The position numbers and the translations under genes are program-made. From Bradyrhizobium sp. CB3481 (GTDB lineage: Bacteria > Pseudomonadota > Alphaproteobacteria > Rhizobiales > Xanthobacteraceae), in contig NZ_CP121647.1 in NCBI RefSeq assembly GCF_029714305.1, forward strand, positions 7,336,501-7,400,500: a stretch of DNA of 64,000 nt, given 5' to 3'. Position 1 is the first letter of the stretch. Each line of letters starts with the position of its first letter. The notes under the pieces were generated by a model. It had not been told where the DNA came from, did not search any database, and saw only the letters and a list, made by a program, of their open reading frames with translations. Shown piece after piece: positions 1 to 64,000 of the stretch.

Positions 1-450
1 AAATCCAAGGCGATGACGATCGCGCAGTGGCAGGCCCAGGGCCTGACCCGGGCCGACGGCAAGCCTTTCCCGGATACGACCGAAAAGGCCTATCTGCTGG
101 CGCCGGCCGGCATGCAGGGGCCTGGCTTTCTGATGCTGCAGAATTTCCGGGTGATCATGAAATACAACCCGGCGGAGGCCTATGCGCTGGCGATCGGCCA
201 TTTTGCCGACCGCCTTCGCGGCGGCCCGCCCTTCGTGCAGGCCTGGCCGCGGCAGGAACGGGTGCTATCGCGCGCCGAGCGGCTGGAACTGCAACAGCTC
301 TTGGCCCAGCGCGGCTTCTACAAGGGCACCCCGGACGGCCAGTTTGGCGGCCAGACCCGGGAGGCGCTCCGCAGCTTCCAGGCCTCGATCGGGGCGCCGA
401 CTGACGGATTTGCCTCGGCGGACGTATTGGATCGGCTGAGAGGGCGTTAA
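1..450 (+). CDS. Lytic murein transglycosylase, C-terminal part (5' truncated by window)
   Basis: The reading frame is open from base 1 and ends at 450, so only the last 149 residues are present. The first part resembles the end of an SLT_2/MltB-type catalytic domain, with conserved-looking text such as GPGFLMLQNFRVIMKYN. From about residue 85 there is a peptidoglycan-binding type 1 domain (RLELQQLLAQRGFYKG, then DGQFGGQTREALRSFQ). Enzymes of this family cleave the glycan strand of murein in the periplasm, forming 1,6-anhydro-muropeptides. The start, signal peptide and catalytic glutamate lie outside the window. A GC-rich hairpin follows the stop. Confidence 0.85.
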   Translation, partial: KSKAMTIAQWQAQGLTRADGKPFPDTTEKAYLLAPAGMQGPGFLMLQNFRVIMKYNPAEAYALAIGHFADRLRGGPPFVQAWPRQERVLSRAERLELQQLLAQRGFYKGTPDGQFGGQTREALRSFQASIGAPTDGFASADVLDRLRGR

Positions 451-454
451 ACGC

Positions 455-478
455 CCCCCTTTCCGGGCCGAAAGGGGG
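455..478 (+). terminator. Hairpin after the transglycosylase gene
   Basis: A 9-bp inverted repeat (CCCCCTTTC/GAAAGGGGG) with a 6-nt loop begins 5 nt after the stop codon. No clear T-run follows, so it may be a weak terminator or an mRNA-stabilising stem. Confidence 0.5.
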
Positions 479-610
479 CTGAAAACCACGATTCGGCAGA
501 AACCTTGACGGTCGGGCCGGAACACCAGTTTATGGGGAAAATCTGCCCGCTTGCGGCCCGATTCCGCTACTATATTTGACGCTTCACGATCCATTTTGCG
601 ACCGAGCCGG

Positions 611-2344
611 ATGCGAAAGCCAAAGTCCTTCTTGCGCGTGTTCACCGACACCGGCCCGCTGGCCGTGCTGGCGGTTGTCATCGCGCTTCTGGTCGGAATC
701 GCGGGACCGGCTTCCGCGCAGTTTTTCAACTTCGGCGGCTTCGGCGGTCCGCCGCGGCAGGCGCCGCAACGCGACCGTGGGTGGTTCGGCGGCGATTTCT
801 TCGCGCCATTCCAGCAGTCTCCCCAGCAGCAGGCGCCGCGCCAGGATTTCTCCCGTGCGCCGGGCCCCGCCAAGCGCGACACTGTGGCGGAGCACAACAT
901 CCTGGTGCTCGGCGATGCCATGGCCGACTGGCTCGCCTATGGCCTCGAAGACGCCTATTCCGAGCAGCCCGATATGGGCGTGATCCGCAAGCACAAGACC
1001 GCCTCCGGCCTGATCAAGTATCAGCCGCGCGGCGAGCCCGCCGATTGGGCCGCGGCGGCAAAGGCCATCCTTGCCACCGAAAAGCCGGACGCCATCGTCG
1101 TCATGCTCGGCCTCAACGACCGCCAGGCGATCCGCGAGGTGGTCACCGAGAAGAAGACCGACAAGAAGGACGAGAAGAAAGACGCGCGCAAGCCGGACGC
1201 CAAGCCTGCGGACGGCAAGTCTGCCGACGGCAAGCCGAAGCCGGAAGGCCAGGCGGAGACGGCAAAGCGCGACGACAAGCCGGCCGACGCCGAATTGTCG
1301 CCTGACGATGCCGACAACGACACGCCGCAAGCCGCCCCGGAGAAGAGCGCGCGCTCGGGCGGCGGGCTCTATGAATTTCGCGACGAGCGCTGGGTCGAGC
1401 TCTACGCCAAGAAGATCGAAGAGCTGATCGGCATCCTGAAAGCCAAGGGCGTGCCGGTGTTGTGGGTTGGGCTGCCGGCAATCCGCGGGCAAAAGGGAAC
1501 AGCCGACATGCTGTTTCTCGACGCGCTCTATCGCGACGGTGCGGGCAAGGCCGGCATCACCTATGTCGATATCTGGGACGGCTTTGTCGACGAAGCCGGC
1601 CGCTTCCTGCAGAAGGGCCCCGACTTCGAAGGCCAGATCCGCCAGCTCCGCACCGCCGATGGCGTGTTCTTCACCCGGCCTGGCGCGCGCAAGCTTGCGC
1701 ATTATGTCGAGCGCGAAGTGACGCGCCTGCTCGCGGCACGCTCGGGCCCGATTGCGGTGCCGATCGAGCCGACCGCGCCCGAGGCCAATGTCGCGCCCGG
1801 CCAGCCGGCGCCGCGGCCCCTGGCCGGACCGGTCATGCCGCTGGTGGCCTCCTCCGTCGGCACCGACCAGTTGCTCGGCGGGCCCGGCTCGCGTCCCGCC
1901 GCGGTCGATGCTCTCGCCGCACGTACGCTGGTGAAAGGTGAAGCGCTGGCGCCGCCTGCCGGCCGCGCCGATGATTACATGTGGCCGCGCCGGGAAATCG
2001 GCCGCGAGCCCGCCAAGGGCGATGTTCCGGTTGCGGCTGCCTCACCCAGCGGCGCAGCACCGGCAGCGCCCGCGCAGAAACAGCTTCTGCTGCCGCCGCC
2101 GCAGCAAGTGCAGCAGCAGCAACGGAGACTAGCGCCGCCACCGCCGCCGCCGATGCAGCTTCGGCCGGCGCAAAACAACGGGCCGTCGCTGCGTGATTTC
2201 TTCGGCGGCTTCGGCGCGGCACCGCGCGCCCCTGCTCCGCCCGCGGCGGCACCGCCGCGCGGGCCGTTTGGCCCGGGCGCACCGCGCCCGCCGGGTAACG
2301 TCGGACGCGCGGCCGAAGTCCCGCCCGGCAATTTCTGGCGATAA
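611..2344 (+). CDS. DUF459 family SGNH/GDSL-fold secreted protein
   Basis: 577 aa from the ATG at 611; a TTG at 551 in frame is less likely because the signal-anchor (about residues 10-36) follows the ATG directly. After a Pro/Gln-rich linker, the SGNH-like core starts at about residue 98 with LVLGDAMADWLAYGLEDAY, continues with VVMLGLNDR, and ends with the block ADGVFFTRPGARKLAHYVE holding the expected catalytic His. A Lys/Asp-rich insertion (about 195-255) and a very Pro/Ala/Gln-rich C-terminal tail (about 400-577) look disordered. The block I position that is Ser in active GDS(L) enzymes reads Ala here. A cell-envelope role is likely; the substrate is unknown. Confidence 0.8.
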   Translation: MRKPKSFLRVFTDTGPLAVLAVVIALLVGIAGPASAQFFNFGGFGGPPRQAPQRDRGWFGGDFFAPFQQSPQQQAPRQDFSRAPGPAKRDTVAEHNILVLGDAMADWLAYGLEDAYSEQPDMGVIRKHKTASGLIKYQPRGEPADWAAAAKAILATEKPDAIVVMLGLNDRQAIREVVTEKKTDKKDEKKDARKPDAKPADGKSADGKPKPEGQAETAKRDDKPADAELSPDDADNDTPQAAPEKSARSGGGLYEFRDERWVELYAKKIEELIGILKAKGVPVLWVGLPAIRGQKGTADMLFLDALYRDGAGKAGITYVDIWDGFVDEAGRFLQKGPDFEGQIRQLRTADGVFFTRPGARKLAHYVEREVTRLLAARSGPIAVPIEPTAPEANVAPGQPAPRPLAGPVMPLVASSVGTDQLLGGPGSRPAAVDALAARTLVKGEALAPPAGRADDYMWPRREIGREPAKGDVPVAAASPSGAAPAAPAQKQLLLPPPQQVQQQQRRLAPPPPPPMQLRPAQNNGPSLRDFFGGFGAAPRAPAPPAAAPPRGPFGPGAPRPPGNVGRAAEVPPGNFWR

Positions 2345-2432
2345 TTTCTGAAGCCTCAGCCCAGGGCCGCGTTCGCGCGTCATCGGACGATGCACTGCAT
2401 CGCCCGATGAACCTGTGAGGATGAGGTACGCT

Positions 2433-2828
2433 TTAGCCGTAATAGCGCCAGCGCGGCGGCGGGCGACGGAGCGGGCGCGTCATTAACAGCGCCAATGCAA
2501 AGCCGATTCCGCCGGCGACGAGCAGTGCGCCCAGCGGATTTTCCCGCACGGTTTTCGCCACCGCCTTTTGGCCGCTACGAACCGTGTCGCCGCTGTTTTC
2601 GTAGGCGTCCTTGGCGTAGTTGACGGCGGCGTCGGTGGCGTCGCGGGCCGCGTCCTTGACGTCGCGGGCTGCATCCTTGGCCTGGCCGTAGAGATTTTGC
2701 ACCGTGCCTGCGGCTTCGCGCGCGCGGCCCTCGACCTGCGTCTTCGCATCGCCGGCCATGTTGCCGACCGTACTTTCGACCTTACCGGCAAAGTCTTTCG
2801 CCGAACCGGCAATCCGATCCTTATCCAT
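2433..2828 (-). CDS. CsbD-like / DUF883-like stress protein with C-terminal membrane anchor
   Basis: 131 aa from ATG 2828, preceded by AGGAG at 8 nt spacing; a longer frame to 2849 lacks such a site. The N-terminus (MDKDRIAGSAKDFAGKVES) is CsbD-like. The middle is an Ala/Lys/Asp-rich amphipathic helix, and the C-terminus has the ElaB/YqjD-type ending: ENPLGALLVAGGIGFALALL followed by an Arg/Pro tail. Such proteins are usually stress-induced and sit at the inner membrane, YqjD homologues having been linked to ribosomes. A GGAAC-N17-GGTT element lies just upstream, in keeping with control by EcfG. Confidence 0.75.
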   Translation of the reverse strand: MDKDRIAGSAKDFAGKVESTVGNMAGDAKTQVEGRAREAAGTVQNLYGQAKDAARDVKDAARDATDAAVNYAKDAYENSGDTVRSGQKAVAKTVRENPLGALLVAGGIGFALALLMTRPLRRPPPRWRYYG

Positions 2829-2856
2829 TGCGGTCACTCCTGTTTTCAAGAGGTGT

Positions 2857-2882
2857 AACCGACGAGCCCCCGTCCAGGTTCC
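2857..2882 (-). promoter_or_regulatory. Probable EcfG-type promoter (GGAAC-N17-GGTT) for the CsbD/DUF883-like gene
   Basis: On the minus strand GGAAC (2882-2878) is separated by 17 nt from GGTT (2860-2857), 29 nt before the ATG at 2828. The consensus for alpha-proteobacterial EcfG is GGAAC-N16/17-cGTT, so only the weakest -10 base differs. Confidence 0.5.
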
Positions 2883-2918
2883 TGCCGCTACAACGCGCCG
2901 CTACGCAAGATGCCGGGC

Positions 2919-3653
2919 TTACAGGATCAGCCCGCCATCGACCACAATGGTCTGGCCGATGATGTAGGACGCCAGCGGCGAGGCGAGGAACAAGGCCGCG
3001 CCGGCCATGTCCGCGGGCGTACCGAGTCGCTTCAGGGGGATCCGTTCCAGCGCGCCTTCGAGCCGCTTTGGATTTGCCGTCGTTGCTTTGGTCATCTTGG
3101 TGTCGACAAGGCCCGGTGCGATGCCGTTGACGCGAATGCCGTTCTCGGCCCATGCCTCGCCGAGCGTGCGCGTCAGGCCCACCGCGCCGGTCTTGGAAGC
3201 GTTGTACGCCGGATTGCCCATGGTGGAGTGATAGGCGGCGGTAGAGCTGACGATGATCAGCGAACCCTTTGCCGCGCTCAGCATCGCCTGAAATCTGGTT
3301 GCGCACGCCATCAGGCTTATCAAATTGACTTCCACAACCTTGCGAAAACCGTCCATCTCGAACTCGCCGCGGCGATAGATCACCGCGCCCTGCGCCAGCA
3401 CCAGCACGTCGAGTGTTTCGAAGGCCGGCTTGAAGGATTGAATGGCCGGCGCGTCGCTGACGTCGAGCTGGAAATAGTCGAGGCCTTCGAGATGCGATCC
3501 CTCGTCGGGCGAATAGTCGGCGGCGCTTTTGCGCGTGCCGCAGACGGCGACCTTCGCACCCTTGGCGCGAAAGGCCTGCGCGATGCCGTTGCCGATGCCG
3601 CTGGAGCCGCCAACCACCAGCACCTGCCTGCCGCTGAAATCGAGTTCGTTCAT
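2919..3653 (-). CDS. SDR family NAD(P)-dependent oxidoreductase
   Basis: 244 aa, the usual size of a classical short-chain dehydrogenase/reductase. It has the Rossmann glycine motif GGSSGIG near residue 15, the catalytic YNASK around residue 150, the following VNGIAPGLVDT loop, and a typical C-terminal IIGQTIVVDGG. The substrate cannot be told from sequence. The gene is followed on the same strand by the CsbD-like gene with a 90-nt gap that holds a separate promoter, so they are probably not one operon. The GNAT gene lies 22 nt upstream and may be co-transcribed. Confidence 0.85.
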   Translation of the reverse strand: MNELDFSGRQVLVVGGSSGIGNGIAQAFRAKGAKVAVCGTRKSAADYSPDEGSHLEGLDYFQLDVSDAPAIQSFKPAFETLDVLVLAQGAVIYRRGEFEMDGFRKVVEVNLISLMACATRFQAMLSAAKGSLIIVSSTAAYHSTMGNPAYNASKTGAVGLTRTLGEAWAENGIRVNGIAPGLVDTKMTKATTANPKRLEGALERIPLKRLGTPADMAGAALFLASPLASYIIGQTIVVDGGLIL

Positions 3654-3675
3654 CCCTGCGATCCTTTTCTTGTTT

Positions 3676-4191
3676 CTAATTTGAGCCTTCGTCGAGGAAT
3701 TTGACCATCAGAAATTCGTCATAATATCGTCCGTCCTGCTTGAGGGCGCGCTTCTCATAACCGTACTCGACAAAGCCCATGGCCTTGTAGAGCCGGCACG
3801 CTGCTTCATTCTCGCTCACCGCGGTCAACTGAACCATCTCCACGCGCCCTCGCGCATGGTCGAGAATGGCGGCGACAAGCTGTTTTCCAACGCCCGTGCC
3901 GCGCGCCGTGCTTCGAACATACATCGCCCAGAGCATGCCCTTGTGCGCCTGCTTTGAACCTTCCTGCGCAGAAAATCCCGCTATTCCGGCGAGCTTGCCG
4001 TCCAGGAACGCGCCGAAGATCGCCGCGCGGCCGATGGCCGCTTCGAACCACGATAGTGGCTGCGCGCTTTCTCGTTCGAACGTGCTTCCGAACGCTGCGG
4101 AATCATTCAAAAGCGCTTCCAGCCGGATCTCCCGGTAGAGCGCTGCATCAGCCGGCTCCAGGCGACGTATATGCGCGCCAATGTCGATCAC
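3676..4191 (-). CDS. GNAT family N-acetyltransferase
   Basis: 171 aa with a GNAT fold reading: EIRLEALLNDSAAFGSTFE near the N-terminus, an acetyl-CoA loop region ARGTGVGKQLVAAILDHA, and the C-terminal NEAACRLYKAMGFVEYGYE that is common in this superfamily. It transfers an acetyl group from acetyl-CoA to an unknown amine. It is divergent from the SDR gene starting at 4278 and lies 22 nt upstream of the SDR gene ending at 2919. Confidence 0.85.
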   Translation of the reverse strand: MIDIGAHIRRLEPADAALYREIRLEALLNDSAAFGSTFERESAQPLSWFEAAIGRAAIFGAFLDGKLAGIAGFSAQEGSKQAHKGMLWAMYVRSTARGTGVGKQLVAAILDHARGRVEMVQLTAVSENEAACRLYKAMGFVEYGYEKRALKQDGRYYDEFLMVKFLDEGSN

Positions 4192-4277
4192 GTCTGCACC
4201 TCGCTTCGTTTGACCTGTCTGCGGATCGGTGCCAGCCTTGTCAATCCTGCAACGCGCATCTCTGTCCGGATCCCGCC

Positions 4278-5057
4278 ATGTCGGATTTCAAACAGCTCAG
4301 CCGCTCGGTCAAAGGCCTGACCGTTCTCGTCACCGGCGCCGCCAGCGGGATGGGCCGCGCCACCGCGCTGGTGTTCGCGGCCGAGGGCGCCCACGTTGCG
4401 GTCACTGATCTGAATGCCGAAGCCACGCTGGCGGTTGCCAGCGAGATCGCATCGAGAGGCGGTTCTGCGAAAGCATGGACGCTCGACGTCGCCAATGCCG
4501 GCGACATCACCAAGGTGGTCAACGAGGTCGCCGCGCATTTCGGCGCGCTCGATATCGTCATTAACAATGCCGGCATCTCCGTGCGCGTCGCGATCGACGA
4601 TGACGGCTATGATGCCGCCTGGGACAGGGCGCTGGCGGTGATGCTCACAGCACATCCCCGCATCATCCGCGCCGCGCTGCCGCACTTACGCAAGTCGAAA
4701 TCGCCCCGCATCGTCAATATCGCCTCGACCGAGGCGCTTGGCGCCACCGCGCTGCACAGCCCGTACTCCGCTGCCAAGGGCGGCGTCACCAGCCTGACCC
4801 GCTCGCTCGCCGTCGAGCTTGGCCGCGAGGGCATCACGGTGAACTGCATCTGCCCCGGCCCGATCCGCACCGCGATCACCGAGCGGATTTCCGAGGAGCA
4901 CAAGACCATTTACGCCAAACGCCGCACCGCCCTCGGCCGCTATGGCGATCCCGAAGAGGTCGCGCACATGACGCTGAGCCTATGCCTGCCGGCCGCCTCG
5001 TTCCTGACCGGCGCGGTGATCCCGGTCGACGGCGGGCTGATGGCGCGGAATGCGTGA
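4278..5057 (+). CDS. SDR family oxidoreductase
   Basis: 259 aa from ATG 4278; the open frame extends upstream to 3954 but that part overlaps the GNAT gene antisense and has no family similarity. It shows GAASGMG (cofactor motif), NNAGIS, the catalytic YSAAK, and a C-terminal LTGAVIPVDGG. It is a classical SDR of unknown substrate, unrelated at close range to the one at 2919. It is followed after 115 nt by the dioxygenase gene on the same strand. Confidence 0.85.
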   Translation: MSDFKQLSRSVKGLTVLVTGAASGMGRATALVFAAEGAHVAVTDLNAEATLAVASEIASRGGSAKAWTLDVANAGDITKVVNEVAAHFGALDIVINNAGISVRVAIDDDGYDAAWDRALAVMLTAHPRIIRAALPHLRKSKSPRIVNIASTEALGATALHSPYSAAKGGVTSLTRSLAVELGREGITVNCICPGPIRTAITERISEEHKTIYAKRRTALGRYGDPEEVAHMTLSLCLPAASFLTGAVIPVDGGLMARNA

Positions 5058-5172
5058 GCGCTACCTGCGTCCGGGACACGAGGCCATGCATCATCGACAG
5101 AACCGATAACGTTGACATCGCGCGGCCCGGGAGTAGCCTTTCGGAAAAAGCAACGCAGCAGGGAGAGGCGCC

Positions 5173-6057
5173 ATGGCCTTGGCCATCCGTCAGTTGCAGA
5201 AATATTTTGTCGGCGAGGTTTCCGGCCTCGATTTGCGCGTGCCGCTGACCAGGGAGCAGGCCGCCGAAGTCGAGGCCGCCATGGACAAATATGCCGTGCT
5301 GGTGTTTCACGGCCAGGACATCACCGACGAGCAGCAGCTGGCCTTTGCGCTGAATTTCGGCGAGCGCGAAAAAGCGCGCGGCGGCACGATCGTGAAGAAG
5401 GACGAATATCGGCTCGCCACCGGGCTGAACGACGTCTCCAATCTCGGCAAGGACGGCAAGCCGCTCGCCCGCGACAGCCGCGCCCACCTGTTCAATCTCG
5501 GCAACTGCCTCTGGCATTCCGACAGCTCGTTCCGGCCGATCCCGGCAAAGTTCTCGCTATTGTCGGCGCGCGTCGTCAACCCGAAGGGCGGCAATACAGA
5601 ATTCGCCGACATGCGCGCGGCCTATGACGCGCTCGACGACGAGACCAAGGCCGAGATTGAGGACCTGATCTGCGAGCACTCGCTGATGTATTCGCGCGGC
5701 TCGCTCGGCTTCCTCGACTACACCGATGAGGAAAAGGAGATGTTCAAGCCGGTGCTGCAGCGCCTGGTGCGCACGCACCCGGTGCACGGCCGCAAGTCGC
5801 TGTACCTGTCCTCGCATGCCGGCGCCATCAAGGGCATGAGCATGCCGGAAGCGCGGCTGCTCTTGCGCGATCTCACCGAGCACGCCACGCAGCCGGAATT
5901 CGTCTACGTCCACAAATGGACGCTGCATGATCTCGTGATGTGGGACAACCGCCAGACCATGCACCGCGTGCGGCGCTACGACCAGTCGCAGCCCCGTGAC
6001 ATGCGCCGCGCCACCGTCGCCGGTACCGAGCCGACGGTGCAGCAGGCGGCGGAGTAA
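5173..6057 (+). CDS. TauD/TfdA family alpha-ketoglutarate-dependent dioxygenase
   Basis: 294 aa with a good GGGAGAGG ribosome site just before the ATG. The Fe(II) facial triad is visible: HSD in LWHSDSSFRPIP (about residue 113) and the distal His in NRQTMHRVRRYD (about 263), with the 2-oxoglutarate Arg in RRATVAG. Known members oxidise taurine, sulfonates or aryloxyacetates such as 2,4-D; the length and C-terminal text fit the TfdA-alpha type found in soil bradyrhizobia. Substrate assignment is by inference only. Confidence 0.8.
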   Translation: MALAIRQLQKYFVGEVSGLDLRVPLTREQAAEVEAAMDKYAVLVFHGQDITDEQQLAFALNFGEREKARGGTIVKKDEYRLATGLNDVSNLGKDGKPLARDSRAHLFNLGNCLWHSDSSFRPIPAKFSLLSARVVNPKGGNTEFADMRAAYDALDDETKAEIEDLICEHSLMYSRGSLGFLDYTDEEKEMFKPVLQRLVRTHPVHGRKSLYLSSHAGAIKGMSMPEARLLLRDLTEHATQPEFVYVHKWTLHDLVMWDNRQTMHRVRRYDQSQPRDMRRATVAGTEPTVQQAAE

Positions 6058-6069
6058 GCAAGCGGTGTC

Positions 6070-6162
6070 GTAGGGTGGGCAAAGCGAAGCGTGCCCACCA
6101 TTCTCAAGAACAGGGTTGGATGGATGGTGGGCACGGCGCAAGTGCGCCTTTGCCCACCCTAC
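6070..6162. repeat. Dispersed palindromic repeat, GTAGGGTGGGC family (copy 1)
   Basis: A long imperfect inverted repeat: GTAGGGTGGGCAAAG at one end and CTTTGCCCACCCTAC at the other, with inner arms GTGCCCACCAT/ATGGTGGGCAC. It lies between the dioxygenase (+) and yqgE (-) stops, so it could also act as a bidirectional transcription barrier. A second copy is at 39709-39801. Confidence 0.85.
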
Positions 6163-6180
6163 CGTGTTCGCGACGGCTAG

Positions 6181-6831
6181 CTACGCGTGCCCAGCTTCGT
6201 TTGACAGCATGCCGGGATCGATGCCGATCTTGCGCAGCGCGCGCTGGTATTTTTCCTCGACGTCGTCGCCGAAGATCAGATCCGGATCGGCGTCGCAATG
6301 CAGCCAGCCATTGTGCTGGATCTCGTTCTCGAGCTGGCCCGGCGCCCAGCCGGCATAACCCAGCGCCAGGATCGCGTGCTTCGGCCCGGTGCCCTCTGCG
6401 ATCGCCTTGAGAATGTCCACCGTTGCCGTCAGACAGATGCCGTTATCGATGTTCAGCGTTGCATCCTGGATGAAGAAATCACTGGAATGCAGCACGAAAC
6501 CGCGGCCGGTATCGACCGGGCCACCCTTGAGCACCTGCAGGGTCTCGGCGTTCTCCGGCAGCTTGATCTGGTCGGCCTTTTGGATGATGTCGAGCTGGAC
6601 CAAAAGCCCCGGAAAATCAATGCTGCCGGCCGGGCGGTTGACGATGATGCCCATCGCCCCTTCCGACGAATGGGCGCACATGTAGATCACGGATCGCTCG
6701 AAGCGCGGATCGCCCATGACGGGCATCGCAATCAGCAGGCGGCCGTCCAGATAGCCTTCGCCGGAAAAGCCATCGCCAATCCCGGCAGCTTTGCGGCGGG
6801 CGGACTTCGGTGTCTTGCCTTCAGGGCTCAT
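6181..6831 (-). CDS. YqgE/AlgH family protein (DUF179)
   Basis: 216 aa from ATG 6831 (a TTG two codons earlier is also open). Family features: [21 protein letters not shown] near the N-terminus, [12 protein letters not shown], and the later [14 protein letters not shown]. The cellular role of YqgE/AlgH proteins is not firmly settled. It is convergent with the dioxygenase gene and divergent from the DsbD-like gene at 6968, sharing a 136-nt intergenic region. Confidence 0.92.
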
Positions 6832-6967
6832 CCGCAAAAGCCTCTCTTGCAGGGTTCATATCCTGATATCGGGGGCGGTTTCTGTCAATCAAGCTTGCGG
6901 CCTCATTCGCCGAACGATCACACGCAATTCAATGGTTTGCGGCGAAACTTGCCTGTAAAGACGTGCC

Positions 6968-7804
6968 ATGATCCCTATGGTTCCCCTGCGCGCCGCGATC
7001 GGCGCTGCCGCTTTGTGCGTTGCGTGTGCGATGTCGGAAGTTCGCGCCGAGGATGCCTCGCCGTGGCAACGCGACGCGCATTCCGCGCTGCGGCTATTGG
7101 CTGGCTCGCGCAGCGGCACAGTGCTGCTCGGCGGCGTCGCCATCCAGCTGCAGCCGGGGTGGAAGACCTATTGGCGGACGCCCGGCGATTCCGGCGTCCC
7201 GCCCCGCTTCGATTTCTCCAAATCCGACAATGTCGAAGCCGTGACGGTGCTGTGGCCGGCGCCGAAGAAATTCGACGACGGCGCTGGCGGCACCGCGCTG
7301 GGATACAAGCACCAGGTCGTGCTGCCGCTCCGCATCGTCGCCAAGAGCGCCGACAAGCCGGTGACGCTGCGGGCCAATATCAGCTACGCGGTCTGCGAGA
7401 AGATCTGCATTCCCGTCGAAGCCCATGCCGAACTTGCCTTTGCCAGCGTGGCAAGCACCGAGGACGGCACGCTGTCCGACGCGCTGAATGCGGTGCCGAA
7501 GCCCGCCAATGTCGGCGACCCCACTCCGCTGACCATCCGCGACGTCAAGCGCGAGGGAAAGAACAGCGTGCTGGTCGACGTCACGGCGCCGGAGGCCAAG
7601 GAGGTCAGCCTGTTCGTCGAAGGGCCGACGCCCGATTGGGCGCTGCCGGTGCCGCGGCTGGTCGAACAAAGCCAGCCTGGGGTCAAACGCTTTACCTTCG
7701 AGCTCGACGGCCTGCCCCCCGGCGCCAGCCCCGATGGCGCCGCGCTCAAGCTGACGCTGGTCGGCGGCGACAAGGCCTATGAATTCAACGTCAATTTGAA
7801 CTGA
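6968..7804 (+). CDS. Periplasmic protein with DsbD N-terminal-like (thiol-disulfide interchange) domain
   Basis: 278 aa with a signal peptide (about residues 1-27, cleaved near EVRAED). The region GVAIQLQPGWKTYWRTPGDSG, then VCEKICIPVEA with two cysteines, resembles the DsbD-alpha type immunoglobulin-like domain (Pfam DsbC/DUF family 'disulphide bond corrector'). DsbD-alpha passes electrons to periplasmic thiol proteins. There is no transmembrane or C-terminal thioredoxin domain, so it is a stand-alone version that would need a separate CcdA-like partner. An internal ATG at 6977 is a possible alternative start. Confidence 0.75.
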   Translation: MIPMVPLRAAIGAAALCVACAMSEVRAEDASPWQRDAHSALRLLAGSRSGTVLLGGVAIQLQPGWKTYWRTPGDSGVPPRFDFSKSDNVEAVTVLWPAPKKFDDGAGGTALGYKHQVVLPLRIVAKSADKPVTLRANISYAVCEKICIPVEAHAELAFASVASTEDGTLSDALNAVPKPANVGDPTPLTIRDVKREGKNSVLVDVTAPEAKEVSLFVEGPTPDWALPVPRLVEQSQPGVKRFTFELDGLPPGASPDGAALKLTLVGGDKAYEFNVNLN

Positions 7805-7853
7805 CTTCCTCCGCCCATTCCCTAACTTTGGAAGCCCTTGCCCCAACGGAGAG

Positions 7854-8009
7854 TTACGAAGTCGGGGGCGGCGCCATCATGGCTGGAGGTGTCGTGTGGA
7901 CAGGCCGGGGATCGGGGTTCAGGATGAGATAGAGCCCGCCTGCGACTAGCATGACGGCAGCTATCACCAGCCCCATCATCGCCAGCACCAAATCGCTTGG
8001 GTCATCCAT
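7854..8009 (-). CDS. Small single-pass membrane protein, 51 aa (hypothetical)
   Basis: Read on the minus strand from ATG 8009 to TAA at 7854. It begins MDDPSDLVLAMMG, has one strongly hydrophobic segment (about residues 7-30) and ends with a Pro-rich tail. No family is recognised and the ribosome site is weak. It is convergent with the DsbD-like gene. Confidence 0.4.
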   Translation of the reverse strand: MDDPSDLVLAMMGLVIAAVMLVAGGLYLILNPDPRPVHTTPPAMMAPPPTS

Positions 8010-8407
8010 CTCAAGGCCGGGACGGGATCGGATTCGAGCAGACGGCAGCCACCGCCTTTGGCTATCCGCGCGAGCGCGCGTGTTGAATAACGGCGGGTCC
8101 TAACGACCTTTGGCTATCCGCGACAGGCGCCGTTGTGAACGGCGGGCGATGGCTCCGCCGCAACAAACGATGGCCAGACCATTTTGTTCCTGGGGACCTT
8201 CGCCGTTTTGCGCCATCATTGCAGCAGCGAGAATGGGCAGCCGTCCGTCGCCGCCTGTGAAAAATTTTTCAGTCGACCTCTTGAACGCGATTTTCGGTAC
8301 ACCCAAATCGCTTTCCGCGCCGGAGGCGCTTTGACGTCGCACGGTGTGCTTTGGAATGCGGCCGGGCCGAAAGCCAGGCACGGTATTCGCCAAACAAGAA
8401 AGGATGG
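8010..8407. other. Gene-poor stretch with a 52-bp imperfect tandem duplication and an AT palindrome
   Basis: CTTTGGCTATCCGCG occurs at 8056-8070 and again at 8108-8122, and each is followed by a related GTTGTGAACGGCGGG-like segment, so this is an imperfect tandem repeat of period 52. A perfect 12-bp palindrome GAAAAATTTTTC lies at 8259-8270. The short frames here show no protein-like features. Confidence 0.5.
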
Positions 8408-8545
8408 ATGAGTAGGGAGCCTGAGATGAGCGCGTCTGTTCAGGGAACGCCGCGCAAACGCGCAGCGCTGGTTCTGGATTGGCTCATGTTCGCAATGAGC
8501 TTCGCAACAATCGCGTGGATCAGTTTTCGAACGATAGGAGGATGA
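8408..8545 (+). CDS. Small membrane protein, 45 aa (hypothetical)
   Basis: Starts at ATG 8408 with AAGGA upstream (an alternative ATG is at 8426). A basic N-terminus (TPRKRAALVLDW) precedes one hydrophobic segment. It ends one base before the next ATG, and the next gene's strong AGGAGG ribosome site is made from its last codons, so the two are translationally linked. Function unknown. Confidence 0.5.
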   Translation: MSREPEMSASVQGTPRKRAALVLDWLMFAMSFATIAWISFRTIGG

Positions 8546-8546
8546 G

Positions 8547-8894
8547 ATGATCGCTGATCACACCATTGTCTCCGCTCGGGCGGAGATGAGCAAACACACC
8601 GCCGCGGATCGACCCTTCAAGGGACGATTGATGGCAATTGCCATTGGCGCGGCACTGACCATGCCGGCGCTGGCGGCTTGGGGGACGGACAGTCCACATG
8701 TCCGGCAGCCTTTCAATGGCACTGCTACTCCCATCACGTTACCGCCGGTTCCCTACATTGAATCGATACCTTGGATGAAGTGGGACGCGAACACCAACGC
8801 GTTCAAGACCGACCTCCTGCTGTCCCCGACACAGCAGTGGGGTATCGGGCCAACGCGGCGGCCTCAGGGCACGCAGCAACTGTCCGCCAATTGA
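8547..8894 (+). CDS. Hypothetical exported protein, 115 aa
   Basis: A textbook AGGAGG site lies 5 nt before the ATG. A cleavable signal is likely: hydrophobic LMAIAIGAALTMPALAAWG at about residues 28-46, after a basic stretch. The mature part of about 70 residues is Pro/Thr/Trp-rich (ITLPPVPYIESIPWMKWD) without cysteines. No family recognised. It follows the 45-aa membrane protein in an apparent operon. Confidence 0.6.
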   Translation: MIADHTIVSARAEMSKHTAADRPFKGRLMAIAIGAALTMPALAAWGTDSPHVRQPFNGTATPITLPPVPYIESIPWMKWDANTNAFKTDLLLSPTQQWGIGPTRRPQGTQQLSAN

Positions 8895-8963
8895 GCCGAT
8901 CAGCCCGATGCGCTTGCGTTGATATCGCAGACCGCATCGGGCCCGCGATCCCATCATCCGACT

Positions 8964-9218
8964 ATGTCCAGCCGGTCGATCCAGACCCAGCATTCGTCCG
9001 AAGCAGCCATATTCCAGCAATTGCCCCCGAGCGTCCGAGCGTTCCTGCTCGAAAGCGAGCGCCGGGTAATCGAGCATTGTCTACGCCTGTTGCGAGCGCC
9101 AAACTTCGCTGGTGACCACCGCCAGCGCCTCTTGCGTCTGGCGAAGCGCGCGGAATCCCACCTGCAGCGGCTCGATGGAACAGCTCCCCCATCCAACCGA
9201 ATCTTAACGAATGGTTGA
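8964..9218 (+). CDS. Hypothetical helical protein, 84 aa
   Basis: From ATG 8964 (a TTG at 8919 would add 15 residues). The middle reads as a charged amphipathic helix pair: LPPSVRAFLLESERRVIEHC, then RLLRLAKRAESHLQRLDG. No strong ribosome site and no recognised domain. It may form a small group with the two preceding genes. Confidence 0.4.
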   Translation: MSSRSIQTQHSSEAAIFQQLPPSVRAFLLESERRVIEHCLRLLRAPNFAGDHRQRLLRLAKRAESHLQRLDGTAPPSNRILTNG

Positions 9219-9269
9219 TACATCCGGCCATCGCCGCCGCCTCGCGGCGCGTTTCGGGGATGCATCCTT

Positions 9270-10652
9270 GTGGCTGTGATCGAGACACAATCCGCAACCG
9301 CCTCGCCTTCCGGCGTGGTCGGACGCCTACGTGCCCTGCTCGGCGGCTCCCATGAGGCCTCGGTCACGCGGCGCCTGGCCGGCACAATCTTCGTCATTCG
9401 CGTCTTCAGCGCCGCGCTCGCCTATGTCTCGCAGATCCTGCTGGCGCGCTGGATGGGCGGCTCGGATTACGGCGTCTATGTCTATGTCTGGACCTGGGTG
9501 CTGCTGCTCGGCAGCATGATGGATTTCGGCATCTCGGCATCCGCGCAGAAGATCATTCCGGAGTACCGGACCCGCGGCGAACATGCGCTACTGCGCGGCT
9601 TCCTCTCCGGCAGCCGCTGGATCACCTTCGCGGTCTCCTCCATCGTCTCGCTGCTGCTGGCCGGCGCGGTGAAGGGATTGTCGCCGTGGATCGACGGTAA
9701 CGCGATCGTTCCGCTCTATATCGGCTGCCTGACATTGCCGGCCTTTGTCGTCGCCAATACCCAGGACGGCATCGCCCGCTCGCATGACTGGATGCAGCTC
9801 GGCCTGATGCCGCAATTCGTCGTGCGGCAGGCGCTGATCGTCGGCTTTACCGCGGGCGCCTTCGTGCTCGGCTTCAATCTTGGCGCCACCGCCGCGATGC
9901 TGGCGAGCGCCGCGGCGGTGTGGATCGCGATGATCGGCCAGATGGTCGTGCTCAACCGCAGGCTAGGCGGTCATGTCGAGCCCGGCCCCAAGGCCTATGA
10001 CTTCCGCGGCTGGCTCGCCGTCTCGCTGCCGATCCTGATGGTGGAAGGATTCTATTTGCTGCTGTCCTATACCGACGTACTGATGCTGCAGCAATTTCGC
10101 TCGTCAGAAGAAGTCGGCGTCTATTTCGCCGTAGTGAAGACGCTGGCGCTGGTCTCCTTCATTCACTACGCGATGGCGGCGACGACGGCGCACCGCTTTG
10201 CCGAGTACCATGCGCAAGGTGACAAGCCGCGGCTGTCGGCCTACGTGGCGCATGCGATTCAGTGGACGTTCTGGCCGTCGCTGGCTGCCACTATCCTGCT
10301 GCTGGCGCTGGGCAAGCCGCTGTTGTGGCTGTTCGGGCCGCAATTCGTGGTCGGCTACGACATCATGTTCATTGCCGCCGTTGGCCTTTTGGTGCGCGCG
10401 GCGATCGGCCCGGTCGAGCGGCTCCTCAACATGCTCGGCCACCAGCACATCTGCGCGCTGGCCTATGCGCTCGCCTTCGTCATGAACGTCGTGCTCTGCG
10501 TCATTCTGGTACCGCGCTTCGGCGGCCATGGTGCGGCGGCCGCAACCTCGATCTCGCTGGCGTTCGAGACCGTGTTGCTGTTCGGGATCGTGCGCCGGCG
10601 GCTCGGGCTCCACGTGCTGGCGTTCGGCAAGCGCGCACCGAACGAGCAATAG
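9270..10652 (+). CDS. Wzx/MOP-superfamily polysaccharide flippase (oligosaccharide flippase family)
   Basis: 460 aa from GTG 9270. A run of about 12-14 hydrophobic helices fills the protein after residue 35, for example FVIRVFSAALAYVSQILLAR and ATAAMLASAAAVWIAMIG. Size and pattern are those of flippases that move lipid-linked sugar units across the inner membrane for O-antigen or exopolysaccharide. No sugar-transferase or polymerase genes are nearby, so the glycan is unknown. It is an isolated single gene. Confidence 0.8.
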   Translation: MAVIETQSATASPSGVVGRLRALLGGSHEASVTRRLAGTIFVIRVFSAALAYVSQILLARWMGGSDYGVYVYVWTWVLLLGSMMDFGISASAQKIIPEYRTRGEHALLRGFLSGSRWITFAVSSIVSLLLAGAVKGLSPWIDGNAIVPLYIGCLTLPAFVVANTQDGIARSHDWMQLGLMPQFVVRQALIVGFTAGAFVLGFNLGATAAMLASAAAVWIAMIGQMVVLNRRLGGHVEPGPKAYDFRGWLAVSLPILMVEGFYLLLSYTDVLMLQQFRSSEEVGVYFAVVKTLALVSFIHYAMAATTAHRFAEYHAQGDKPRLSAYVAHAIQWTFWPSLAATILLLALGKPLLWLFGPQFVVGYDIMFIAAVGLLVRAAIGPVERLLNMLGHQHICALAYALAFVMNVVLCVILVPRFGGHGAAAATSISLAFETVLLFGIVRRRLGLHVLAFGKRAPNEQ

Positions 10653-10908
10653 GACAGCAATCGCGTCACATTTCGACCGCCTCTTTTAGGAGGGGAACAG
10701 ATGGTCGCCGGCGCGTTCCGCCAGCGCTCGCGATGCCTTGGGAGCGCCACATTTGAGGCCGCAGGACGTTGCCATCGCCGGAGCGGCCCAATGGAGAAAA
10801 TATCGACGCACTCTGGCACCAGCATAAAACATTGTTATCCGGGCCAATCGGGACGCCCACGCCAGCGTTGCTATATACTCCATGGAATCAACGATCTGAC
10901 ATTTGGAA

Positions 10909-11739
10909 ATGATTGATCCTCTCTACGTTGCATCGGGATTCGGCGTCGGCCTTCTGGTCGGGATGACCGGCGTCGGCGGCGGTTCGCTGATGACGCCGTT
11001 GCTGATCCTGTTGTTCGGCATTCACCCGTCGACCGCTGTTGGCACCGACCTGCTTTACGCCGCGGCGACCAAGACCGGCGGCAGCCTGGTGCATGGCCTG
11101 GCGCGGAGCATTCACTGGCCGGCGGTGATCCGCCTTGCCAGCGGCAGCATCCCGGCAAGCATCGTCACTTTGCTGATGCTGTGGCAGCTCGAACTCGACA
11201 GCGAGACCGCGCGCAGCCTGGTCAATCTGGTGCTGTGCTTTGCACTGATCCTGACCGCGACCTCTTTGATCTTCCGCAAAGCCATCATGGAGCGCTACCG
11301 CCGGCGGATGGAACAGCTCGGCGCGTCGACGACCGGCCGCGCGACTATCGCGGTCGGCGTGGCGCTCGGCGTCCTGGTTTCGATTTCATCGGTCGGCGCC
11401 GGCGCCGTCGGCGTGACCGCGCTTCTGCTGCTCTACCCGCGCCTGCCGATGGCGCGCATCGTCGGCTCCGACATCGCGCACGCCGTGCCGCTGACGCTGG
11501 TCGCCGGCGCCGGTCACTGGGCGCTGGGTTCGGTCGACTGGGCGCTGATGGGCGTGCTGCTGATCGGCTCGCTGCCGGGCATCATCATCGGCAGCTACTG
11601 CGCGGTTCGCGTACCGGAGGCCGTACTACGCCTGCTGCTGGCCACCGTGCTGATCCTGGTCGCCAGCAAGCTTGCCTTCAGCGAGCTGCAGATTTCGACG
11701 GAGAGTGTCGCAGCCGCCGCCCGGAGCTTCACGCACTAA
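10909..11739 (+). CDS. TauE/SafE family sulfite/sulfonate exporter-like permease
   Basis: 276 aa from ATG 10909; a TTG two codons earlier is also possible. The N-terminal GFGVGLLVGMTGVGGGSLMT is the typical TauE/SafE opening (formerly DUF81), with the second half carrying the matching VSISSVGAGAVGVTALLLL repeat. About eight membrane helices. Known members export sulfite, sulfoacetate or other small organic anions. The sulfate assimilation cluster is only 3 kb downstream, but no direct linkage is visible. Confidence 0.85.
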   Translation: MIDPLYVASGFGVGLLVGMTGVGGGSLMTPLLILLFGIHPSTAVGTDLLYAAATKTGGSLVHGLARSIHWPAVIRLASGSIPASIVTLLMLWQLELDSETARSLVNLVLCFALILTATSLIFRKAIMERYRRRMEQLGASTTGRATIAVGVALGVLVSISSVGAGAVGVTALLLLYPRLPMARIVGSDIAHAVPLTLVAGAGHWALGSVDWALMGVLLIGSLPGIIIGSYCAVRVPEAVLRLLLATVLILVASKLAFSELQISTESVAAAARSFTH

Positions 11740-11782
11740 AAACAGGGCGGGCTTCCCAAGCGGCAGACGCCCTGATGACGAA

Positions 11783-11886
11783 CCCTCATCCTGAGGAGCG
11801 GCGTCTTCGCCGCGTCTCGAAGGATGCGGGCCCGACTTGGCCTCATGGTTCGAGACGGCGCAAGAGCGCCTCCTCACCATGAGGGG
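11783..11886. repeat. Dispersed palindromic repeat, CCCTCATCCTGAGGAG family (copy 1)
   Basis: Paired inverted units: CCCTCATCCTGAGGAGC with GCGTCTCGAAGGATG, then CTCATGGTTCGAGACGGC with GCCTCCTCACCATGAGGG. It lies between two convergent genes. Related copies are at 50200-50347 and 51720-51816. Confidence 0.85.
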
Positions 11887-11906
11887 CAACGGCGTTTGCG
11901 AATTCG

Positions 11907-12695
11907 CTACGCGGCGGTCCAGCCGCCGTCGATCGACAAATTGGCGCCGGTGATCTGCGCGGCGTCATCGCTGCACAGGAACAGCGCCAGTGCCGCGACC
12001 TGTTCCGAGGTCACGAACTCCTTGGTCGGCTGCGCCTCGAGCAGCACGTCGTTGATGACCTGCTCCTTGGTCAGGTTGCGCGCCTTCATCGTATCGGGAA
12101 TCTGCTTCTCGACCAGCGGCGTCCAGACGTAACCGGGACTGATGCAGTTGCAGGTGATCTTGAAGGTCGCAAGCTCCAGCGCCACCGTCTTGGTGAGGCC
12201 GGCGATGCCGTGCTTGGCCGAGACATAGGCCGCCTTGAACGGCGAGGCGACCAGCGAATGGGCGGAGGCCGTATTGATGATGCGGCCCCAGCCGCGCTTC
12301 TTCATGCCGGGCACCGCGGCGCGGATGCCGTAGAACGCCGACGACAGGTTGATGGCGATGATGGCTTCCCATTTCTCCGGCGGAAACTCCTCGATCGGCG
12401 ACACGAACTGGATGCCGGCGTTGTTGACGAGGATGTCGACCGAACCGAAGGTCTTTTCGCCGAGCGCGATCATTTCGGCGATCTCGGCCGGCTTGGTCAT
12501 GTCGGCGGGCGAATGCACGGCACGCACCTTGAAATCGGTCTCGATACCCGAGCGCTCGCGCTCGATATCGGCAGGCACGCCCATGCCGTTGAGCACGATA
12601 TTGGCGCCGGCGGCCGCGAAAGCGCGCGCATAGGCCAATCCGATGCCACTGGTCGAGCCGGTCACGACGGCGGTTTTGCCTTTTAACGTTGTCAT
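11907..12695 (-). CDS. D-3-hydroxybutyrate dehydrogenase (SDR family)
   Basis: 262 aa, the standard length. It has TGSTSGIG at the N-terminus, NNAGIQFVSPIEEFP, catalytic YVSAKHG and a C-terminal ITGANLSIDGGWTA. The central text (GVPADIERERSGIETDF, ALELATFKITCNCISPGYVWTPLV) is characteristic of NAD-dependent 3-hydroxybutyrate dehydrogenase, which oxidises D-3-hydroxybutyrate to acetoacetate in PHB and ketone-body use. ATG 12695 has AGGAG 8 nt upstream, made from the last codons of the patatin gene; the longer frame to 12953 is patatin overlap. Confidence 0.88.
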   Translation of the reverse strand: MTTLKGKTAVVTGSTSGIGLAYARAFAAAGANIVLNGMGVPADIERERSGIETDFKVRAVHSPADMTKPAEIAEMIALGEKTFGSVDILVNNAGIQFVSPIEEFPPEKWEAIIAINLSSAFYGIRAAVPGMKKRGWGRIINTASAHSLVASPFKAAYVSAKHGIAGLTKTVALELATFKITCNCISPGYVWTPLVEKQIPDTMKARNLTKEQVINDVLLEAQPTKEFVTSEQVAALALFLCSDDAAQITGANLSIDGGWTAA

Positions 12696-12700
12696 TGCAT

Positions 12701-13900
12701 TCACTCCTGCTTGGCGCCAGGGGTTTTGGGAGTATCCCCCGACATGTCGTAAGCCATCATTGTCTCGCCGGATTGCGGGCGCTCCAGCACGTCCTTGTGA
12801 CGCATCGACTGATGAACGTCGCGGACGCCCGCGTTCCAGTGCTCGACCATGGCGACGTGTGAAAAGTCGTAGTCCTTGGACGAGGTTTCGTAATTCTTGC
12901 TCTTGTAGATCAGGTGCACGACGGTGACCGTGTTTTCCTTGGCGGCGTTGCACAGCACTTCCACCGACGGATCGTTCTTCAGCTCATCGGGCAACTTGCC
13001 GAGCAGTTCACGCAGCGCCTTGCGCGCGTTGTGCAGTTGCTTGTTCTTGTCGGTCGCCATCCGGGTGCGGCTGGAATAGCGGATGTCCTTTTCGCGTTCG
13101 GCGGCTTCCAGCAGCGATGTCGGCAAGTCGCCGGTCGCGCTGAACAGGTCGACCTGGAAGATCAGGAGATCACGGTTAGTTTCCTCACCCAACACGAAAT
13201 CCAGCGGCGTGTTGGAGGCGATGCCGCCGTCCCAATAATGCTCGCCCTCGATTTCGATGGAGGGAAAGCCCGGCGGTAGCGCGCCCGAGGCCATGATGTG
13301 CTCCGGCCCGATCTTCTTGCCGAGCTTCCTGAATTCGAAATTGTCGAAATATTTCAGATTGCCTGAAGCCACGCCGACGGCACCGACGCTGAGCCGCGTC
13401 TTCAGATCGTTGATACGATCGAAGTCAACCAGCCGCTCCAACGTCTTCTTTAAGGGCGCGGTGTCATAATAGCTCTGCGACTGCCGGCTGCCCGGCGGCC
13501 ATAGCGGCGCCGGCGGAACACGCGGCGTGAAGAAGCCGGGGACGCCAAAGGTCGCGATCAGCGCCGCACTGGTTTCGTTGAACAAAGAGCGGGCGCGATC
13601 GCCCGGCGTCACCGGGCTCCACGACACCGGCGACGATACCATCTCCCAGAATTCCTTGAGCCGATCGACGCGCGTTGAGTTGTCGTTGCCGGCAATGATC
13701 GCTGCATTGATGGCGCCGATCGAAATGCCGGCAATCCATTCCGGCTCGAATCCAGAACGACACAGCGCCTGAAAGGCGCCCGCCTGGTAGGAGCCGAGCG
13801 CGCCGCCGCCTTGCAGCACCAGCACACGCTGCGCCATGGCCGGCGTGGTGGCCGGTGCCGCGTCGGAAGAATGCATGGTGACCGTATGGAGAGAATCCAT
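12701..13900 (-). CDS. Patatin-like phospholipase family protein (DUF3734 C-terminus)
   Basis: 399 aa. The patatin core shows the oxyanion motif QGGGALGSYQAG (about residue 30), the nucleophile elbow GISIG (about 60) and the catalytic Asp motif WDGGIASN (about 210), so the Ser-Asp dyad is complete. The C-terminal half, with SSRTRMATDKNKQLHNARKAL, resembles DUF3734. It is directly upstream of the 3-hydroxybutyrate dehydrogenase gene (5-nt gap), which suggests lipid or PHB-granule turnover feeding 3-hydroxybutyrate; that link is inference from context. Confidence 0.88.
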   Translation of the reverse strand: MDSLHTVTMHSSDAAPATTPAMAQRVLVLQGGGALGSYQAGAFQALCRSGFEPEWIAGISIGAINAAIIAGNDNSTRVDRLKEFWEMVSSPVSWSPVTPGDRARSLFNETSAALIATFGVPGFFTPRVPPAPLWPPGSRQSQSYYDTAPLKKTLERLVDFDRINDLKTRLSVGAVGVASGNLKYFDNFEFRKLGKKIGPEHIMASGALPPGFPSIEIEGEHYWDGGIASNTPLDFVLGEETNRDLLIFQVDLFSATGDLPTSLLEAAEREKDIRYSSRTRMATDKNKQLHNARKALRELLGKLPDELKNDPSVEVLCNAAKENTVTVVHLIYKSKNYETSSKDYDFSHVAMVEHWNAGVRDVHQSMRHKDVLERPQSGETMMAYDMSGDTPKTPGAKQE

Positions 13901-14036
13901 CGTGACCGCCGGCTAGTGGACAATGACCGCGGCACCGTGGCGGCAGTTCGCGGCCGCGTCAATCAGCGAGATCGAAGCAAGGATCACGCCGAGTTTATCG
14001 CCTTGTGAGGGGCCGACGACCTCGCGGGCCCTGCCT

Positions 14037-14534
14037 TCAGGTCGATGCAAGGATGAGCGTCCAGAACACCTTGTATTTGGTGTTTGGCGCATAGGCCGCC
14101 GCGATGCCCAATTTTGTGACACCGTTCTTGAGCATATTGGCCTTATGCGGCGGCGAGTCGCGCCAGCCGGAGAAGGCCTCCGCCAGCGTGTGGTATCCGG
14201 CCGAGACGTTTTCGACCGCGAGCGTCGCCGGGTAGCCGGAGGATTTCAGCCGCTTGTCCAGCGGCCCCTTCACGTCGTGGTCCATCTTGTTGCGGGCGGC
14301 CATCGCCTGCGACTGCTGCTCGGCGAGCCGGGTCAGTTCCGGATCGACCACCACGGTGCCGAGGCCGTTGTTCTGACGGTATTGCGAGATCATGATCGCG
14401 GCGGCGGCCGTATCGAGGGTGGCGCCGGGCTTGGACATGTCGATATACATCGACGGCTGCTCCGGCAGCTTGACGTCGCCCGCGCAGCCGGCAAGCAGCA
14501 AGAGCCCGATAATGGCGGTTGTGGCCCGTTTCAC
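14037..14534 (-). CDS. CAP (SCP/PR1) domain lipoprotein
   Basis: 165 aa from GTG 14534, preceded by GGGGGA at 7 nt; the frame is open to 14585 but that part is not protein-like. The N-terminus KRATTAIIGLLLLAGCAG is a lipoprotein signal with lipobox LAGC, so it should be membrane-anchored. The CAP domain shows LAEQQSQAMAARNKMDHD, the conserved ENVSAGYHTLAEAFSGWRDS, and PPHKANML. CAP proteins in bacteria are envelope proteins of poorly defined role. Confidence 0.85.
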   Translation of the reverse strand: MKRATTAIIGLLLLAGCAGDVKLPEQPSMYIDMSKPGATLDTAAAAIMISQYRQNNGLGTVVVDPELTRLAEQQSQAMAARNKMDHDVKGPLDKRLKSSGYPATLAVENVSAGYHTLAEAFSGWRDSPPHKANMLKNGVTKLGIAAAYAPNTKYKVFWTLILAST

Positions 14535-14617
14535 CGAAAAATCCCCCGAATCCCCTAAGGCTGGATGGCCGTTGTTGCATACCAACCGTGGCTGAATGGT
14601 GAACGGGGAATTATTTG

Positions 14618-14719
14618 GCCGTCATTCCGGGGCGATGCGCAGCATCGAGCTACGGGGCGCCCTTGCGCCCCTGAGAATCTCGAGATTCCGGGTTCGCTTC
14701 GCGCCCCGGAATGACGGCC
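14618..14719. repeat. Dispersed palindromic repeat, GCCGTCATTCCGGGGCG family
   Basis: Inverted ends GGCCGTCATTCCGGGGCG and CGCCCCGGAATGACGGCC enclose smaller stems (GATGCGCAGCATC, GGGGCGCCCTTGCGCCCC). It ends 3 nt before the cysA stop, so it would fold in the 3' untranslated part of the sulfate transporter mRNA and may serve as its terminator. Confidence 0.85.
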
Positions 14720-14722
14720 TCA

Positions 14723-15772
14723 CTATTCCTGGGCTGCGAAAATCCGGTAGCGGCGGGGCTGCAGGCCGATGATCTCGCCGGCCTGCAGTTCCCGGTCCCG
14801 CGGGGCATCGATCTCGATCACGGTCTTGCCGTCGCCATCCGTCAGGGCGACCTCTGCACGCTGAATCGGGCCGAAGGAGCGGACATGGCGCACCGCGCCC
14901 TCCAGCGAGCCGGTTCCGGCGGGGCCGATCTGCATGTCGTGGCGGCGGACGAACAGTTTTGACGCACCAGCTGCGACGCCCGCGGCGGCGATGTTGAGCG
15001 GCCGGCCGCCGAGATGCACGGAGCCGCCGGCGACCTCCACCGGCAGCACGATGGACTCGCCGATGAAGCCGTGGACGAACGCGGTCGCCGGATTGTCATA
15101 GACATCGCCGGGTGTGCCGATCTGCTCGATACGGCCCTTGTCCATCACCACCACGCGGTTGGCGACCTCGAGCGCCTCTTCCTGATCGTGGGTGACGAAG
15201 ATCGAGGTGACGTGGATTTCCGAATGCAGCGAGCGCAGCCATTGCCGCAGCTCTTTCCGCACCTTGGCGTCGAGCGCGCCAAAGGGCTCGTCGAGCAAGA
15301 GGATGCGCGGCTCGATCGCAAGCGCACGCGCCAGCGCAATGCGCTGCCGCTGGCCGCCGGAGAGCTGGCTCGGATAGCGGCTCGCCAGCCAGTCGAGTTG
15401 CACCAGGTCGAGCAGTTCCTTGACTCGGGCGCGGATCGTCGCTTCGTCCTTGCGCACGGCGCGCGGCTGCACGCGCAGACCGAAAGCAACGTTCTCGAAC
15501 ACCGTCATGTGGCGGAACAGCGCGTAGTGCTGAAACACGAAACCGACATGGCGCTCGCTGGCGCCGTGGCCGAGCGCGTCCTCGCCGTCGATCGTCACCT
15601 CGCCCGCATCCGGCCAGTCGAGGCCGGCGATGATACGCAGCAACGTCGTTTTGCCCGAGCCGGATGGACCGAGCAGCGCCAGCAATTCGCCCTTGCCGAC
15701 CTTCAGATCGACATTGTCGAGCGCGGCAAACGAGCCGAATTTCTTGACGATGTTCTTGACTTCGATGGTCAC
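14723..15772 (-). CDS. cysA: Sulfate/thiosulfate ABC transporter ATP-binding protein
   Basis: 349 aa. Walker [10 protein letters not shown] (about residue 37), ABC signature [15 protein letters not shown], Walker [14 protein letters not shown] and the His-switch FVTHDQEEA are all intact. A C-terminal TOBE-like domain follows, as in CysA/MalK proteins. It energises sulfate import through CysT and CysW. Its ATG overlaps the cysW stop by 4 nt, and it is the last gene of the sbp-cysTWA operon. Confidence 0.95.
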
Positions 15773-16737
15773 TTTAAATCGTCCTTTGGGGTTTGCCCCT
15801 CGTCCAGGCGCTGCTCGAGAACGGTCTTCACCACCAGCGTGATCAGGGCGAGCATCGCCAGCAACGAGGCAATCGCGAATGAGGCCACAAACTGATACTC
15901 ATTGTAGAGGATCTCGACCAGTAGCGGCATGGTATTGGTCTCGCCGCGAATGTGGCCCGAGACCACCGACACCGCGCCGAACTCGCCCATGGCGCGCGCA
16001 TTGCACAGCAGGACGCCGTACAGCAGGCCCCATTTGATGTTGGGCAGGGTGACGCGGAAGAAGGTCTGCAGGCCGGATGCGCCGAGCGAGACCGCCGCCT
16101 CTTCCTCCTGCGTGCCCTGCTCCTGCATCAAGGGAATCAGCGACCGGGCGACGAACGGAAAGGTGACGAAGATCGTCGCCAACGCGATGCCCGGCACCGC
16201 GAACAGAATGTGGATGTTGTGCGCCTGCAGCCAGGTGCCCCAATAGCCCTGCGCGCCGAACAGCAGCACGAAGACGAGGCCCGAGATCACCGGGCTGACC
16301 GAGAAGGGCAGATCGATCAGCGTGATCAGGAAGGTCTTGCCGGGAAAATCGAACTTTGCGATCGCCCAGGCGGCAATCACCCCGAACACCAGATTTAGGC
16401 TGACCGAGATCGCCGCCACCAGCAGCGTGAGCTTGATCGCGGACAGCGCCTCCGGCTCGGCAAGTGCGGCAAGATAGGCGCTGATGCCCTTGGAAAAGGC
16501 CGAAGCGAACACGACCACCAGCGGCAGCACGACGAAGATCGTGAGAAAGGAAAGGGCGAGCGCAATGATGATGAACCGGATCGGCCCGGGCTCGCTTCGC
16601 AGATCCTTGGAGGCGGCCGCGTGGCGCGCACGGTCGCTTGCCGCGCGCGGGGCCGGCGGAGAAATCGCAAGGTCTGCCGTGGAGGCATAGGCCCGCAGCG
16701 AGGTCGCCGGAGTCACGAAGCTTGTTTGCGTCGACAT
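15769..16737 (-). CDS. cysW: Sulfate ABC transporter permease CysW
   Basis: 322 aa with about six membrane helices. The inner-membrane coupling loop ([20 protein letters not shown]) is of the EAA type, and [20 protein letters not shown] text near the C-terminus is typical of CysW. The N-terminal 45 residues before the first helix are longer than usual and low-complexity. Located between cysT and cysA in the usual order. Confidence 0.93.
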
Positions 16738-16747
16738 CGACCGGCCC

Positions 16748-17584
16748 TCAATGCGCGGGAATGCGGGTTTGCGCCCAGCGTTGCAGGCGATTGACGGCGA
16801 AGATGATCACGAACGAGGCCAGCAGCATGACGACGGCGATTGCCGTCGCATCGGCATAGCGGAATTCCGACAGGCGGATCACGATCAGGAGCGGCGCGAT
16901 CTCGGAAACGTTCGGCAAATTGCCGGCGATGAAGATCACCGAACCGTATTCGCCGACCGCGCGCGCAAACGCCAGCGCGAAGCCGGTCAATAGCGCCGGA
17001 ATCAGGCTCGGCATGATCACCCGGAACACAGTATGCCAACGGTTAGCCCCGAGGCTTGCCGCCGCTTCCTCGATCTCGGGATCGAGATCGATCAGCACGG
17101 GTTGCACCGTGCGCACCACGAAGGGAATACCGATAAAGACCATCGCGATGAAAATACCGATCGGCGTGAACGCCACCTTGATGCCGAGCTCGGCCAGCGG
17201 CGCGCCGAGCCAGCCCTTCTGCGCAAACAATTGCGTCAGCGCAACGCCGGCTACCGCGGTCGGCAAGGCGAATGGAATGTCGACGATGGCGTCGAACAGC
17301 CGCCGCCCGGGAAAGCGGTAACGCACCAGCGCCCAAACGATGATCGTGCCCATCACCAGATTGACGCAGGCCGCGGCAAAGGAAAGGCCGAACGAAATCC
17401 TTAGCGCATTCAGAGTGCGGCGGCTGGTGAGGATTTCCCAGAACTGAACGAGCGAGAGGTCGAACGTCCTTAGAAACAGGCCGGCGAGCGGAATGAGAAT
17501 GATGACGGAAAGCCAGGTCAGGGTCAGTCCCATGGTGAGACCAAACCCGGGCAGGCTGCTTCGCCGTGCGACCGCTGTGCTCAC
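16748..17584 (-). CDS. cysT: Sulfate ABC transporter permease CysT (CysU)
   Basis: 278 aa with about six membrane helices and the EAA loop EEAAASLGANRWHTVFRVIM. The N-terminal LPGFGLTMGLTLTWLSVIILIPLAG is characteristic of CysT. It forms the translocation pore with CysW. It lies 39 nt downstream of the binding-protein gene and 10 nt upstream of cysW. Confidence 0.93.
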   Translation of the reverse strand: MSTAVARRSSLPGFGLTMGLTLTWLSVIILIPLAGLFLRTFDLSLVQFWEILTSRRTLNALRISFGLSFAAACVNLVMGTIIVWALVRYRFPGRRLFDAIVDIPFALPTAVAGVALTQLFAQKGWLGAPLAELGIKVAFTPIGIFIAMVFIGIPFVVRTVQPVLIDLDPEIEEAAASLGANRWHTVFRVIMPSLIPALLTGFALAFARAVGEYGSVIFIAGNLPNVSEIAPLLIVIRLSEFRYADATAIAVVMLLASFVIIFAVNRLQRWAQTRIPAH

Positions 17585-17623
17585 AAATCCCCCTGCTTTC
17601 GCTCCGGCCGCCCGTTCGCCAGA

Positions 17624-18613
17624 TCAATTCTTGTAAATCTGGTCGAAAATGCCGCCTTCGCCGAAGTGATCCTTCTGCGCCTTGGTCCAACCCCCGAAAA
17701 CGTCGTCGATGGTGAAAAGTTCGACCTTGGCGAAGGATTTTTCGTATTCCTTCGCGATCTCTGAATCGCGCGGACGATAGGAATTGCGTGCGGCGATTTC
17801 CTGGCCTTCCTTGGTGTACCAATATTTCAGATAGGCCTCGGCGACGGCGCGGGTGCCCTTTTTATCAGCAACCTTGTCGACCACAGCCAGCGGTGGCTCG
17901 GCAAGGATCGATAGTGGCGGCGCCACGATCTCGAACTTGTCCTTGCCGAATTCGCGCTGTGCCAGGAAAGCCTCGTTCTCCCACGCCAGCAGCACGTCGC
18001 CGACGCCGCGCTCGACGAAGGTTACCGTCGAGCCGCGCGCGCCGGTATCCAGCACCGGTACGTTCTTGAAGAGATCGGCGACGAACTTCTTGGCCTTGTC
18101 GGCGGAGCCGTATTTCTTCTCGGCGAAGCCCCACGCCGCGAGGTAATTCCAGCGCGCGCCGCCTGAGGTCTTGGGGTTCGGTGTGATCACCTGCACGCCG
18201 GATTTGATCAGATCGTCCCAGTCCTTGATCGCCTTGGGGTTGCCCCTGCGCACCAGGAATACGATCGTCGAAGTATAGGGCGAGGCATTGAGCGACAGCT
18301 TCTTCTGCCAGTCCGCGGCCACCAGGCCCTTGGCGGCGATCGCGTCGATATCATAAGCGAGCGCCAGCGTGACAACGTCTGCCTGCAGGCCGTCGATCAC
18401 CGAGCGCGCCTGCGAGCCCGAACCGCCATGCGACTGCTTGATCTCGACGCTCTTGCCGGTTTCCTTCTTGAATGCCGCGGCGAACGCCTTGTTGAAATCG
18501 GCGTAAAGTTCACGCGTCGGATCGTAGGACACGTTGAGCAGGCTAAAATCAGCGGCGAAAGCCGAACCTGCAATGAGCAAGCCCGCGAGGAGCGGCAGAA
18601 TGCGACTGATCAT
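17624..18613 (-). CDS. sbp: Sulfate ABC transporter substrate-binding protein
   Basis: 329 aa from ATG 18613, which has GGAG 7 nt upstream. A signal peptide ([20 protein letters not shown]) is followed by the sulfate-binding family text: [45 protein letters not shown], and [17 protein letters not shown]. The periplasmic protein delivers sulfate to CysTWA. The gene is 138 nt downstream of cysH and may have its own promoter in addition to read-through. Confidence 0.93.
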
Positions 18614-18695
18614 CGTTGATCTCCATTCGGCTCGATGAAGCATATCATCAAAGCGCGAAGGTATAAGTCGCGACGAAAGGTCGCTCAGTCAACGA

Positions 18696-18719
18696 AACCG
18701 CATTTCATTGTTTGCGGTT
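18696..18719 (-). other. Short hairpin between cysH and sbp
   Basis: AACCGCA (18696-18702) and TGCGGTT (18713-18719) form a 7-bp stem with a 10-nt loop in the cysH-sbp gap. There is no T-run. It may be a processing or attenuation point; function not shown. Confidence 0.35.
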
Positions 18720-18751
18720 CCGCAGCTCCGTTGTCCTATGAAGTACGAGTT

Positions 18752-19483
18752 CTAGGAAGTTTTCGTCGTATGAATGCCGCATTCCGTCTTGGCGCGGCCG
18801 CGCCAGCGACCCGCACGGGCATCCTCGTCCGGTGCGGTGCGGCTCGAACATGGCATGCATCCGACCGACAGGTAGCCCGAGGCGACCAGCGGATGCGGCG
18901 GCAATTTGGCCAGCTTGTAGATCGCCTCGATCTCTTCGCGCGAGACATTGGCGAACGGATTGAACTTCAACCGCTCGCCATCCTCTTCGACGACGGGAAT
19001 CTCGGCGCGCGCGCCACCCTGAAAGCGCTTGCGACCGTTGATCCAGGCGGAGAACGGCTTGAGTGCCCGCGCCAGCGGCTCGACCTTGCGGATGCGGCAG
19101 CAGGCATCCGGATCGGAGAACCACAATTCGCGATCGGGATCCTGACGCGAGAGCGTCTCTTCCAGTGGCTTGATGGAGCGAACGTCGAGAAGGCCGAGCA
19201 CGTCGGTCAACTTATCGCGATAGGCGAGCGTCTCCTCGAACAGCCAACCGGTATCGAGGAAGATCACCGGGATCGCCGGGTCGACGTCCGCCATCACCTT
19301 GAGCAGCGCAGCTGACTCCGTGCCGAAAGACGACACCAGCGCCAGCTGCTCGCGGCCGACGGTCTTCAGCGCGGTCTCGATGACATGCGCCGGCGAGGCG
19401 CCGCGCAGGGTATGCTCGAGCGTCTGCGCCGAAGGAAGGATCGCGGGAGCTGCGGCCAGTGCATGCGGTGAAATCATGGTCAC
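18752..19483 (-). CDS. cysH: Assimilatory adenylyl-sulfate (APS) reductase
   Basis: 243 aa. It carries the PAPS/APS reductase core (SSFGTESAALLKVMADVD, FLDTGWLF), the two cysteine pairs of the [4Fe-4S] type (DACCRIRKVEPL and VGCMPCSSR), and the C-terminal ECGIH with the catalytic Cys. The extra cysteine pairs mark the APS-reducing branch typical of rhizobia, not the PAPS-only E. coli type. It makes sulfite from APS. GTG 19483 (or ATG 19477) overlaps the DUF934 stop by 4 nt. Confidence 0.92.
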   Translation of the reverse strand: MTMISPHALAAAPAILPSAQTLEHTLRGASPAHVIETALKTVGREQLALVSSFGTESAALLKVMADVDPAIPVIFLDTGWLFEETLAYRDKLTDVLGLLDVRSIKPLEETLSRQDPDRELWFSDPDACCRIRKVEPLARALKPFSAWINGRKRFQGGARAEIPVVEEDGERLKFNPFANVSREEIEAIYKLAKLPPHPLVASGYLSVGCMPCSSRTAPDEDARAGRWRGRAKTECGIHTTKTS

Positions 19484-19995
19484 TGCCCAGCACTCTCCGA
19501 ATGGCGCAATTGCATCCGCCGATTGAGCGCGGTGACGCGGCCGTCGCCGGTCGGCTGATAGAATACCGAATAGCGCTTCATGGTCTCGGCAAACGCATCG
19601 GCATCGGCGTCCTTTTTCACCTCGAAGGTGTCGAAGCCGGCGCGCGACATGAATACGAACTGGTCGCGCAGCACCTGGCCGGTGGCGCGCAGCTCGCCGT
19701 CATAGCCATGCCGCTCGCGGAGCAGGCGCGCCTGGCTGTAGGCGCGGCCATCGCGGAAGGTCGGGAACACCAGCGCCACGGCGGCCAGACGCTCGAGATA
19801 GGGCAGGAGATCGTCGACGGCGCGGTTGTTCGGCCAAATCACGCCGGTCTTGCCCGCACGGCGCAACAGCGTTTCGGGATCGGCGAGAAACCGTTCCGAT
19901 GAAATCAGGATGTCCCCGTTACCAGGTAGTTCCTCGCCGTCGGCGACGCGGACGAACAAATCGGTGACAATTCTTCCATTCTTAACGAGTGGCAT
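19480..19995 (-). CDS. DUF934 family protein of the sulfate-reduction operon
   Basis: 171 aa. It has the family's readable blocks: SSERFLADPETLL, GVIWPNNRAVDDLLPYL and ALVFPTFRDGRAYSQARLLRE. DUF934 proteins are almost always encoded next to the siroheme sulfite reductase gene and are thought to be an accessory to it; their exact role is not established. The start overlaps the cysI stop by 14 nt and its end overlaps cysH by 4 nt, so the three are tightly coupled. Confidence 0.88.
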   Translation of the reverse strand: MPLVKNGRIVTDLFVRVADGEELPGNGDILISSERFLADPETLLRRAGKTGVIWPNNRAVDDLLPYLERLAAVALVFPTFRDGRAYSQARLLRERHGYDGELRATGQVLRDQFVFMSRAGFDTFEVKKDADADAFAETMKRYSVFYQPTGDGRVTALNRRMQLRHSESAGQ

Positions 19996-21637
19996 AGACC
20001 CGCTCCTTGAAAGGCTCGACGCCCAGACGCTTCACCGTATCGACGAATAGCTCCTCGGGACGGTCGCGCAGCGCCAGATAGGCTTCGACGATGTCTTCGA
20101 TCACGTCGGCAACTTCGGCATAGGGAACGGCCGGGCCGATCAGGACGCCCATCTGCGCGTTTTCGTCGGCACGGCCGCCGATCGTGATCTGGTAAAATTC
20201 CTCGCCGTTCTTCTCGACGCCGAGAATGCCGATATGGCCGACATGGTGATGGCCGCAGGCATTGATGCAGCCGGAGATGTTGATGTGCAGACGGCCGATC
20301 ATGTCTGATGTGTCGTGGTTGGCGAACCGCCGGGTCAATTCCTGCGCGATCGGAATCGAGCGCGCATTGGCCAGCGAGCAATAGTCCAGTCCAGGACAGG
20401 CTATGATGTCGGTGACCAGGTTGACGTTCGGCGTCGCGAGCCCGAGACGGTCGAGCGCCCTCCAGAGCTGCGGCAGGTCGCGCTTGGCGACATGCGGCAG
20501 CGCCAGGTTCTGCTCGTGCCCGACGCGGATTTCGCCGAATGAATATTTGTCGGCGAGATCGGCGACCGCGTCCATCTGGTCGGCGGTGGCATCGCCGGGC
20601 GGACCGCCCACCGGCTTCAGCGACAGCGTGACGATCGAATAGCCCTGCACCTTGTGCGGCGCGACCGAGTTCTTGCGCCAGCGCTCGAACAGCGGATCGG
20701 CCGCCGCCTGCTTCAGTTCGTCCGGCATATGCGGCAGCTTTTCGTAGGCCGGATAGGAAAAGCGCGACCGCACCTCCTCGATCGCGGAATGATCGAGCGT
20801 CAGGGCGCTGTGGCCCATCTGCTTCCATTCCTCCTCGACCTCGCGCGCGAACTTTTCGATGCCGAGCTCGTGGACCAGGATCTTGATGCGGGCCTTGTAG
20901 ATGTTGTCGCGGCGGCCGTACTGGTTGTAGACGCGCAGGATCGCCTCGACATAGCTCAGGATGTCGCGGCCATGGACGAACGGCTTGATGGTCTTGGCGA
21001 TGAACGGCGTACGGCCGAGGCCGCCGCCGACCAGCACCTCGAAGCCGGTCTCGCCGTCCGCGTTCTTGTGCAGGCGCAGACCGATGTCGTGGATCTTGAT
21101 CGCGGCGCGATCGTGCTCGGACGCGGTGATCGCGATCTTGAACTTGCGCGGCAGGAACGAGAATTCCGGATGCAGCGTGGTGTGCTGGCGCAAGATCTCC
21201 GACCAGATGCGAGGATCCTCGACCTCGCCGGGCGCAACGCCGGCCCACTGATCCGAGGTGACGTTGCGCATGTTGTTGCCGGAGGTCTGCATCGCGTGGA
21301 TGCCCACTTCAGCGAGCTCGGCCAGCGCATCGGGCAGCTCGGCGAGCTTGATCCAGTTGTACTGGATGTTCTGGCGCGTGGTGAAATGGCCATAGCCGCG
21401 GTCATATCGCCGCGCGACACGGGCCAGCGCCCTCAATTGCTTCGACGACAGCGTGCCGTAGGGGATCGCGACGCGGAACATGTAGGCGTGCAGCTGCAGG
21501 TACACGCCATTCTGCAGCCGCAGGATCTTGAATTCATCCTCGGTCAGTTCGCCGGCGAGGCGGCGCTTCACCTGATCGCGGAATTCCGAGACACGCTCGT
21601 TGATGAGCGTGCGGTCGAGTTCGTCATATGCATACAT
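19982..21637 (-). CDS. cysI: Siroheme-containing sulfite reductase (nitrite/sulfite reductase family)
   Basis: 551 aa. N-terminal ferredoxin-like half with GYGHFTTRQNIQYNWI; the siroheme-[4Fe-4S] ligands are present as CPGLDYC and GCINACGHHH. It reduces sulfite to sulfide with six electrons. No flavoprotein subunit (CysJ) is encoded here, so the electron donor is probably ferredoxin or another reductase. It sits between the DUF2849 and DUF934 genes within the cysG-cysH operon. Confidence 0.93.
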   Translation of the reverse strand: MYAYDELDRTLINERVSEFRDQVKRRLAGELTEDEFKILRLQNGVYLQLHAYMFRVAIPYGTLSSKQLRALARVARRYDRGYGHFTTRQNIQYNWIKLAELPDALAELAEVGIHAMQTSGNNMRNVTSDQWAGVAPGEVEDPRIWSEILRQHTTLHPEFSFLPRKFKIAITASEHDRAAIKIHDIGLRLHKNADGETGFEVLVGGGLGRTPFIAKTIKPFVHGRDILSYVEAILRVYNQYGRRDNIYKARIKILVHELGIEKFAREVEEEWKQMGHSALTLDHSAIEEVRSRFSYPAYEKLPHMPDELKQAAADPLFERWRKNSVAPHKVQGYSIVTLSLKPVGGPPGDATADQMDAVADLADKYSFGEIRVGHEQNLALPHVAKRDLPQLWRALDRLGLATPNVNLVTDIIACPGLDYCSLANARSIPIAQELTRRFANHDTSDMIGRLHINISGCINACGHHHVGHIGILGVEKNGEEFYQITIGGRADENAQMGVLIGPAVPYAEVADVIEDIVEAYLALRDRPEELFVDTVKRLGVEPFKERVYATR

Positions 21638-21651
21638 GATGGACTAGCCTT

Positions 21652-21963
21652 TTAGGCCGGAAGAAGGTCGATGGTGACGCCCTTCGACCGGATGTGTTCG
21701 CGCAAATTGCCGGGCTTGATCGCGCCGGCCTTGAGTTCGACCGGCGCGATATAAGCGCCGACCGCACCGACGTCGTCGGCGACGCTCTCGGCGAGCAACG
21801 CACGTGCATCATCCGACGTGCTGACGATCGCGGCGTCAGCCAGTGCGGTCGTCCAGCCCTGTTCCGCAGTCCGCCAGACCACGGCGCCGTCCCAGGTGCG
21901 GTTGGCGGTCACCACCGACGGCCCGGTGATTCTGATTTTCTTCTGTTCGAGTGGAGAGGTCAT
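21652..21963 (-). CDS. DUF2849 family protein
   Basis: 103 aa from ATG 21963, whose ATGA overlaps the cysG stop. It has the family text IRITGPSVVTANRTWDGAVV and VGAYIAPVELKAG. DUF2849 genes are found immediately before sulfite reductase genes in alpha-proteobacteria; the function is unknown. The small size, tight overlap and conserved position point to a helper in siroheme insertion or enzyme assembly, but that is inference. Confidence 0.85.
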   Translation of the reverse strand: MTSPLEQKKIRITGPSVVTANRTWDGAVVWRTAEQGWTTALADAAIVSTSDDARALLAESVADDVGAVGAYIAPVELKAGAIKPGNLREHIRSKGVTIDLLPA

Positions 21964-23396
21964 TCGGCAGCATCCAGCAGTTTGGAGATGACTTGATTGA
22001 GGTTTGACTGACGCCACGGCGCGGAATGCGCGACGACGTCGCCGATGATGAGGATGGCAGGACCGCCATCGATTTTTTCGACCAGCGCAGGCAGATTTTC
22101 CAGCGTGCCGACCACGGCCTGTGCGTCGGTGCGCGTCACCCGCGCGAAGATGCCGACGGGCGTTTGCGGCGATCGTCCCGCGGTCAGGAGCCCCGCGCGG
22201 ACCGACGGCGCCGCCGTCATGCCCATGTAAACGACGATCGTCATCTTCTTATCTGTCAGCACCGACCAGTCGACGGCTTCGGCGTCCTTGGCCTTGTGCG
22301 CGGTCAGGAAGGTGATGCGCAGCGCCTCGTGCCGATAGGTCAGCGGCGCCTCGAACTGCGCGGCCGCGCCGAGGCCCGCGGTAATGCCGGGCACCACCGA
22401 ATAGGCAACGCCGGCGGCGCGCAGCACTTCGATCTCCTCCCCGCCGCGGCCGAAGATGAAGGGATCGCCCCCCTTCAGCCGTACCGCGCGCTGTCCGGAT
22501 TTCGCCGCATCAATCAGCAGTTTGTGAATCGCATCCTGGCCGATGCCGGGCTTGCCGACGCGGCGGCCGACCGGAACGCGCGAGGCATCGCGGCGCACGC
22601 GATCGAGAATTTCCGGCGAGACCAGCTCGTCGTAGAAAACGATGTCGGCATCCTGCAGCGCGCGTAGCGCCTTGATGGTGAGCAGATCCGGATCGCCCGG
22701 CCCTGCGCCGACCAGCGTCACCCGGCCTTCGGCCTTGCCGTCGTCATTCGCTCCAGCGAAGGCGGAGAGATCGGCGATTTCGTTCAGCGCCTTTTCGGCG
22801 TCGGCCTTGCGTCCGGCCAGCACCAGCGCGCCGATCGGCCCATCGATCACGCGCTCCCAGAAGCGGCGGCGCAACGCGAATTCGGGAATGCGCGCATGGA
22901 TCGCTTTGCGGAAGCTGCCGATGAAACTGGCGAGGTCGCCGATGCGTGCCGGCAGCACCGCCTCGATGCGCTCGCGGATGCGGCGCGCCACCACCGGCGA
23001 GGTGCCGCCGGTGCCGACGGCAACGACGACGTCGCCGCGATCGACGATCGCGGGAAAGATGAAAGTGGAATGCGCGAGGTCGTCCATCACGTTGACGGGC
23101 AGGCCGACCGCCTTCGCGCGCGCCGACATCGCAACGCCGATATCGCCAGCGCCGGCGCAGAGGATTGCGATGATGCCGGAGAGATCGGCCGACAGCGGAT
23201 CACCCATGGCCAGCTCAATCCGGGCCACGTCGGCGGCGGCGAGGCCCGCGAGATCATGATTGCCGTCGGTCGCATACCAACGCACCTCGGCGCCCGCCGC
23301 GGCCAGCAGCCGCAACTTGGCGCGTGCAAGATCACCCGCTCCGACGAGCAGCACCTTGCCGCGTTGCAAATCCAGGAAGACAGGCAGATAGCGCAT
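21960..23396 (-). CDS. cysG: Siroheme synthase (multifunctional CysG)
   Basis: 478 aa. Residues about 1-210 form the precorrin-2 dehydrogenase/ferrochelatase half (LPVFLDLQRGKVLLVGAGDLA, VAVGTGGTSPVVARRIRE). Residues about 215-460 form the uroporphyrinogen-III methyltransferase half (VTLVGAGPGDPDLLTIKAL, LKGGDPFIFGRGGEE, VVPGITAG). It makes siroheme, the cofactor of the sulfite reductase encoded two genes downstream. First gene of the leftward operon. Confidence 0.95.
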   Translation of the reverse strand: MRYLPVFLDLQRGKVLLVGAGDLARAKLRLLAAAGAEVRWYATDGNHDLAGLAAADVARIELAMGDPLSADLSGIIAILCAGAGDIGVAMSARAKAVGLPVNVMDDLAHSTFIFPAIVDRGDVVVAVGTGGTSPVVARRIRERIEAVLPARIGDLASFIGSFRKAIHARIPEFALRRRFWERVIDGPIGALVLAGRKADAEKALNEIADLSAFAGANDDGKAEGRVTLVGAGPGDPDLLTIKALRALQDADIVFYDELVSPEILDRVRRDASRVPVGRRVGKPGIGQDAIHKLLIDAAKSGQRAVRLKGGDPFIFGRGGEEIEVLRAAGVAYSVVPGITAGLGAAAQFEAPLTYRHEALRITFLTAHKAKDAEAVDWSVLTDKKMTIVVYMGMTAAPSVRAGLLTAGRSPQTPVGIFARVTRTDAQAVVGTLENLPALVEKIDGGPAILIIGDVVAHSAPWRQSNLNQVISKLLDAAE

Positions 23397-23540
23397 CCGA
23401 CACTCGCTTTCCCCAAGTTGGGGGTTGACTGAAATTATTTTCTATTTATCTCTCGATCAAGAGCCGCAAAGAGAAAATTATTTCTTCTCTATTGCAGCGC
23501 AACTTTAGAATTTTTCCACTCCCAAGTCCAAGGCTCAGAG
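23397..23540. promoter_or_regulatory. AT-rich divergent promoter region between cysG and cysD
   Basis: This 144-nt gap is far more AT-rich than its surroundings. Two related AT-rich elements, GAAATTATTTTC (23431-23442) and GAAAATTATTTC in the segment near 23474-23485, face each other in near-inverted orientation. A TTGACT at 23425 with TATCTC 16 nt later could drive cysD; on the other strand a TTGCGC with TAATTT could drive cysG. A shared sulfur regulator bound here is likely but its identity is unknown. Confidence 0.5.
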
Positions 23541-24446
23541 ATGCATCTTCTCGACCATGAATCCAACGGACAGGCGTTGCGGCCTGCTGCCCGTCACGAA
23601 GCATCATCTGTGCCGAAAATTTTTAACGGCCGAAGCCTGCCGCCGCCCTCGATGGACCACCTCGACGAGCTCGAGGCGCAGAGCATCTACATCCTGCGGG
23701 AGGCGTTCGCGCGGCTGAAGAAGCTGGCGCTGCTGTGGTCGCTGGGCAAGGATTCCAACGTGATGATCTGGCTGGCGCGCAAGGCCTTCTTCGGCCGCGT
23801 GCCCTTCCCGGCGCTTCACGTCGACACCGGCAAGAAATTTCCGGAGATGTATGCGTTCCGCGATCACTACGGCAAGGAATGGGATCTCGATCTCAAGGTC
23901 GAGCCCTGCCCGCCGATCGACGCGGTCGATCCGACCTTGCCGCCGGCCGCCCGCTCGGCTGCGCGCAAGACCGAAGGTCTAAAATGGGCGCTCAACAAGT
24001 ATGGCTTTGACGGTCTGATCGCCGGCATTCGCCGCGATGAGGAAGCCACCCGCGCCAAGGAGCGCGTGTTCTCGCCGCGCGGCCTCGAAGGCGGCTGGGA
24101 CGTGCGCGATCAGCCGCCGGAATTCTGGGATCAGTTCAACGCCTCGGTGCCGCAAGGCGCGCATTTGCGGGTTCATCCGATCCTGCATTGGACCGAGGCC
24201 GACATCTGGGCCTACACCAAGCGCGAAAACATTCCGATCATCCCGCTCTATCTCTCCAACAACGGCAAGCGCTATCGCTCGCTCGGCGACGCCGACATCA
24301 CCTTCCCGGTGGCTTCGGCCGCTTCCAATATCGATGAGATCCTGACCGAGCTCGACGGCACCAAGGTGCCGGAGCGCGCCGGCCGCGCGCTGGATCACGA
24401 GACCGAAGACGCTTTCGAGCGGCTGCGCGTCGCAGGTTATCTCTGA
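23541..24446 (+). CDS. cysD: Sulfate adenylyltransferase subunit 2
   Basis: 301 aa. The core has the PP-loop text LALLWSLGKDSNVMIWLARKA (first 20 quoted residues are typical of CysD) and PFPALHVDTGKKFPEMY, then GIRRDEEATRAKER. The family homology begins at about residue 38; the ATG at 23541 has an AGAG site whereas the internal ATG 23652 has none, so a non-conserved N-terminal extension is probable. With CysN it makes APS from ATP and sulfate. Confidence 0.92.
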   Translation: MHLLDHESNGQALRPAARHEASSVPKIFNGRSLPPPSMDHLDELEAQSIYILREAFARLKKLALLWSLGKDSNVMIWLARKAFFGRVPFPALHVDTGKKFPEMYAFRDHYGKEWDLDLKVEPCPPIDAVDPTLPPAARSAARKTEGLKWALNKYGFDGLIAGIRRDEEATRAKERVFSPRGLEGGWDVRDQPPEFWDQFNASVPQGAHLRVHPILHWTEADIWAYTKRENIPIIPLYLSNNGKRYRSLGDADITFPVASAASNIDEILTELDGTKVPERAGRALDHETEDAFERLRVAGYL

Positions 24447-24470
24447 CGGACATTGGGTGTGAGCGTCGCC

Positions 24471-26408
24471 ATGAACATGATCCTTCCCGCCAGCGTTTCG
24501 GCCACGCCGAACGGCACCACGTCGATGCCAAATGGCACGACGCGACCCCAGGTCCGCATCGTCATCGTCGGCCATGTCGATCACGGCAAATCCACCCTGG
24601 TCGGCCGCCTGCTGCATGAGACCGGCAGCCTGCCCGAGGGCAAGCTGGAAATGCTAAAGGCCGTGAGTGCACGGCGCGGCATGCCGTTCGAATGGTCGTT
24701 CCTGCTCGATGCGCTGCAGACCGAGCGTGACCAGGGCATCACCATCGACACCACGCAGATCCGTTTTCGCACCGGCTCGCGCGACGTCGTCTTGATCGAC
24801 GCGCCCGGTCACGCCGAGTTCCTGCGCAATATGATCACCGGCGCCTCGCAGGCCGATGGCGCGGTCCTGATCATCGACGCGCTGGAAGGCGTGCGTGACC
24901 AGACCAGGCGCCACGGCTATCTCTTGCATCTCCTCGGCATCAAGCAGGTCGCGATCGTCGTCAACAAGATGGACCGCGTCGATTTCAGCGCCGATCGCTT
25001 CAAGCAGATCAGCGACGAGATTTCGGCGCATCTGACCGACCTCGGCGTGAAGCCGTCGGCCGTTATTCCGATTTCCGCGCGCGACGGCGACGGCGTCGCC
25101 GAGCACACCGCGCGCATCGGCTGGTATAAGGGGCCGACGGTGGTCGAAGCGCTTGACGCGCTCGAACCGGCGCGCCCGCTGGAGCAGCTCGCGCTGCGCT
25201 TGCCGGTGCAGGCGATCTACAAGTTCGACGACCGCCGCATCGTGGCCGGCCGCATCGAGTCCGGACATCTGAGCGCCGGCGACGAGATCGTCATCATGCC
25301 GGCCGGCAAGATCGCGAAGATCAAGACGGTGGAGAGCTGGCCGGTGACGCCGCTTAAGGGCAGCCACGGCGCCGGCCGTTCGGTCGGCATCACGCTCGAC
25401 CGCGAATTGTTCATCGAACGCGGCGACATCATCGCGCATGCCGGCGCCACGCCGCGCGACACGCGGCGGATTCGTGCGCGGATTTTCTGGCTGCATGAAA
25501 AGCCGTTGTCGAAAGGCGACCAGATCCTGATCCGCCTCGGCACGCGAGAAACCCGCGCCAGCGTCGTCGCGATCGAAAAGGCGATCGATCCTGGTGAGCT
25601 CTCCAACGAGGAGACCAAGGCGATCGCGCGCAACCATGTCGGCGAAATCGACATCTCGCTGGCGCAGCCGATCGCCGCCGATCCCTATCAGGACAATCCG
25701 CGCACCGGGCGCCTCGTGATCGAGGTCAACGGCCGCATCGCCGGCGGTGGTCTCGTGCTGTCGGTCGATGCCGGGGCACGCGCCGTCCCGATCGACATCG
25801 TGCCGGTCGAATCCGCGTTGCGCCCCGAGGAACGCTCGGCGCGCTACCGCCACAACGGCGCGGTGGTGTGGCTGACCGGTCTGCCAGGAGCCGGCAAATC
25901 CACGCTGGCACGCGCGCTCGAGCGCCGCCTGTTCTCGCGCGGCGGTTCACCGATCCTTCTCGATGGCGACACGCTGCGCGCCGGGCTCAATGGCGACCTT
26001 GGTTTCTCGGCGCAGGACCGCACGGAAAATATCCGCCGGCTCGCCGAGGTCGCGACCCATCTGGCCCGCAACGGGCACATCGCGGTCGTTGCCGCGGTAT
26101 CGCCGTCGGCGGATGATCGCGCCGCCGCACGCCGCATCGCCGATACCACGTTCCGTGAAATCTATGTCGCAACGCCTGCCGAGGTGTGCGAGAGCCGCGA
26201 TCCCAAGGGCCACTACGCCAAGGCGCGCGCGGGCACGCTGCAAGCGTTCACCGGGATCGGCAATGACTACCAGCCGCCGGCCCAGGCAGAACTCAGCATC
26301 GACACCTCGACCCGCACGGTTTCCGATGCGACCGACGAGATTGAGCGGATGCTGGCGGAGACCGGTATTCTGTTCGACGAACTGGTGGACCTCGCGGCCA
26401 ACATCTAG
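24471..26408 (+). CDS. cysNC: Bifunctional sulfate adenylyltransferase subunit 1 / adenylyl-sulfate kinase (CysN-CysC fusion)
   Basis: 645 aa from ATG 24471. The N-terminal GTPase part has [17 protein letters not shown] and NKMD, followed by EF-Tu-like domains to about residue 460. The C-terminal 180 residues are an APS kinase: [31 protein letters not shown], and [12 protein letters not shown]. This architecture is that of NodQ. PAPS is produced in addition to APS, useful for sulfation even though the local CysH looks like an APS reductase. It starts 24 nt after cysD. Confidence 0.95.
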
Positions 26409-26446
26409 GCCTTTTAGGCACTTCTCATCGACCCGGCTTTAGGGCT

Positions 26447-26486
26447 AAAAGGGCGGCCAATGCCGCCCCTTTGGCGCGTTTTTTGC
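26447..26486 (+). terminator. Probable terminator after cysNC
   Basis: AAAGGGCGGC (26448-26457) pairs with GCCGCCCCTT (26462-26471) around a 4-nt loop, and a six-T run follows a few bases later. It lies 40 nt after the cysNC stop. Confidence 0.55.
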
Positions 26487-26539
26487 TGTTTTGGCCCGAA
26501 AACAGCCTGCAAACGCCATTTCTTTTGAGAAAGCCCATC

Positions 26540-28702
26540 ATGAAGCGTGTCGATGCCCACGGATTGAAGATCGCCCCTGTCCTGTTCGATTTCATCGCCA
26601 AGGAGGCGACCCCCAAAACCGGGATTGCCCCCGACGCGTTCTGGGCCGGCGTCGCTGCCATCATCAAGAAGCTGGGACCGAAGAATCGCGAGTTGCTCGC
26701 CTACCGCGATGCGCTGCAGGCCAAGATCGACGACTGGCATCGCGCCAACAAGGGCAAGGCGTTCGACGTCAACGCCTACACGGCCTTCCTCAAGGAGATC
26801 GGCTATCTCCTTCCCGAACCTGCGACCCAGAAGGTCGAGACCGCAAACGTCGACGAGGAGATCGGCAAGATCTGCGGACCGCAGCTCGTCGTGCCCTTGA
26901 CCAACGCCCGCTACGCCTTGAACGCGGCGAATGCGCGCTGGGGTTCGCTCTATGATGCCTTCTACGGCACCGATGCGATCCCGCATGACCCGAGCGAGAG
27001 CGGCAAGGGCTACAACAAGGCGCGCGGCGACAAGGTGATCGCCAAGGCCAAGGCCTTCCTCGATGCCGCCGTGCCGCTCGCGACCGGCAGCCACACCGAC
27101 GTGACGTCCTACAGCGTGATCGCCGGTCAGCTCGCCGTGAAGCTGAAGAGCGGCAACGCCACCGCGCTGAAGACGGCTTCGCAGTTCGCCGGCTACCAGG
27201 GCGACGCGGCACGGCCTTCCGCGGTCCTGCTCGTCAACAACGGCATGCATGTCGAGGTCGTGATCGACCGCAGCAACGTGATCGGCAAGGACGATCCCGC
27301 CGGCGTCGCCGACATGATCCTCGAAGCCGCGGTTTCGACCATTCTCGACATGGAAGACTCCGTCGCCGCCGTCGATGCCGAGGACAAGGTGCTGGTCTAC
27401 CGCAACACGCTCGGTCTGATGGATGGCACGCTGTCGGCCGATTTCGAAAAAGGCGGTAAGACCGTCAAGCGCTCGCTCAACCCCGACCGCATCTACAAGA
27501 CGCCCGATGGCAAGGAGCTCACGCTGCACGGCCGCAGCCTGCTGTTGATGCGCAATGTCGGCCATCACATGTTCACCGACGCGGTGCTCGACGAGAACGG
27601 TGAGGAGATTCCCGAAGGCCTGCTCGACGCGGCGGTTGCCGGCCTGCTCGCAATCCACGACCTCAAGGGCAATTCGAAGACGAAGAACAGCCGCACCGGC
27701 TCGGTCTACATCGTCAAGCCGAAGATGCACGGCCCCGACGAAGTGGCGCTGACCTGCGAGCTGTTCGGCGAGGTCGAAAAGCTGCTCGGGCTACCCGAGA
27801 ATACCATGAAGGTCGGCATCATGGACGAGGAGCGCCGCACCACGGTGAACCTGAAGGCCTGCATTCAGAATGCGTCGAAGCGCATCTGCTTCATCAACAC
27901 CGGCTTCCTCGACCGCACCGGCGACGAGATTCATACCTCGATGGAAGCCGGGCCGATGATCCGCAAGAACGACATGAAGGCGCAGCCCTGGATCAAGTCC
28001 TATGAAGACTGGAATGTCGACATGGGCCTGATCGACGGCCTGCCCGGCCATGCCCAGATTGGCAAGGGCATGTGGGCGGCGCCCGACAAGATGGCTGATA
28101 TGCTGACCCAGAAGCTCGGCCATCCGCAGGCCGGCGCGACCACGGCCTGGGTGCCCTCGCCGACCGCGGCCACGCTGCACGCGCTGCACTACCACCAGGT
28201 CAACGTGATCGCGCGTCAGCAGGAACTCGCCAAGGGCGGTCAGCGCGCAAAACTCTCCGACATCCTCACCATTCCAGTGTCGCAGTCGAACTGGGCGCCC
28301 GACGACGTGAAGCAGGAGATCGACAACAACTGCCAGGGCATCCTCGGCTATGTCGTGCGCTGGATCGACCAAGGCGTCGGCTGCTCCAAGGTGCCTGATA
28401 TTCACGACGTCGGCCTGATGGAAGACCGCGCCACCTTGCGCATTTCCAGCCAGCATCTGGCGAACTGGCTGGCGCATGGCGTCGTCAGCAAGGACCAGGT
28501 GATGGAATCCTTAAAGCGCATGGCTGTGGTGGTCGACAAGCAGAACGTCGGCGATCCGCTCTACAAGCCGATGGCGCCTTCGTTCGACGGCGTCGCGTTC
28601 CAGGCCGCCTGCGACCTGATCTTCAAGGGCCGCGAGCAGCCGAACGGCTATACCGAATACATTCTCACCGCGCGCCGCCGCGAGGCGAAGGCGGCGGGCT
28701 GA
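26540..28702 (+). CDS. glcB: Malate synthase G
   Basis: 720 aa from ATG 26540, the normal length for the monomeric G isoform; the frame upstream to 26471 overlaps the cysNC terminator. Typical text: [55 protein letters not shown], and [18 protein letters not shown]. It condenses glyoxylate with acetyl-CoA to malate in the glyoxylate bypass or glycolate use. It is a single gene with a strong terminator. Confidence 0.96.
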
Positions 28703-28715
28703 TAAGCGGACATTC

Positions 28716-28750
28716 AAGAAGCCCCGGCCGGCGTGCCGGGGCTTCTTTCG
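28716..28750 (+). terminator. Intrinsic terminator after glcB
   Basis: AAGAAGCCCCGGC (28716-28728) pairs perfectly with GCCGGGGCTTCTT (28735-28747), loop 6 nt, ending in TTTCGTTT. It starts 14 nt after the glcB stop. Confidence 0.85.
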
Positions 28751-28962
28751 TTTCAGCACTTGGTGAGCAAGCAACCGGTTAATACTGCATCGCATCTCGG
28801 CGCGATCACCCGCGTTCGCCTTGCACGAACACTCAACCTGAGGCAGTATTTTAACATCCTGATTCCGGCAAGGACGCAGCATTCTCTTTGGTTTGATTTT
28901 CGCTGCATTTGGTTTTTTCGCTGCGCTGATTTCAAATTTGCTTTTTCTTCCGGGGGCAACCT

Positions 28963-31653
28963 ATGTCCAAGCGCATCATCCTGTTGTCGGATGGCACCGG
29001 CAATTCGGCCAGCAAGGTCTGGAAATCCAACGTCTGGCGCGTGTTCGAGAGCCTCGATCTCAGGGCAAACGATCAGGTCGCCTTCTACGATGACGGCGTC
29101 GGCACCTCTTCTTTCAAGCCGCTCGCGATCCTCGGCGGCGTTTTCGGATGGGGCCTGAAGCGCAACGTTCTCGATATCTACAGATTCCTTTGCGCCAACT
29201 ACGAGCCGGGCGATCAGATATTCGGCTTCGGATTCAGCCGGGGCGCTTTCACCATGCGCGTCGTCGTCGGCCTGGTTCTGAATCAGGGGCTGGTGACTGG
29301 AGCGACCAAAGCCGAACTTTACGAACAGGCCGCAATGGCCTACCGGGCCTATCGCGCCGAGCGCTTCCATACGTTCCTGCGCTTCGAGTGGCCATTCCGG
29401 AAGCTTCGGGATGCGGCCCTCTATTTATTGGGCAAACGCTACAACAACACCCGGAATCGGCCTGTTGAACGCATCGACTTCATAGGCGTCTGGGATACCG
29501 TTGCTGCATACGGATTACCGATCGATGAGATGGCGCGGGGCGTCAGCCAATATATCTGGCCGCTCGAGCTGCCCAATCGAAATTTTGACACGCGAATCCA
29601 GCGGGCCTGTCACGCCCTTTCGCTCGACGACGAGCGGACAACCTTCCATCCTGTGCTCTGGAACGAGCAGGGCGTGCCTCGCGATCGTCTAAGCCAGGTA
29701 TGGTTCGCCGGCGTTCACTCCAACGTCGGGGGCGGCTATCCCGACGATTCGCTCGCCTACATTCCGCTCTACTGGATCATGAAAGAGGCCCAGGCGCTCG
29801 GCCTGCAGTTCAAGACGATCCCCAACCAGCCGACCAATCCCGACCCCGACATGATGGCCTATGCCGAATGGCGTCGTGATAAGGACGGCCGGCTGTACGA
29901 CTCGCGCAACGGACTCGGCGGTTATTATCGTTACGGGCCGCGAAGGATCGCGGACCTCAGTCACATGAGGTTTTCCTGGCGTGAAGGCGATCGCGTCAAC
30001 AACAACGCGCCCACCATTCACGAGACGGCGATCGTCCGAGCGCAGAAGGGCGCGCACCGCTATGCGCCGATCGGCATACCGCAGCACTATGACCTGCTCA
30101 CCGATACCGGCATTCAGCCGCAGGCAAATCTGGAGAGCCAGGCCCAGGCGGCGGCGCGATGCGACATGCAGGAGCAGATCTGGAATGATGTCTGGCGGCG
30201 ACGTCTGATCTATTTCATCACCGTATTTGCTTCGCTCTATCTCGCTATCTATCCGCTGTCGCGCATTATTCCCCGCTCCGGCGAGTTCACCAGCCCACTC
30301 AGCCTGGTCTCCGGAGCCATCCGGGCGCTTGGCCACGTCCTGCCGGGGGGCCTCGCGCTGTGGATCGACGCCTATGCGCGCGATCCCAGTCATTTCCTGG
30401 TGCTGGGATTCTTCGTTGTCTTGCTGATCTGGCTCGGGGTCCGCCTCGGAAAGCGGATCGAGGACAGGATGGAGCGCGTCTGGCGCTCCGCGCCAGCTGC
30501 GGCCCCTTCGAAATTGGGCATTGCCTATGGCATCCTCAGTCTTGCTCTCATTGTCTACTTTCTTGGGCACGCCCATCTGCCGGCCTGGCTGCGTCCGCCC
30601 AGGAGCGTCGCGCAATTTCTAGCGGCGCATATGAGCTTCTCGGTCGCCACTATCATGATCGCCACCTGGCTGGCGCTCTTCACACCGAGCAATCTGGTTC
30701 ATCACCTGCGCACCTGGCGACCGTACCGAACGGCGGTTCGCAGCCTGAAGCTCATCATCTTGCCATTCGTGTTCGCAGCCTCGTTCCTGACGCTGGCCGT
30801 TTTGTTTGGCAGCCATCTCGTCTTCAGCATCGAAGAGGCCGGTGGTCGCATCTGCCGTCAGAGTGACAACATCACCGCGGCCATGGCCCGCGGCAGGGTC
30901 GCAAATCAGGGCCTCGATGCCTGCATCTCTCCGGGGATTGCCTCCTGCTCGAAACCGGGTGAGCCGCCGAAATGCAGCAACGGCCGCGACGTGTTTTGCG
31001 GGGAGGGCCAGCCGGTCTGCGAGCCCATGCGCAAGGCTGGCTGCGATGACACCAGGGCCAGCTGCCGTTACGACATGCCGGTCTGCCGTGCGTCCGCTTC
31101 GCCCGAGCCGGGCAAGCCGCCGTCAACGCGAATTGCCAGCGTCGCAACCTGTCCCTTCACCTGCGAAATCGGTCCGGTCGGCGAAAAGCTGAGGCAGCTG
31201 GATATCAGCGAGGTCTGCCACGCGACGGGCATCTGGCTCGAGCAGGGTCAGAAATACAGCATCATGGTGACGCCCCCCGATCCGAAAGACAGGGAACACG
31301 CCTGGCGCGACGGCGACGGCACCATTGTCAGCACTCGCGGCAGGTTGAATCCAGGCTTCATCGCCAAGCTGAAGGAAGCGATCAAGTGGCCGCTCAAGCG
31401 GCACCTGTTCGTGGAGCCGTTCAAGGTCATCGCCCGCGTCGGATCGATCGGAAGTGACGAGCGCGTGCTCGAACCCGACGACGATACCCGGACCAACCGG
31501 CTCGACGTTCAGATCATTCCCAAGAGCAGTGGAGAGTTGTTCCTGTACGTCAACGAAGCTGTTTTGGTTTGGCCCGGGAAACGCAACTACTTCCACCAAG
31601 ACAATTCCGGCAAGGCCACGATCAGCGTGCAGCGCGCCCGGCAGCCGAACTGA
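28963..31653 (+). CDS. DUF2235 (Tle1-like alpha/beta-hydrolase) protein with membrane and Cys-rich C-terminal regions
   Basis: 896 aa. Residues about 1-340 are a DUF2235 domain: ILLSDGTGNSASKVWKSNV, the nucleophile elbow GFGFSRGAFTMR and HSNVGGGYPDDSLAYIPL. Family members include type VI secreted phospholipases, but none of the T6SS genes is here. Residues about 410-615 hold five hydrophobic segments, so unlike an effector it is an integral membrane protein. Residues about 627-745 carry about 12 cysteines, probably on the periplasmic side, followed by a pre-C-terminal beta-rich region. Substrate and role unknown. Confidence 0.8.
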   Translation: MSKRIILLSDGTGNSASKVWKSNVWRVFESLDLRANDQVAFYDDGVGTSSFKPLAILGGVFGWGLKRNVLDIYRFLCANYEPGDQIFGFGFSRGAFTMRVVVGLVLNQGLVTGATKAELYEQAAMAYRAYRAERFHTFLRFEWPFRKLRDAALYLLGKRYNNTRNRPVERIDFIGVWDTVAAYGLPIDEMARGVSQYIWPLELPNRNFDTRIQRACHALSLDDERTTFHPVLWNEQGVPRDRLSQVWFAGVHSNVGGGYPDDSLAYIPLYWIMKEAQALGLQFKTIPNQPTNPDPDMMAYAEWRRDKDGRLYDSRNGLGGYYRYGPRRIADLSHMRFSWREGDRVNNNAPTIHETAIVRAQKGAHRYAPIGIPQHYDLLTDTGIQPQANLESQAQAAARCDMQEQIWNDVWRRRLIYFITVFASLYLAIYPLSRIIPRSGEFTSPLSLVSGAIRALGHVLPGGLALWIDAYARDPSHFLVLGFFVVLLIWLGVRLGKRIEDRMERVWRSAPAAAPSKLGIAYGILSLALIVYFLGHAHLPAWLRPPRSVAQFLAAHMSFSVATIMIATWLALFTPSNLVHHLRTWRPYRTAVRSLKLIILPFVFAASFLTLAVLFGSHLVFSIEEAGGRICRQSDNITAAMARGRVANQGLDACISPGIASCSKPGEPPKCSNGRDVFCGEGQPVCEPMRKAGCDDTRASCRYDMPVCRASASPEPGKPPSTRIASVATCPFTCEIGPVGEKLRQLDISEVCHATGIWLEQGQKYSIMVTPPDPKDREHAWRDGDGTIVSTRGRLNPGFIAKLKEAIKWPLKRHLFVEPFKVIARVGSIGSDERVLEPDDDTRTNRLDVQIIPKSSGELFLYVNEAVLVWPGKRNYFHQDNSGKATISVQRARQPN

Positions 31654-31662
31654 GAGGTCACG

Positions 31663-32229
31663 ATGAAAGCGATCATCTTGCTGGCGACGGCGGCCATCGC
31701 CCTTCCCTTCGTTGTTTCTGGCGTTGCGCCAGGCCATCGGCCCGTTGCGGACCGATTCCTCGAGCGGGCCTTTCTGGTAACACCGACCATACCGCCTGAC
31801 GACGGCGAGGCACGCAATGCCAACGAACCGCACAAGGTCGTAGACGCCGGCAATTTGCTGGCATGGGTCAGCAAGAATCCAGCGGCAGCTCAGGCCTATG
31901 CGTGGCAGGTGATGCCATTGGACTTCCTCTACCTCGCGGTTCTCGGCGCGTTCCTGGCGCTGGCCGCAAACTTTTTTGCATCCGGCGTCGCGCCGTCCTC
32001 TACGTTGGCGAAGTTGCCGTCGTGGACATGGTTTATCTTCCCGGCAGTCTACGTCCTTGCTGATTTTGTCGAGGGCTGCCTGATCGTCATGATGATGTCC
32101 CAGCCCGCCACCATCAGCGATCGTGCGATCAACCTTTTGACCGCGTTCCGGAACGTCAAGATCGGCGCCAATGGCCTGTCGATCATCCAGATCTTCGTGC
32201 TGGGAATTGCTGGCGCGAGTTGGAAATAG
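31663..32229 (+). CDS. Hypothetical membrane protein encoded with the DUF2235 hydrolase
   Basis: 188 aa, starting 9 nt after the DUF2235 stop with a GAGAGG site. Four hydrophobic segments are visible: N-terminal signal-like ILLATAAIALPFVVSG, then near residues 85-107, 122-145 and at the C-terminus (SIIQIFVLGIAGA). No family recognised. The tight spacing suggests it works with the membrane hydrolase. Confidence 0.7.
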   Translation: MKAIILLATAAIALPFVVSGVAPGHRPVADRFLERAFLVTPTIPPDDGEARNANEPHKVVDAGNLLAWVSKNPAAAQAYAWQVMPLDFLYLAVLGAFLALAANFFASGVAPSSTLAKLPSWTWFIFPAVYVLADFVEGCLIVMMMSQPATISDRAINLLTAFRNVKIGANGLSIIQIFVLGIAGASWK

Positions 32230-32289
32230 ATCGATGGCGACGTCTGGATTACGGGGTCCACCGGCCACGATGCCGCATTGGCCGGCCAG

Positions 32290-32314
32290 GAACGCTTGAG
32301 CTTTCTAGCCGTTG
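32290..32314 (+). promoter_or_regulatory. EcfG-type promoter upstream of the CsbD gene
   Basis: GGAAC (32290-32294), exactly 16 nt, then CGTT (32311-32314), a perfect match to the alpha-proteobacterial EcfG consensus. It lies 30 nt before the CsbD start. Confidence 0.8.
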
Positions 32315-32344
32315 ATCGTCATCCCAACATTGAAGGAGATGGCG

Positions 32345-32545
32345 ATGGACTGGAACAGGGTTCAAGGTAACTGGAAGCAGTTCAAGGGCTCCGCAAAGGA
32401 GAAATGGGGCAAGCTCACCGATGACGATCTCAACGTCATCGAGGGCCGCCGCGACCAGCTCGAAGGCAAGCTGCAGGAGCGCTACGGCTTCGCCAAGGAC
32501 CAGATCCGCAAGGACGTGGATGACTGGTTCGGCACCTTGAAATGA
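32345..32545 (+). CDS. CsbD family stress protein
   Basis: 66 aa, the classic CsbD form: MDWNRVQGNWKQFKGSAKEK, a short LTDDDLNVIEGRRDQLEGKL, and a final WFGTLK. The ATG at 32345 has AAGGAG 7 nt upstream; the frame upstream to 32312 is not protein-like. CsbD proteins are abundant general-stress proteins of unknown biochemical function; in alpha-proteobacteria they are a typical part of the EcfG regulon, which fits the promoter found here. Confidence 0.93.
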   Translation: MDWNRVQGNWKQFKGSAKEKWGKLTDDDLNVIEGRRDQLEGKLQERYGFAKDQIRKDVDDWFGTLK

Positions 32546-32554
32546 CAAGCAAGC

Positions 32555-32588
32555 GAAAGCCCCGGTCGAACGCCGGGGCTCTTTTTCG
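32555..32588 (+). terminator. Intrinsic terminator after CsbD gene
   Basis: AGCCCCGG and CCGGGGCT form a stem with a 7-nt loop, followed by CTTTTTCG. It begins about 10 nt after the stop codon. Confidence 0.85.
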
Positions 32589-32638
32589 TTACGGCTCCGC
32601 GTCGCCATTGGGCGCGGCGACGCCGGGCCGCAGCCGGA

Positions 32639-32791
32639 CTACACCGAGATATATCTCAGCAGCGAAATCACGCCGAGAATGATCACCACGACACGCGCGA
32701 TCTGTTTGGCGCGGCCATCGAGCGGCAGGAGGTTGATAAGGTAGAGGACGAGGATAACGACCAGAAACGTGATGAGTATGCTGACGAGCAT
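32639..32791 (-). CDS. Small two-helix membrane protein, 50 aa (Thivi_2564-like)
   Basis: ATG 32791 to TAG 32639, with GGGGGA 6 nt upstream. Two hydrophobic helices (LVSILITFLVVILVLYLINL and VVVIILGVISLL) flank a short LPLDGRAKQIARV connector. Length and arrangement match the small 'Thivi_2564 family' membrane proteins. A perfect EcfG promoter lies 50 nt upstream, so it should be stress-induced. It falls below common length cut-offs and is easily missed. Confidence 0.75.
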   Translation of the reverse strand: MLVSILITFLVVILVLYLINLLPLDGRAKQIARVVVIILGVISLLRYISV

Positions 32792-32842
32792 GCGGGTCCC
32801 CCTTGGGCATTTGCACTGGAAATTCGCCGGTAGTGATTTGTT

Positions 32843-32867
32843 AACGTGAACGCCCGCCGCCGGTTCC
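32843..32867 (-). promoter_or_regulatory. EcfG-type promoter for the 50-aa membrane protein
   Basis: On the minus strand GGAAC (32867-32863), 16 nt, CGTT (32846-32843): a perfect consensus match. The predicted 5' leader to ATG 32791 is about 45 nt. Confidence 0.8.
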
Positions 32868-33000
32868 CGCCCAAGGAACTTCAGCTCGCTCGGAAAAAGC
32901 CAATCATTTCAAACGAATCCCGTAATACTACGCGGTTCCCGCCTCGATAAGTATTTACGCTTTTCCCGCCAAATGACCGCGCATCTTGGGGGAGAGCATC

Positions 33001-35093
33001 ATGTTGAACCGTCTGACCGTATCCGCGCTGCTGAAAATCGTCATTCTCGTCACGTCGTTCTGCGTGGTGGTCGGATTTTCGCTCAATGCCTGGGACTCCT
33101 GGGCCGCCTACAGGCGGCGAGCCGCATCGCCGTGATCGCCGACGCCTCCGCCAACATCTTCAAGGCGATGCACAATCTGCGCACCGACCGCTCGACGACT
33201 AATCGCCTCTTGAACTCCGATGCGCCGATGGACGCCGAGATCGAAAAATACCTGCGCAACATCCGCGACACCGAGATGCCCGCGATGGGCAACGCGCTCG
33301 GCCTGCTCAATGGCCTCGAGTTCGCGCAAGCCCAGACGCTGGTGCCGGAATTCGACCGCATCTACAAGACGATGATCACGCTGCAGAAGGAGTTTTGGGA
33401 GGCCGTAGCCAAGCCGAAGGCTTCCCGCCGCCCGACGCTCGCCAAGGATTACATGGACGCGGCGAACGGAATGCTTGATGTGCTCGAAAGGCTTTCCGGC
33501 GCGTTGGCCGCCGCCGTCAATCATCAGGATGCAACCATCGACCAGCTGCTGGCGATCAAGCAGATCGCCTGGCTGTTGCGCAACACCGCCGGCGAAGCCT
33601 CGCTGATCGTCTCGACCGGGCTCAGCGCCGGCAAGGTCGCGCCGGAGGCGCGGCTTGCCTACACCAAATATGTCGGTGGCATCGACGCCGCCTGGAGCGC
33701 GCTGGGGCTGACCGCATCGGGCATGCAACTGCCGGCGCCGATTTCGAGCGCGATCGCGGCGACTAAGACCGCCTATTTCGAGCCGTCCTATCTCAGCCTG
33801 CGCGACCGGCTGCTGACGCAGATCGCGGACGGCGGAAAGCCGGAACTGACCGCCAACCAGTGGACCCCGGTCACCGTGGGTCGCCTCTCCGCCGCCGTCA
33901 ACGTGGCCGAAGCCGCGCTCGACGCCGCCAAGGACCACGCTGCGCACCTCTACACCGCGGCCCAGCGCTCCCTGATGATGCAGCTCGTGTTGCTGACCGG
34001 CGCGCTCGCGCTGGCGTTCGGCGCCATGACGATCGTCACCCGCCGTGCGATCAAGCCGCTCCACACCATGCGCGATGCCATGCTCAAGGTCGCGGCCGGC
34101 GATCTCCAGGTCGATACCGGCTACGCCGCGCGCCATGACGAAATCGGCGCGCTGGCCGGTGCGCTCGAGACCTTCAAGCAGCAAGCTACCGACAAGGCCC
34201 GCATCGAGTCGCAGGAGCGCGAGCGCAACGCCGCCGCCATGGCGCGCCAGCAGGCGATCGAGAGCTATGTCGGTGAGTTCGAAGGCACGGTGCGCGAAAC
34301 CCTCAGCCAGCTCGGCGATGCGTCCGGCCAGATGCGGACCACCTCCTCCGGGCTGTCGACCATCTCGCGCCAGACCAATGAGCGCGTCCAGGTCGCCGAG
34401 AAGGCCTCCGGCGAGGCCTCGATGAGCGTCGAGACGGTCGCCGCCGCATCCGAGGAGCTCAGCGCCTCGATCAACGATATCAGCCAGCAGGCCGCGCATG
34501 CGGCCGAAATCGCCAGCCGCGCGGTTGGCCAGGCGCGCAACACCGACGGCACCGTCCAGGGCCTTGCCCAGTCGGCGGGCCGGATCGGCGAAGTGGTCGG
34601 CCTGATCAACACCATCGCCGCCCAGACCAACCTGCTGGCACTCAACGCCACCATCGAGGCCGCCCGCGCCGGCGAGGCCGGCCGCGGCTTTGCGGTGGTC
34701 GCCTCCGAGGTCAAGTCGCTGGCGAGCCAGACCGCGAAGGCGACCGAGGAGATCTCCGAGCAGATCTCCGACATCCAGCGCGTCGCCGGCGAAGCGATCG
34801 ACGCCATCAAGGGCATCGGCAGCATCATCGGCGAGGTCAACGAGGTCGCCACCGCGATTGCCGCCGCCGTGCAGCAGCAAGGCGCCGCTACCCAGGAGAT
34901 CACGCGCTCGACGCAGTTTGCGGCGCAGGGCACCAAGAACGTGTCCGAAAACATCAACGGCGTGAAGGCCGATGCGGATGCTGCCGCAGCCGCTGCCGAG
35001 GATGTGAAGCAGGCTTCGCAGACGCTGGAGACGCAGAGCCGGCAGCTCGGCAGCCAGGTCACGACGTTCCTCGGCAAGATCCGGGCGGCTTAG
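33001..35093 (+). pseudogene. Methyl-accepting chemotaxis protein, coding frame broken by a one-base shift near 33102
   Basis: ATG 33001 opens a frame encoding the expected N-terminal helix ([20 protein letters not shown], then AWDSWA) but hits TGA near 33135. The rest continues in another frame: [15 protein letters not shown], a four-helix-bundle sensor to about residue 320, a second helix, a HAMP domain ([20 protein letters not shown]), and an intact signalling tip ([20 protein letters not shown]). Adding one G to the GGG at 33101-33103 would restore a 697-aa receptor. This is either a real mutation that removes the first membrane helix or a sequence error. Confidence 0.85.
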
Positions 35094-35167
35094 TCGCCCT
35101 GCGAGGTTGCCAACTTCAAGCATCCGTTATGCCCTCCCCCGCAAGCGGGAGAGAGAGAGTAATTCTT

Positions 35168-35806
35168 TCACTCCTGCGCCACCACGGGTGCGCGGCCGTA
35201 TTTGGCGCGGAGCTTTTCGGAAGCCGGCGAGAAATTCAGTTCGGCGCCGCGCTTATCGGCGCTGCGGCCGGCGACCAGAAGCCCTTTTTCGCCGGCGACG
35301 ATGTCGCCCTTCTTCAGCGTCGGGTCGTCCTCGATCTTGACCTGCGCCAGCCCGACCGCGTCCTTGCCGTTGCAGGTGCATCCGCTGACGAGCTCGTTGC
35401 GGTATTTGAACGCGTTCGGCAGGTCCGAATAGGATTTTCCGTTCTCGGCGGTCGCGTCGTCGATACTGCCGCCGTAGTACACCTTCGTTTCGCTCGCCGG
35501 GCAGAGCTTGCTGCAGGAGGCAGCACGGCTGGCGTTATCCGAGGCGGTGATCGGGAAGTAGCGGCCATCGCAGGTTCGCACGCAATAGGCCTGGCCGCCG
35601 CCGTAGCTGCGGCCACGCCCCTCGCTGCGCGGCGCGGCGACCTGGCCATCGTCGGCGAACGGCATCTGGATGTAGGGCTGGTGGCGCGGACGATTGAAGC
35701 CGCCGAACAGCTGCGAGAAGAAGTCCTGTGCCTGCGCGGCAGGCGCCAGCACGGACGCGCATAGCAGCGCGGCGATCCCCCAGGCTGCCAGTTTTCCAGA
35801 TCGCAT
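35168..35806 (-). CDS. DUF2865 family secreted protein
   Basis: 212 aa from ATG 35806 with GGAGA upstream. Signal peptide about residues 1-27 (AALLCASVLAPAAQAQDFF). The conserved block has YCVRTCDGRYFP, ASCSKLCPASETKVYYGGS and VSGCTCNG, giving several cysteines that probably form disulfides. DUF2865 is typical of Rhizobiales; its function is unknown. It lies 31 nt downstream of the L,D-transpeptidase gene on the same strand, so both may share its stress promoter. Confidence 0.85.
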   Translation of the reverse strand: MRSGKLAAWGIAALLCASVLAPAAQAQDFFSQLFGGFNRPRHQPYIQMPFADDGQVAAPRSEGRGRSYGGGQAYCVRTCDGRYFPITASDNASRAASCSKLCPASETKVYYGGSIDDATAENGKSYSDLPNAFKYRNELVSGCTCNGKDAVGLAQVKIEDDPTLKKGDIVAGEKGLLVAGRSADKRGAELNFSPASEKLRAKYGRAPVVAQE

Positions 35807-35837
35807 CAAGCTTCTCCCGTTGCGCAACAGAGCGCCT

Positions 35838-36602
35838 TCATTCAGCTACCTGCGGCGCCAGAAGGTTCATCGCCTGGCGGCCGGAGGATGTGGCCACGGC
35901 CGGACGCGGCGCCGTCCTGGCCGGATGAATCGTCCTGCCCTCCCCGCCGCGCGCCATCACCGGCGCATTCTTCGGCAGCACCACCACCTTGGTGCCGACC
36001 TCGACACGGTTGAACAGATCGATAACGTCCTCATTGGTCAGTCGGATGCAGCCAGACGAGACGAATTTTCCGATCGTCGAGGGATCGTTGGTGCCGTGGA
36101 TGCGGTATTGGCTGGTACCGAGATACATCGCGCGGGCGCCGAGCGGATTGCCGGGACCGCCGGCCATGAAGCGCGGCAGATAGGGCTGGCGCGCGATCAT
36201 CTCGGCCGGCGGATGCCAATCCGGCCATTCCGCCTTGCGGCTGATGGTCTGCACGCCGGACCAGGTAAAGCCCTCGCGGCCGACGCCGACCCCGTACCTG
36301 ATGGCCCGGCCCTGGCCGAGCACGTAGTAGAGCGTGGTGTTGCCGGTATCGATGATGATGGTGCCGGGCGCCTCGTTGGTCCCGAAGGCGACGACGGCGC
36401 GGCGCAGCCGCTCAGGCGTTGCGCCTTCATCCGTGCCGATCACCTCGTCGGCGGGATAGCCGTTCGGTTGGGTGGAAGCATAGCCGAACGTCTGCGCGGT
36501 CGCGGCACTCGATACCGTTAATGGTAGCAGCAACGCGGCGCTGATGAGGACGAGCGCGCTTGCGACGCGCGACAAAAGTCGGCGAGCGTAGGACTGTGTC
36601 AT
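35838..36602 (-). CDS. L,D-transpeptidase (YkuD domain), periplasmic
   Basis: 254 aa from ATG 36602; an in-frame ATG at 36626 is possible but would leave only a 14-nt leader from the predicted promoter. Signal peptide about residues 1-37. The catalytic YkuD motif is intact: HGTNDPSTIGKFVSSGCIRL (His and Cys). It makes 3-3 cross-links in murein or links proteins to it. The long frame upstream to 37049 is antisense to the AI-2E gene. A perfect EcfG promoter precedes it. Confidence 0.92.
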   Translation of the reverse strand: MTQSYARRLLSRVASALVLISAALLLPLTVSSAATAQTFGYASTQPNGYPADEVIGTDEGATPERLRRAVVAFGTNEAPGTIIIDTGNTTLYYVLGQGRAIRYGVGVGREGFTWSGVQTISRKAEWPDWHPPAEMIARQPYLPRFMAGGPGNPLGARAMYLGTSQYRIHGTNDPSTIGKFVSSGCIRLTNEDVIDLFNRVEVGTKVVVLPKNAPVMARGGEGRTIHPARTAPRPAVATSSGRQAMNLLAPQVAE

Positions 36603-36647
36603 GGGACTGCCCCGTGGGATGTGCATCTTGCGATACTCTGCCCAACA

Positions 36648-36672
36648 AACGCCACTCGACCGTTGCGGTTCC
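36648..36672 (-). promoter_or_regulatory. EcfG-type promoter for the L,D-transpeptidase gene
   Basis: Minus strand GGAAC (36672-36668), 16 nt, CGTT (36651-36648), a perfect consensus match 46 nt before the start. Confidence 0.78.
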
Positions 36673-36730
36673 GTACGACCTATGGCGGGGAGCTTCACGT
36701 CAAGCGTCACATCACTCACGCTTGCGCGAT

Positions 36731-36755
36731 GGAACCTGCGTGGCCTCACTCCGTT
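36731..36755 (+). promoter_or_regulatory. EcfG-type promoter for the AI-2E family gene
   Basis: GGAAC (36731-36735), 16 nt, CGTT (36752-36755), a perfect consensus match. It faces away from the transpeptidase promoter 59 nt to its left, so the two genes form a divergent EcfG pair. Confidence 0.75.
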
Positions 36756-36825
36756 ATGCCTGCAGTCCGTTTCGCGACGTCGCCTTTGCTGTGTCATCGC
36801 CGGCTTCGGGCGAGGGAAAACCATT

Positions 36826-38013
36826 GTGAGCGTCACTCCCCCTAAGCCTTCGCCTGCCAAGCCTGCGCCCGCCAAGTCTTTGGCCGCCAAATCCCCGCCG
36901 CCCAAGCATCTGCCGAGCGAGCGCCAGCTTGCCCATGAAGGCGAAGGCACGCCGGTCGTCGAGAGCAAGCTCGAGCTGCCCCCGATCATCCGCCGCCAGG
37001 AAGTGGTGGCGATCTGCCTCGTCGGCCTCCTGATCATCTGCATTGTCACCGGCCTCTATCTGGCGAAGGCATTCTTTCTGCCGATCACCATGGCCTTCAT
37101 CGTCGGCACCATGCTGTCGCCGGCCGCAAGTCTTCTGGAGCGGTTGCGCATTCCGCGCGCGCTCGCAGCTGTCCTGATCGTCACCGCTGCCGGCGCCGGT
37201 GCCGCGTTCATGGTGGGCTTGATCGCTTCGCCCGCGGTGGAATGGAGCGGCAAGCTCCCCGAACTGGGCGCCATGCTGAAGGACAAGCTGCACGTGTTCG
37301 ACCGGCCGCTGGCGCTATGGCAGGAACTTCAGAGCATGATCGGCGGCCCCGGCACGCTGACGACATTGCATCTGCCGAAGATCGACTGGGTGCAGCCGAC
37401 GCTGGAATTCCTGTCACCGACCTTCACCGAATTCCTGCTCTTCGTCGTCACCCTGATCCTGTTCATCGCGAGCTGGCGCGACCTGCGGCGGGCCATGATC
37501 ATGAATTTCGGCGAGCGCGAATGGCGGCTGCGGACGCTGCGGATCCTCAACGAGATCGAGGATCATCTCGGCAACTACCTTCTGGTCGTGACCACGATCA
37601 ATATCGGGGTCGGCATCGCCACCGGTCTGATCTGCGCCGTCACGGGCATGCCCAATCCGGCCGGCCTCGGCGCGCTCGCCGCAATCCTCAACTACATTCC
37701 GATCATCGGTCCCGTCGCGATGTTCGCGGTGCTGGTGGTGGTCGGTGTCGTCTCGTTCCCGACCCTGAGCGGCGGCCTTTTGGCATCGGCGATCTTTGCG
37801 TGCATGACGTTCATGGAAGGCCATTTCCTGACGCCGACGATCGTCGGACGCCGCCTGGCCTTGAACGCGCTCGCCGTGTTCCTGGCGCTGGCGTTCTGGA
37901 CCTGGCTGTGGGGACCGATGGGCGCGTTCCTGTCCTCGCCGCTTCTGATCGTTGCGCTGATCGTGAAGGAGCACCTGATGCCTCCAGATGCCCCGCAACT
38001 GCCGGAGGGCTAG
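36826..38013 (+). CDS. AI-2E family transporter (PerM/TqsA-like permease)
   Basis: 395 aa from GTG 36826, which has GAGGG 9 nt upstream; the frame open from 36601 covers the two promoters and is not protein-like. After a Pro/Ala/Lys-rich cytoplasmic tail (about 60 aa) come about eight membrane segments, including AFFLPITMAFIVGTMLSPAA and the conserved NYIPIIGPVAMFAVL and EGHFLTPTIVGRRL. Proteins of this family export or move small molecules; a role in AI-2 is shown only for some. The promoter suggests a stress-linked envelope role. Confidence 0.88.
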   Translation: MSVTPPKPSPAKPAPAKSLAAKSPPPKHLPSERQLAHEGEGTPVVESKLELPPIIRRQEVVAICLVGLLIICIVTGLYLAKAFFLPITMAFIVGTMLSPAASLLERLRIPRALAAVLIVTAAGAGAAFMVGLIASPAVEWSGKLPELGAMLKDKLHVFDRPLALWQELQSMIGGPGTLTTLHLPKIDWVQPTLEFLSPTFTEFLLFVVTLILFIASWRDLRRAMIMNFGEREWRLRTLRILNEIEDHLGNYLLVVTTINIGVGIATGLICAVTGMPNPAGLGALAAILNYIPIIGPVAMFAVLVVVGVVSFPTLSGGLLASAIFACMTFMEGHFLTPTIVGRRLALNALAVFLALAFWTWLWGPMGAFLSSPLLIVALIVKEHLMPPDAPQLPEG

Positions 38014-38018
38014 TTCAA

Positions 38019-38043
38019 GGAACTTCCCGTTCCGCGAGGCGTT
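38019..38043 (+). promoter_or_regulatory. EcfG-type promoter for the DUF883 gene
   Basis: GGAAC (38019-38023), 16 nt, CGTT (38040-38043), perfect match, beginning 6 nt after the AI-2E stop and 37 nt before the DUF883 start. Confidence 0.8.
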
Positions 38044-38079
38044 TGTTCCAGAGCTGAATTCGGTAACCGGGAGCTTTCG

Positions 38080-38439
38080 ATGTCTGACGCCGCCTTCAAG
38101 AATCTGACGGACAAAGCGACCTCTGAACGCCTGCAAAAGGAAGTCACTGCCGTGAAAAACGATATCGCAGCCCTGACCGAGCAGATCACCGATGCGCTGA
38201 ACAGTTTTGCCGGCACCGCCAGCAAGCAGGCCCGGCGCGGCTACAACGAGGCCCGCGCCAACGCCGAAGCTGCGGTCGACGACATGTCCGAGCGCGGCAG
38301 TGCGATGATGGATGCTGCGCAGAACGCGGCCTCTTCGATCGAGGAGACGCTGGAGGACGTCATCACGCAGCGCCCGCTGGCGACCGTCGGCCTTGCGCTC
38401 GGCCTCGGCTTCCTGATCGGCGTGACGTGGCGAAGATAG
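38080..38439 (+). CDS. DUF883 family (ElaB/YqjD-like) membrane-anchored protein
   Basis: 119 aa. A long amphipathic coiled helix (LQKEVTAVKNDIAALTEQIT through IEETLEDVITQRP) is followed by one C-terminal membrane segment with Gly zipper (ATVGLALGLGFLIGVTWRR), the standard plan of the family. E. coli homologues are stress-induced inner-membrane anchors for ribosomes. The last four codons lie in the first unit of a 15-bp triple tandem repeat. Confidence 0.88.
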   Translation: MSDAAFKNLTDKATSERLQKEVTAVKNDIAALTEQITDALNSFAGTASKQARRGYNEARANAEAAVDDMSERGSAMMDAAQNAASSIEETLEDVITQRPLATVGLALGLGFLIGVTWRR

Positions 38440-38472
38440 TTTTGGCGAAGATAGCTTTGGCGCAGGTAGATG
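38428..38472 (+). repeat. 15-bp tandem repeat (x3) at the DUF883 stop codon
   Basis: TGGCGAAGATAGTTT (38428), TGGCGAAGATAGCTT (38443) and TGGCGCAGGTAGATG (38458). Each unit repeats the Trp-Arg-Arg-stop codons, so it is a local slippage duplication of the gene end. Confidence 0.8.
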
Positions 38473-38587
38473 TAGCGCCGGCATTTTCGGCGCCGAGAAT
38501 CGTTCACGGTGCGCGCCGGCCGCGGCGACGTTGCGGCGCGCGGTGTCATTTGTTTCGGTGGCGTCGTTTTCAGATCGAGGCCGGATC

Positions 38588-39034
38588 ATGCTTCAACGGT
38601 TCATCGATGATTTCAAGGATTCGGCAGGCAGCGCGCTGCGGCTGACGTCGCTGGCAGCAGCGGCGGCGATGGCGCTGCTGGTCACGACCGCCTTTCTGTG
38701 CGCAGCGGCTTTCGTGTTCGTGTTGCAGAACTACGGCCCTGTGCAGGCCTGCCTCACCGGCGCTGCGATCTTCTTTGTCGTCGCCATGATCGCCGCCGGC
38801 TGCTACATGATGCGCAAGCGGCAGATCGAAGCGCGCGCGGAGCAGGCAGCCAAGGCCGCCAAATCGACCGCGCAGACCATGCTGTCCGACCCCGCGATGG
38901 TTGCCGTCGGCCTCCAGGTGATCCGCGCCGTCGGCATCAAGCGGCTGATCCCGATCCTCGCCATCGGCGGCCTCGCGCTGGGGTTTTTGGCGAGCCGCGC
39001 CAATGCGAGCAGCAACGAAGCGCCGGCGGAGTAA
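38588..39034 (+). CDS. Phage holin-like / DUF1469-type membrane protein
   Basis: 148 aa from ATG 38588. Two adjacent hydrophobic helices (about residues 22-45 and 54-72) followed by a charged RKRQIEARAEQAAKAAK segment, then a C-terminal hydrophobic stretch (LIPILAIGGLALGFLAS). Such proteins are common partners of DUF883 genes, the pair recalling YqjD-YqjE of enterobacteria. It probably shares the EcfG promoter upstream of the DUF883 gene. Confidence 0.7.
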   Translation: MLQRFIDDFKDSAGSALRLTSLAAAAAMALLVTTAFLCAAAFVFVLQNYGPVQACLTGAAIFFVVAMIAAGCYMMRKRQIEARAEQAAKAAKSTAQTMLSDPAMVAVGLQVIRAVGIKRLIPILAIGGLALGFLASRANASSNEAPAE

Positions 39035-39058
39035 CTAAAAGTAGCACCACACACCGCT

Positions 39059-39158
39059 GTCATCCTCCGCGCAGGTGGAGGATCCAGTACGCCGCGGCTT
39101 ATCGGTTCAATCATTGGCGTCTCTGGGATACTGGATCCCCGCCTTCGCGGGGACGACA
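39059..39158. repeat. Dispersed palindromic repeat, GATCCAGTA/TACTGGATC family (copy 1)
   Basis: GTCATCCTCCGC...GGATCCAGTACGCC at the left mirrors TACTGGATCCCCGCC...GGGGACGAC at the right. A related copy with the same plan is at 57276-57375. Confidence 0.85.
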
Positions 39159-39708
39159 ACGGAATATGAGGCGGCGATCTCGCGACATGATTTGCCCGAG
39201 GTTTGCTGAAACTTTCCGCCCTCTCCAATCAGAGGGCACAGGGAAGACCGGGTGCGCGCCGCACCCGCGGTCTCGCGTGCTGTTTGCGCATAGGCAAGAG
39301 ATGCACACGAGCATACAGGTTCGGCGGAAGCATCCCGGCCTTCCCTGCGCAATGGCTTTACGGCTTACTTCGTGCTCTTCCCGGAGAACGGCTCTTTTGC
39401 CTCCGTCGTCCCTGGGATGCTTTCGCTTCCCAGCGGACTTAACGCCAGCACCACGGCGCCAGAACCACACAACTTGACCGTACGCCTCAGCCAGACTCGT
39501 CAGTTACGGCCTTGGCGTCCATCGCATCTCGCCGCGCGTCAGTGACGATGGCCAACGCCCCTCATCTCGCGGTGAGACGGCCGATCTTATGCCGCTGATT
39601 TGGGTAAAAACGGAAGCGGAATATTTCTGGTTTTCAGAAATTATTAGCTTGACGCGACTTCCGAAAATCGGAAGTGAGTTGCCCGTCGGGCAGTCACATT
39701 GACGGTGC
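39159..39708. other. Long non-coding composite intergenic element
   Basis: About 550 nt without a credible gene on either strand. It contains a GGGTGCGCGCCGCACCC hairpin near 39249, an AT-rich block near 39605-39650, an ACTTCCG/CGGAAGT hairpin at about 39657-39676 and GCCCGTCGGGC (39681-39691). From memory the text resembles a high-copy intergenic sequence in Bradyrhizobium genomes; I cannot confirm that here. It could be a structured RNA or a degenerate mobile element. Confidence 0.5.
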
Positions 39709-39801
39709 GTAGGGTGGGCAAAGCGACAGCGTGCCCACCATCAAACAGCACGATCGGTGATGGATGGTGGGCACGTCTCTTGCGCTCCTTTGCCCACCCT
39801 A
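39709..39801. repeat. Dispersed palindromic repeat, GTAGGGTGGGC family (copy 2)
   Basis: GTAGGGTGGGCAAAGCG and CGTGCCCACCAT on the left mirror ATGGATGGTGGGCACG and CTTTGCCCACCCTA on the right, the same design as 6070-6162. Confidence 0.85.
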
Positions 39802-39825
39802 AGGCACCCATTGCGCGTCAGCCGA

Positions 39826-40239
39826 TCACGTCACACAGCGGCCGGGCTGGAGCAGCTTGGCGATTTCGGTGAGCACGCTGACCGGCGGCTCGCAGGCGAT
39901 CGTCGTCTTCGATGCGCCGGGCTTAGATCCTTCCTTAGATCCCTCGGGCTTGGCCGGCGGCGCGGGGCGGTTCCGCGCCTCTTCCTTGACCACGGGAACA
40001 CGGACGACCACCGACGTGTCGTCGAGGCCGACGGCGCGGATCGTAATCGTCTCGGTCTGGTTGGAAGCGGCTTTGAGCGCGCTGCGATCAGCCTTGCTGG
40101 TGCGATTGACATCCGAGTGAGGCGAGGTTCCGGCAAGCTGCCGAAGGCCAGCGAGATCATGACCCGAGGCCAGTTGAACCGCGCCGAGCGTTGCGGAACC
40201 GGCGAGAAAACCAAAAAATACTTTGAAAATCTGTGACAT
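39826..40239 (-). CDS. Hypothetical exported protein, 137 aa
   Basis: From ATG 40239 with AGAAGG upstream. A signal-like N-terminus (MSQIFKVFFGFLAGSATLGA) precedes a hydrophilic region with ETITIRAVGLDDTSVVVRVP, a Lys/Pro/Ser-rich linker, and a C-terminal block with two cysteines (IACEPPVSVLTEIAKLLQPG, then RCVT). I do not recognise a family. The C-terminal block looks conserved and may form one disulfide. Confidence 0.65.
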   Translation of the reverse strand: MSQIFKVFFGFLAGSATLGAVQLASGHDLAGLRQLAGTSPHSDVNRTSKADRSALKAASNQTETITIRAVGLDDTSVVVRVPVVKEEARNRPAPPAKPEGSKEGSKPGASKTTIACEPPVSVLTEIAKLLQPGRCVT

Positions 40240-40423
40240 GACCTTCTGTCCCGCGCCCCAATGGCGACGAGACGACAACCCGATCCGAGCCGCAGGGGGT
40301 CCGGCGCTTCTCGATCACTTAACCGTGTACGAAAAATATTTCGAAACCGCCGGAACGAAATCGGGGGCCTCGGAGTCATCTCGGCAGCCGGTTATTCCCC
40401 CTGCCCCATTGACCGGCGACGTA
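40240..40423 (+). ncRNA. Candidate small RNA upstream of an orphan terminator (5' end not defined)
   Basis: There is no plus-strand gene within 1.2 kb upstream of the very strong plus-strand terminator at 40424-40465. A short transcript starting somewhere in this gap would explain it. The stretch just before the terminator contains a GGGGG and CCCCC pair and a C-rich CCCCCTGCCCC segment that could pair with ribosome binding sites. No convincing promoter was found. Confidence 0.35.
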
Positions 40424-40465
40424 GGGCGCGACCGTGGTGATGCCGGTCGCGCCCTGCTTTTTTTT
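40424..40465 (+). terminator. Strong orphan intrinsic terminator
   Basis: GGGCGCGACCG (40424-40434) pairs perfectly with CGGTCGCGCCC (40444-40454), then a run of eight T from 40458. It works only in the plus direction. Confidence 0.85.
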
Positions 40466-40561
40466 GTGCGTTCTGCTGTTTGTGCGTATTGAGATCATCG
40501 AAGATCTCCAACCGGCAGACCCTGCCCGACGTTCTCTGCGCAGCAGTCTCGTTACACTTTC

Positions 40562-41071
40562 ATGGACTACCAAGCTGCGATCCTCAGCTCCGCTGTGCTG
40601 GACGTTCTGCGCGCGTTCGATCCGAGAGTGGTCGGAACGCTGCCGCTCGGGCTTTCCGTTCCAGGAAGCGACGTCGATATCGTTTGCCACGCCTCCGAGC
40701 CGACCGTTTTGGCAGAGGCGATCTGGGCGCACTACCGGTGCTGCGATGGCTTTGCGCTCTATCAGTGGCTCGCTCAAGAACGACCGCTGATCGCGCGTTT
40801 CGAATGGGGCGGCTGGTCCTTCGAGGTGTTCGGCGACCATCGTCCGGTCGATCAGCAGCGGGGCTGGCTGCATTTCGAGATCGAAAGGCGGCTGCTGGTG
40901 CTCGACGACGGTCGCCTGAGGAAAGCTGTCGCCCGGCAAAGATCGCAGGGCGTCAAGACGGAGCCGGCCTTTGCGGCCGTGCTTGGAATACCCGGCGATC
41001 CCTATCTCGGCCTGCTCGATCTGGCCGGCGAGACCGACGCGCAACTGCGCCGCCGCCTGAGCCGGTTGTGA
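40562..41071 (+). CDS. DUF4269 family protein (nucleotidyltransferase-like fold)
   Basis: 169 aa. The text VVGTLPLGLSVPGSDVDIVC holds the G-S-x-D-x-D pattern of polymerase-beta-type nucleotidyltransferases, and VFGDHRPVDQQRGWLHFEIE is typical of DUF4269. Whether it transfers nucleotides, and to what, is unknown. It is followed after 57 nt by the enolase-superfamily gene. Confidence 0.8.
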   Translation: MDYQAAILSSAVLDVLRAFDPRVVGTLPLGLSVPGSDVDIVCHASEPTVLAEAIWAHYRCCDGFALYQWLAQERPLIARFEWGGWSFEVFGDHRPVDQQRGWLHFEIERRLLVLDDGRLRKAVARQRSQGVKTEPAFAAVLGIPGDPYLGLLDLAGETDAQLRRRLSRL

Positions 41072-41128
41072 AGCAGCCTGCGACGCTGCTAGCCTGCCTC
41101 CCAACAAGAAAACGCGGGTGGAAGCACA

Positions 41129-42217
41129 ATGGCCCCTATCAAAAAAATCGAAACCGGACTGTACCGGATCCCCCTCACCGTCACCCTTTCCGACAGCACG
41201 CATGGCGAGATCAGCGCATTCGAGCTGATTACCGTTCGGCTCCACGATGCCGACGGCGCCGAGGGCGTCGGCTATACCTATACGGTCGGCCGCAACGGCG
41301 GCGCGGTGGCCGATATCCTGCGGCGGGAAATTCCTGATATGATCGAGGGCCGCGAGGCCGACGATACCGAAGCGATCTGGCATCAGGTGTGGTGGGGCCT
41401 GCATTATGGCGGGCGCGGCGGACCGCCGGTGCTGGCGCAGTCGGCGCTCGACATCGCGCTGTGGGACCTGAAGGCGCGCCGCGCCAATCTGCCGCTGTAC
41501 CGCCTGCTCGGCGGCTTCGACGGTCGCGTGCCCTGCTATGCCGGCGGCATCGACCTCGATCTCTCCGTTACCGACCTGTTGAAGCAGACCGACGATAATC
41601 TCGCCAAGGGCTTTCGCGCGATCAAGATGAAGGCCGGCCGCCCCGATCTCGCCTCCGACGTCGCGCGGGTGCAGGCGATGCGAAAGCATCTCGGCGACGG
41701 CTTTCCGCTGATGGTCGATGCCAACATGAAATGGACGGTCGAGGAAGCGATCCGCGCCGCCCGCGCCTTCCAGCCCTATGATCTGACCTGGCTCGAAGAG
41801 CCGATCATCCCCGACGATATCGCCGGCCATGCCCGCATCATGGCCGCCGGCGGCGTTCCGATCGCGGCCGGCGAAAACCTGCGCTCGCTGTGGGAGTTCA
41901 AGAACTACATCGCCGCCGGCGCGGTGTCCTATCCGGAGCCCGACGTCACCAATTGCGGCGGCGTCACGGTTTTCATGAAGATCGCGCGGCTGGCCGAAGC
42001 GTTCAATCTGCCGGTGACCAGCCACGGCGCGCATGACGTCACCGTGCACCTGCTCGCGGCCTGCCCGAACCGCTCCTATCTGGAGGCGCATGGATTTGGC
42101 CTCGATCGCTATATCGCGCACCCGCTGGTGCTCGATCAGGGCATGGCGCTTGCGCCGGCGCGGCCCGGACATGGCGTTGCGTTCGATTGGGAAGGCTTGT
42201 CGCGGCTGGCGGGGTGA
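41129..42217 (+). CDS. Mandelate racemase/muconate lactonizing enzyme family protein (enolase superfamily)
   Basis: 362 aa. The barrel catalytic residues are readable: KxK in FRAIKMKAGRPD (about residue 167), the metal ligands in LMVDANMKW, LTWLEEPI and AAGENL, and the His in PVTSHGAHD. The KxK-plus-His pattern fits the mandelate racemase subgroup, which abstracts the alpha-proton of a carboxylate and commonly dehydrates sugar acids. Exact substrate unknown; no sugar transporter is beside it, though an MFS carrier follows on the other strand. Confidence 0.85.
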   Translation: MAPIKKIETGLYRIPLTVTLSDSTHGEISAFELITVRLHDADGAEGVGYTYTVGRNGGAVADILRREIPDMIEGREADDTEAIWHQVWWGLHYGGRGGPPVLAQSALDIALWDLKARRANLPLYRLLGGFDGRVPCYAGGIDLDLSVTDLLKQTDDNLAKGFRAIKMKAGRPDLASDVARVQAMRKHLGDGFPLMVDANMKWTVEEAIRAARAFQPYDLTWLEEPIIPDDIAGHARIMAAGGVPIAAGENLRSLWEFKNYIAAGAVSYPEPDVTNCGGVTVFMKIARLAEAFNLPVTSHGAHDVTVHLLAACPNRSYLEAHGFGLDRYIAHPLVLDQGMALAPARPGHGVAFDWEGLSRLAG

Positions 42218-42251
42218 CCGCGCTTGTGCAGGAGGCTCTCTCGGGCCGCGC

Positions 42252-42467
42252 CTACTCTTTTCGTTCCTTTGACTGCCGCTCGCGTGCCCGCAGATAGCTG
42301 AGGCCGTGCACGGTCAGGCGGCCGGGATCCTGCGTTCCCTGCTCCGCAACCTTCTTGATATGCCGCGCGAGATCGCGCTGCGTCTGCATGTCCAGCTCAT
42401 GCCTGGTCATGGAGCGATAGATGTTGATCGCGCGCGCGAGCGGCTTTGCAATGTTCAATGAGGCCAT
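42252..42467 (-). CDS. Hypothetical protein, 71 aa
   Basis: From ATG 42467 to TAG 42252 (a TTG 9 nt earlier is open). Highly charged and helical: ARAINIYRSMTRHELDMQTQ, then RHIKKVAEQGTQDPGRLTVH. No ribosome site is obvious. The order of residues looks protein-like rather than random. It lies downstream of the MFS gene on the same strand. Confidence 0.5.
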   Translation of the reverse strand: MASLNIAKPLARAINIYRSMTRHELDMQTQRDLARHIKKVAEQGTQDPGRLTVHGLSYLRARERQSKERKE

Positions 42468-42554
42468 GTCGGGCAACGCACGATCCGTCGTGGTGTTCCT
42501 GTTCCCGCGGCGCGCGGGAACAAAGGCAAGGCCGGCGTCGTCCCATCCGCGCCG

Positions 42555-43832
42555 CTACGCCATTTGCCGCGCCTTCATCTCCTCGCTCGGCTTGACGTCC
42601 TGTGAGCGGCTGTAGATCGCGACCGCCGCGAGGAGCACCAGCGTCAGCGCGCCGAACAGCGCGCGGTAGGCCTCTTCGGTGCGCGCGCCGCCGGCGAGCG
42701 GTTCGAACGCGCCGACGATGATGCCGGACAGCGTCTGCATGCAGGCGACGCCGAGCATCACAGCCGTGTTCATCGTCGAAATGCCGCGGCCGATCAGCCG
42801 GTCCGGGAAGATGCCGCGGCCGTGCGTCATCACCATGGTGCTGGAGGCCGAGAAGAAGCCCATGGCGATGATCACTGATATCGGCAGCCAGGCGGGCGGA
42901 TGCGAGAACAGCGCGAGGACCGCGAGTAGCGCTGTTATCACCAGCGTGCCGCCGATCGCGATGCCCTTGCGGGTGTCGAGCCGGCGGTCGAGCGGGCCGA
43001 AGGCGAGCATGCCGCATTGATAGGCGATGACCGCGACGAACAGCACGTTGCCCGCCGCGATCGGGCTCAACCCATGCACCTCGCGCAGGAACGGCCCGCC
43101 CCACAGGCCCTGCACGGTGAAGGTGCAGGCATAGTTGCAGAAGTTCAGCGCCAGGATCGGCTTGAGACGCGGGTTGCGCAGCACCTCGAGGAGGCCGCGG
43201 AGCATCTCGCTGGGCGGCTCGGCCTTGCGGGACAGAAAGGGATGGCCGGGCGGCGCATCGCGCACCACGAGGAAGATCGCGACCGTCGCCAGCGCCGTGA
43301 AGATGACGACGGCGCCGAATACCGGCCGCCAGCCGATCGCCTGCGCCGCCCAGGCCAGCGGCGTGGTGGCGGCGAGATTGCCGAGCAGGCCGATCGACAG
43401 CACGATGGCGGTCAGCGTCGAGAAGCGGTCCGGCGGAAACCAGCGCGAGATCACCACCATGCTGCCGATCAGCATCACGCCGCAGCCGGCGCCCATCAGC
43501 ATCCGCCCGGTCAGCAGCGCGGGCCAGCCCGGCGCCAGCGTGAACAGCGCGCCGCCGAGGCTGGCGACGATCAGCATGCCGACCACGGTGTAGCGCGGCC
43601 CGAAGCGGTCGAAGAAAAAGCCGCAGGGAATCTGCATCGCGGCAAAGCCGAAGAAGAAGGCACCGGTCAGCGCTCCCAGCGCCTCCGGCCCGATCGAAAG
43701 ATCGCGCATCAGATCGAGGCCGATGGTGACGTTGGAAGCGCGGAAAAAATGGCTGGCGACATAGGCGGTCGCCATGGTCGCAACGATGATCAGGCCCCGG
43801 CGGTAGGGGAAAGGCCGCTCGGCGGGCTGCAT
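42555..43832 (-). CDS. MFS transporter
   Basis: 425 aa from ATG 43832 (frame open to 43898). Twelve hydrophobic segments in two halves, with the MFS loop signature FFFDRFGPRYTVVGML after helix 2 and ISRWFPPDRFSTLTAIVLS after helix 4. The text resembles the anion:cation symporter-like or nitrate/carboxylate carriers, but the substrate is not clear. It is convergent with the enolase-superfamily gene, which may produce or use its substrate; that is inference. Confidence 0.88.
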   Translation of the reverse strand: MQPAERPFPYRRGLIIVATMATAYVASHFFRASNVTIGLDLMRDLSIGPEALGALTGAFFFGFAAMQIPCGFFFDRFGPRYTVVGMLIVASLGGALFTLAPGWPALLTGRMLMGAGCGVMLIGSMVVISRWFPPDRFSTLTAIVLSIGLLGNLAATTPLAWAAQAIGWRPVFGAVVIFTALATVAIFLVVRDAPPGHPFLSRKAEPPSEMLRGLLEVLRNPRLKPILALNFCNYACTFTVQGLWGGPFLREVHGLSPIAAGNVLFVAVIAYQCGMLAFGPLDRRLDTRKGIAIGGTLVITALLAVLALFSHPPAWLPISVIIAMGFFSASSTMVMTHGRGIFPDRLIGRGISTMNTAVMLGVACMQTLSGIIVGAFEPLAGGARTEEAYRALFGALTLVLLAAVAIYSRSQDVKPSEEMKARQMA

Positions 43833-43950
43833 CGGAGAATGGGCGTTTCCGGTTGTTATTGTTCCGGCGAGCCTATGCGCGGGGCATGCGCAATTCAACC
43901 CGCAATGCGACGCATCTCAGGCGGCAGCAAGCGTCGGGCCTTTTCACGCG
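43833..43950. other. Upstream region of the MFS gene
   Basis: Between the MFS start and the 3' end of the candidate small RNA. It should hold the MFS promoter; no clear boxes were found. Confidence 0.3.
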
Positions 43951-44086
43951 CAAAAAAATCCGGCGCGCTAGGTGGGACGCGCCGGATTAGTCCAACCAGC
44001 TTTCAAATCAGGGCTGGTGGCCCGAGCCAGGGGGAGGTGCCTGGCCTCGAACTCAGATCGCCCGTCCCAAGGCGTCGTCCAATGTC
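43951..44086 (-). ncRNA. Candidate trans-acting small RNA with anti-Shine-Dalgarno loop
   Basis: On the minus strand a TATTAT box (44098-44093) is followed by about 135 nt holding three stem-loops. SL1 is GCCAGG/CCTGGC (44045-44026) with loop CACCTCCC, complementary to ribosome binding sites. SL2 is ACCAGC/GCTGGT (44018-43995). SL3 is an 11-bp intrinsic terminator ending in T7. There is no ORF. A -35 box is not convincing, so it could instead be the processed 3' part of the NYN gene's mRNA, which ends 87 nt upstream. Confidence 0.5.
43952..43988 (-). terminator. Intrinsic terminator (end of candidate sRNA / NYN transcript)
   Basis: AATCCGGCGCG (43957-43967) and CGCGCCGGATT (43978-43988) make an 11-bp stem; on the minus strand it is followed by T5-T7. 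Nearly the same terminator follows phyR at 45144-45176. Confidence 0.85.
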
Positions 44087-44172
44087 ACGATGATAATACC
44101 GCAATCCGCCCGAACACGACGTGAACTGGATCACAGAATGCGCGCATCTGGCGCAACCACGGACCAACAGGG

Positions 44173-44778
44173 TCATTTCGCAATCCCGTTTGCGTTGGCC
44201 GTCGCACGCAGGAACTGCGGCGATTGCTGGCGGATGTCGCGCACCGGGCGCTCCGACGGATCGCGCCCGATCTTCAGCTTCAATTCCGCAAGATCGAGGA
44301 AAGCGTCGGCCTGACGCCGCAGCTCGTCTGCGACCATCGGTGGCTGGCTGGCCAGGGTGGAGACGACAGTGACATGCACGCCGCGACGCTGCACGGCCTC
44401 CAGTAGCGGCCGGAAGTCACCGTCGCCCGAAAACAGAAACATCGCATCGACATGATCGGCGAGCTCCATCGCATGGACGGCGAGCTCGATATTCATGCTG
44501 CCCTTCACCCTGCGGCGACCGCCGGCGTCGACATATTCCTTCGTGAGCTTGGTGACGGCGGTATATCCGTTATAGTCGAGCCAATCGATCAGGGGACGAA
44601 GCGAGACAAATTCCTGATCCTCGATGAGGGTCGTGTAATAGAACGCCCGCAATAGCGCGCCGCGGTCCTGGAATTCTTTAAGCAGGCGCTTGTAGTCGAC
44701 ATCAAAGCCGAGCGCCCTGGCGGTGGAGTACAGATTGGCACCATCAATAAAGAGCGCAATTCTGGTAGAGGGCAACAT
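44173..44778 (-). CDS. NYN domain protein (LabA/DUF88-like PIN-fold RNase)
   Basis: 201 aa. The N-terminal RIALFIDGANLYSTARALG carries the first conserved Asp, RVKGSMNIELAVHAME the central acidic site, and MFLFSGDGDFRPLLEAVQRR the GDGDF motif, all typical of NYN domains with a predicted metal-dependent RNase site. The substrate RNA is unknown. It is followed at a distance by the hairpin cluster described as a candidate sRNA. Confidence 0.9.
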   Translation of the reverse strand: MLPSTRIALFIDGANLYSTARALGFDVDYKRLLKEFQDRGALLRAFYYTTLIEDQEFVSLRPLIDWLDYNGYTAVTKLTKEYVDAGGRRRVKGSMNIELAVHAMELADHVDAMFLFSGDGDFRPLLEAVQRRGVHVTVVSTLASQPPMVADELRRQADAFLDLAELKLKIGRDPSERPVRDIRQQSPQFLRATANANGIAK

Positions 44779-45143
44779 CCGGGACTGTCCTCTCGTTCAG
44801 GAATATGCAGGCCGACTACAAACTTTGCCCGCAGGCAAGGTGATACCAAAATAACCGAAGTGTCGAGGCGGGCGGCGCCGGCTACCGGGAGCAGGAACCG
44901 ACGATGCGCCGAGCAATTGGACAATACGCAGCCTGCCTCGACAGGCTGATGCTACGACCGCTGTGCGTCGCGCTCAATTGTACGGAAGTAAATCGCCGGT
45001 ATCGAAACGGATCGACCGAGCTATACGAAGGTTTAGGCGCGGGCCGTTGCAACGGCGTTCCATCCAGGTGCGAAAACAAATCCGACGACCGGAATTGACG
45101 CGGCGTCGACCACAAAGGGCTACGACAAGAAGGGCCACGACAA
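44779..45143. other. Gene-free region between the NYN gene and the phyR terminator
   Basis: Short frames exist on both strands (for example 44904-45098) but none has a ribosome site or protein-like composition. A short imperfect duplication of ACGACAAGAA occurs near 45120-45145. Nothing else recognised. Confidence 0.4.
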
Positions 45144-45176
45144 GAAAAATCCGGCGCGCAGTGGGGCGCGCCGGAT
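45144..45176 (-). terminator. Intrinsic terminator of phyR
   Basis: ATCCGGCGCGC (45149-45159) and GCGCGCCGGAT (45166-45176) form an 11-bp stem with T5 on the minus-strand side, 31 nt after the phyR stop. Confidence 0.85.
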
Positions 45177-45206
45177 CAGGTCAAAACTTACGCTACCGTA
45201 CTTCGA

Positions 45207-46019
45207 TCAGCCGGTCGCCGCGCGCGGCGCGCGGTTGCGCGAGTTGCGCTGGAAGAACAGCGCCTGGCTCGCCACCGCCGAGACCATTGCAGGCTGGAAC
45301 GGCTTTGAGATCAGGAACGCCGGCTCGGGCCGCTCGCCGGTCAGGAAGCGCTCGGGATAGGCGGTGATGAACACCACCGGCACCTCGAACACGCGCAGCA
45401 ACTCGTTGACGGCGTCGAGGCCCGACGAACCGTCGGCGAGCTGGATGTCGGCGAGGATCAGGCCGGGCTTCTTGTTCTTGGCCAGCGCCACCGCATCGGC
45501 ATGGGTGCGCGCGACCCCGATCACGTTGTGGCCGAGATTCTTCACGAGGCTTTCGAGGTCCATCGCGATGAAGGTCTCGTCCTCGATGATCAGGACATCG
45601 GTGGCGATTTCCGCCGCCATTTCGCGGCCCGCCAGATCGGTCAGGCGGCGCGTCTCGGCGATATCGGTATTGAGAATGAACGCCACCTCCTCCTCGGAGA
45701 AACCTTCGAGCGAGAGCAGGAGGAAGGCCTGGCGCGGCAGCGGCGTGATGTTTGACAGTCTCCGCTCCGGCGGCAGCGCCAGCGTCGCGACGTCGGGGTT
45801 GTCGTTGAGCGAGACCGAATTCCAGATCTGGGTGAACAGCTTGAACAGTCCGGCGCGCGGGCCGTACCGTTCATCCAGCAACGAGGCATCCTGCAGCAGG
45901 GCCTCCAGCATGGCGGCCACATAGGCATCGCCCGAGGCCTGGTTTCCGGTCAGCGCACGGGCATAGCGCCGCAACAGCGGCAGATGTTCAGCAACGAGCT
46001 GTGATCGGGACATCCCCAT
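45207..46019 (-). CDS. phyR: PhyR, response-regulator anti-anti-sigma factor
   Basis: 270 aa. Residues about 1-135 are an ECF-sigma-like domain lacking DNA-binding function (VAEHLPLLRRYARALTGNQA, LPRQAFLLLSLEGFSEEEVA). Residues about 140-260 are a receiver domain: VLIIEDETFIAMDLE acidic pocket, phosphorylatable Asp in LILADIQLADGSSGLDAV, and VFITAYPE, then SKPF Lys. Phosphorylated PhyR binds NepR and frees EcfG. It is divergent from nepR-ecfG, as in other Bradyrhizobium. ATG 46019 and ATG 46013 are both possible starts. Confidence 0.96.
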   Translation of the reverse strand: MGMSRSQLVAEHLPLLRRYARALTGNQASGDAYVAAMLEALLQDASLLDERYGPRAGLFKLFTQIWNSVSLNDNPDVATLALPPERRLSNITPLPRQAFLLLSLEGFSEEEVAFILNTDIAETRRLTDLAGREMAAEIATDVLIIEDETFIAMDLESLVKNLGHNVIGVARTHADAVALAKNKKPGLILADIQLADGSSGLDAVNELLRVFEVPVVFITAYPERFLTGERPEPAFLISKPFQPAMVSAVASQALFFQRNSRNRAPRAATG

Positions 46020-46314
46020 ACCATCCTTATCTTTAGGCCGTATCCTTGGCCATACTTAGGGTCGCAGCCGGGCGGACGTAACCAGATACGCCCGTTTTGG
46101 GCGTCAATTTTAGTTGCGTGGGGGGACCCTGGTTCCCCTGTGCCCCCGACTACTCCCGGGGGGCAAAAAAGTTCCAAAATAGTTCCGGGAATTCGGAACC
46201 TTCCGCAACTATTCGCATTAGCCTTGACCTAACAACTCGGCGGCCAAGGCCCAATTTCGAGGTAACCTCTTGAAACCACAGAGAATTAACTCTCGGGGAA
46301 GCGTGGATCAGACC
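46020..46314. promoter_or_regulatory. Divergent control region phyR / nepR-ecfG
   Basis: It contains GGAAC in plus orientation at 46195-46199 followed after 16 nt by CATT (46216-46219), one base from the EcfG consensus, which would serve nepR-ecfG autoregulation. Two GGAAC elements face the phyR side (46186-46182 and 46175-46171) without a matching -10. The arrangement suggests feedback control but only the nepR side has both boxes. Confidence 0.5.
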
Positions 46315-46512
46315 ATGAAGGAAGTAAAGAAGCAGGGCGGGCTTAACGCCGAGATTCAATCCAGAATCGGCCACCAGCTCCGCGCCATGTATGACGACGT
46401 GGTCCGACAGGGCGTGCCGGACCGCTTTGCCGAACTGATTCGAAAACTCGATGGGCCTGAGGCGGCGGCGGCCCAGATCGACGAAACAGCAAAAACTGAC
46501 GGGAGGGACTAA
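46315..46512 (+). CDS. nepR: NepR anti-sigma factor
   Basis: 65 aa from ATG 46315 (GTG 46303 with GGGGAA is an alternative). The helical core IGHQLRAMYDDVVRQGVPDR, then FAELIRKLD, is the conserved NepR signature. It binds EcfG in unstressed cells and is titrated by phosphorylated PhyR. Its TAA overlaps the A of the ecfG ATG, so the two are translationally coupled. Confidence 0.93.
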   Translation: MKEVKKQGGLNAEIQSRIGHQLRAMYDDVVRQGVPDRFAELIRKLDGPEAAAAQIDETAKTDGRD

Positions 46513-47060
46513 TGCCTCTCACAGACTCCCTTCGCGACGACATTTTGGCGTCGGTGCCTAGCCTGCGCGCGTTCGCGATCTCGCTCTCGGGCAATGGCGA
46601 TCGTGCGGACGACCTCGTGCAGGAAACGTTGCTGCGCGCCATTGCCAATATCGACTCGTTCCAGCCCGGCTCGAACCTGCCGGCGTGGCTGTTCACCATT
46701 TTGCGCAACCTGTTTCGCTCCGACTACCGGAAGCGGCGGCGCGAGGTGGAGGACGCCGAGGGCAATTACGCGAAAACCTTGAAGACCCAGCCGTCGCAAG
46801 GCGCGCATCTGGAGTTCGAGGAGTTTCGCGCCGCGCTCGACAAGCTGCCGCAGGACCAGCGCGAAGCGCTCATCCTGGTCGGCGCCTCCGGCTTTTCTTA
46901 CGAGGACGCCGCCGCCATCTGCGGCTGCGCGGTCGGCACCATCAAGAGCCGCGTCAACCGCGCGCGCTCAAAGCTCTCCGCGCTGCTCTATGTCGAAGGC
47001 GCCGAGGATTTCGGACCCGACGAAACCGTGCGCGCCGTGATCGGCGGCAATGGCGGCTGA
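46512..47060 (+). CDS. ecfG: EcfG, general stress response ECF sigma factor
   Basis: 182 aa. Region 2 has LSGNGDRADDLVQETLLRAI and LFTILRNLFRSDYRKRRREV; region 4 has LPQDQREALILVGASGFSYE, then CGCAVGTIKSRVNRARSKL. This is the ECF15/EcfG type. It directs transcription from GGAAC-N16/17-CGTT promoters, several of which are present 8-14 kb upstream in this window. A bidirectional-looking terminator follows. Confidence 0.96.
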   Translation: MPLTDSLRDDILASVPSLRAFAISLSGNGDRADDLVQETLLRAIANIDSFQPGSNLPAWLFTILRNLFRSDYRKRRREVEDAEGNYAKTLKTQPSQGAHLEFEEFRAALDKLPQDQREALILVGASGFSYEDAAAICGCAVGTIKSRVNRARSKLSALLYVEGAEDFGPDETVRAVIGGNGG

Positions 47061-47081
47061 TGACGTCGTCGAAGTGAAACG

Positions 47082-47110
47082 AAAGGGCGGCCCATGCGGC
47101 CGCCCTTTTG
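47082..47110. terminator. Terminator after ecfG
   Basis: AAAGGGCGG (47082-47090) and CCGCCCTTT (47100-47108) form a stem flanked by A-rich and T-rich ends, so it could stop both ecfG and the opposite-strand small ORF. Confidence 0.75.
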
Positions 47111-47135
47111 CTGTGATGAGTGAATGCGTGGCCGT

Positions 47136-47219
47136 TCAATGCAAACCGCCGAAGGCATAGATCAAGACCAGAATCGGAATCGGCACGCCCAGCAGCCACA
47201 ACAGCAAATAACGTCCCAT
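47136..47219 (-). CDS. 27-aa membrane microprotein
   Basis: ATG 47219 has a GGGAGGAG ribosome site at about 6 nt spacing, among the best in the window. The peptide is almost one hydrophobic helix (LLLWLLGVPIPILVLIYAFG) ending GLH. A GGAAC at 47280-47276 with CATT 17 nt on (47258-47255) is a weak EcfG-like promoter. It sits between ecfG and the HWE kinase gene on the minus strand. Function unknown. Confidence 0.65.
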   Translation of the reverse strand: MGRYLLLWLLGVPIPILVLIYAFGGLH

Positions 47220-47293
47220 GGTAAACTCCTCCCATCGTTCGTTGATGCGGGGTCAATGCGTGGCGACTTGATGGGGTTCCGGCGAGTCCTTCG

Positions 47294-47427
47294 CCCTCTT
47301 CCCGTCCTTTACGGGGAGAGGGTTGGGGTGAGGGGCTCTCTCCACGAGCTCCGAACGACGTGAGACCTGTACCCCCTCACCCGCCGCGCAAGAGCGCGTC
47401 GACCTCTCCCCGCAAGCGGGGAGAGGT
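47294..47427. repeat. Dispersed palindromic repeat, CCTCTCCCCGCAAGCGGGGAGAGG family
   Basis: CCCTCTTCCCGTCC...ACGGGGAGAGGG and CCTCTCCCCGCAAGCGGGGA plus GAGG at the right, with inner TGAGGGGCT/CCCCCTCACCC arms. Related units occur at 35128-35156, 54298-54355, 54411-54456, 54820-54880 and 59346-59467. Confidence 0.85.
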
Positions 47428-47436
47428 TGAAGACTG

Positions 47437-49167
47437 CTACCGCGGCGGCCGCACCGGCGCGGAAATCTCTCCGGTACGGTCGCGCTCGGTCATGTCAACG
47501 ACGGTGACCATCGGCGCGGTGAGCTCGTAGACGTAGCTGACGTCGGTGAAGTAGCGCTTGGCGCTGCCGCCGAGCGCTTCCGGCGCGACGCGGTCGAGCA
47601 GGATCAGGCCAAAATCGCTGTCCTCGCGCCGCGTCGCCGAGCTGGTGTTGAACTCTTCCCAGCGGAAGTGGAAGGTCGTGTCCGGCTCCTCGCCGGTGAC
47701 TTCCCAGTTGGCGACGATATGCGGGTGCTTGCCGACCAGCGACAGGCCCTCGTCGGAATGCGAGGCCAGCTCGAAGAACAACAGCGACAGCGACTGCGCC
47801 GCGCGGGCGCTCACCGCGATATCGGGGCCGTTCACCACGATGCGGTCGGCATGCGGGATGGCGCGCGATTCGAACAGGCCGCGCAGCTTGACGCCCTGCC
47901 ACTGGCTTTCGCTGAGCAGCGTCACCACGTTAGACATCGCATGGATACGGCCGATCAAGAGTTCGCGCGAAACGTCCATGTCGGAGCCATGGCGCAGCGT
48001 GCGCGTCACGATCGACTGGATCACGGCCAGGATGTTCTTGACCCGGTGGTTGAGCTCGTCGATCACAGCGGTCAACCGCCGCTCGAAACCGATGCGGACC
48101 TGGATCTCCCGGCTGAGCCGCAGATTGTTGTAGGCGACGTAGCCGAACAGGCCGCAGATGATGCCGGTGAGCGCGAGGCCGATCGCCGCCACGACAATCG
48201 CCGTCTGCTGCGCGCGCTGCACGGCGTTGTTCTTGGAGTAATAGCCGAGCGACCAGTCGCGGCCGCCGAACGTCACGGTACGCACCACCGACGGCAGCGG
48301 ATCGCCCTGCTTCACCGCCCGCAACGTGACGGCGCCCTGCTCGTTGGCGACATATTCGTCGCTAGCATCGTCCGGGTCCTTGAGTACCACCGAGAACAGC
48401 GAGCGGTCGTCATTGGTCAGCATCAACGGCGCCAGCTCGTAGGAAAAGGCGACGAAGCCGACCGGCTCCGTGGTGCCTTCCTTGAAAATGGCAGACGCCA
48501 GCACGAGACCGATCGGCCCGTTCTGCCGCAGCATCGGGATCGGGTCGGACGCCACCGGCTTCCCGGTCGCCGCCGCCCGCGCCAGCATCGGCCCGATCAC
48601 CGAATGGCGCTCGAAGGCGCGGCCCGGAATGCCCAACATGTCCGCGCTGCGCGGCTCGACATCCATCATGACGTCGAGCGGCTTGTCGACCGTCTTGATG
48701 TCGATCGGCTTGTCGTCGAAATCGCGGATCGTCGGATTTGTGAACCCGGCGCTCTTCAGCTCCGCCTGCGCCGCGGCGAGATCGCTGGGCTTGAGCCGCG
48801 CAATCCAGGACGCGATCACGAAATCGCTCTTGAAGGCGTAGATCGCCGAGCGCAGCGGCTGCAGCATGTTGGCCCTGACCACTGAAGGTGAACGAAACAA
48901 CCCGGATGCAACGCGCGCGAGCAATTCGCGCTCGGTCAGGCGGTCCTGCACCAGGCTGGCATGGACGTCGATGGCGCGTGCCAGCGCGATGCCGTCGAGC
49001 GCCAATTCCTGTTCGTGGACGCGATAGGCTGCGAGACCGGAGAGCAGAACTCCGATCAGCGCGATGAAGCCGATAATGAAGCCCAGCCGAACCACTCGCT
49101 TACTCAGGAATGACGTGTTGGCGAAGACGTATTGAAAGCATCCCGGGGTCTGCCGGAGCAGAGACAC
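47437..49167 (-). CDS. HWE/HisKA_2 family sensor histidine kinase with extracytoplasmic CHASE-like domain
   Basis: About 576 aa from GTG 49167; the true start is unclear, the frame being open to 49227. A first membrane helix (LGFIIGFIALIGVLLSGLAA), a periplasmic sensor of about 280 residues with CHASE-like character (IARLKPSDLAAAQAELKSAG), a second helix (AIVVAAIGLALTGIICGLFG), then ELNHRVKNILAVIQSIVTRT with the phospho-His, and a degenerate ATPase domain. Kinases of this type phosphorylate PhyR (PhyK). Its place beside phyR-nepR-ecfG makes it the prime candidate for the cognate kinase. Confidence 0.88.
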   Translation of the reverse strand: MSLLRQTPGCFQYVFANTSFLSKRVVRLGFIIGFIALIGVLLSGLAAYRVHEQELALDGIALARAIDVHASLVQDRLTERELLARVASGLFRSPSVVRANMLQPLRSAIYAFKSDFVIASWIARLKPSDLAAAQAELKSAGFTNPTIRDFDDKPIDIKTVDKPLDVMMDVEPRSADMLGIPGRAFERHSVIGPMLARAAATGKPVASDPIPMLRQNGPIGLVLASAIFKEGTTEPVGFVAFSYELAPLMLTNDDRSLFSVVLKDPDDASDEYVANEQGAVTLRAVKQGDPLPSVVRTVTFGGRDWSLGYYSKNNAVQRAQQTAIVVAAIGLALTGIICGLFGYVAYNNLRLSREIQVRIGFERRLTAVIDELNHRVKNILAVIQSIVTRTLRHGSDMDVSRELLIGRIHAMSNVVTLLSESQWQGVKLRGLFESRAIPHADRIVVNGPDIAVSARAAQSLSLLFFELASHSDEGLSLVGKHPHIVANWEVTGEEPDTTFHFRWEEFNTSSATRREDSDFGLILLDRVAPEALGGSAKRYFTDVSYVYELTAPMVTVVDMTERDRTGEISAPVRPPR

Positions 49168-49525
49168 ATGGCAACAACGAGAAAGCCAACCCGCGGCGAA
49201 TATGACGGAGCGATCATCAGCACGCAACTGAGAGGTTGGCAGCGGGCAACAATACGGCCGCCGTTAACGCTGATTTGGCGGGGCCAGAAGTTGATAAGCT
49301 CACAGCGCCGATTTGGTTCCTTCGTGGATGGGATAATTCGCGAACGATGGCGAAGGACCGGCCGTTAAGATTAACGCCGTTCATCCCCGCGAGCGGCTGA
49401 CCGGCGCCATTCCGGCGCCCCATTGGCGCCCGCTGTCCGTGCCATTACGCCGCCGTTATCTATCCTTGATCTATCCCTGATCTATCCTTGGCCGCAACGG
49501 CGGAACGCGCGCGCCGGCACCTCAC
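49168..49525. other. Gene-free region upstream of the kinase, with 11-bp tandem repeat
   Basis: No gene recognised. ATCTATCCTTG is repeated three times at 49458-49490 (the middle unit reads ATCTATCCCTG). Several short GGCGCC units lie at 49400-49435. Confidence 0.5.
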
Positions 49526-50155
49526 CTACCCGGCCTTGGATGGACGCAGGCCGCCCTTGGCCTCGATGAAACCGATGATGCGGTCGAGGCCCTCGCTCTT
49601 TTTCAGGTTGGTCATGACGAAGGGGCGCTCGCCCCGCATCCGCCTGGCGTCGGTATCCATCTTCTCCAGGGAGGCGCCAACGTAAGGCGCGAGGTCGATC
49701 TTGTTGATCACGAGCAGGTCCGAGCGCGTGATGCCGGGCCCGCCCTTGGACGGGATCTTGTCGCCGGCGGCGACGTCGATGACGTAGATCGTGAGATCGG
49801 CAAGTTCGGGTGAAAACGTCGCGGCAAGATTGTCGCCGCCGGATTCGATCAGCACCAGATCGAGACCCGGAAATTTCGCGCGCATGTCGGCCACCGCCGC
49901 GAGATTCATCGAGGCGTCCTCACGGATCGCGGTGTGTGGACAGCCGCCGGTCTCGACACCGGCAATGCGGTCCGGCGTCAGCGAGCCCGAGCGCACCAGA
50001 AATTCCGCGTCCCATTTGGTGTAGATGTCGTTGGTGATCGCGGCGATGTCGTAGCGCTCGCGCATCGACTTGCAGAGCAGATCCATCAGCGCAGTCTTGC
50101 CGGAGCCGACGGGGCCGCCGACGCCGATGCGGAGCGGACCGTGAGATTTAGACAT
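49526..50155 (-). CDS. ureG: Urease accessory GTPase UreG
   Basis: 209 aa. P-loop [15 protein letters not shown], metal-binding [13 protein letters not shown] with the Cys-Pro-His motif, and [10 protein letters not shown] for guanine recognition. It drives nickel insertion into urease with UreD, UreF and UreE. Last gene of the leftward urease operon, 213 nt from ureF, a gap filled by a palindromic repeat. Confidence 0.97.
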
Positions 50156-50199
50156 GTGAAGTGCTCTCTATGCTGTGTAATGACGTCGGCTGCATCCGG

Positions 50200-50347
50200 G
50201 CCTGCATGGTTCGAGACGGCGCTTTGCGCCTCCTCACCATGAGGGGAAGCAAACGAGCAAGCGGCTCAAAAAAGATCGCCGATACCGATCTGTTTCCCCT
50301 CATGGTGAGGAGACCCGCGCAGCGGGTCGTCTCGAACCATGCAGGCC
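50200..50347. repeat. Large palindromic repeat between ureF and ureG (CCCTCATCCTGAGGAG family relative)
   Basis: GCCTGCATGGTTCGAGACGG...CCTCACCATGAGGGG (50200-50242) is mirrored by CCCCTCATGGTGAGGAG...CGTCTCGAACCATGCAGGC to 50347: a near-perfect inverted repeat of about 45-nt arms. Transcripts of the urease operon would fold here. Confidence 0.9.
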
Positions 50348-50368
50348 CCCGACACATCGCCGCTTCCT

Positions 50369-51103
50369 TCATGACCGGAACAGCCGCGTATATTGCGTTT
50401 CGTGGCGGAGGCTGGCGAGGTCGGCGCGGAAGGTGGCGCTGCCGAGATCGTCGAGCGAGGATTCCAGCGCACGCCTGGCCGTGGCGGCGACATCGGCTTC
50501 GAGGCTTGCGAGGATGCGCTGGCTGTCGGTCTGCCCGAGCGGCACCAGGCGCGCGCCGGCGGAAATCCAGTTCGATACCACCGCGTGAAGAAAGGCATGC
50601 AGCGCCGGCGCCAGCGGTACGCCGTGGGCGGCGCTGACGATGCCGACCGCGACGGGATAAACCGTATCGCCACCGCACGCTGCAACGAGACCGTCGAGCC
50701 CGTCGCAGGGCCAGGCCGCGCGGGCAATGTCGATGAAAGCTCGGCCCTGGGTCGAGGTTTCGAGCTGGCGCTCACGCGAGGGCACGAAGGCGGCCGCGAG
50801 TTCGGCAATCTCGCGCAAGGCGCTGATGTCCTGCTCCGATGCGGCGCGATGCGCCTGCGCCAGGAACACGGCATCGCAGAAGCCGGAGCCGTCGCCGAGC
50901 ATCGCGTCGAGCCAGTCGCGCAGCGCGGCGGCATCGGTGATGTCGCCCGCCTCCACCGACCATTCGATACCGCTGGAATAGGAGAACGCGCCGACCGGAA
51001 AGGACGGCGACAGCCATGTCATCAACCGGTACAGCGCCGCCGCCTCGGCATCCGACATGTCGCGCCGGTCGCCGTCGACCGGCACGGGCTCATTTGTGGC
51101 CAT
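50369..51103 (-). CDS. ureF: Urease accessory protein UreF
   Basis: 244 aa from ATG 51103, overlapping the end of ureE by 14 nt. Family text: [33 protein letters not shown], and [16 protein letters not shown] C-terminus. The frame remains open to 51313 because the complement of the His codons of UreE reads as Ile/Thr; that part is not real. It acts in the UreDFG nickel-activation complex. Confidence 0.93.
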
Positions 51104-51683
51104 GAGCATGGGAGTGATCGTGGTGGTGGTGATCGTGGTCGCAGTGCTCGTCGTGGTGATGATGGTCGTGACCGGCGTGATCGTGATCGCCGTGATGGTG
51201 ATGATGATCGTGATGATGGTGATCGTGGCCGTGACCGGCATGATCATGCGACGCCTGCGCATAGGCGCCGCCCTCAGGATCGAACGGCGCCTCGATCTCG
51301 ATGATGCGCGCACCGAGCCCCTTCACCATCGCCTCGATGACATGGTCGCGGCGGATGCGCAGGCCCTTCGGCATGATCTGCGTCGGCAGGTGCCGATTTC
51401 CGAGATGCCAGGCGATACGGACCAGATGCAAGGGATCGGTGCCGCGGATCTCGATCAGCGGCTCGGCCGCCGCCACCACCTCGATCAGCCTTCCGTCCTC
51501 CAGCACCAGCGCATCGCCGCCGCGCAGCGCGACGGCGTTCTCGAGATCGAGCAGGAATTCAAGCCCGCGCGTCCCGGTCATCGCCATCCGCCGCCGGTGC
51601 CGGTCGTCGAAATCGAGCACGACGGTATCGGCGGCTGATTGCGTCCAGCGATGCTGGCCCAGGACTTCGGTCGCGCGGATCAT
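51090..51683 (-). CDS. ureE: Urease accessory nickel metallochaperone UreE with long His-rich tail
   Basis: 197 aa. Core residues about 1-140 show [36 protein letters not shown], and [11 protein letters not shown] with the conserved metal-site His. The last 54 residues contain about 30 histidines in DHHHH and DHHHHH clusters with one Cys, an unusually long Ni-binding tail that may also store nickel. Overlaps ureF. Confidence 0.96.
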
Positions 51684-51719
51684 GTGGGAATACCTGAGGC
51701 ACGTTCGGGCATCGGGGCC

Positions 51720-51816
51720 ACATGGTTCGAGACGCGCGGCGTTGCCGCGCTCTTCACCATGAGGGTCTTTGACCTCATCCTGAGGAGCGCGCTCTTGCGC
51801 GCGTCTCGAAGGATGA
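51720..51816. repeat. Palindromic repeat between the ABM gene and ureE
   Basis: ACATGGTTCGAGACGCGCGG...TTCACCATGAGGG, then CCTCATCCTGAGGAGCGCGC...GCGTCTCGAAGGATG. Same family as 11783-11886 with the two halves in swapped order. Confidence 0.85.
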
Positions 51817-51843
51817 AGCCACCGAATGCGCGACGTATAATCA

Positions 51844-52143
51844 CTAGAATTTCTCCACCTTGCCGTCGCTGATGATTTCGATCACCGTCGGCGCCGTCTT
51901 CATCTGCGAGGAATATTCCCGCCACACCTTCATATGGGGCGCGCGGCCGTGCGCGTTAAGGTCCTCGCGGGTCTCCCAGCGTTCCACCACCACATAGAGA
52001 TTGGGATTGTTTACGCTGACATGGCCGTCATAGGAGATGCAGCCCTTTTCCTTCAGCGTTTCGGCGGTACAGGCCTTGTGCCCCCTGATGAAGTCGTCCT
52101 TGTTCTCCGGCTTCATCGGCGTGGTGGCGATGACGTAGATCAT
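51844..52143 (-). CDS. Putative quinol monooxygenase (ABM domain), copy 2
   Basis: 99 aa. Typical antibiotic biosynthesis monooxygenase (YgiN-like) text: [40 protein letters not shown] and the closing [21 protein letters not shown] proteins are small ferredoxin-like dimers that oxidise quinols or heme-type substrates without cofactors. It lies in the urease operon after a paralogue, 25 nt downstream. Confidence 0.88.
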
Positions 52144-52168
52144 GAGTTTCTCCCGTTGGCTTTTCTTG

Positions 52169-52468
52169 TTAGCGGGTTTCGACCTTGGCGGGCGTGATGT
52201 ATTCGATCTTCGGCGGCGCGGTCATGCATTTGACGGCGACGCGGCCGAACGTCTTCATGTGCTCCGCGGTCCGATGCGGCCCCAGCGCTTCCATGTTTTC
52301 CCATTGCTCGACGAACACCATCTTGGCGGGGTCGGTGACGCTTTCGTGCAGATCGTAAGCGATATTGCCGGACTCTTTCCGGGTTTCCTTGATGCAGGCA
52401 GTAGCGGCGGCGATGAAATCGGCGCGCGTCTCCGGCTTGATGGTCAGCGTTGCGACAACGTAAATCAC
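52169..52468 (-). CDS. Putative quinol monooxygenase (ABM domain), copy 1
   Basis: 99 aa, same length and plan as its neighbour (MIYVVATLTIKPETRADFIA; MVFVEQWENMEALGPHRTAE) but with many substitutions, so this is an old tandem duplication. It starts 49 nt after ureC. Why two ABM proteins are placed between ureC and ureE is unknown. Confidence 0.88.
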   Translation of the reverse strand: MIYVVATLTIKPETRADFIAAATACIKETRKESGNIAYDLHESVTDPAKMVFVEQWENMEALGPHRTAEHMKTFGRVAVKCMTAPPKIEYITPAKVETR

Positions 52469-52516
52469 TCAATCCTCCCGGACTTTTGTTCTGGCTTTGA
52501 TCGCCCGGGACCGACC

Positions 52517-54232
<1,716 letters not shown>

Positions 54233-54291
54233 GTCAGGCTCCAGCCTTCAGATGTAATCGGTGCTTCATTACGGGCATTGTGACTCGCGGC

Positions 54292-54355
54292 ATACCCGCT
54301 CCCCAACCCTCCCCCGCAAGTGGGGAGGGAGCCTTGGCAGCGTGCTCACCCCACA
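54292..54355. repeat. Left direct repeat of the DUF559 cassette
   Basis: GGCATACCC, CTCCCCAACCCTCCCCCG, CAAGTGGGGAGGGAGCC and AGCGTGCTCACC follow each other in the same order and orientation as at 54813-54876, where the GGCAT is the complement of the DUF559 start codon. Each copy contains an internal palindrome (CCCTCCCC...GGGGAGGG). Confidence 0.85.
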
Positions 54356-54360
54356 TTGGC

Positions 54361-54816
54361 TCACGGATGCTCCTCGGTATCTTTGGCACCAGTCAGGGAC
54401 GCATCGGCGGTAGGGTTCCCTCTCCCCTTGCGGGAGAGGGTTAGGGAGAAGGGTACCGCTTGCTCCGCTGCTTCGAGAATGGAAAGAACAACACCTTCGA
54501 GATTTTTCATCACGTCGTCATTGGTGAAGCGGAGCACGCGATAGCCGCGGGAGGCGAACCATTCGTCGCGCTTGGCGTCGTGTCGAATGCGCTCCTCAAA
54601 ATCGTGACTCTCGCCATCGACTTCAATGACGAGCTTGCAAGAGTGAGCAGCGAAATCCGCGATGTAATTGCCCGTCGGGACTTGGCGGCGAAATCCCAGC
54701 CCCGCGAGCCGTTTCGCTTTTAGATGGCGCCATAGCAACGTCTCCGCGCGCGTCATCTCGCGCCTCAGCCGCTTGGCGCGATCTCGCTGAATCTTGCTGA
54801 CTTCGTCGTGTGGCAT
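54361..54816 (-). CDS. DUF559 domain protein (Vsr/PD-(D/E)XK-like endonuclease fold)
   Basis: 151 aa from ATG 54816; its GGAGAGGGG ribosome site is part of the flanking repeat. The nuclease core reads MTRAETLLWRHLKAKRLAGL, GFRRQVPTGNYIADFAAHSC, KLVIEVDGESHDFEERIRHD and GYRVLRFTNDDVMKNLEGVV: the IADF...VIEVDG pair fits the D-ExK active site of Vsr-like nucleases. The last 30 residues (SLTLSRKGRG...) are encoded by another palindromic repeat unit. It interrupts the otherwise conserved ureB-ureC junction; its target is unknown. Confidence 0.85.
   Translation of the reverse strand: MPHDEVSKIQRDRAKRLRREMTRAETLLWRHLKAKRLAGLGFRRQVPTGNYIADFAAHSCKLVIEVDGESHDFEERIRHDAKRDEWFASRGYRVLRFTNDDVMKNLEGVVLSILEAAEQAVPFSLTLSRKGRGNPTADASLTGAKDTEEHP
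54411..54456. repeat. Palindromic repeat unit inside the DUF559 3' coding end
   Basis: CCCTCTCCCCTTGCGGGAG followed by AGGGTTAGGGAGAAGGG, a unit of the CCTCTCCCCGC family, translated as part of the nuclease C-terminus. Confidence 0.75.
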
Positions 54817-54880
54817 ACCCCTCTCCCCAACCCTCCCCCGCAAGGGGGGAGGGAGCCCTCCCAGCGTGCTCACCTCACTG
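54813..54880. repeat. Right direct repeat of the DUF559 cassette
   Basis: Same order as the left repeat (GGCATACCC, CTCCCCAACCCTCCCCCG, CAAGGGGGGAGGGAGCCC, AGCGTGCTCACC). It includes the DUF559 start codon and ribosome site. Confidence 0.85.
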
Positions 54881-54903
54881 CGGATCACTGTGCATTCCCT
54901 GGA

Positions 54904-55209
54904 TTACAGCTTGCCCTGCACGTCGCCGCGGAAGCCGTAGACAACGCGCTTGCCCGCGAGTGCGACGAGTTGCACATCGCGGGTCTGGCCGGGCTCGAAG
55001 CGAACGGCCGTGCCGGCGGCGATGTCAAGGCGCATGCCGCGGGCCTTTTTGCGATCGAATTTCAGGGCGGGGTTGGTTTCGAAGAAATGATAGTGCGAGC
55101 CCACTTGAATGGGGCGGTCGCCGGTGTTGGCGACCGTGAGCGTCACGGTCTTGCGGCCGGCATTGAGCTCGATCTCGCCGTCCTTGATGAAGAGTTCGCC
55201 GGGGATCAT
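54904..55209 (-). CDS. ureB: Urease beta subunit
   Basis: 101 aa from ATG 55209 with GAGG 8 nt upstream; the frame further up to 55362 is the translated repeat. Family text: [34 protein letters not shown], and [21 protein letters not shown] separate ureA and ureB are the usual bacterial arrangement. Confidence 0.97.
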
Positions 55210-55236
55210 GTCTGGTACCTCGCATTGCTCTGCTCC

Positions 55237-55322
55237 GTCATGGCCGGGCTTGGCCCGGCCATCCACGTCTTTGTGGCTCAGAAAAGAAAGACGTGGATGC
55301 CCGGGACAAGCCCGGGCACGAC
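55237..55322. repeat. Palindromic repeat between ureA and ureB (GTCATGGCCGGGCTT family)
   Basis: GTCATGGCCGGGCTTGGCCC...CATCCACGTCTTT is mirrored by AAAGACGTGGATGCCCGGG...GGGCACGAC. It sits in the 136-nt ureA-ureB gap. Confidence 0.9.
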
Positions 55323-55345
55323 GGTGTTGACGGTTCGTGTGCGCT

Positions 55346-55648
55346 TCACCGGATCGGCTCATGGACGGTGACGAGCTTGGTGCCGTCCGGAAACGTCGCC
55401 TCGACCTGGATGTCGTGGATCATCTCGGGGATGCCGTCCATGCACTGCGCGCGGGTGATGACCTGCGCGCCTGATTGCATCAGCTCGGCCACCGTGCGGC
55501 CGTCGCGTGCGCCCTCGACGATGAAATCGGAAATGATGGCGACCGCCTCGGGATGGTTGAGCTTGACGCCGCGTTCGAGCCTTCGGCGTGCCACCATGGC
55601 CGCCATCGAGATCAAGAGCTTGTCCTTTTCGCGGGGGGAGAGATTCAT
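55346..55648 (-). CDS. ureA: Urease gamma subunit
   Basis: 100 aa, full length: [40 protein letters not shown] and [20 protein letters not shown]. First structural gene; 24 nt after ureD. Confidence 0.97.
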
Positions 55649-55672
55649 GCGAGCACTCGGGTGATTGAAGAC

Positions 55673-56509
<837 letters not shown>

Positions 56510-56551
56510 CCGTCCCCCAGCCGGCGTTACGATCAACCCGACCTGCGAGCC

Positions 56552-57247
56552 TTACAACGCCATCTGGCGGCTGATCTCGGCCGGATCGAGGCTGGCGCGG
56601 TCGCAGGCATATTTCACCGCGCCGCGGTCCATCACCGCGAAATTGTCGCCGAGCTCGCAGGCAAAGTCGAGATATTGTTCGACCAGCACGATCGCGATGT
56701 TGCCGAGGTTGCGCAAATAGGAGATGGCGCGGCCGATGTCCTTGATGATCGAGGGCTGGATGCCTTCGGTCGGCTCGTCCAGCAATAGCAATTTCGGCCG
56801 CATCACCAGCGCCCGGCCGATCGCAAGCTGCTGTTGTTGCCCGCCGGAGAGGTCGCCGCCCCGCCGGCCCAGCATGGTGTTCAAGACCGGGAACAGCGAG
56901 AACACGTCGTCCGGGATGTTGCGCTGGTCGCGCTTCAAGGGGCCGAAACCGGTCTTCAGATTCTCTTCCACCGTGAGCAGCGGAAAGATCTCGCGGCCCT
57001 GCGGCACGAAGCCGATGCCGCGCCGGGCGCGCTCGTAGGATTTCAACGGCTTGATGTCTTCGCCGTCGAAGGTGATGCTGCCCGACGAGATCGGGTATTG
57101 CCCGACCAGCGCGCGCAGCAACGAGGTCTTGCCGACGCCGTTGCGGCCGAGCACGCAGGTCACCTTTCCGGGCTCGGCGGTCAGCGAAACGCCGCGCAGC
57201 GCCTGGGCTGCGCCGTAGTAGAGACTGATGTTGTCGACCTTCAGCAT
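56552..57247 (-). CDS. urtE: Urea ABC transporter ATP-binding protein UrtE
   Basis: 231 aa. Walker A GRNGVGKTSLLRALVG, signature LSGGQQQQLAIGRALV, Walker B LLLLDEPTEGIQPSI, of the LivF-like branch with the EGIQPS text typical of UrtE. Separated from urtD by a 157-nt gap carrying a palindromic repeat. Confidence 0.95.
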   Translation of the reverse strand: MLKVDNISLYYGAAQALRGVSLTAEPGKVTCVLGRNGVGKTSLLRALVGQYPISSGSITFDGEDIKPLKSYERARRGIGFVPQGREIFPLLTVEENLKTGFGPLKRDQRNIPDDVFSLFPVLNTMLGRRGGDLSGGQQQQLAIGRALVMRPKLLLLDEPTEGIQPSIIKDIGRAISYLRNLGNIAIVLVEQYLDFACELGDNFAVMDRGAVKYACDRASLDPAEISRQMAL

Positions 57248-57275
57248 TTGGCACCTCGCTCCGGCTGGGAGGTTG

Positions 57276-57375
57276 CGTCATACCCCGCGAAGGCGGGGTA
57301 TCCAGCACGCCGAGCCATTGCGGTAGTCCTCACCGTCTCGGAGTACTGGATCGTCCGCTTTCGCGGACGATGACA
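57276..57375. repeat. Palindromic repeat between urtD and urtE (GATCCAGTA family, copy 2)
   Basis: GTCATACCCCGCGAAGGCGG...TATCCAGCACGCC at left and GAGTACTGGATCG...CGCGGACGATGAC at right, the plan of 39059-39158. Confidence 0.85.
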
Positions 57376-57404
57376 GCTTTCGCGAGGAACCGTCAGCATA
57401 TTCC

Positions 57405-58166
57405 TCACCTTCCCAGATAGACTTCAATGACCCGCTCATTCGACGAGACTTGATCGATCGTCCCTTCCGCCAACACCGTTCCTTCATGCAGGCAGGTCAC
57501 CTTGACGCCGAGCTCGCGCACAAAGGTCATGTCGTGCTCGACCACCATGACGGTGTGATTGCGGTTGATCTGCTTGAGCAATTCCGCCGTCAGATGCGTT
57601 TCGACGTCGGTCATCCCGGCGACGGGCTCGTCCACCAGCAAGACTTTCGGGTCCTGCGCCAACAGCATGCCGATCTCGAGCCATTGCTTCTGGCCGTGCG
57701 ACAGGCTGCCGGCAAGACGGTGGCGCGCGTCGGTGAGGCGGATGGTTTCAAGCACCCTGTCGATGCGCTCGGATTCGGCCTTGTTGCCGCGCCAGAACAG
57801 GGTGCCCTTGACGCTGTGATCGACATTGAGCGCGAGCAGCAGATTGTCCTGCACGGTCTGGCTCTCAAACACGGTCGGCTTCTGGAATTTCCGGCCGATG
57901 CCGAGCTCGGCGATGCGGGTCTCATCGAGCCGCGTCAGGTCGGTGACGCCGTCGAACAGCACCACGCCCTCGTCCGGCTTGGTCTTGCCGGTGATGATGT
58001 CCATCATCGTCGTCTTGCCGGCGCCGTTCGGGCCGATGACGGCGCGCATCTCGCCGGGCTCGAGCGTCAGCGACAAATTGTTGATGGCGTGAAAGCCGTC
58101 GAACGAGACGTGCACGCCGTCGAGATAGAGGATCGCCGAAGTCTTGCGGGTGTCCATGACATTCAT
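57405..58166 (-). CDS. urtD: Urea ABC transporter ATP-binding protein UrtD
   Basis: 253 aa. Walker A GPNGAGKTTMMDIITG, signature LSHGQKQWLEIGMLL with the Ser-His variation common in UrtD/LivG, Walker B VLLVDEPVAGMTDVE. Its ATG overlaps the urtC stop by 4 nt. Confidence 0.95.
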   Translation of the reverse strand: MNVMDTRKTSAILYLDGVHVSFDGFHAINNLSLTLEPGEMRAVIGPNGAGKTTMMDIITGKTKPDEGVVLFDGVTDLTRLDETRIAELGIGRKFQKPTVFESQTVQDNLLLALNVDHSVKGTLFWRGNKAESERIDRVLETIRLTDARHRLAGSLSHGQKQWLEIGMLLAQDPKVLLVDEPVAGMTDVETHLTAELLKQINRNHTVMVVEHDMTFVRELGVKVTCLHEGTVLAEGTIDQVSSNERVIEVYLGR

Positions 58167-59338
58167 GTGCTCACTCCGCCGGCTTCGGGCGCGACGCCGT
58201 CTTCACGCGCCGCGCTGGCGGCAGCGTCACTGCCAAGCCCGAGCTTGCGCTGCTCCCACCACGCATTGAAGGTGCCGATGATGCCCTTGGGCAGCAGCAG
58301 CGTCACCAGGATGAACAACGCGCCCAGCATGAACAGCCAGTACGGCGCCAGCGGACCCGAGGTGAAGAAGGTCTTGGCATAGTTGACGACGACGGCGCCG
58401 AGCGCGGCGCCCACCAGCGTGCCGCGGCCGCCGACCGCGACCCAGATCACCGCTTCGATCGAGTTGCCCGGCGAGAATTCTGAGGGGTTGATGATGCCGA
58501 CCTGCGGCACATAGAGCGCGCCGGCAACGCCCGCCATGCAGGCCGACAGCGTGAAGACGAACAGCTTGTAGGATTCGACGCGGTAGCCGAGGAAGCGGGT
58601 GCGCGATTCCGCGTCACGGATCGCGACCAGCACCTTGCCGAGTTTGGAGGTGACGACCGCGCGGCAGATCAGGAAGGCCGCGATCAGCGCCGCGCAGCTC
58701 AGGAAGAACAGCGCGCAGCGCGTGCCCTCGGCCTGGACGTTGAAGCCAAGAATGTCCTTGAAATCGGTCAGGCCGTTATTGCCGCCGAAACCGAAATCGT
58801 TGCGGAAGAAGCCGAGCAGCAGCGCATAGGTCATCGCCTGCGTGATGATCGACAGGTACACGCCGGTGACGCGGGAGCGGAACGCGAACCAGCCGAACAG
58901 AAACGCCAGCAAGCCCGGCACGACGATGACCATCAGCGCCGCGAACCAGAACAGGTCGAAGCCGTACCAGTACCACGGCAGGCTCGGCCAGTTCAGGAAG
59001 ACCATGAAGTCGGGCAGGATCGGATTGCCATAGACGCCGCGGCTGCCGATCTGCCGCATCAGGTACATGCCCATGGCGTAGCCGCCGAGCGCGAAGAACG
59101 CGCCGTGGCCGAGCGAGAGGATGCCGCAATAGCCCCAGATCAGATCGATCGAAAGCGCGAGGATGGCGTAGCAGACATACTTGCCCCATAGCGCCACCAG
59201 GTACGTCGGCACCTGGAACATCGAACCCGCCGGCAGTAAGAGGTTGGACAGCGGGATCAGCACGCCTAGCCCGGCGACCACCAGGATGAATATGGCGGCG
59301 GCGCGGTCCAGAGAGCGGGTGAGAAGATGCGGCGTCAT
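58163..59338 (-). CDS. urtC: Urea ABC transporter permease UrtC
   Basis: 391 aa with about 9-10 membrane segments (LivM-like). Readable features: WGYCGILSLGHGAFFALGGY and WVAVGGRGTLVGAALGAVVV. A C-terminal cytoplasmic tail of about 35 residues follows. Works with UrtB. Confidence 0.95.
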   Translation of the reverse strand: MTPHLLTRSLDRAAAIFILVVAGLGVLIPLSNLLLPAGSMFQVPTYLVALWGKYVCYAILALSIDLIWGYCGILSLGHGAFFALGGYAMGMYLMRQIGSRGVYGNPILPDFMVFLNWPSLPWYWYGFDLFWFAALMVIVVPGLLAFLFGWFAFRSRVTGVYLSIITQAMTYALLLGFFRNDFGFGGNNGLTDFKDILGFNVQAEGTRCALFFLSCAALIAAFLICRAVVTSKLGKVLVAIRDAESRTRFLGYRVESYKLFVFTLSACMAGVAGALYVPQVGIINPSEFSPGNSIEAVIWVAVGGRGTLVGAALGAVVVNYAKTFFTSGPLAPYWLFMLGALFILVTLLLPKGIIGTFNAWWEQRKLGLGSDAAASAAREDGVAPEAGGVST

Positions 59339-59345
59339 CGGTATT

Positions 59346-59467
59346 CACCTCTCCCGCTTGCGGGGAGGTCGACGCGCAAAGCGCGGCGGGTGGGGTGCCT
59401 CCCCACGCGAGGCCGTCGCCCGCGGAGAGACCCCCACCCCAGCCCTCCCCCGCAAGCGGGAGAGGGA
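59346..59467. repeat. Palindromic repeat between urtB and urtC (CCTCTCCC family)
   Basis: CACCTCTCCCGCTTGCGGGG on the left; AGCCCTCCCCCGCAAGCGGG plus AGAGGG on the right, with inner GGTGGGGTGCC/CCCCCACCCC. It fills most of the 173-nt urtC-urtB gap. Confidence 0.85.
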
Positions 59468-59511
59468 GTGGCGCCGCGACGCGGGGCAATAGCTGAGCAC
59501 AAAAGGCGGCG

Positions 59512-61125
59512 TCATGCTTCCACCGCCCGGCCCTTGAGCGCGAACAGGCCGCGCGGACGCTTCTGGATGAACAGGATGATCAGGACGAGAATGGCGATCT
59601 TGCCGAGCACGGCGCCCGCCACCGGTTCCAGGAACTTGTTGGCGATGCCGAGCGTGAAGGCGCCGACCAGCGTGCCCCAGAGATTGCCGACGCCGCCGAA
59701 CACGACCACCATAAAACTGTCGATGATGTAGCTCTGGCCGAGATTGGGGCTGACATTGTCAATCTGCGACAGCGCGACACCGGCAATGCCGGCAATGCCG
59801 GAGCCGAGCCCGAAGGTCAGCGCATCGACGCGCGACGTGGCGATGCCCATCGAGGCCGCCATGCGGCGGTTCTGCGTGACCGCGCGCATCTCGAGCCCGA
59901 GCGCAGTGTAACGCAGCATGGCGAGCAGGATCGCGAACACCGCGAGTGTGAAGACGAGGATCCAGAGCCGGTTATAGGTGATGGTGATCTGGCCGAGCTC
60001 GAACGCACCGCTCATCCAGGAGGGATTGCCGACCTCGCGGTTGGTCGGGCCGAACGCGGTGCGCACGGCCTGCTGCAATACCAGCGAGAGCCCCCAGGTG
60101 GCGAGCAGCGTCTCCAGCGGGCGGCCGTAGAGGAAGCGGATGATGCCGCGCTCGATCAGGACGCCGATCGCGCCGGCGACCAGGAAGGCGAGCGGCACGG
60201 CGATCAGCAGCGAATAGTCGAACAGGCCGGGATAGCGGGTGCGGATGACCTCCTGCACCACGAAGGTGGTGTAGGCGCCGATCATCACCATCTCGCCATG
60301 GGCCATGTTGATGACGCCCATGACGCCGAAGGTGATCGCAAGGCCGATCGCGGCGAGCAGCAGCACCGATCCCAGCGACAGGCCATACCAGGCGTTCTGC
60401 ACCATCGACCACATTGCCAGATTGCTCTGGATCGAGGCGATCGCGCTGGTCGCGGCGCGGGCGACGCTGGGCGGCTGGTCGGCGGGCAGGCCCGTCAAAA
60501 GCGCCATCGCTTCCTGGTCGCCGCGCGCTTTGACGACGGCGATGGCTTCGAGCTTTTCCACCTCGGAGGCATCGGACTTGTAGAGCAGAATGGCGGCGCG
60601 GGCTTCCGTGAACGCCGCCTTGACGGCCTTGTTGGTCTCCTTGGAAAGCGCGTCGTCGATCACGGCCAGCGCGCTCTCCTCGTGGCTCTTGAACACGGAC
60701 TGCGCGGCGGCGATGCGTTTGCCGGGATCCGGTGACAGCAGCGTCAGGCTGCCGAGCGCGGCCTCGACGGCACGGCGCAGGCGGTTGTTGAGACGGACGG
60801 CGGCGGCATTGTCGGGCAGCTTGTCGACGGCCGCGCCAGTGGCGGCATCGATGATCTTGCCGTCGCTGCCGGTGACGAAAACCTTCTTGGTATCGGGATC
60901 GGCGGACAGCCGCCCGTCCTGCAGCGCGCTGATGATCGGAAAGGCCAGCGGATTGCCCGAGCTAGCGACCGCGCCGATCGCTTCATCGGTGTCGGAAAAA
61001 TCGTCGTTGGCGAATTTGGCTACCGCGTCCTCGAACGGACCCGCCAGCGCCGGCGCCGCGAAGCAAGCAGCCAAAAGAAGTGCGAACAGAAGCGCCCGCA
61101 AGCGGTCAAGGAAATTGGCAGACAC
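59512..61125 (-). CDS. urtB: Urea ABC transporter permease UrtB
   Basis: 537 aa from GTG 61125, which has GGGG 7 nt upstream and opens directly into a signal-like segment (LLFALLLAACFAAPALAG). ATG 61167 would place the start inside a hairpin loop. A periplasmic extension of about 200 residues (GPFEDAVAKFANDDFSDTDE on) precedes the LivH-like membrane part (about eight helices, INMAHGEMVMIGAYTTFV), the common architecture of UrtB. Confidence 0.93.
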   Translation of the reverse strand: MSANFLDRLRALLFALLLAACFAAPALAGPFEDAVAKFANDDFSDTDEAIGAVASSGNPLAFPIISALQDGRLSADPDTKKVFVTGSDGKIIDAATGAAVDKLPDNAAAVRLNNRLRRAVEAALGSLTLLSPDPGKRIAAAQSVFKSHEESALAVIDDALSKETNKAVKAAFTEARAAILLYKSDASEVEKLEAIAVVKARGDQEAMALLTGLPADQPPSVARAATSAIASIQSNLAMWSMVQNAWYGLSLGSVLLLAAIGLAITFGVMGVINMAHGEMVMIGAYTTFVVQEVIRTRYPGLFDYSLLIAVPLAFLVAGAIGVLIERGIIRFLYGRPLETLLATWGLSLVLQQAVRTAFGPTNREVGNPSWMSGAFELGQITITYNRLWILVFTLAVFAILLAMLRYTALGLEMRAVTQNRRMAASMGIATSRVDALTFGLGSGIAGIAGVALSQIDNVSPNLGQSYIIDSFMVVVFGGVGNLWGTLVGAFTLGIANKFLEPVAGAVLGKIAILVLIILFIQKRPRGLFALKGRAVEA

Positions 61126-61146
61126 AATACGACCCCGGCAGGAGTG

Positions 61147-61180
61147 TTGAGGAGAAGGCGACGGCATCGCCGCCTTCTCC
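61147..61180 (-). other. Hairpin between urtA and urtB
   Basis: GGAGAAGGCG and CGCCTTCTCC form a 10-bp perfect stem with a loop of about 10 nt on the minus strand. There is no T-run, so it may stabilise the urtA mRNA or partly limit read-through, a usual device after a binding-protein gene. Confidence 0.6.
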
Positions 61181-61228
61181 GTTCTTGTCATTCTCTTGGA
61201 AGTTTATCGTTGCAACTTTATGGGGAGA

Positions 61229-62545
61229 TCAGGAGCCCTGACCGCCGCACTTGTTGGTCTTGGTGTTGTAGTTGCCGCACTTCTTGCCGACCCAATCGCC
61301 GATCAGGTCCTTGGAGCCCTCCAGCTCCTTCGACCAGGCGTCGCCGGCAACCAGCGACGGCGTCTTCCACACCACGTCGAACTGGCCGTTGGCTTTGATT
61401 TCGCCAATGAACACCGGCTTGGTGATGTGATGGTTGGGCAGCATCTTGGAGGTGCCGCCGGTGAGGTTCTTGGCCTCGATGCCGGGCAGCGCGTCGATCA
61501 CCTTGTCCGGATCGGTCGATTTCACCTTCTCGACCGCCTTGACCCACATGTCGAAACCGATGACGTGCGCTTCCATCGGGTCGTTGGTCACGCGCTTCGG
61601 ATTCTTGGTGTAGGCCTGCCAGGCCTTGATGAACTTGTCGTTCTCCGGCGACTTGATCGACTGGAAATAGTTCCAGGCGGCGAGATGGCCGAGCAGCGGC
61701 TTGGTGTCGATACCGGCGAGCTCTTCCTCACCGACCGAGAACGCGACCACCGGAATGTCGGTCGCCTTGATGCCCTGGTTGCCGAGCTCCTTGTAGAAGG
61801 GAACGTTGGCGTCGCCGTTGATGGTGGAGACCACGGCGGTCTTCTTGCCGGCCGAGCCGAACTTCTTGATGTCGGCGACGATCGTCTGCCAGTCCGAGTG
61901 ACCGAACGGCGTGTAGTTGATCATGATGTCTTCCTGCTTGACGCCCTTCGACTTCAAGTAGGCTTCGAGGATCTTGTTGGTGGTGCGCGGATAGACGTAG
62001 TCGGTGCCGGCCAGCACCCAGCGCTTCACCTTCTCATCCTTCATCAGGTAGTCGACGGCCGGGATCGCCTGCTGGTTCGGCGCAGCACCGGTGTAGAACA
62101 CGTTGCGCTCTGACTCCTCACCCTCGTACTGCACGGGGTAGAACAGGATCGAGTTCAGCTCCTTGAACACAGGCAGCACGGACTTGCGCGACACCGAGGT
62201 CCAGCAGCCGAACACGACCGAGACCTTGTCCTTGGTGATCAGTTCGCGGGCCTTTTCGGCAAACAGCGGCCAGTTCGAGGCGGGGTCGACCACGACGGCT
62301 TCGAGCTTCTTGCCGAGCACGCCGCCCTTCTTGTTCTGCTCGTCGATCAGGAAGAGGATGGTGTCCTTCAGCGTGGTCTCGCTGATGGCCATGGTGCCGG
62401 AGAGCGAATGCAGCACGCCGACCTTGATGGTCTCCTGCGCCTTGGCGGGCGAGAAAGTGGCGAGGCCCAAAACCAGGCCGGCGGTGGCCGCCAGCCAGCG
62501 ACGGCGGCTCATCGTCGCTATATCGTGAGTCAATTGAGTAAGCAT
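61229..62545 (-). CDS. urtA: Urea ABC transporter substrate-binding protein UrtA
   Basis: 438 aa. Twin-arginine-like signal (SRRRWLAATAGLVLGLATFS). Type I periplasmic binding fold: IKVGVLHSLSGTMAISETTL, FGCWTSVSRKSVLPVFKELN, FYPVQYEGEESERNVFYTGA and the final GKKCGNYNTKTNKCGG with two cysteines. A GGGAGA site precedes ATG 62545. First gene of the transporter operon, preceded by a sigma-54 type promoter. Confidence 0.96.
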   Translation of the reverse strand: MLTQLTHDIATMSRRRWLAATAGLVLGLATFSPAKAQETIKVGVLHSLSGTMAISETTLKDTILFLIDEQNKKGGVLGKKLEAVVVDPASNWPLFAEKARELITKDKVSVVFGCWTSVSRKSVLPVFKELNSILFYPVQYEGEESERNVFYTGAAPNQQAIPAVDYLMKDEKVKRWVLAGTDYVYPRTTNKILEAYLKSKGVKQEDIMINYTPFGHSDWQTIVADIKKFGSAGKKTAVVSTINGDANVPFYKELGNQGIKATDIPVVAFSVGEEELAGIDTKPLLGHLAAWNYFQSIKSPENDKFIKAWQAYTKNPKRVTNDPMEAHVIGFDMWVKAVEKVKSTDPDKVIDALPGIEAKNLTGGTSKMLPNHHITKPVFIGEIKANGQFDVVWKTPSLVAGDAWSKELEGSKDLIGDWVGKKCGNYNTKTNKCGGQGS

Positions 62546-62618
62546 GAGATGTCATCTCCCTGACGCAGACGTTTATGCGCTGCGAAACGGCCCCCGCGGC
62601 CGCCTGCGTTTAGGGAAT

Positions 62619-62634
62619 CGCAAGAACCATGCCA
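62619..62634 (-). promoter_or_regulatory. Sigma-54 (RpoN) type promoter for urtABCDE
   Basis: Minus strand TGGCATG, 4 nt, TTGCG: GG (62633-62632) and GC (62621-62620) are exactly 10 nt apart. The consensus is TGGCACG-N4-TTGCW. The start site would be near 62608, leaving a leader of about 63 nt. This fits nitrogen-limitation control by NtrC. Confidence 0.75.
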
Positions 62635-63093
62635 CGGCCGGAAGACGGCATAAGCCTATCTAATCGCTCGGGAATCCGGAGTCCGTGGAAACCGGCCGCG
62701 GCAAAATTGCCTGTTTTTTAGCCGCTGGAAATGTATGCTTTGGCGGCAAACTATCTATTTTTTGTGCAAAAGCCGCATTTTGGCTAAATTTCTTGCACGA
62801 ATTTTGATCGTTCGGTTTTCTGGCGGGCAGCAAACGCGCTCCGGTTGATTGGATTCCTTAACCGCCCGGACCCATCACGCGGAATTCGTCTTGAAAGCGC
62901 CGCTCGCGTGCGCCATATGTTCGCCGTGACCTAGAGAATCATCAGGTCCCTGCGAGCCGCGTGTTCTGATCCCGTTTTGCGGTTTCTGGCTTGCCTCCTT
63001 TCAGCTAGCAAAACCGACGCCCCAAACACGCGGGTGTCCTAAAGACACACTCGCGCGCTCCTGGCCATGGAAGCCGGGCGCCTGCCTTTTTTG
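62635..63093. promoter_or_regulatory. Upstream control region of urtA and of the helicase gene
   Basis: An AT-rich block (about 62690-62820) contains the palindrome GGCAAAATTGCC (62700-62711) and the inverted pair GTGCAA (62764-62769)/TTGCAC (62793-62798), 65-165 nt upstream of the sigma-54 promoter and thus at enhancer distance. The remaining part toward 63093 is the helicase leader, with a GTGTC/GACAC stem near 63037-63052. No gene seen. Confidence 0.45.

Positions 63094-64000
<907 letters not shown>

Follow-up and report, generated by a model that had tools for sequence, protein, structure and literature searches.

A DUF559 nuclease-like gene within an inverted pair of palindromes between ureB and ureC of Bradyrhizobium sp. 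CB3481: a probable REPtron-like unit

REP palindromes are common in bacteria, and the enzymes so far assigned to them in the literature cited here are HUH tyrosine transposases (RAYTs) only. In the REPtron (RAYT/TnpA-REP), as the available parts of PMC3733652 and PMC8266576 describe it, the gene is bordered by palindromes, gene-less copies are dispersed, mostly as inverted dimers, and the types are cognate. The available part of PMC3733652, a REP survey of 2013, leaves one REP superfamily without a dedicated enzyme; it describes CGTC-tagged REPs as short palindromes, mostly inverted dimers, that are common in alphaproteobacteria and have no dedicated transposase, and it places Rickettsia palindromic elements and other intragenic REPs in frame inside genes, often repair genes. 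VsrA of Caulobacter (CCNA_02930), itself a DUF559 protein, is SOS-linked and has been proposed to be a mismatch-repair enzyme (PMC12907096, available part), and no word starting with "palindrom" occurs in the main text of that paper. The terms DUF, endonuclease, RAYT, Vsr and transposase are all absent from the available part of a 2025 REP survey (PMC12306157). A literature search, with most subscription journals and preprints outside its range, yielded no paper in which DUF559 is connected with palindromic repeats.

The window, by which we mean the whole stretch of 64,000 nucleotides that was analysed, belongs to a genome of 8.04 Mb in a single contig; most of its near relatives in the public collection are Bradyrhizobium. 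A 151-codon DUF559 gene lies in it between ureB and ureC, with the following features.

52517..54232, minus strand: ureC, host gene downstream of the DUF559 gene, open frame
54292..54364, minus strand: outer palindrome copy [<-]2, hairpin 54307-54329, direct repeat of the upstream copy
54361..54816, minus strand: DUF559 gene, 151 aa, with a predicted EDxHD/Vsr-type PD-(D/E)XK nuclease domain (residues ~10-122) and a palindrome-encoded, low-confidence tail (123-151)
54409..54455, plus strand: downstream palindrome [->], inverted repeat (87% complementary), hairpin 54418-54440, encodes the protein C-terminus
54817..54864, minus strand: upstream palindrome [<-], hairpin 54831-54853 outside, G-rich tail inside with a Shine-Dalgarno-like run, abuts the ATG
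54904..55209, minus strand: ureB, host gene upstream of the DUF559 gene, open frame
59436..59466, plus strand: further dispersed palindrome of the P subtype, as found on both sides of the second DUF559 gene in the genome

The gene product belongs to the Pfam family PF04480/DUF559 (E 8.4e-37; 125.8 bits against a curated cut-off of 20.6), and its other Pfam match, to MTES_1575 alone, fell below the cut-off of that profile. The reading frames of ureC and ureB are open on both sides, in agreement with the preliminary description, which had seen a DUF559 nuclease-like gene in an intact host operon. The two same-orientation repeats that it had named, each with a palindrome, were recovered as a direct repeat of 70 nt (54295-54364 and 54819-54888, 86% identical, spacing 524), with limits a few bases off those first given. 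It was also right that the right copy supplies the ribosome site and the start, since the ATG (54816-54814, minus strand) immediately follows the G-rich tail of the upstream copy (GGGGAGAGGGGT-ATG), and that a third palindrome encodes the C-terminus of the protein; this tail is encoded by the inverted [->] copy (PFSLTLSRKGRGNP), which is 87% complementary to 54816-54862 over 47 nt. With three or fewer mismatches, a 21-nt palindrome consensus had 4 matches in the window, whereas in 100 dinucleotide shuffles the mean count was 0.03 and the maximum 1.

In the orientation of the gene, the order is [<-1] gene [->] spacer [<-2], and the hairpins lie outside and the G-rich tails inside around the gene. 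The recurring unit is the inverted pair around the gene ([<-]gene[->]), and the direct repeats are one of its arms and an extra outer copy. The first view of the locus as a cassette with its own palindromic ends is supported, but the direct-repeat boundary is secondary. The direct repeat was rejected as the mobile unit, because the inverted pair is what recurs, with or without the outer copy. Also rejected, as a general feature, was a conserved T:G mismatch within the hairpin that could serve as a target for Vsr, since the copies in the window are perfect stems (by eye). PADLOC (defence systems) gave weak matches only, the best at E 0.0036. Between ureA and ureB, a CGTC-like REP dimer at 55236-55324 has a CGTC tag, a 9-bp stem starting with AT, a 5-nt loop and a CCA tail, followed by an inverted partner, and it fits by eye the CGTC REP description in the available part of PMC3733652.

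A profile search found DUF559 at four places in the genome, with five matches. The second gene, between pheS and pheT, had the same layout with a slightly different palindrome and an outer copy. The third was frameshifted, with a third kind of palindrome on both sides (score 14.5, shuffle maximum 12.5). All three stand-alone genes were bracketed, each by its own palindrome type. The fourth match (L003, 3070285-3070581) was a domain fused behind a methyltransferase, which from its translation we take to be probably TrmJ-like, and bracketing palindromes were absent there. DUF559 matches near E 1e-16 to 1e-17 were the best match in several Bradyrhizobium genomes and may be fusions of this kind.

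The palindrome core, with one mismatch at most, occurred 69 times in the genome, some of these being chance matches, and the reversed pattern twice. The 39 further palindrome stretches were classed by their tails into the U type (the palindrome around the ureBC DUF559 gene) and the P type (around the pheST gene). In an exclusive count that placed 11 core matches outside both types, the U type was present in 10 stretches (19 copies), the P type in 25 (25 copies) and both in none. Seven stretches had at least two U copies, and six of them were gene-less inverted dimers with the hairpins outside and the tails inside, as around the gene; the seventh (L134) was arranged the opposite way. One of 40 palindrome clusters fell into the 2.8-Mb stretch at 3.46-6.26 Mb (binomial p 8e-7, with 54 of the 69 core matches kept by eye and the interval chosen after inspection), which could be the terminus region or accessory DNA.

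The P copies were paired with a related palindrome that bears an additional small hairpin, and both are part of a conserved repeat of ~220 bp whose ends are inverted. Such a MITE-like repeat could be moved by another transposase, which weighs against the REPtron-like reading given below and favours an alternative in which the palindromes are ordinary REPs that owe their movement to a RAYT or some other transposase, DUF559 being a passenger tolerant of insertion nearby. The genome does have three Y1_Tnp genes, one of them RAYT-like (L315, 2702922-2703257; weak match, E 1.6e-5). However, this gene was bracketed by a GTAG palindrome of different sequence (score 31), and the scanned palindrome patterns had no match beside any of the three, the one match in the L315 stretch being more than 1 kb off. 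Nor does a passenger predict a palindrome type that tracks the DUF559 clade, or a fixed orientation and spacing, and we hold this alternative to be improbable. L315 and its GTAG palindromes are apparently an independent REPtron in the same genome; a tentative guess for the palindrome is GTAG-14 of PMC3733652. Given these GTAG palindromes and the CGTC-like dimer between ureA and ureB, three palindrome systems coexist in the genome, and only the CCCTC-type goes with DUF559 here.

The preliminary description had suggested a search for empty sites, and empty and solo-palindrome spacers were found in relatives, at pheS-pheT as well as at ureB-ureC. Among the loci of the 30 best UreB matches of 98 genomes, 28 were measurable and two had no ureC match. 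The cassette was present in 10 of the 28, one palindrome match in 4 (two beside another ORF), an interrupted palindrome, seen by eye, in 1 (L104), and none in 13. The shortest clear empty spacer was 27 nt (L110), two loci with a computed spacing of 0 being distrusted. At the 30 best PheT loci, 2 of which were not measurable, the P cassette was present in 8, another DUF559 (50% identical) with another palindrome in 1, and DUF559 without the upstream palindrome in 2. In 5 of the 30, the spacer measured 88-151 nt and held a solo palindrome (three by eye). There was one palindrome match in a longer spacer in 2, a 79-nt spacer without a palindrome in 1, and a spacer of ~400 nt without a palindrome match in 9, with an unrelated ORF in the two that were inspected. 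By eye, some relatives have an HD-domain-like ORF between ureB and ureC, and some an ASCH-like ORF between pheS and pheT (L130, L118, L176, L199). The unrelated ORFs suggest that both spacers are insertion-tolerant. Palindromes interrupted by another small hairpin, of the GAGCGAAGCTC or GTCCGCC...GGCGGAC types, were seen in L174, L179, L181, L184, L104 and L200 and may be nested insertions.

Gene-less dimers were polymorphic too. At the site of the L155 dimer, 12 of 30 relative loci were aligned; the dimer was missing in 10 (8-23 nt left) and present in 1, and 1 was not anchorable. Compared with DDE-type insertion sequences and MITEs, the repeats have clear inverted ends, and a TAGCGCG repeat at the L155 site could, by eye, be a target duplication or belong to the end of the element. 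At L136 (2629700-2630700), a U-type dimer lies in frame within a gene that, from its reading frame, we take to be ImuB-like, and adds ~72 residues. In seven aligned loci, this site held 11 nt in two, 37-40 nt without a palindrome in three, a P-type dimer (170 nt) in one and a single P palindrome (130 nt) in one, and the frame was open through all four inserts translated.

The solo palindromes bear on the main rival of the reading that we prefer. It holds that DUF559 is a homing-type nuclease which cuts a solo, pre-existing palindrome, so that the cassette is copied in with a palindrome on each side, as a parasite of repeats spread otherwise. By eye, the solo palindromes have flanks fitting the outer copies of the cassette: the one at pheS-pheT (L181) has on its left side the left flank of one outer copy and on its right side the right flank of another, and the one at ureB-ureC (L106) agrees with the outer copy in its right flank and with either in its left. 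The second nearest fold of the protein is moreover a homing endonuclease. Recombination between direct copies, however, predicts solo palindromes equally, and L181 fits a pre-insertion site or a recombination product alike, as expected of either. The protein has no DNA-binding domain beyond its core, and the site would not be protected, since both flanking palindromes are intact. The homing account is thus a serious possibility but, in our judgement, the less probable one.

Whether the same repeats flank other DUF559 genes had also been raised in the preliminary description. The bracketing score was that of the best inverted repeat between the 350-nt flanks of each DUF559 domain, and the controls were points at least 400 nt away in the same loci. 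The DUF559 loci were drawn from the best-scoring matches first rather than at random. A score of at least 18 was reached in 28/32, 32/32 and 30/40 Bradyrhizobium-type loci, the last set being chosen by hand from listed matches and without controls of its own. The resulting total was 90/104, in which loci are not independent (L035/L019, L048/L021 and L044/L022 are the same places twice) and a few records are labelled Frankia, Hyphomicrobiales or Xanthobacteraceae. The same score was reached in 16/29 loci of other Pseudomonadota and 8/15 plasmid-collection loci, Deinococcus and cyanobacteria included (together 24/44), and in 1/209 controls, 3/209 of which reached 15. An earlier version of the test gave 40/57 loci and 1/114 controls; it scored 57 of the 63 loci L001-L034 and L069-L097, leaving out L005, L009, L014, L028, L029 and L070 as incomplete or duplicate. 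In most Bradyrhizobium loci, the layout was [<-]DUF559[->] with fixed spacing.

Outside Pseudomonadota, all four Deinococcus loci examined scored 20.5 to 57; two of five cyanobacterial loci scored 36.5 and 63 and a third 17, and a Geobacillus locus scored 9. Scores below 15 at 13/29 other Pseudomonadota and 6/15 plasmid-collection loci indicate that some DUF559 genes are without repeats or that the test misses repeats. Indeed, Neisseria L201 and cyanobacterial L205 and L210 scored below 15, yet had palindromes on both sides by eye; they were excluded from the positives. In some loci beyond Pseudomonadota the tails pointed outward (by eye), and hence the gene-inside-dimer and the gene-between-palindromes arrangements both exist. 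In Deinococcus plasmids (L098, L207, L208), DUF559 with palindromes lay between three different neighbour pairs in an hpa gene cluster. L065 (2600-3850) and L062 had tandem arrays of the dimer unit with core spacings alternating between 152 and ~140 nt; in the L065 array, one unit bears the DUF559 gene, and the others have the same ends and unrelated filler.

The association was also seen at the level of genomes. In 398 Pseudomonadota genomes, with the hairpin defined as CCCTCTCCC-N2..14-GGGAGAGGG and DUF559 counted as present at E<=1e-10, three or more hairpins were found in 72/110 genomes with DUF559 and in 15/288 without it (odds ratio 34, p 7e-36), and the mean hairpin counts were 31.9 and 2.0. 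By genus, the counts were 44/66 and 7/146 (p 1e-21). Four of the 15 DUF559-less genomes with three or more hairpins had weaker DUF559 matches. Zero hairpins were found in 22 of the 110 DUF559 genomes, at least one of which (G291, the genome of L081) bears another palindrome type.

In the genus set, 105 loci fell into 15 sites and 11 protein clades; the site count left out L003, L004 and L068 and joined sites by any flank similarity, so that 15 may be too few. One clade occupied four sites with one palindrome (ACCCTCCCCTGGAGGGG...), and another occupied two sites with one palindrome. The pheST site held two clades with two palindromes. For one member at a second site (L245), the score indicated no palindrome. 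For pairs at different sites, palindrome similarity was 0.88 at a protein identity of at least 65% (8 pairs) and 0.45 below 50% (90 pairs; permutation p 0.016, rho 0.25). When other loci were added, the values were 0.79 (15 pairs) and 0.39 (621 pairs; p 0.013, rho 0.16). Units scoring below 15 had been dropped from this comparison, which kept 26 of 45 non-Bradyrhizobium loci, and L246-L244 and L090-L094 were exceptions. The palindrome type tends to follow the DUF559 clade, a correlation that is real but modest.

These distributions leave little room for the view that the palindromes are non-mobile and serve as regulatory hairpins (terminators, attenuators) for a DUF559 repair gene inherited vertically. 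The ribosome site is carried by the palindrome, and many of the fetched Bradyrhizobium copies are at two conserved sites, as that view would have it. It is contradicted by the gene-less copies dispersed far from DUF559, the presence/absence polymorphism, the 15 sites among 105 loci, the three neighbour pairs in the hpa cluster of Deinococcus plasmids and the in-frame copies in the ImuB-like gene, and we consider it extremely unlikely.

The folds nearest to the predicted one were 3hrl (DUF559), the homing endonuclease I-Bth0305I (3r3p) and Vsr (1cw0, 1vsr). By this prediction, the DUF559 protein of the window has the fold of EDxHD homing endonucleases and Vsr, as its first description as a Vsr-like nuclease would suggest. 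The Vsr fold, together with the Caulobacter VsrA data in the available part of PMC12907096, could speak for a Vsr-like mismatch-repair nuclease whose repeats are coincidental hot spots. The bracketing of 90/104 Bradyrhizobium-type loci, against 1/209 controls overall, is hard to reconcile with coincidence and makes this very unlikely.

We consider the feature likely to be a selfish unit of the REPtron-like kind, in which a Vsr-fold nuclease takes the place of the RAYT inside an inverted hairpin pair, with gene-less REPIN-like dimers dispersed. The compact mobile cassette of the preliminary description, comparable to REP-associated transposases but with another enzyme, is supported by the empty and solo sites and by the inverted palindromes at most of the DUF559 loci examined. 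The partnership of the predicted nuclease with the palindrome is cognate, dispersed and polymorphic, and the reading is built on how the unit is organised and dispersed, on the empty sites, on its recurrence at DUF559 genes, on the match between palindrome and protein and on the predicted nuclease fold. From these we infer palindrome cleavage, repair-based spread and expression, as follows. The target recognised by the nuclease is most likely its own palindrome in hairpin form, either extruded or folded, and the enzyme would cut or nick beside it. To our knowledge, PD-(D/E)XK nucleases lack an intrinsic strand-transfer activity, so insertion would have to borrow host repair. Repair of the break, by recombination with, or insertion of, another copy or a released dimer, would spread dimers and occasionally the gene-bearing version along with them. 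Since the ribosome site lies in the palindrome tail and the coding sequence ends in the far palindrome, gene and repeats would travel together. Operon spacers would tolerate the unit, probably thanks to read-through transcription.

A broader proposal, toward which we lean only slightly, is that DUF559 is the missing dedicated enzyme of a third REP superfamily, with a CCCTC-type hairpin and a G-rich tail, in Pseudomonadota, Deinococcota and Cyanobacteriota at least; its mobility would be transposase-free, the nuclease cutting its own hairpin and host repair doing the rest. Should DUF559 serve its own palindromes, a role would be assigned to a widespread family whose function is unknown or assumed to be repair, and palindromes would have a second, mechanistically different and testable route of spread. 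The annotation "very-short-patch-repair endonuclease" of DUF559 proteins may then often name selfish nucleases.

Compared with known systems, the DUF559 proteins and palindromes share some traits with each and coincide with none of them. Caulobacter VsrA is a DUF559 protein like the product of the window gene, but it is read as a mismatch-repair enzyme in the available part of PMC12907096; Vsr (1cw0, 1vsr) differs in that DUF559 here goes with palindromes and dispersed repeats. I-Bth0305I (3r3p) shares the predicted EDxHD catalytic domain fold. Its setting is different, since the DUF559 gene is, judging from the ORFs, free-standing between ureB and ureC rather than resident in a self-splicing intron or intein, has no extra DNA-binding region and lies within palindromes. 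Rickettsia palindromic elements are in frame like the L136 copy in the ImuB-like gene, but the palindrome families differ (PMC3733652, available part). CGTC REPs, as described in the same part of PMC3733652, are likewise short, mostly inverted dimers in alphaproteobacteria, but by eye the DUF559 palindromes have no CGTC tag, no stem that begins with AT and no CCA tail. The CCCTC-type palindromes might overlap with a family of PMC3733652, and the RIME elements of Rhizobium might belong with them.

The REPtron is the closest. As in the available parts of PMC3733652 and PMC8266576, bordering palindromes, dispersed gene-less copies that are mostly inverted dimers, cognate types, and intergenic and occasionally in-frame intragenic copies are found in the DUF559 system, whose bordering palindromes are themselves the dispersed ones. 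The REPtron enzyme is an HUH tyrosine transposase, whereas a predicted PD-(D/E)XK/EDxHD nuclease, and no HUH/Y1 enzyme, lies between the palindromes here. The REPtron has GTAG at the stem, whereas the DUF559 palindromes are CCCTC-type with a G-rich tail and, by eye, no conserved GTAG beside the stem; in some U-type copies, CTAC stands at the stem-distal end of the tail. Identity with a GTAG/RAYT REPtron was therefore rejected, for want of an HUH enzyme and of GTAG at the stem, and because the palindrome of the RAYT-like gene L315 differs.
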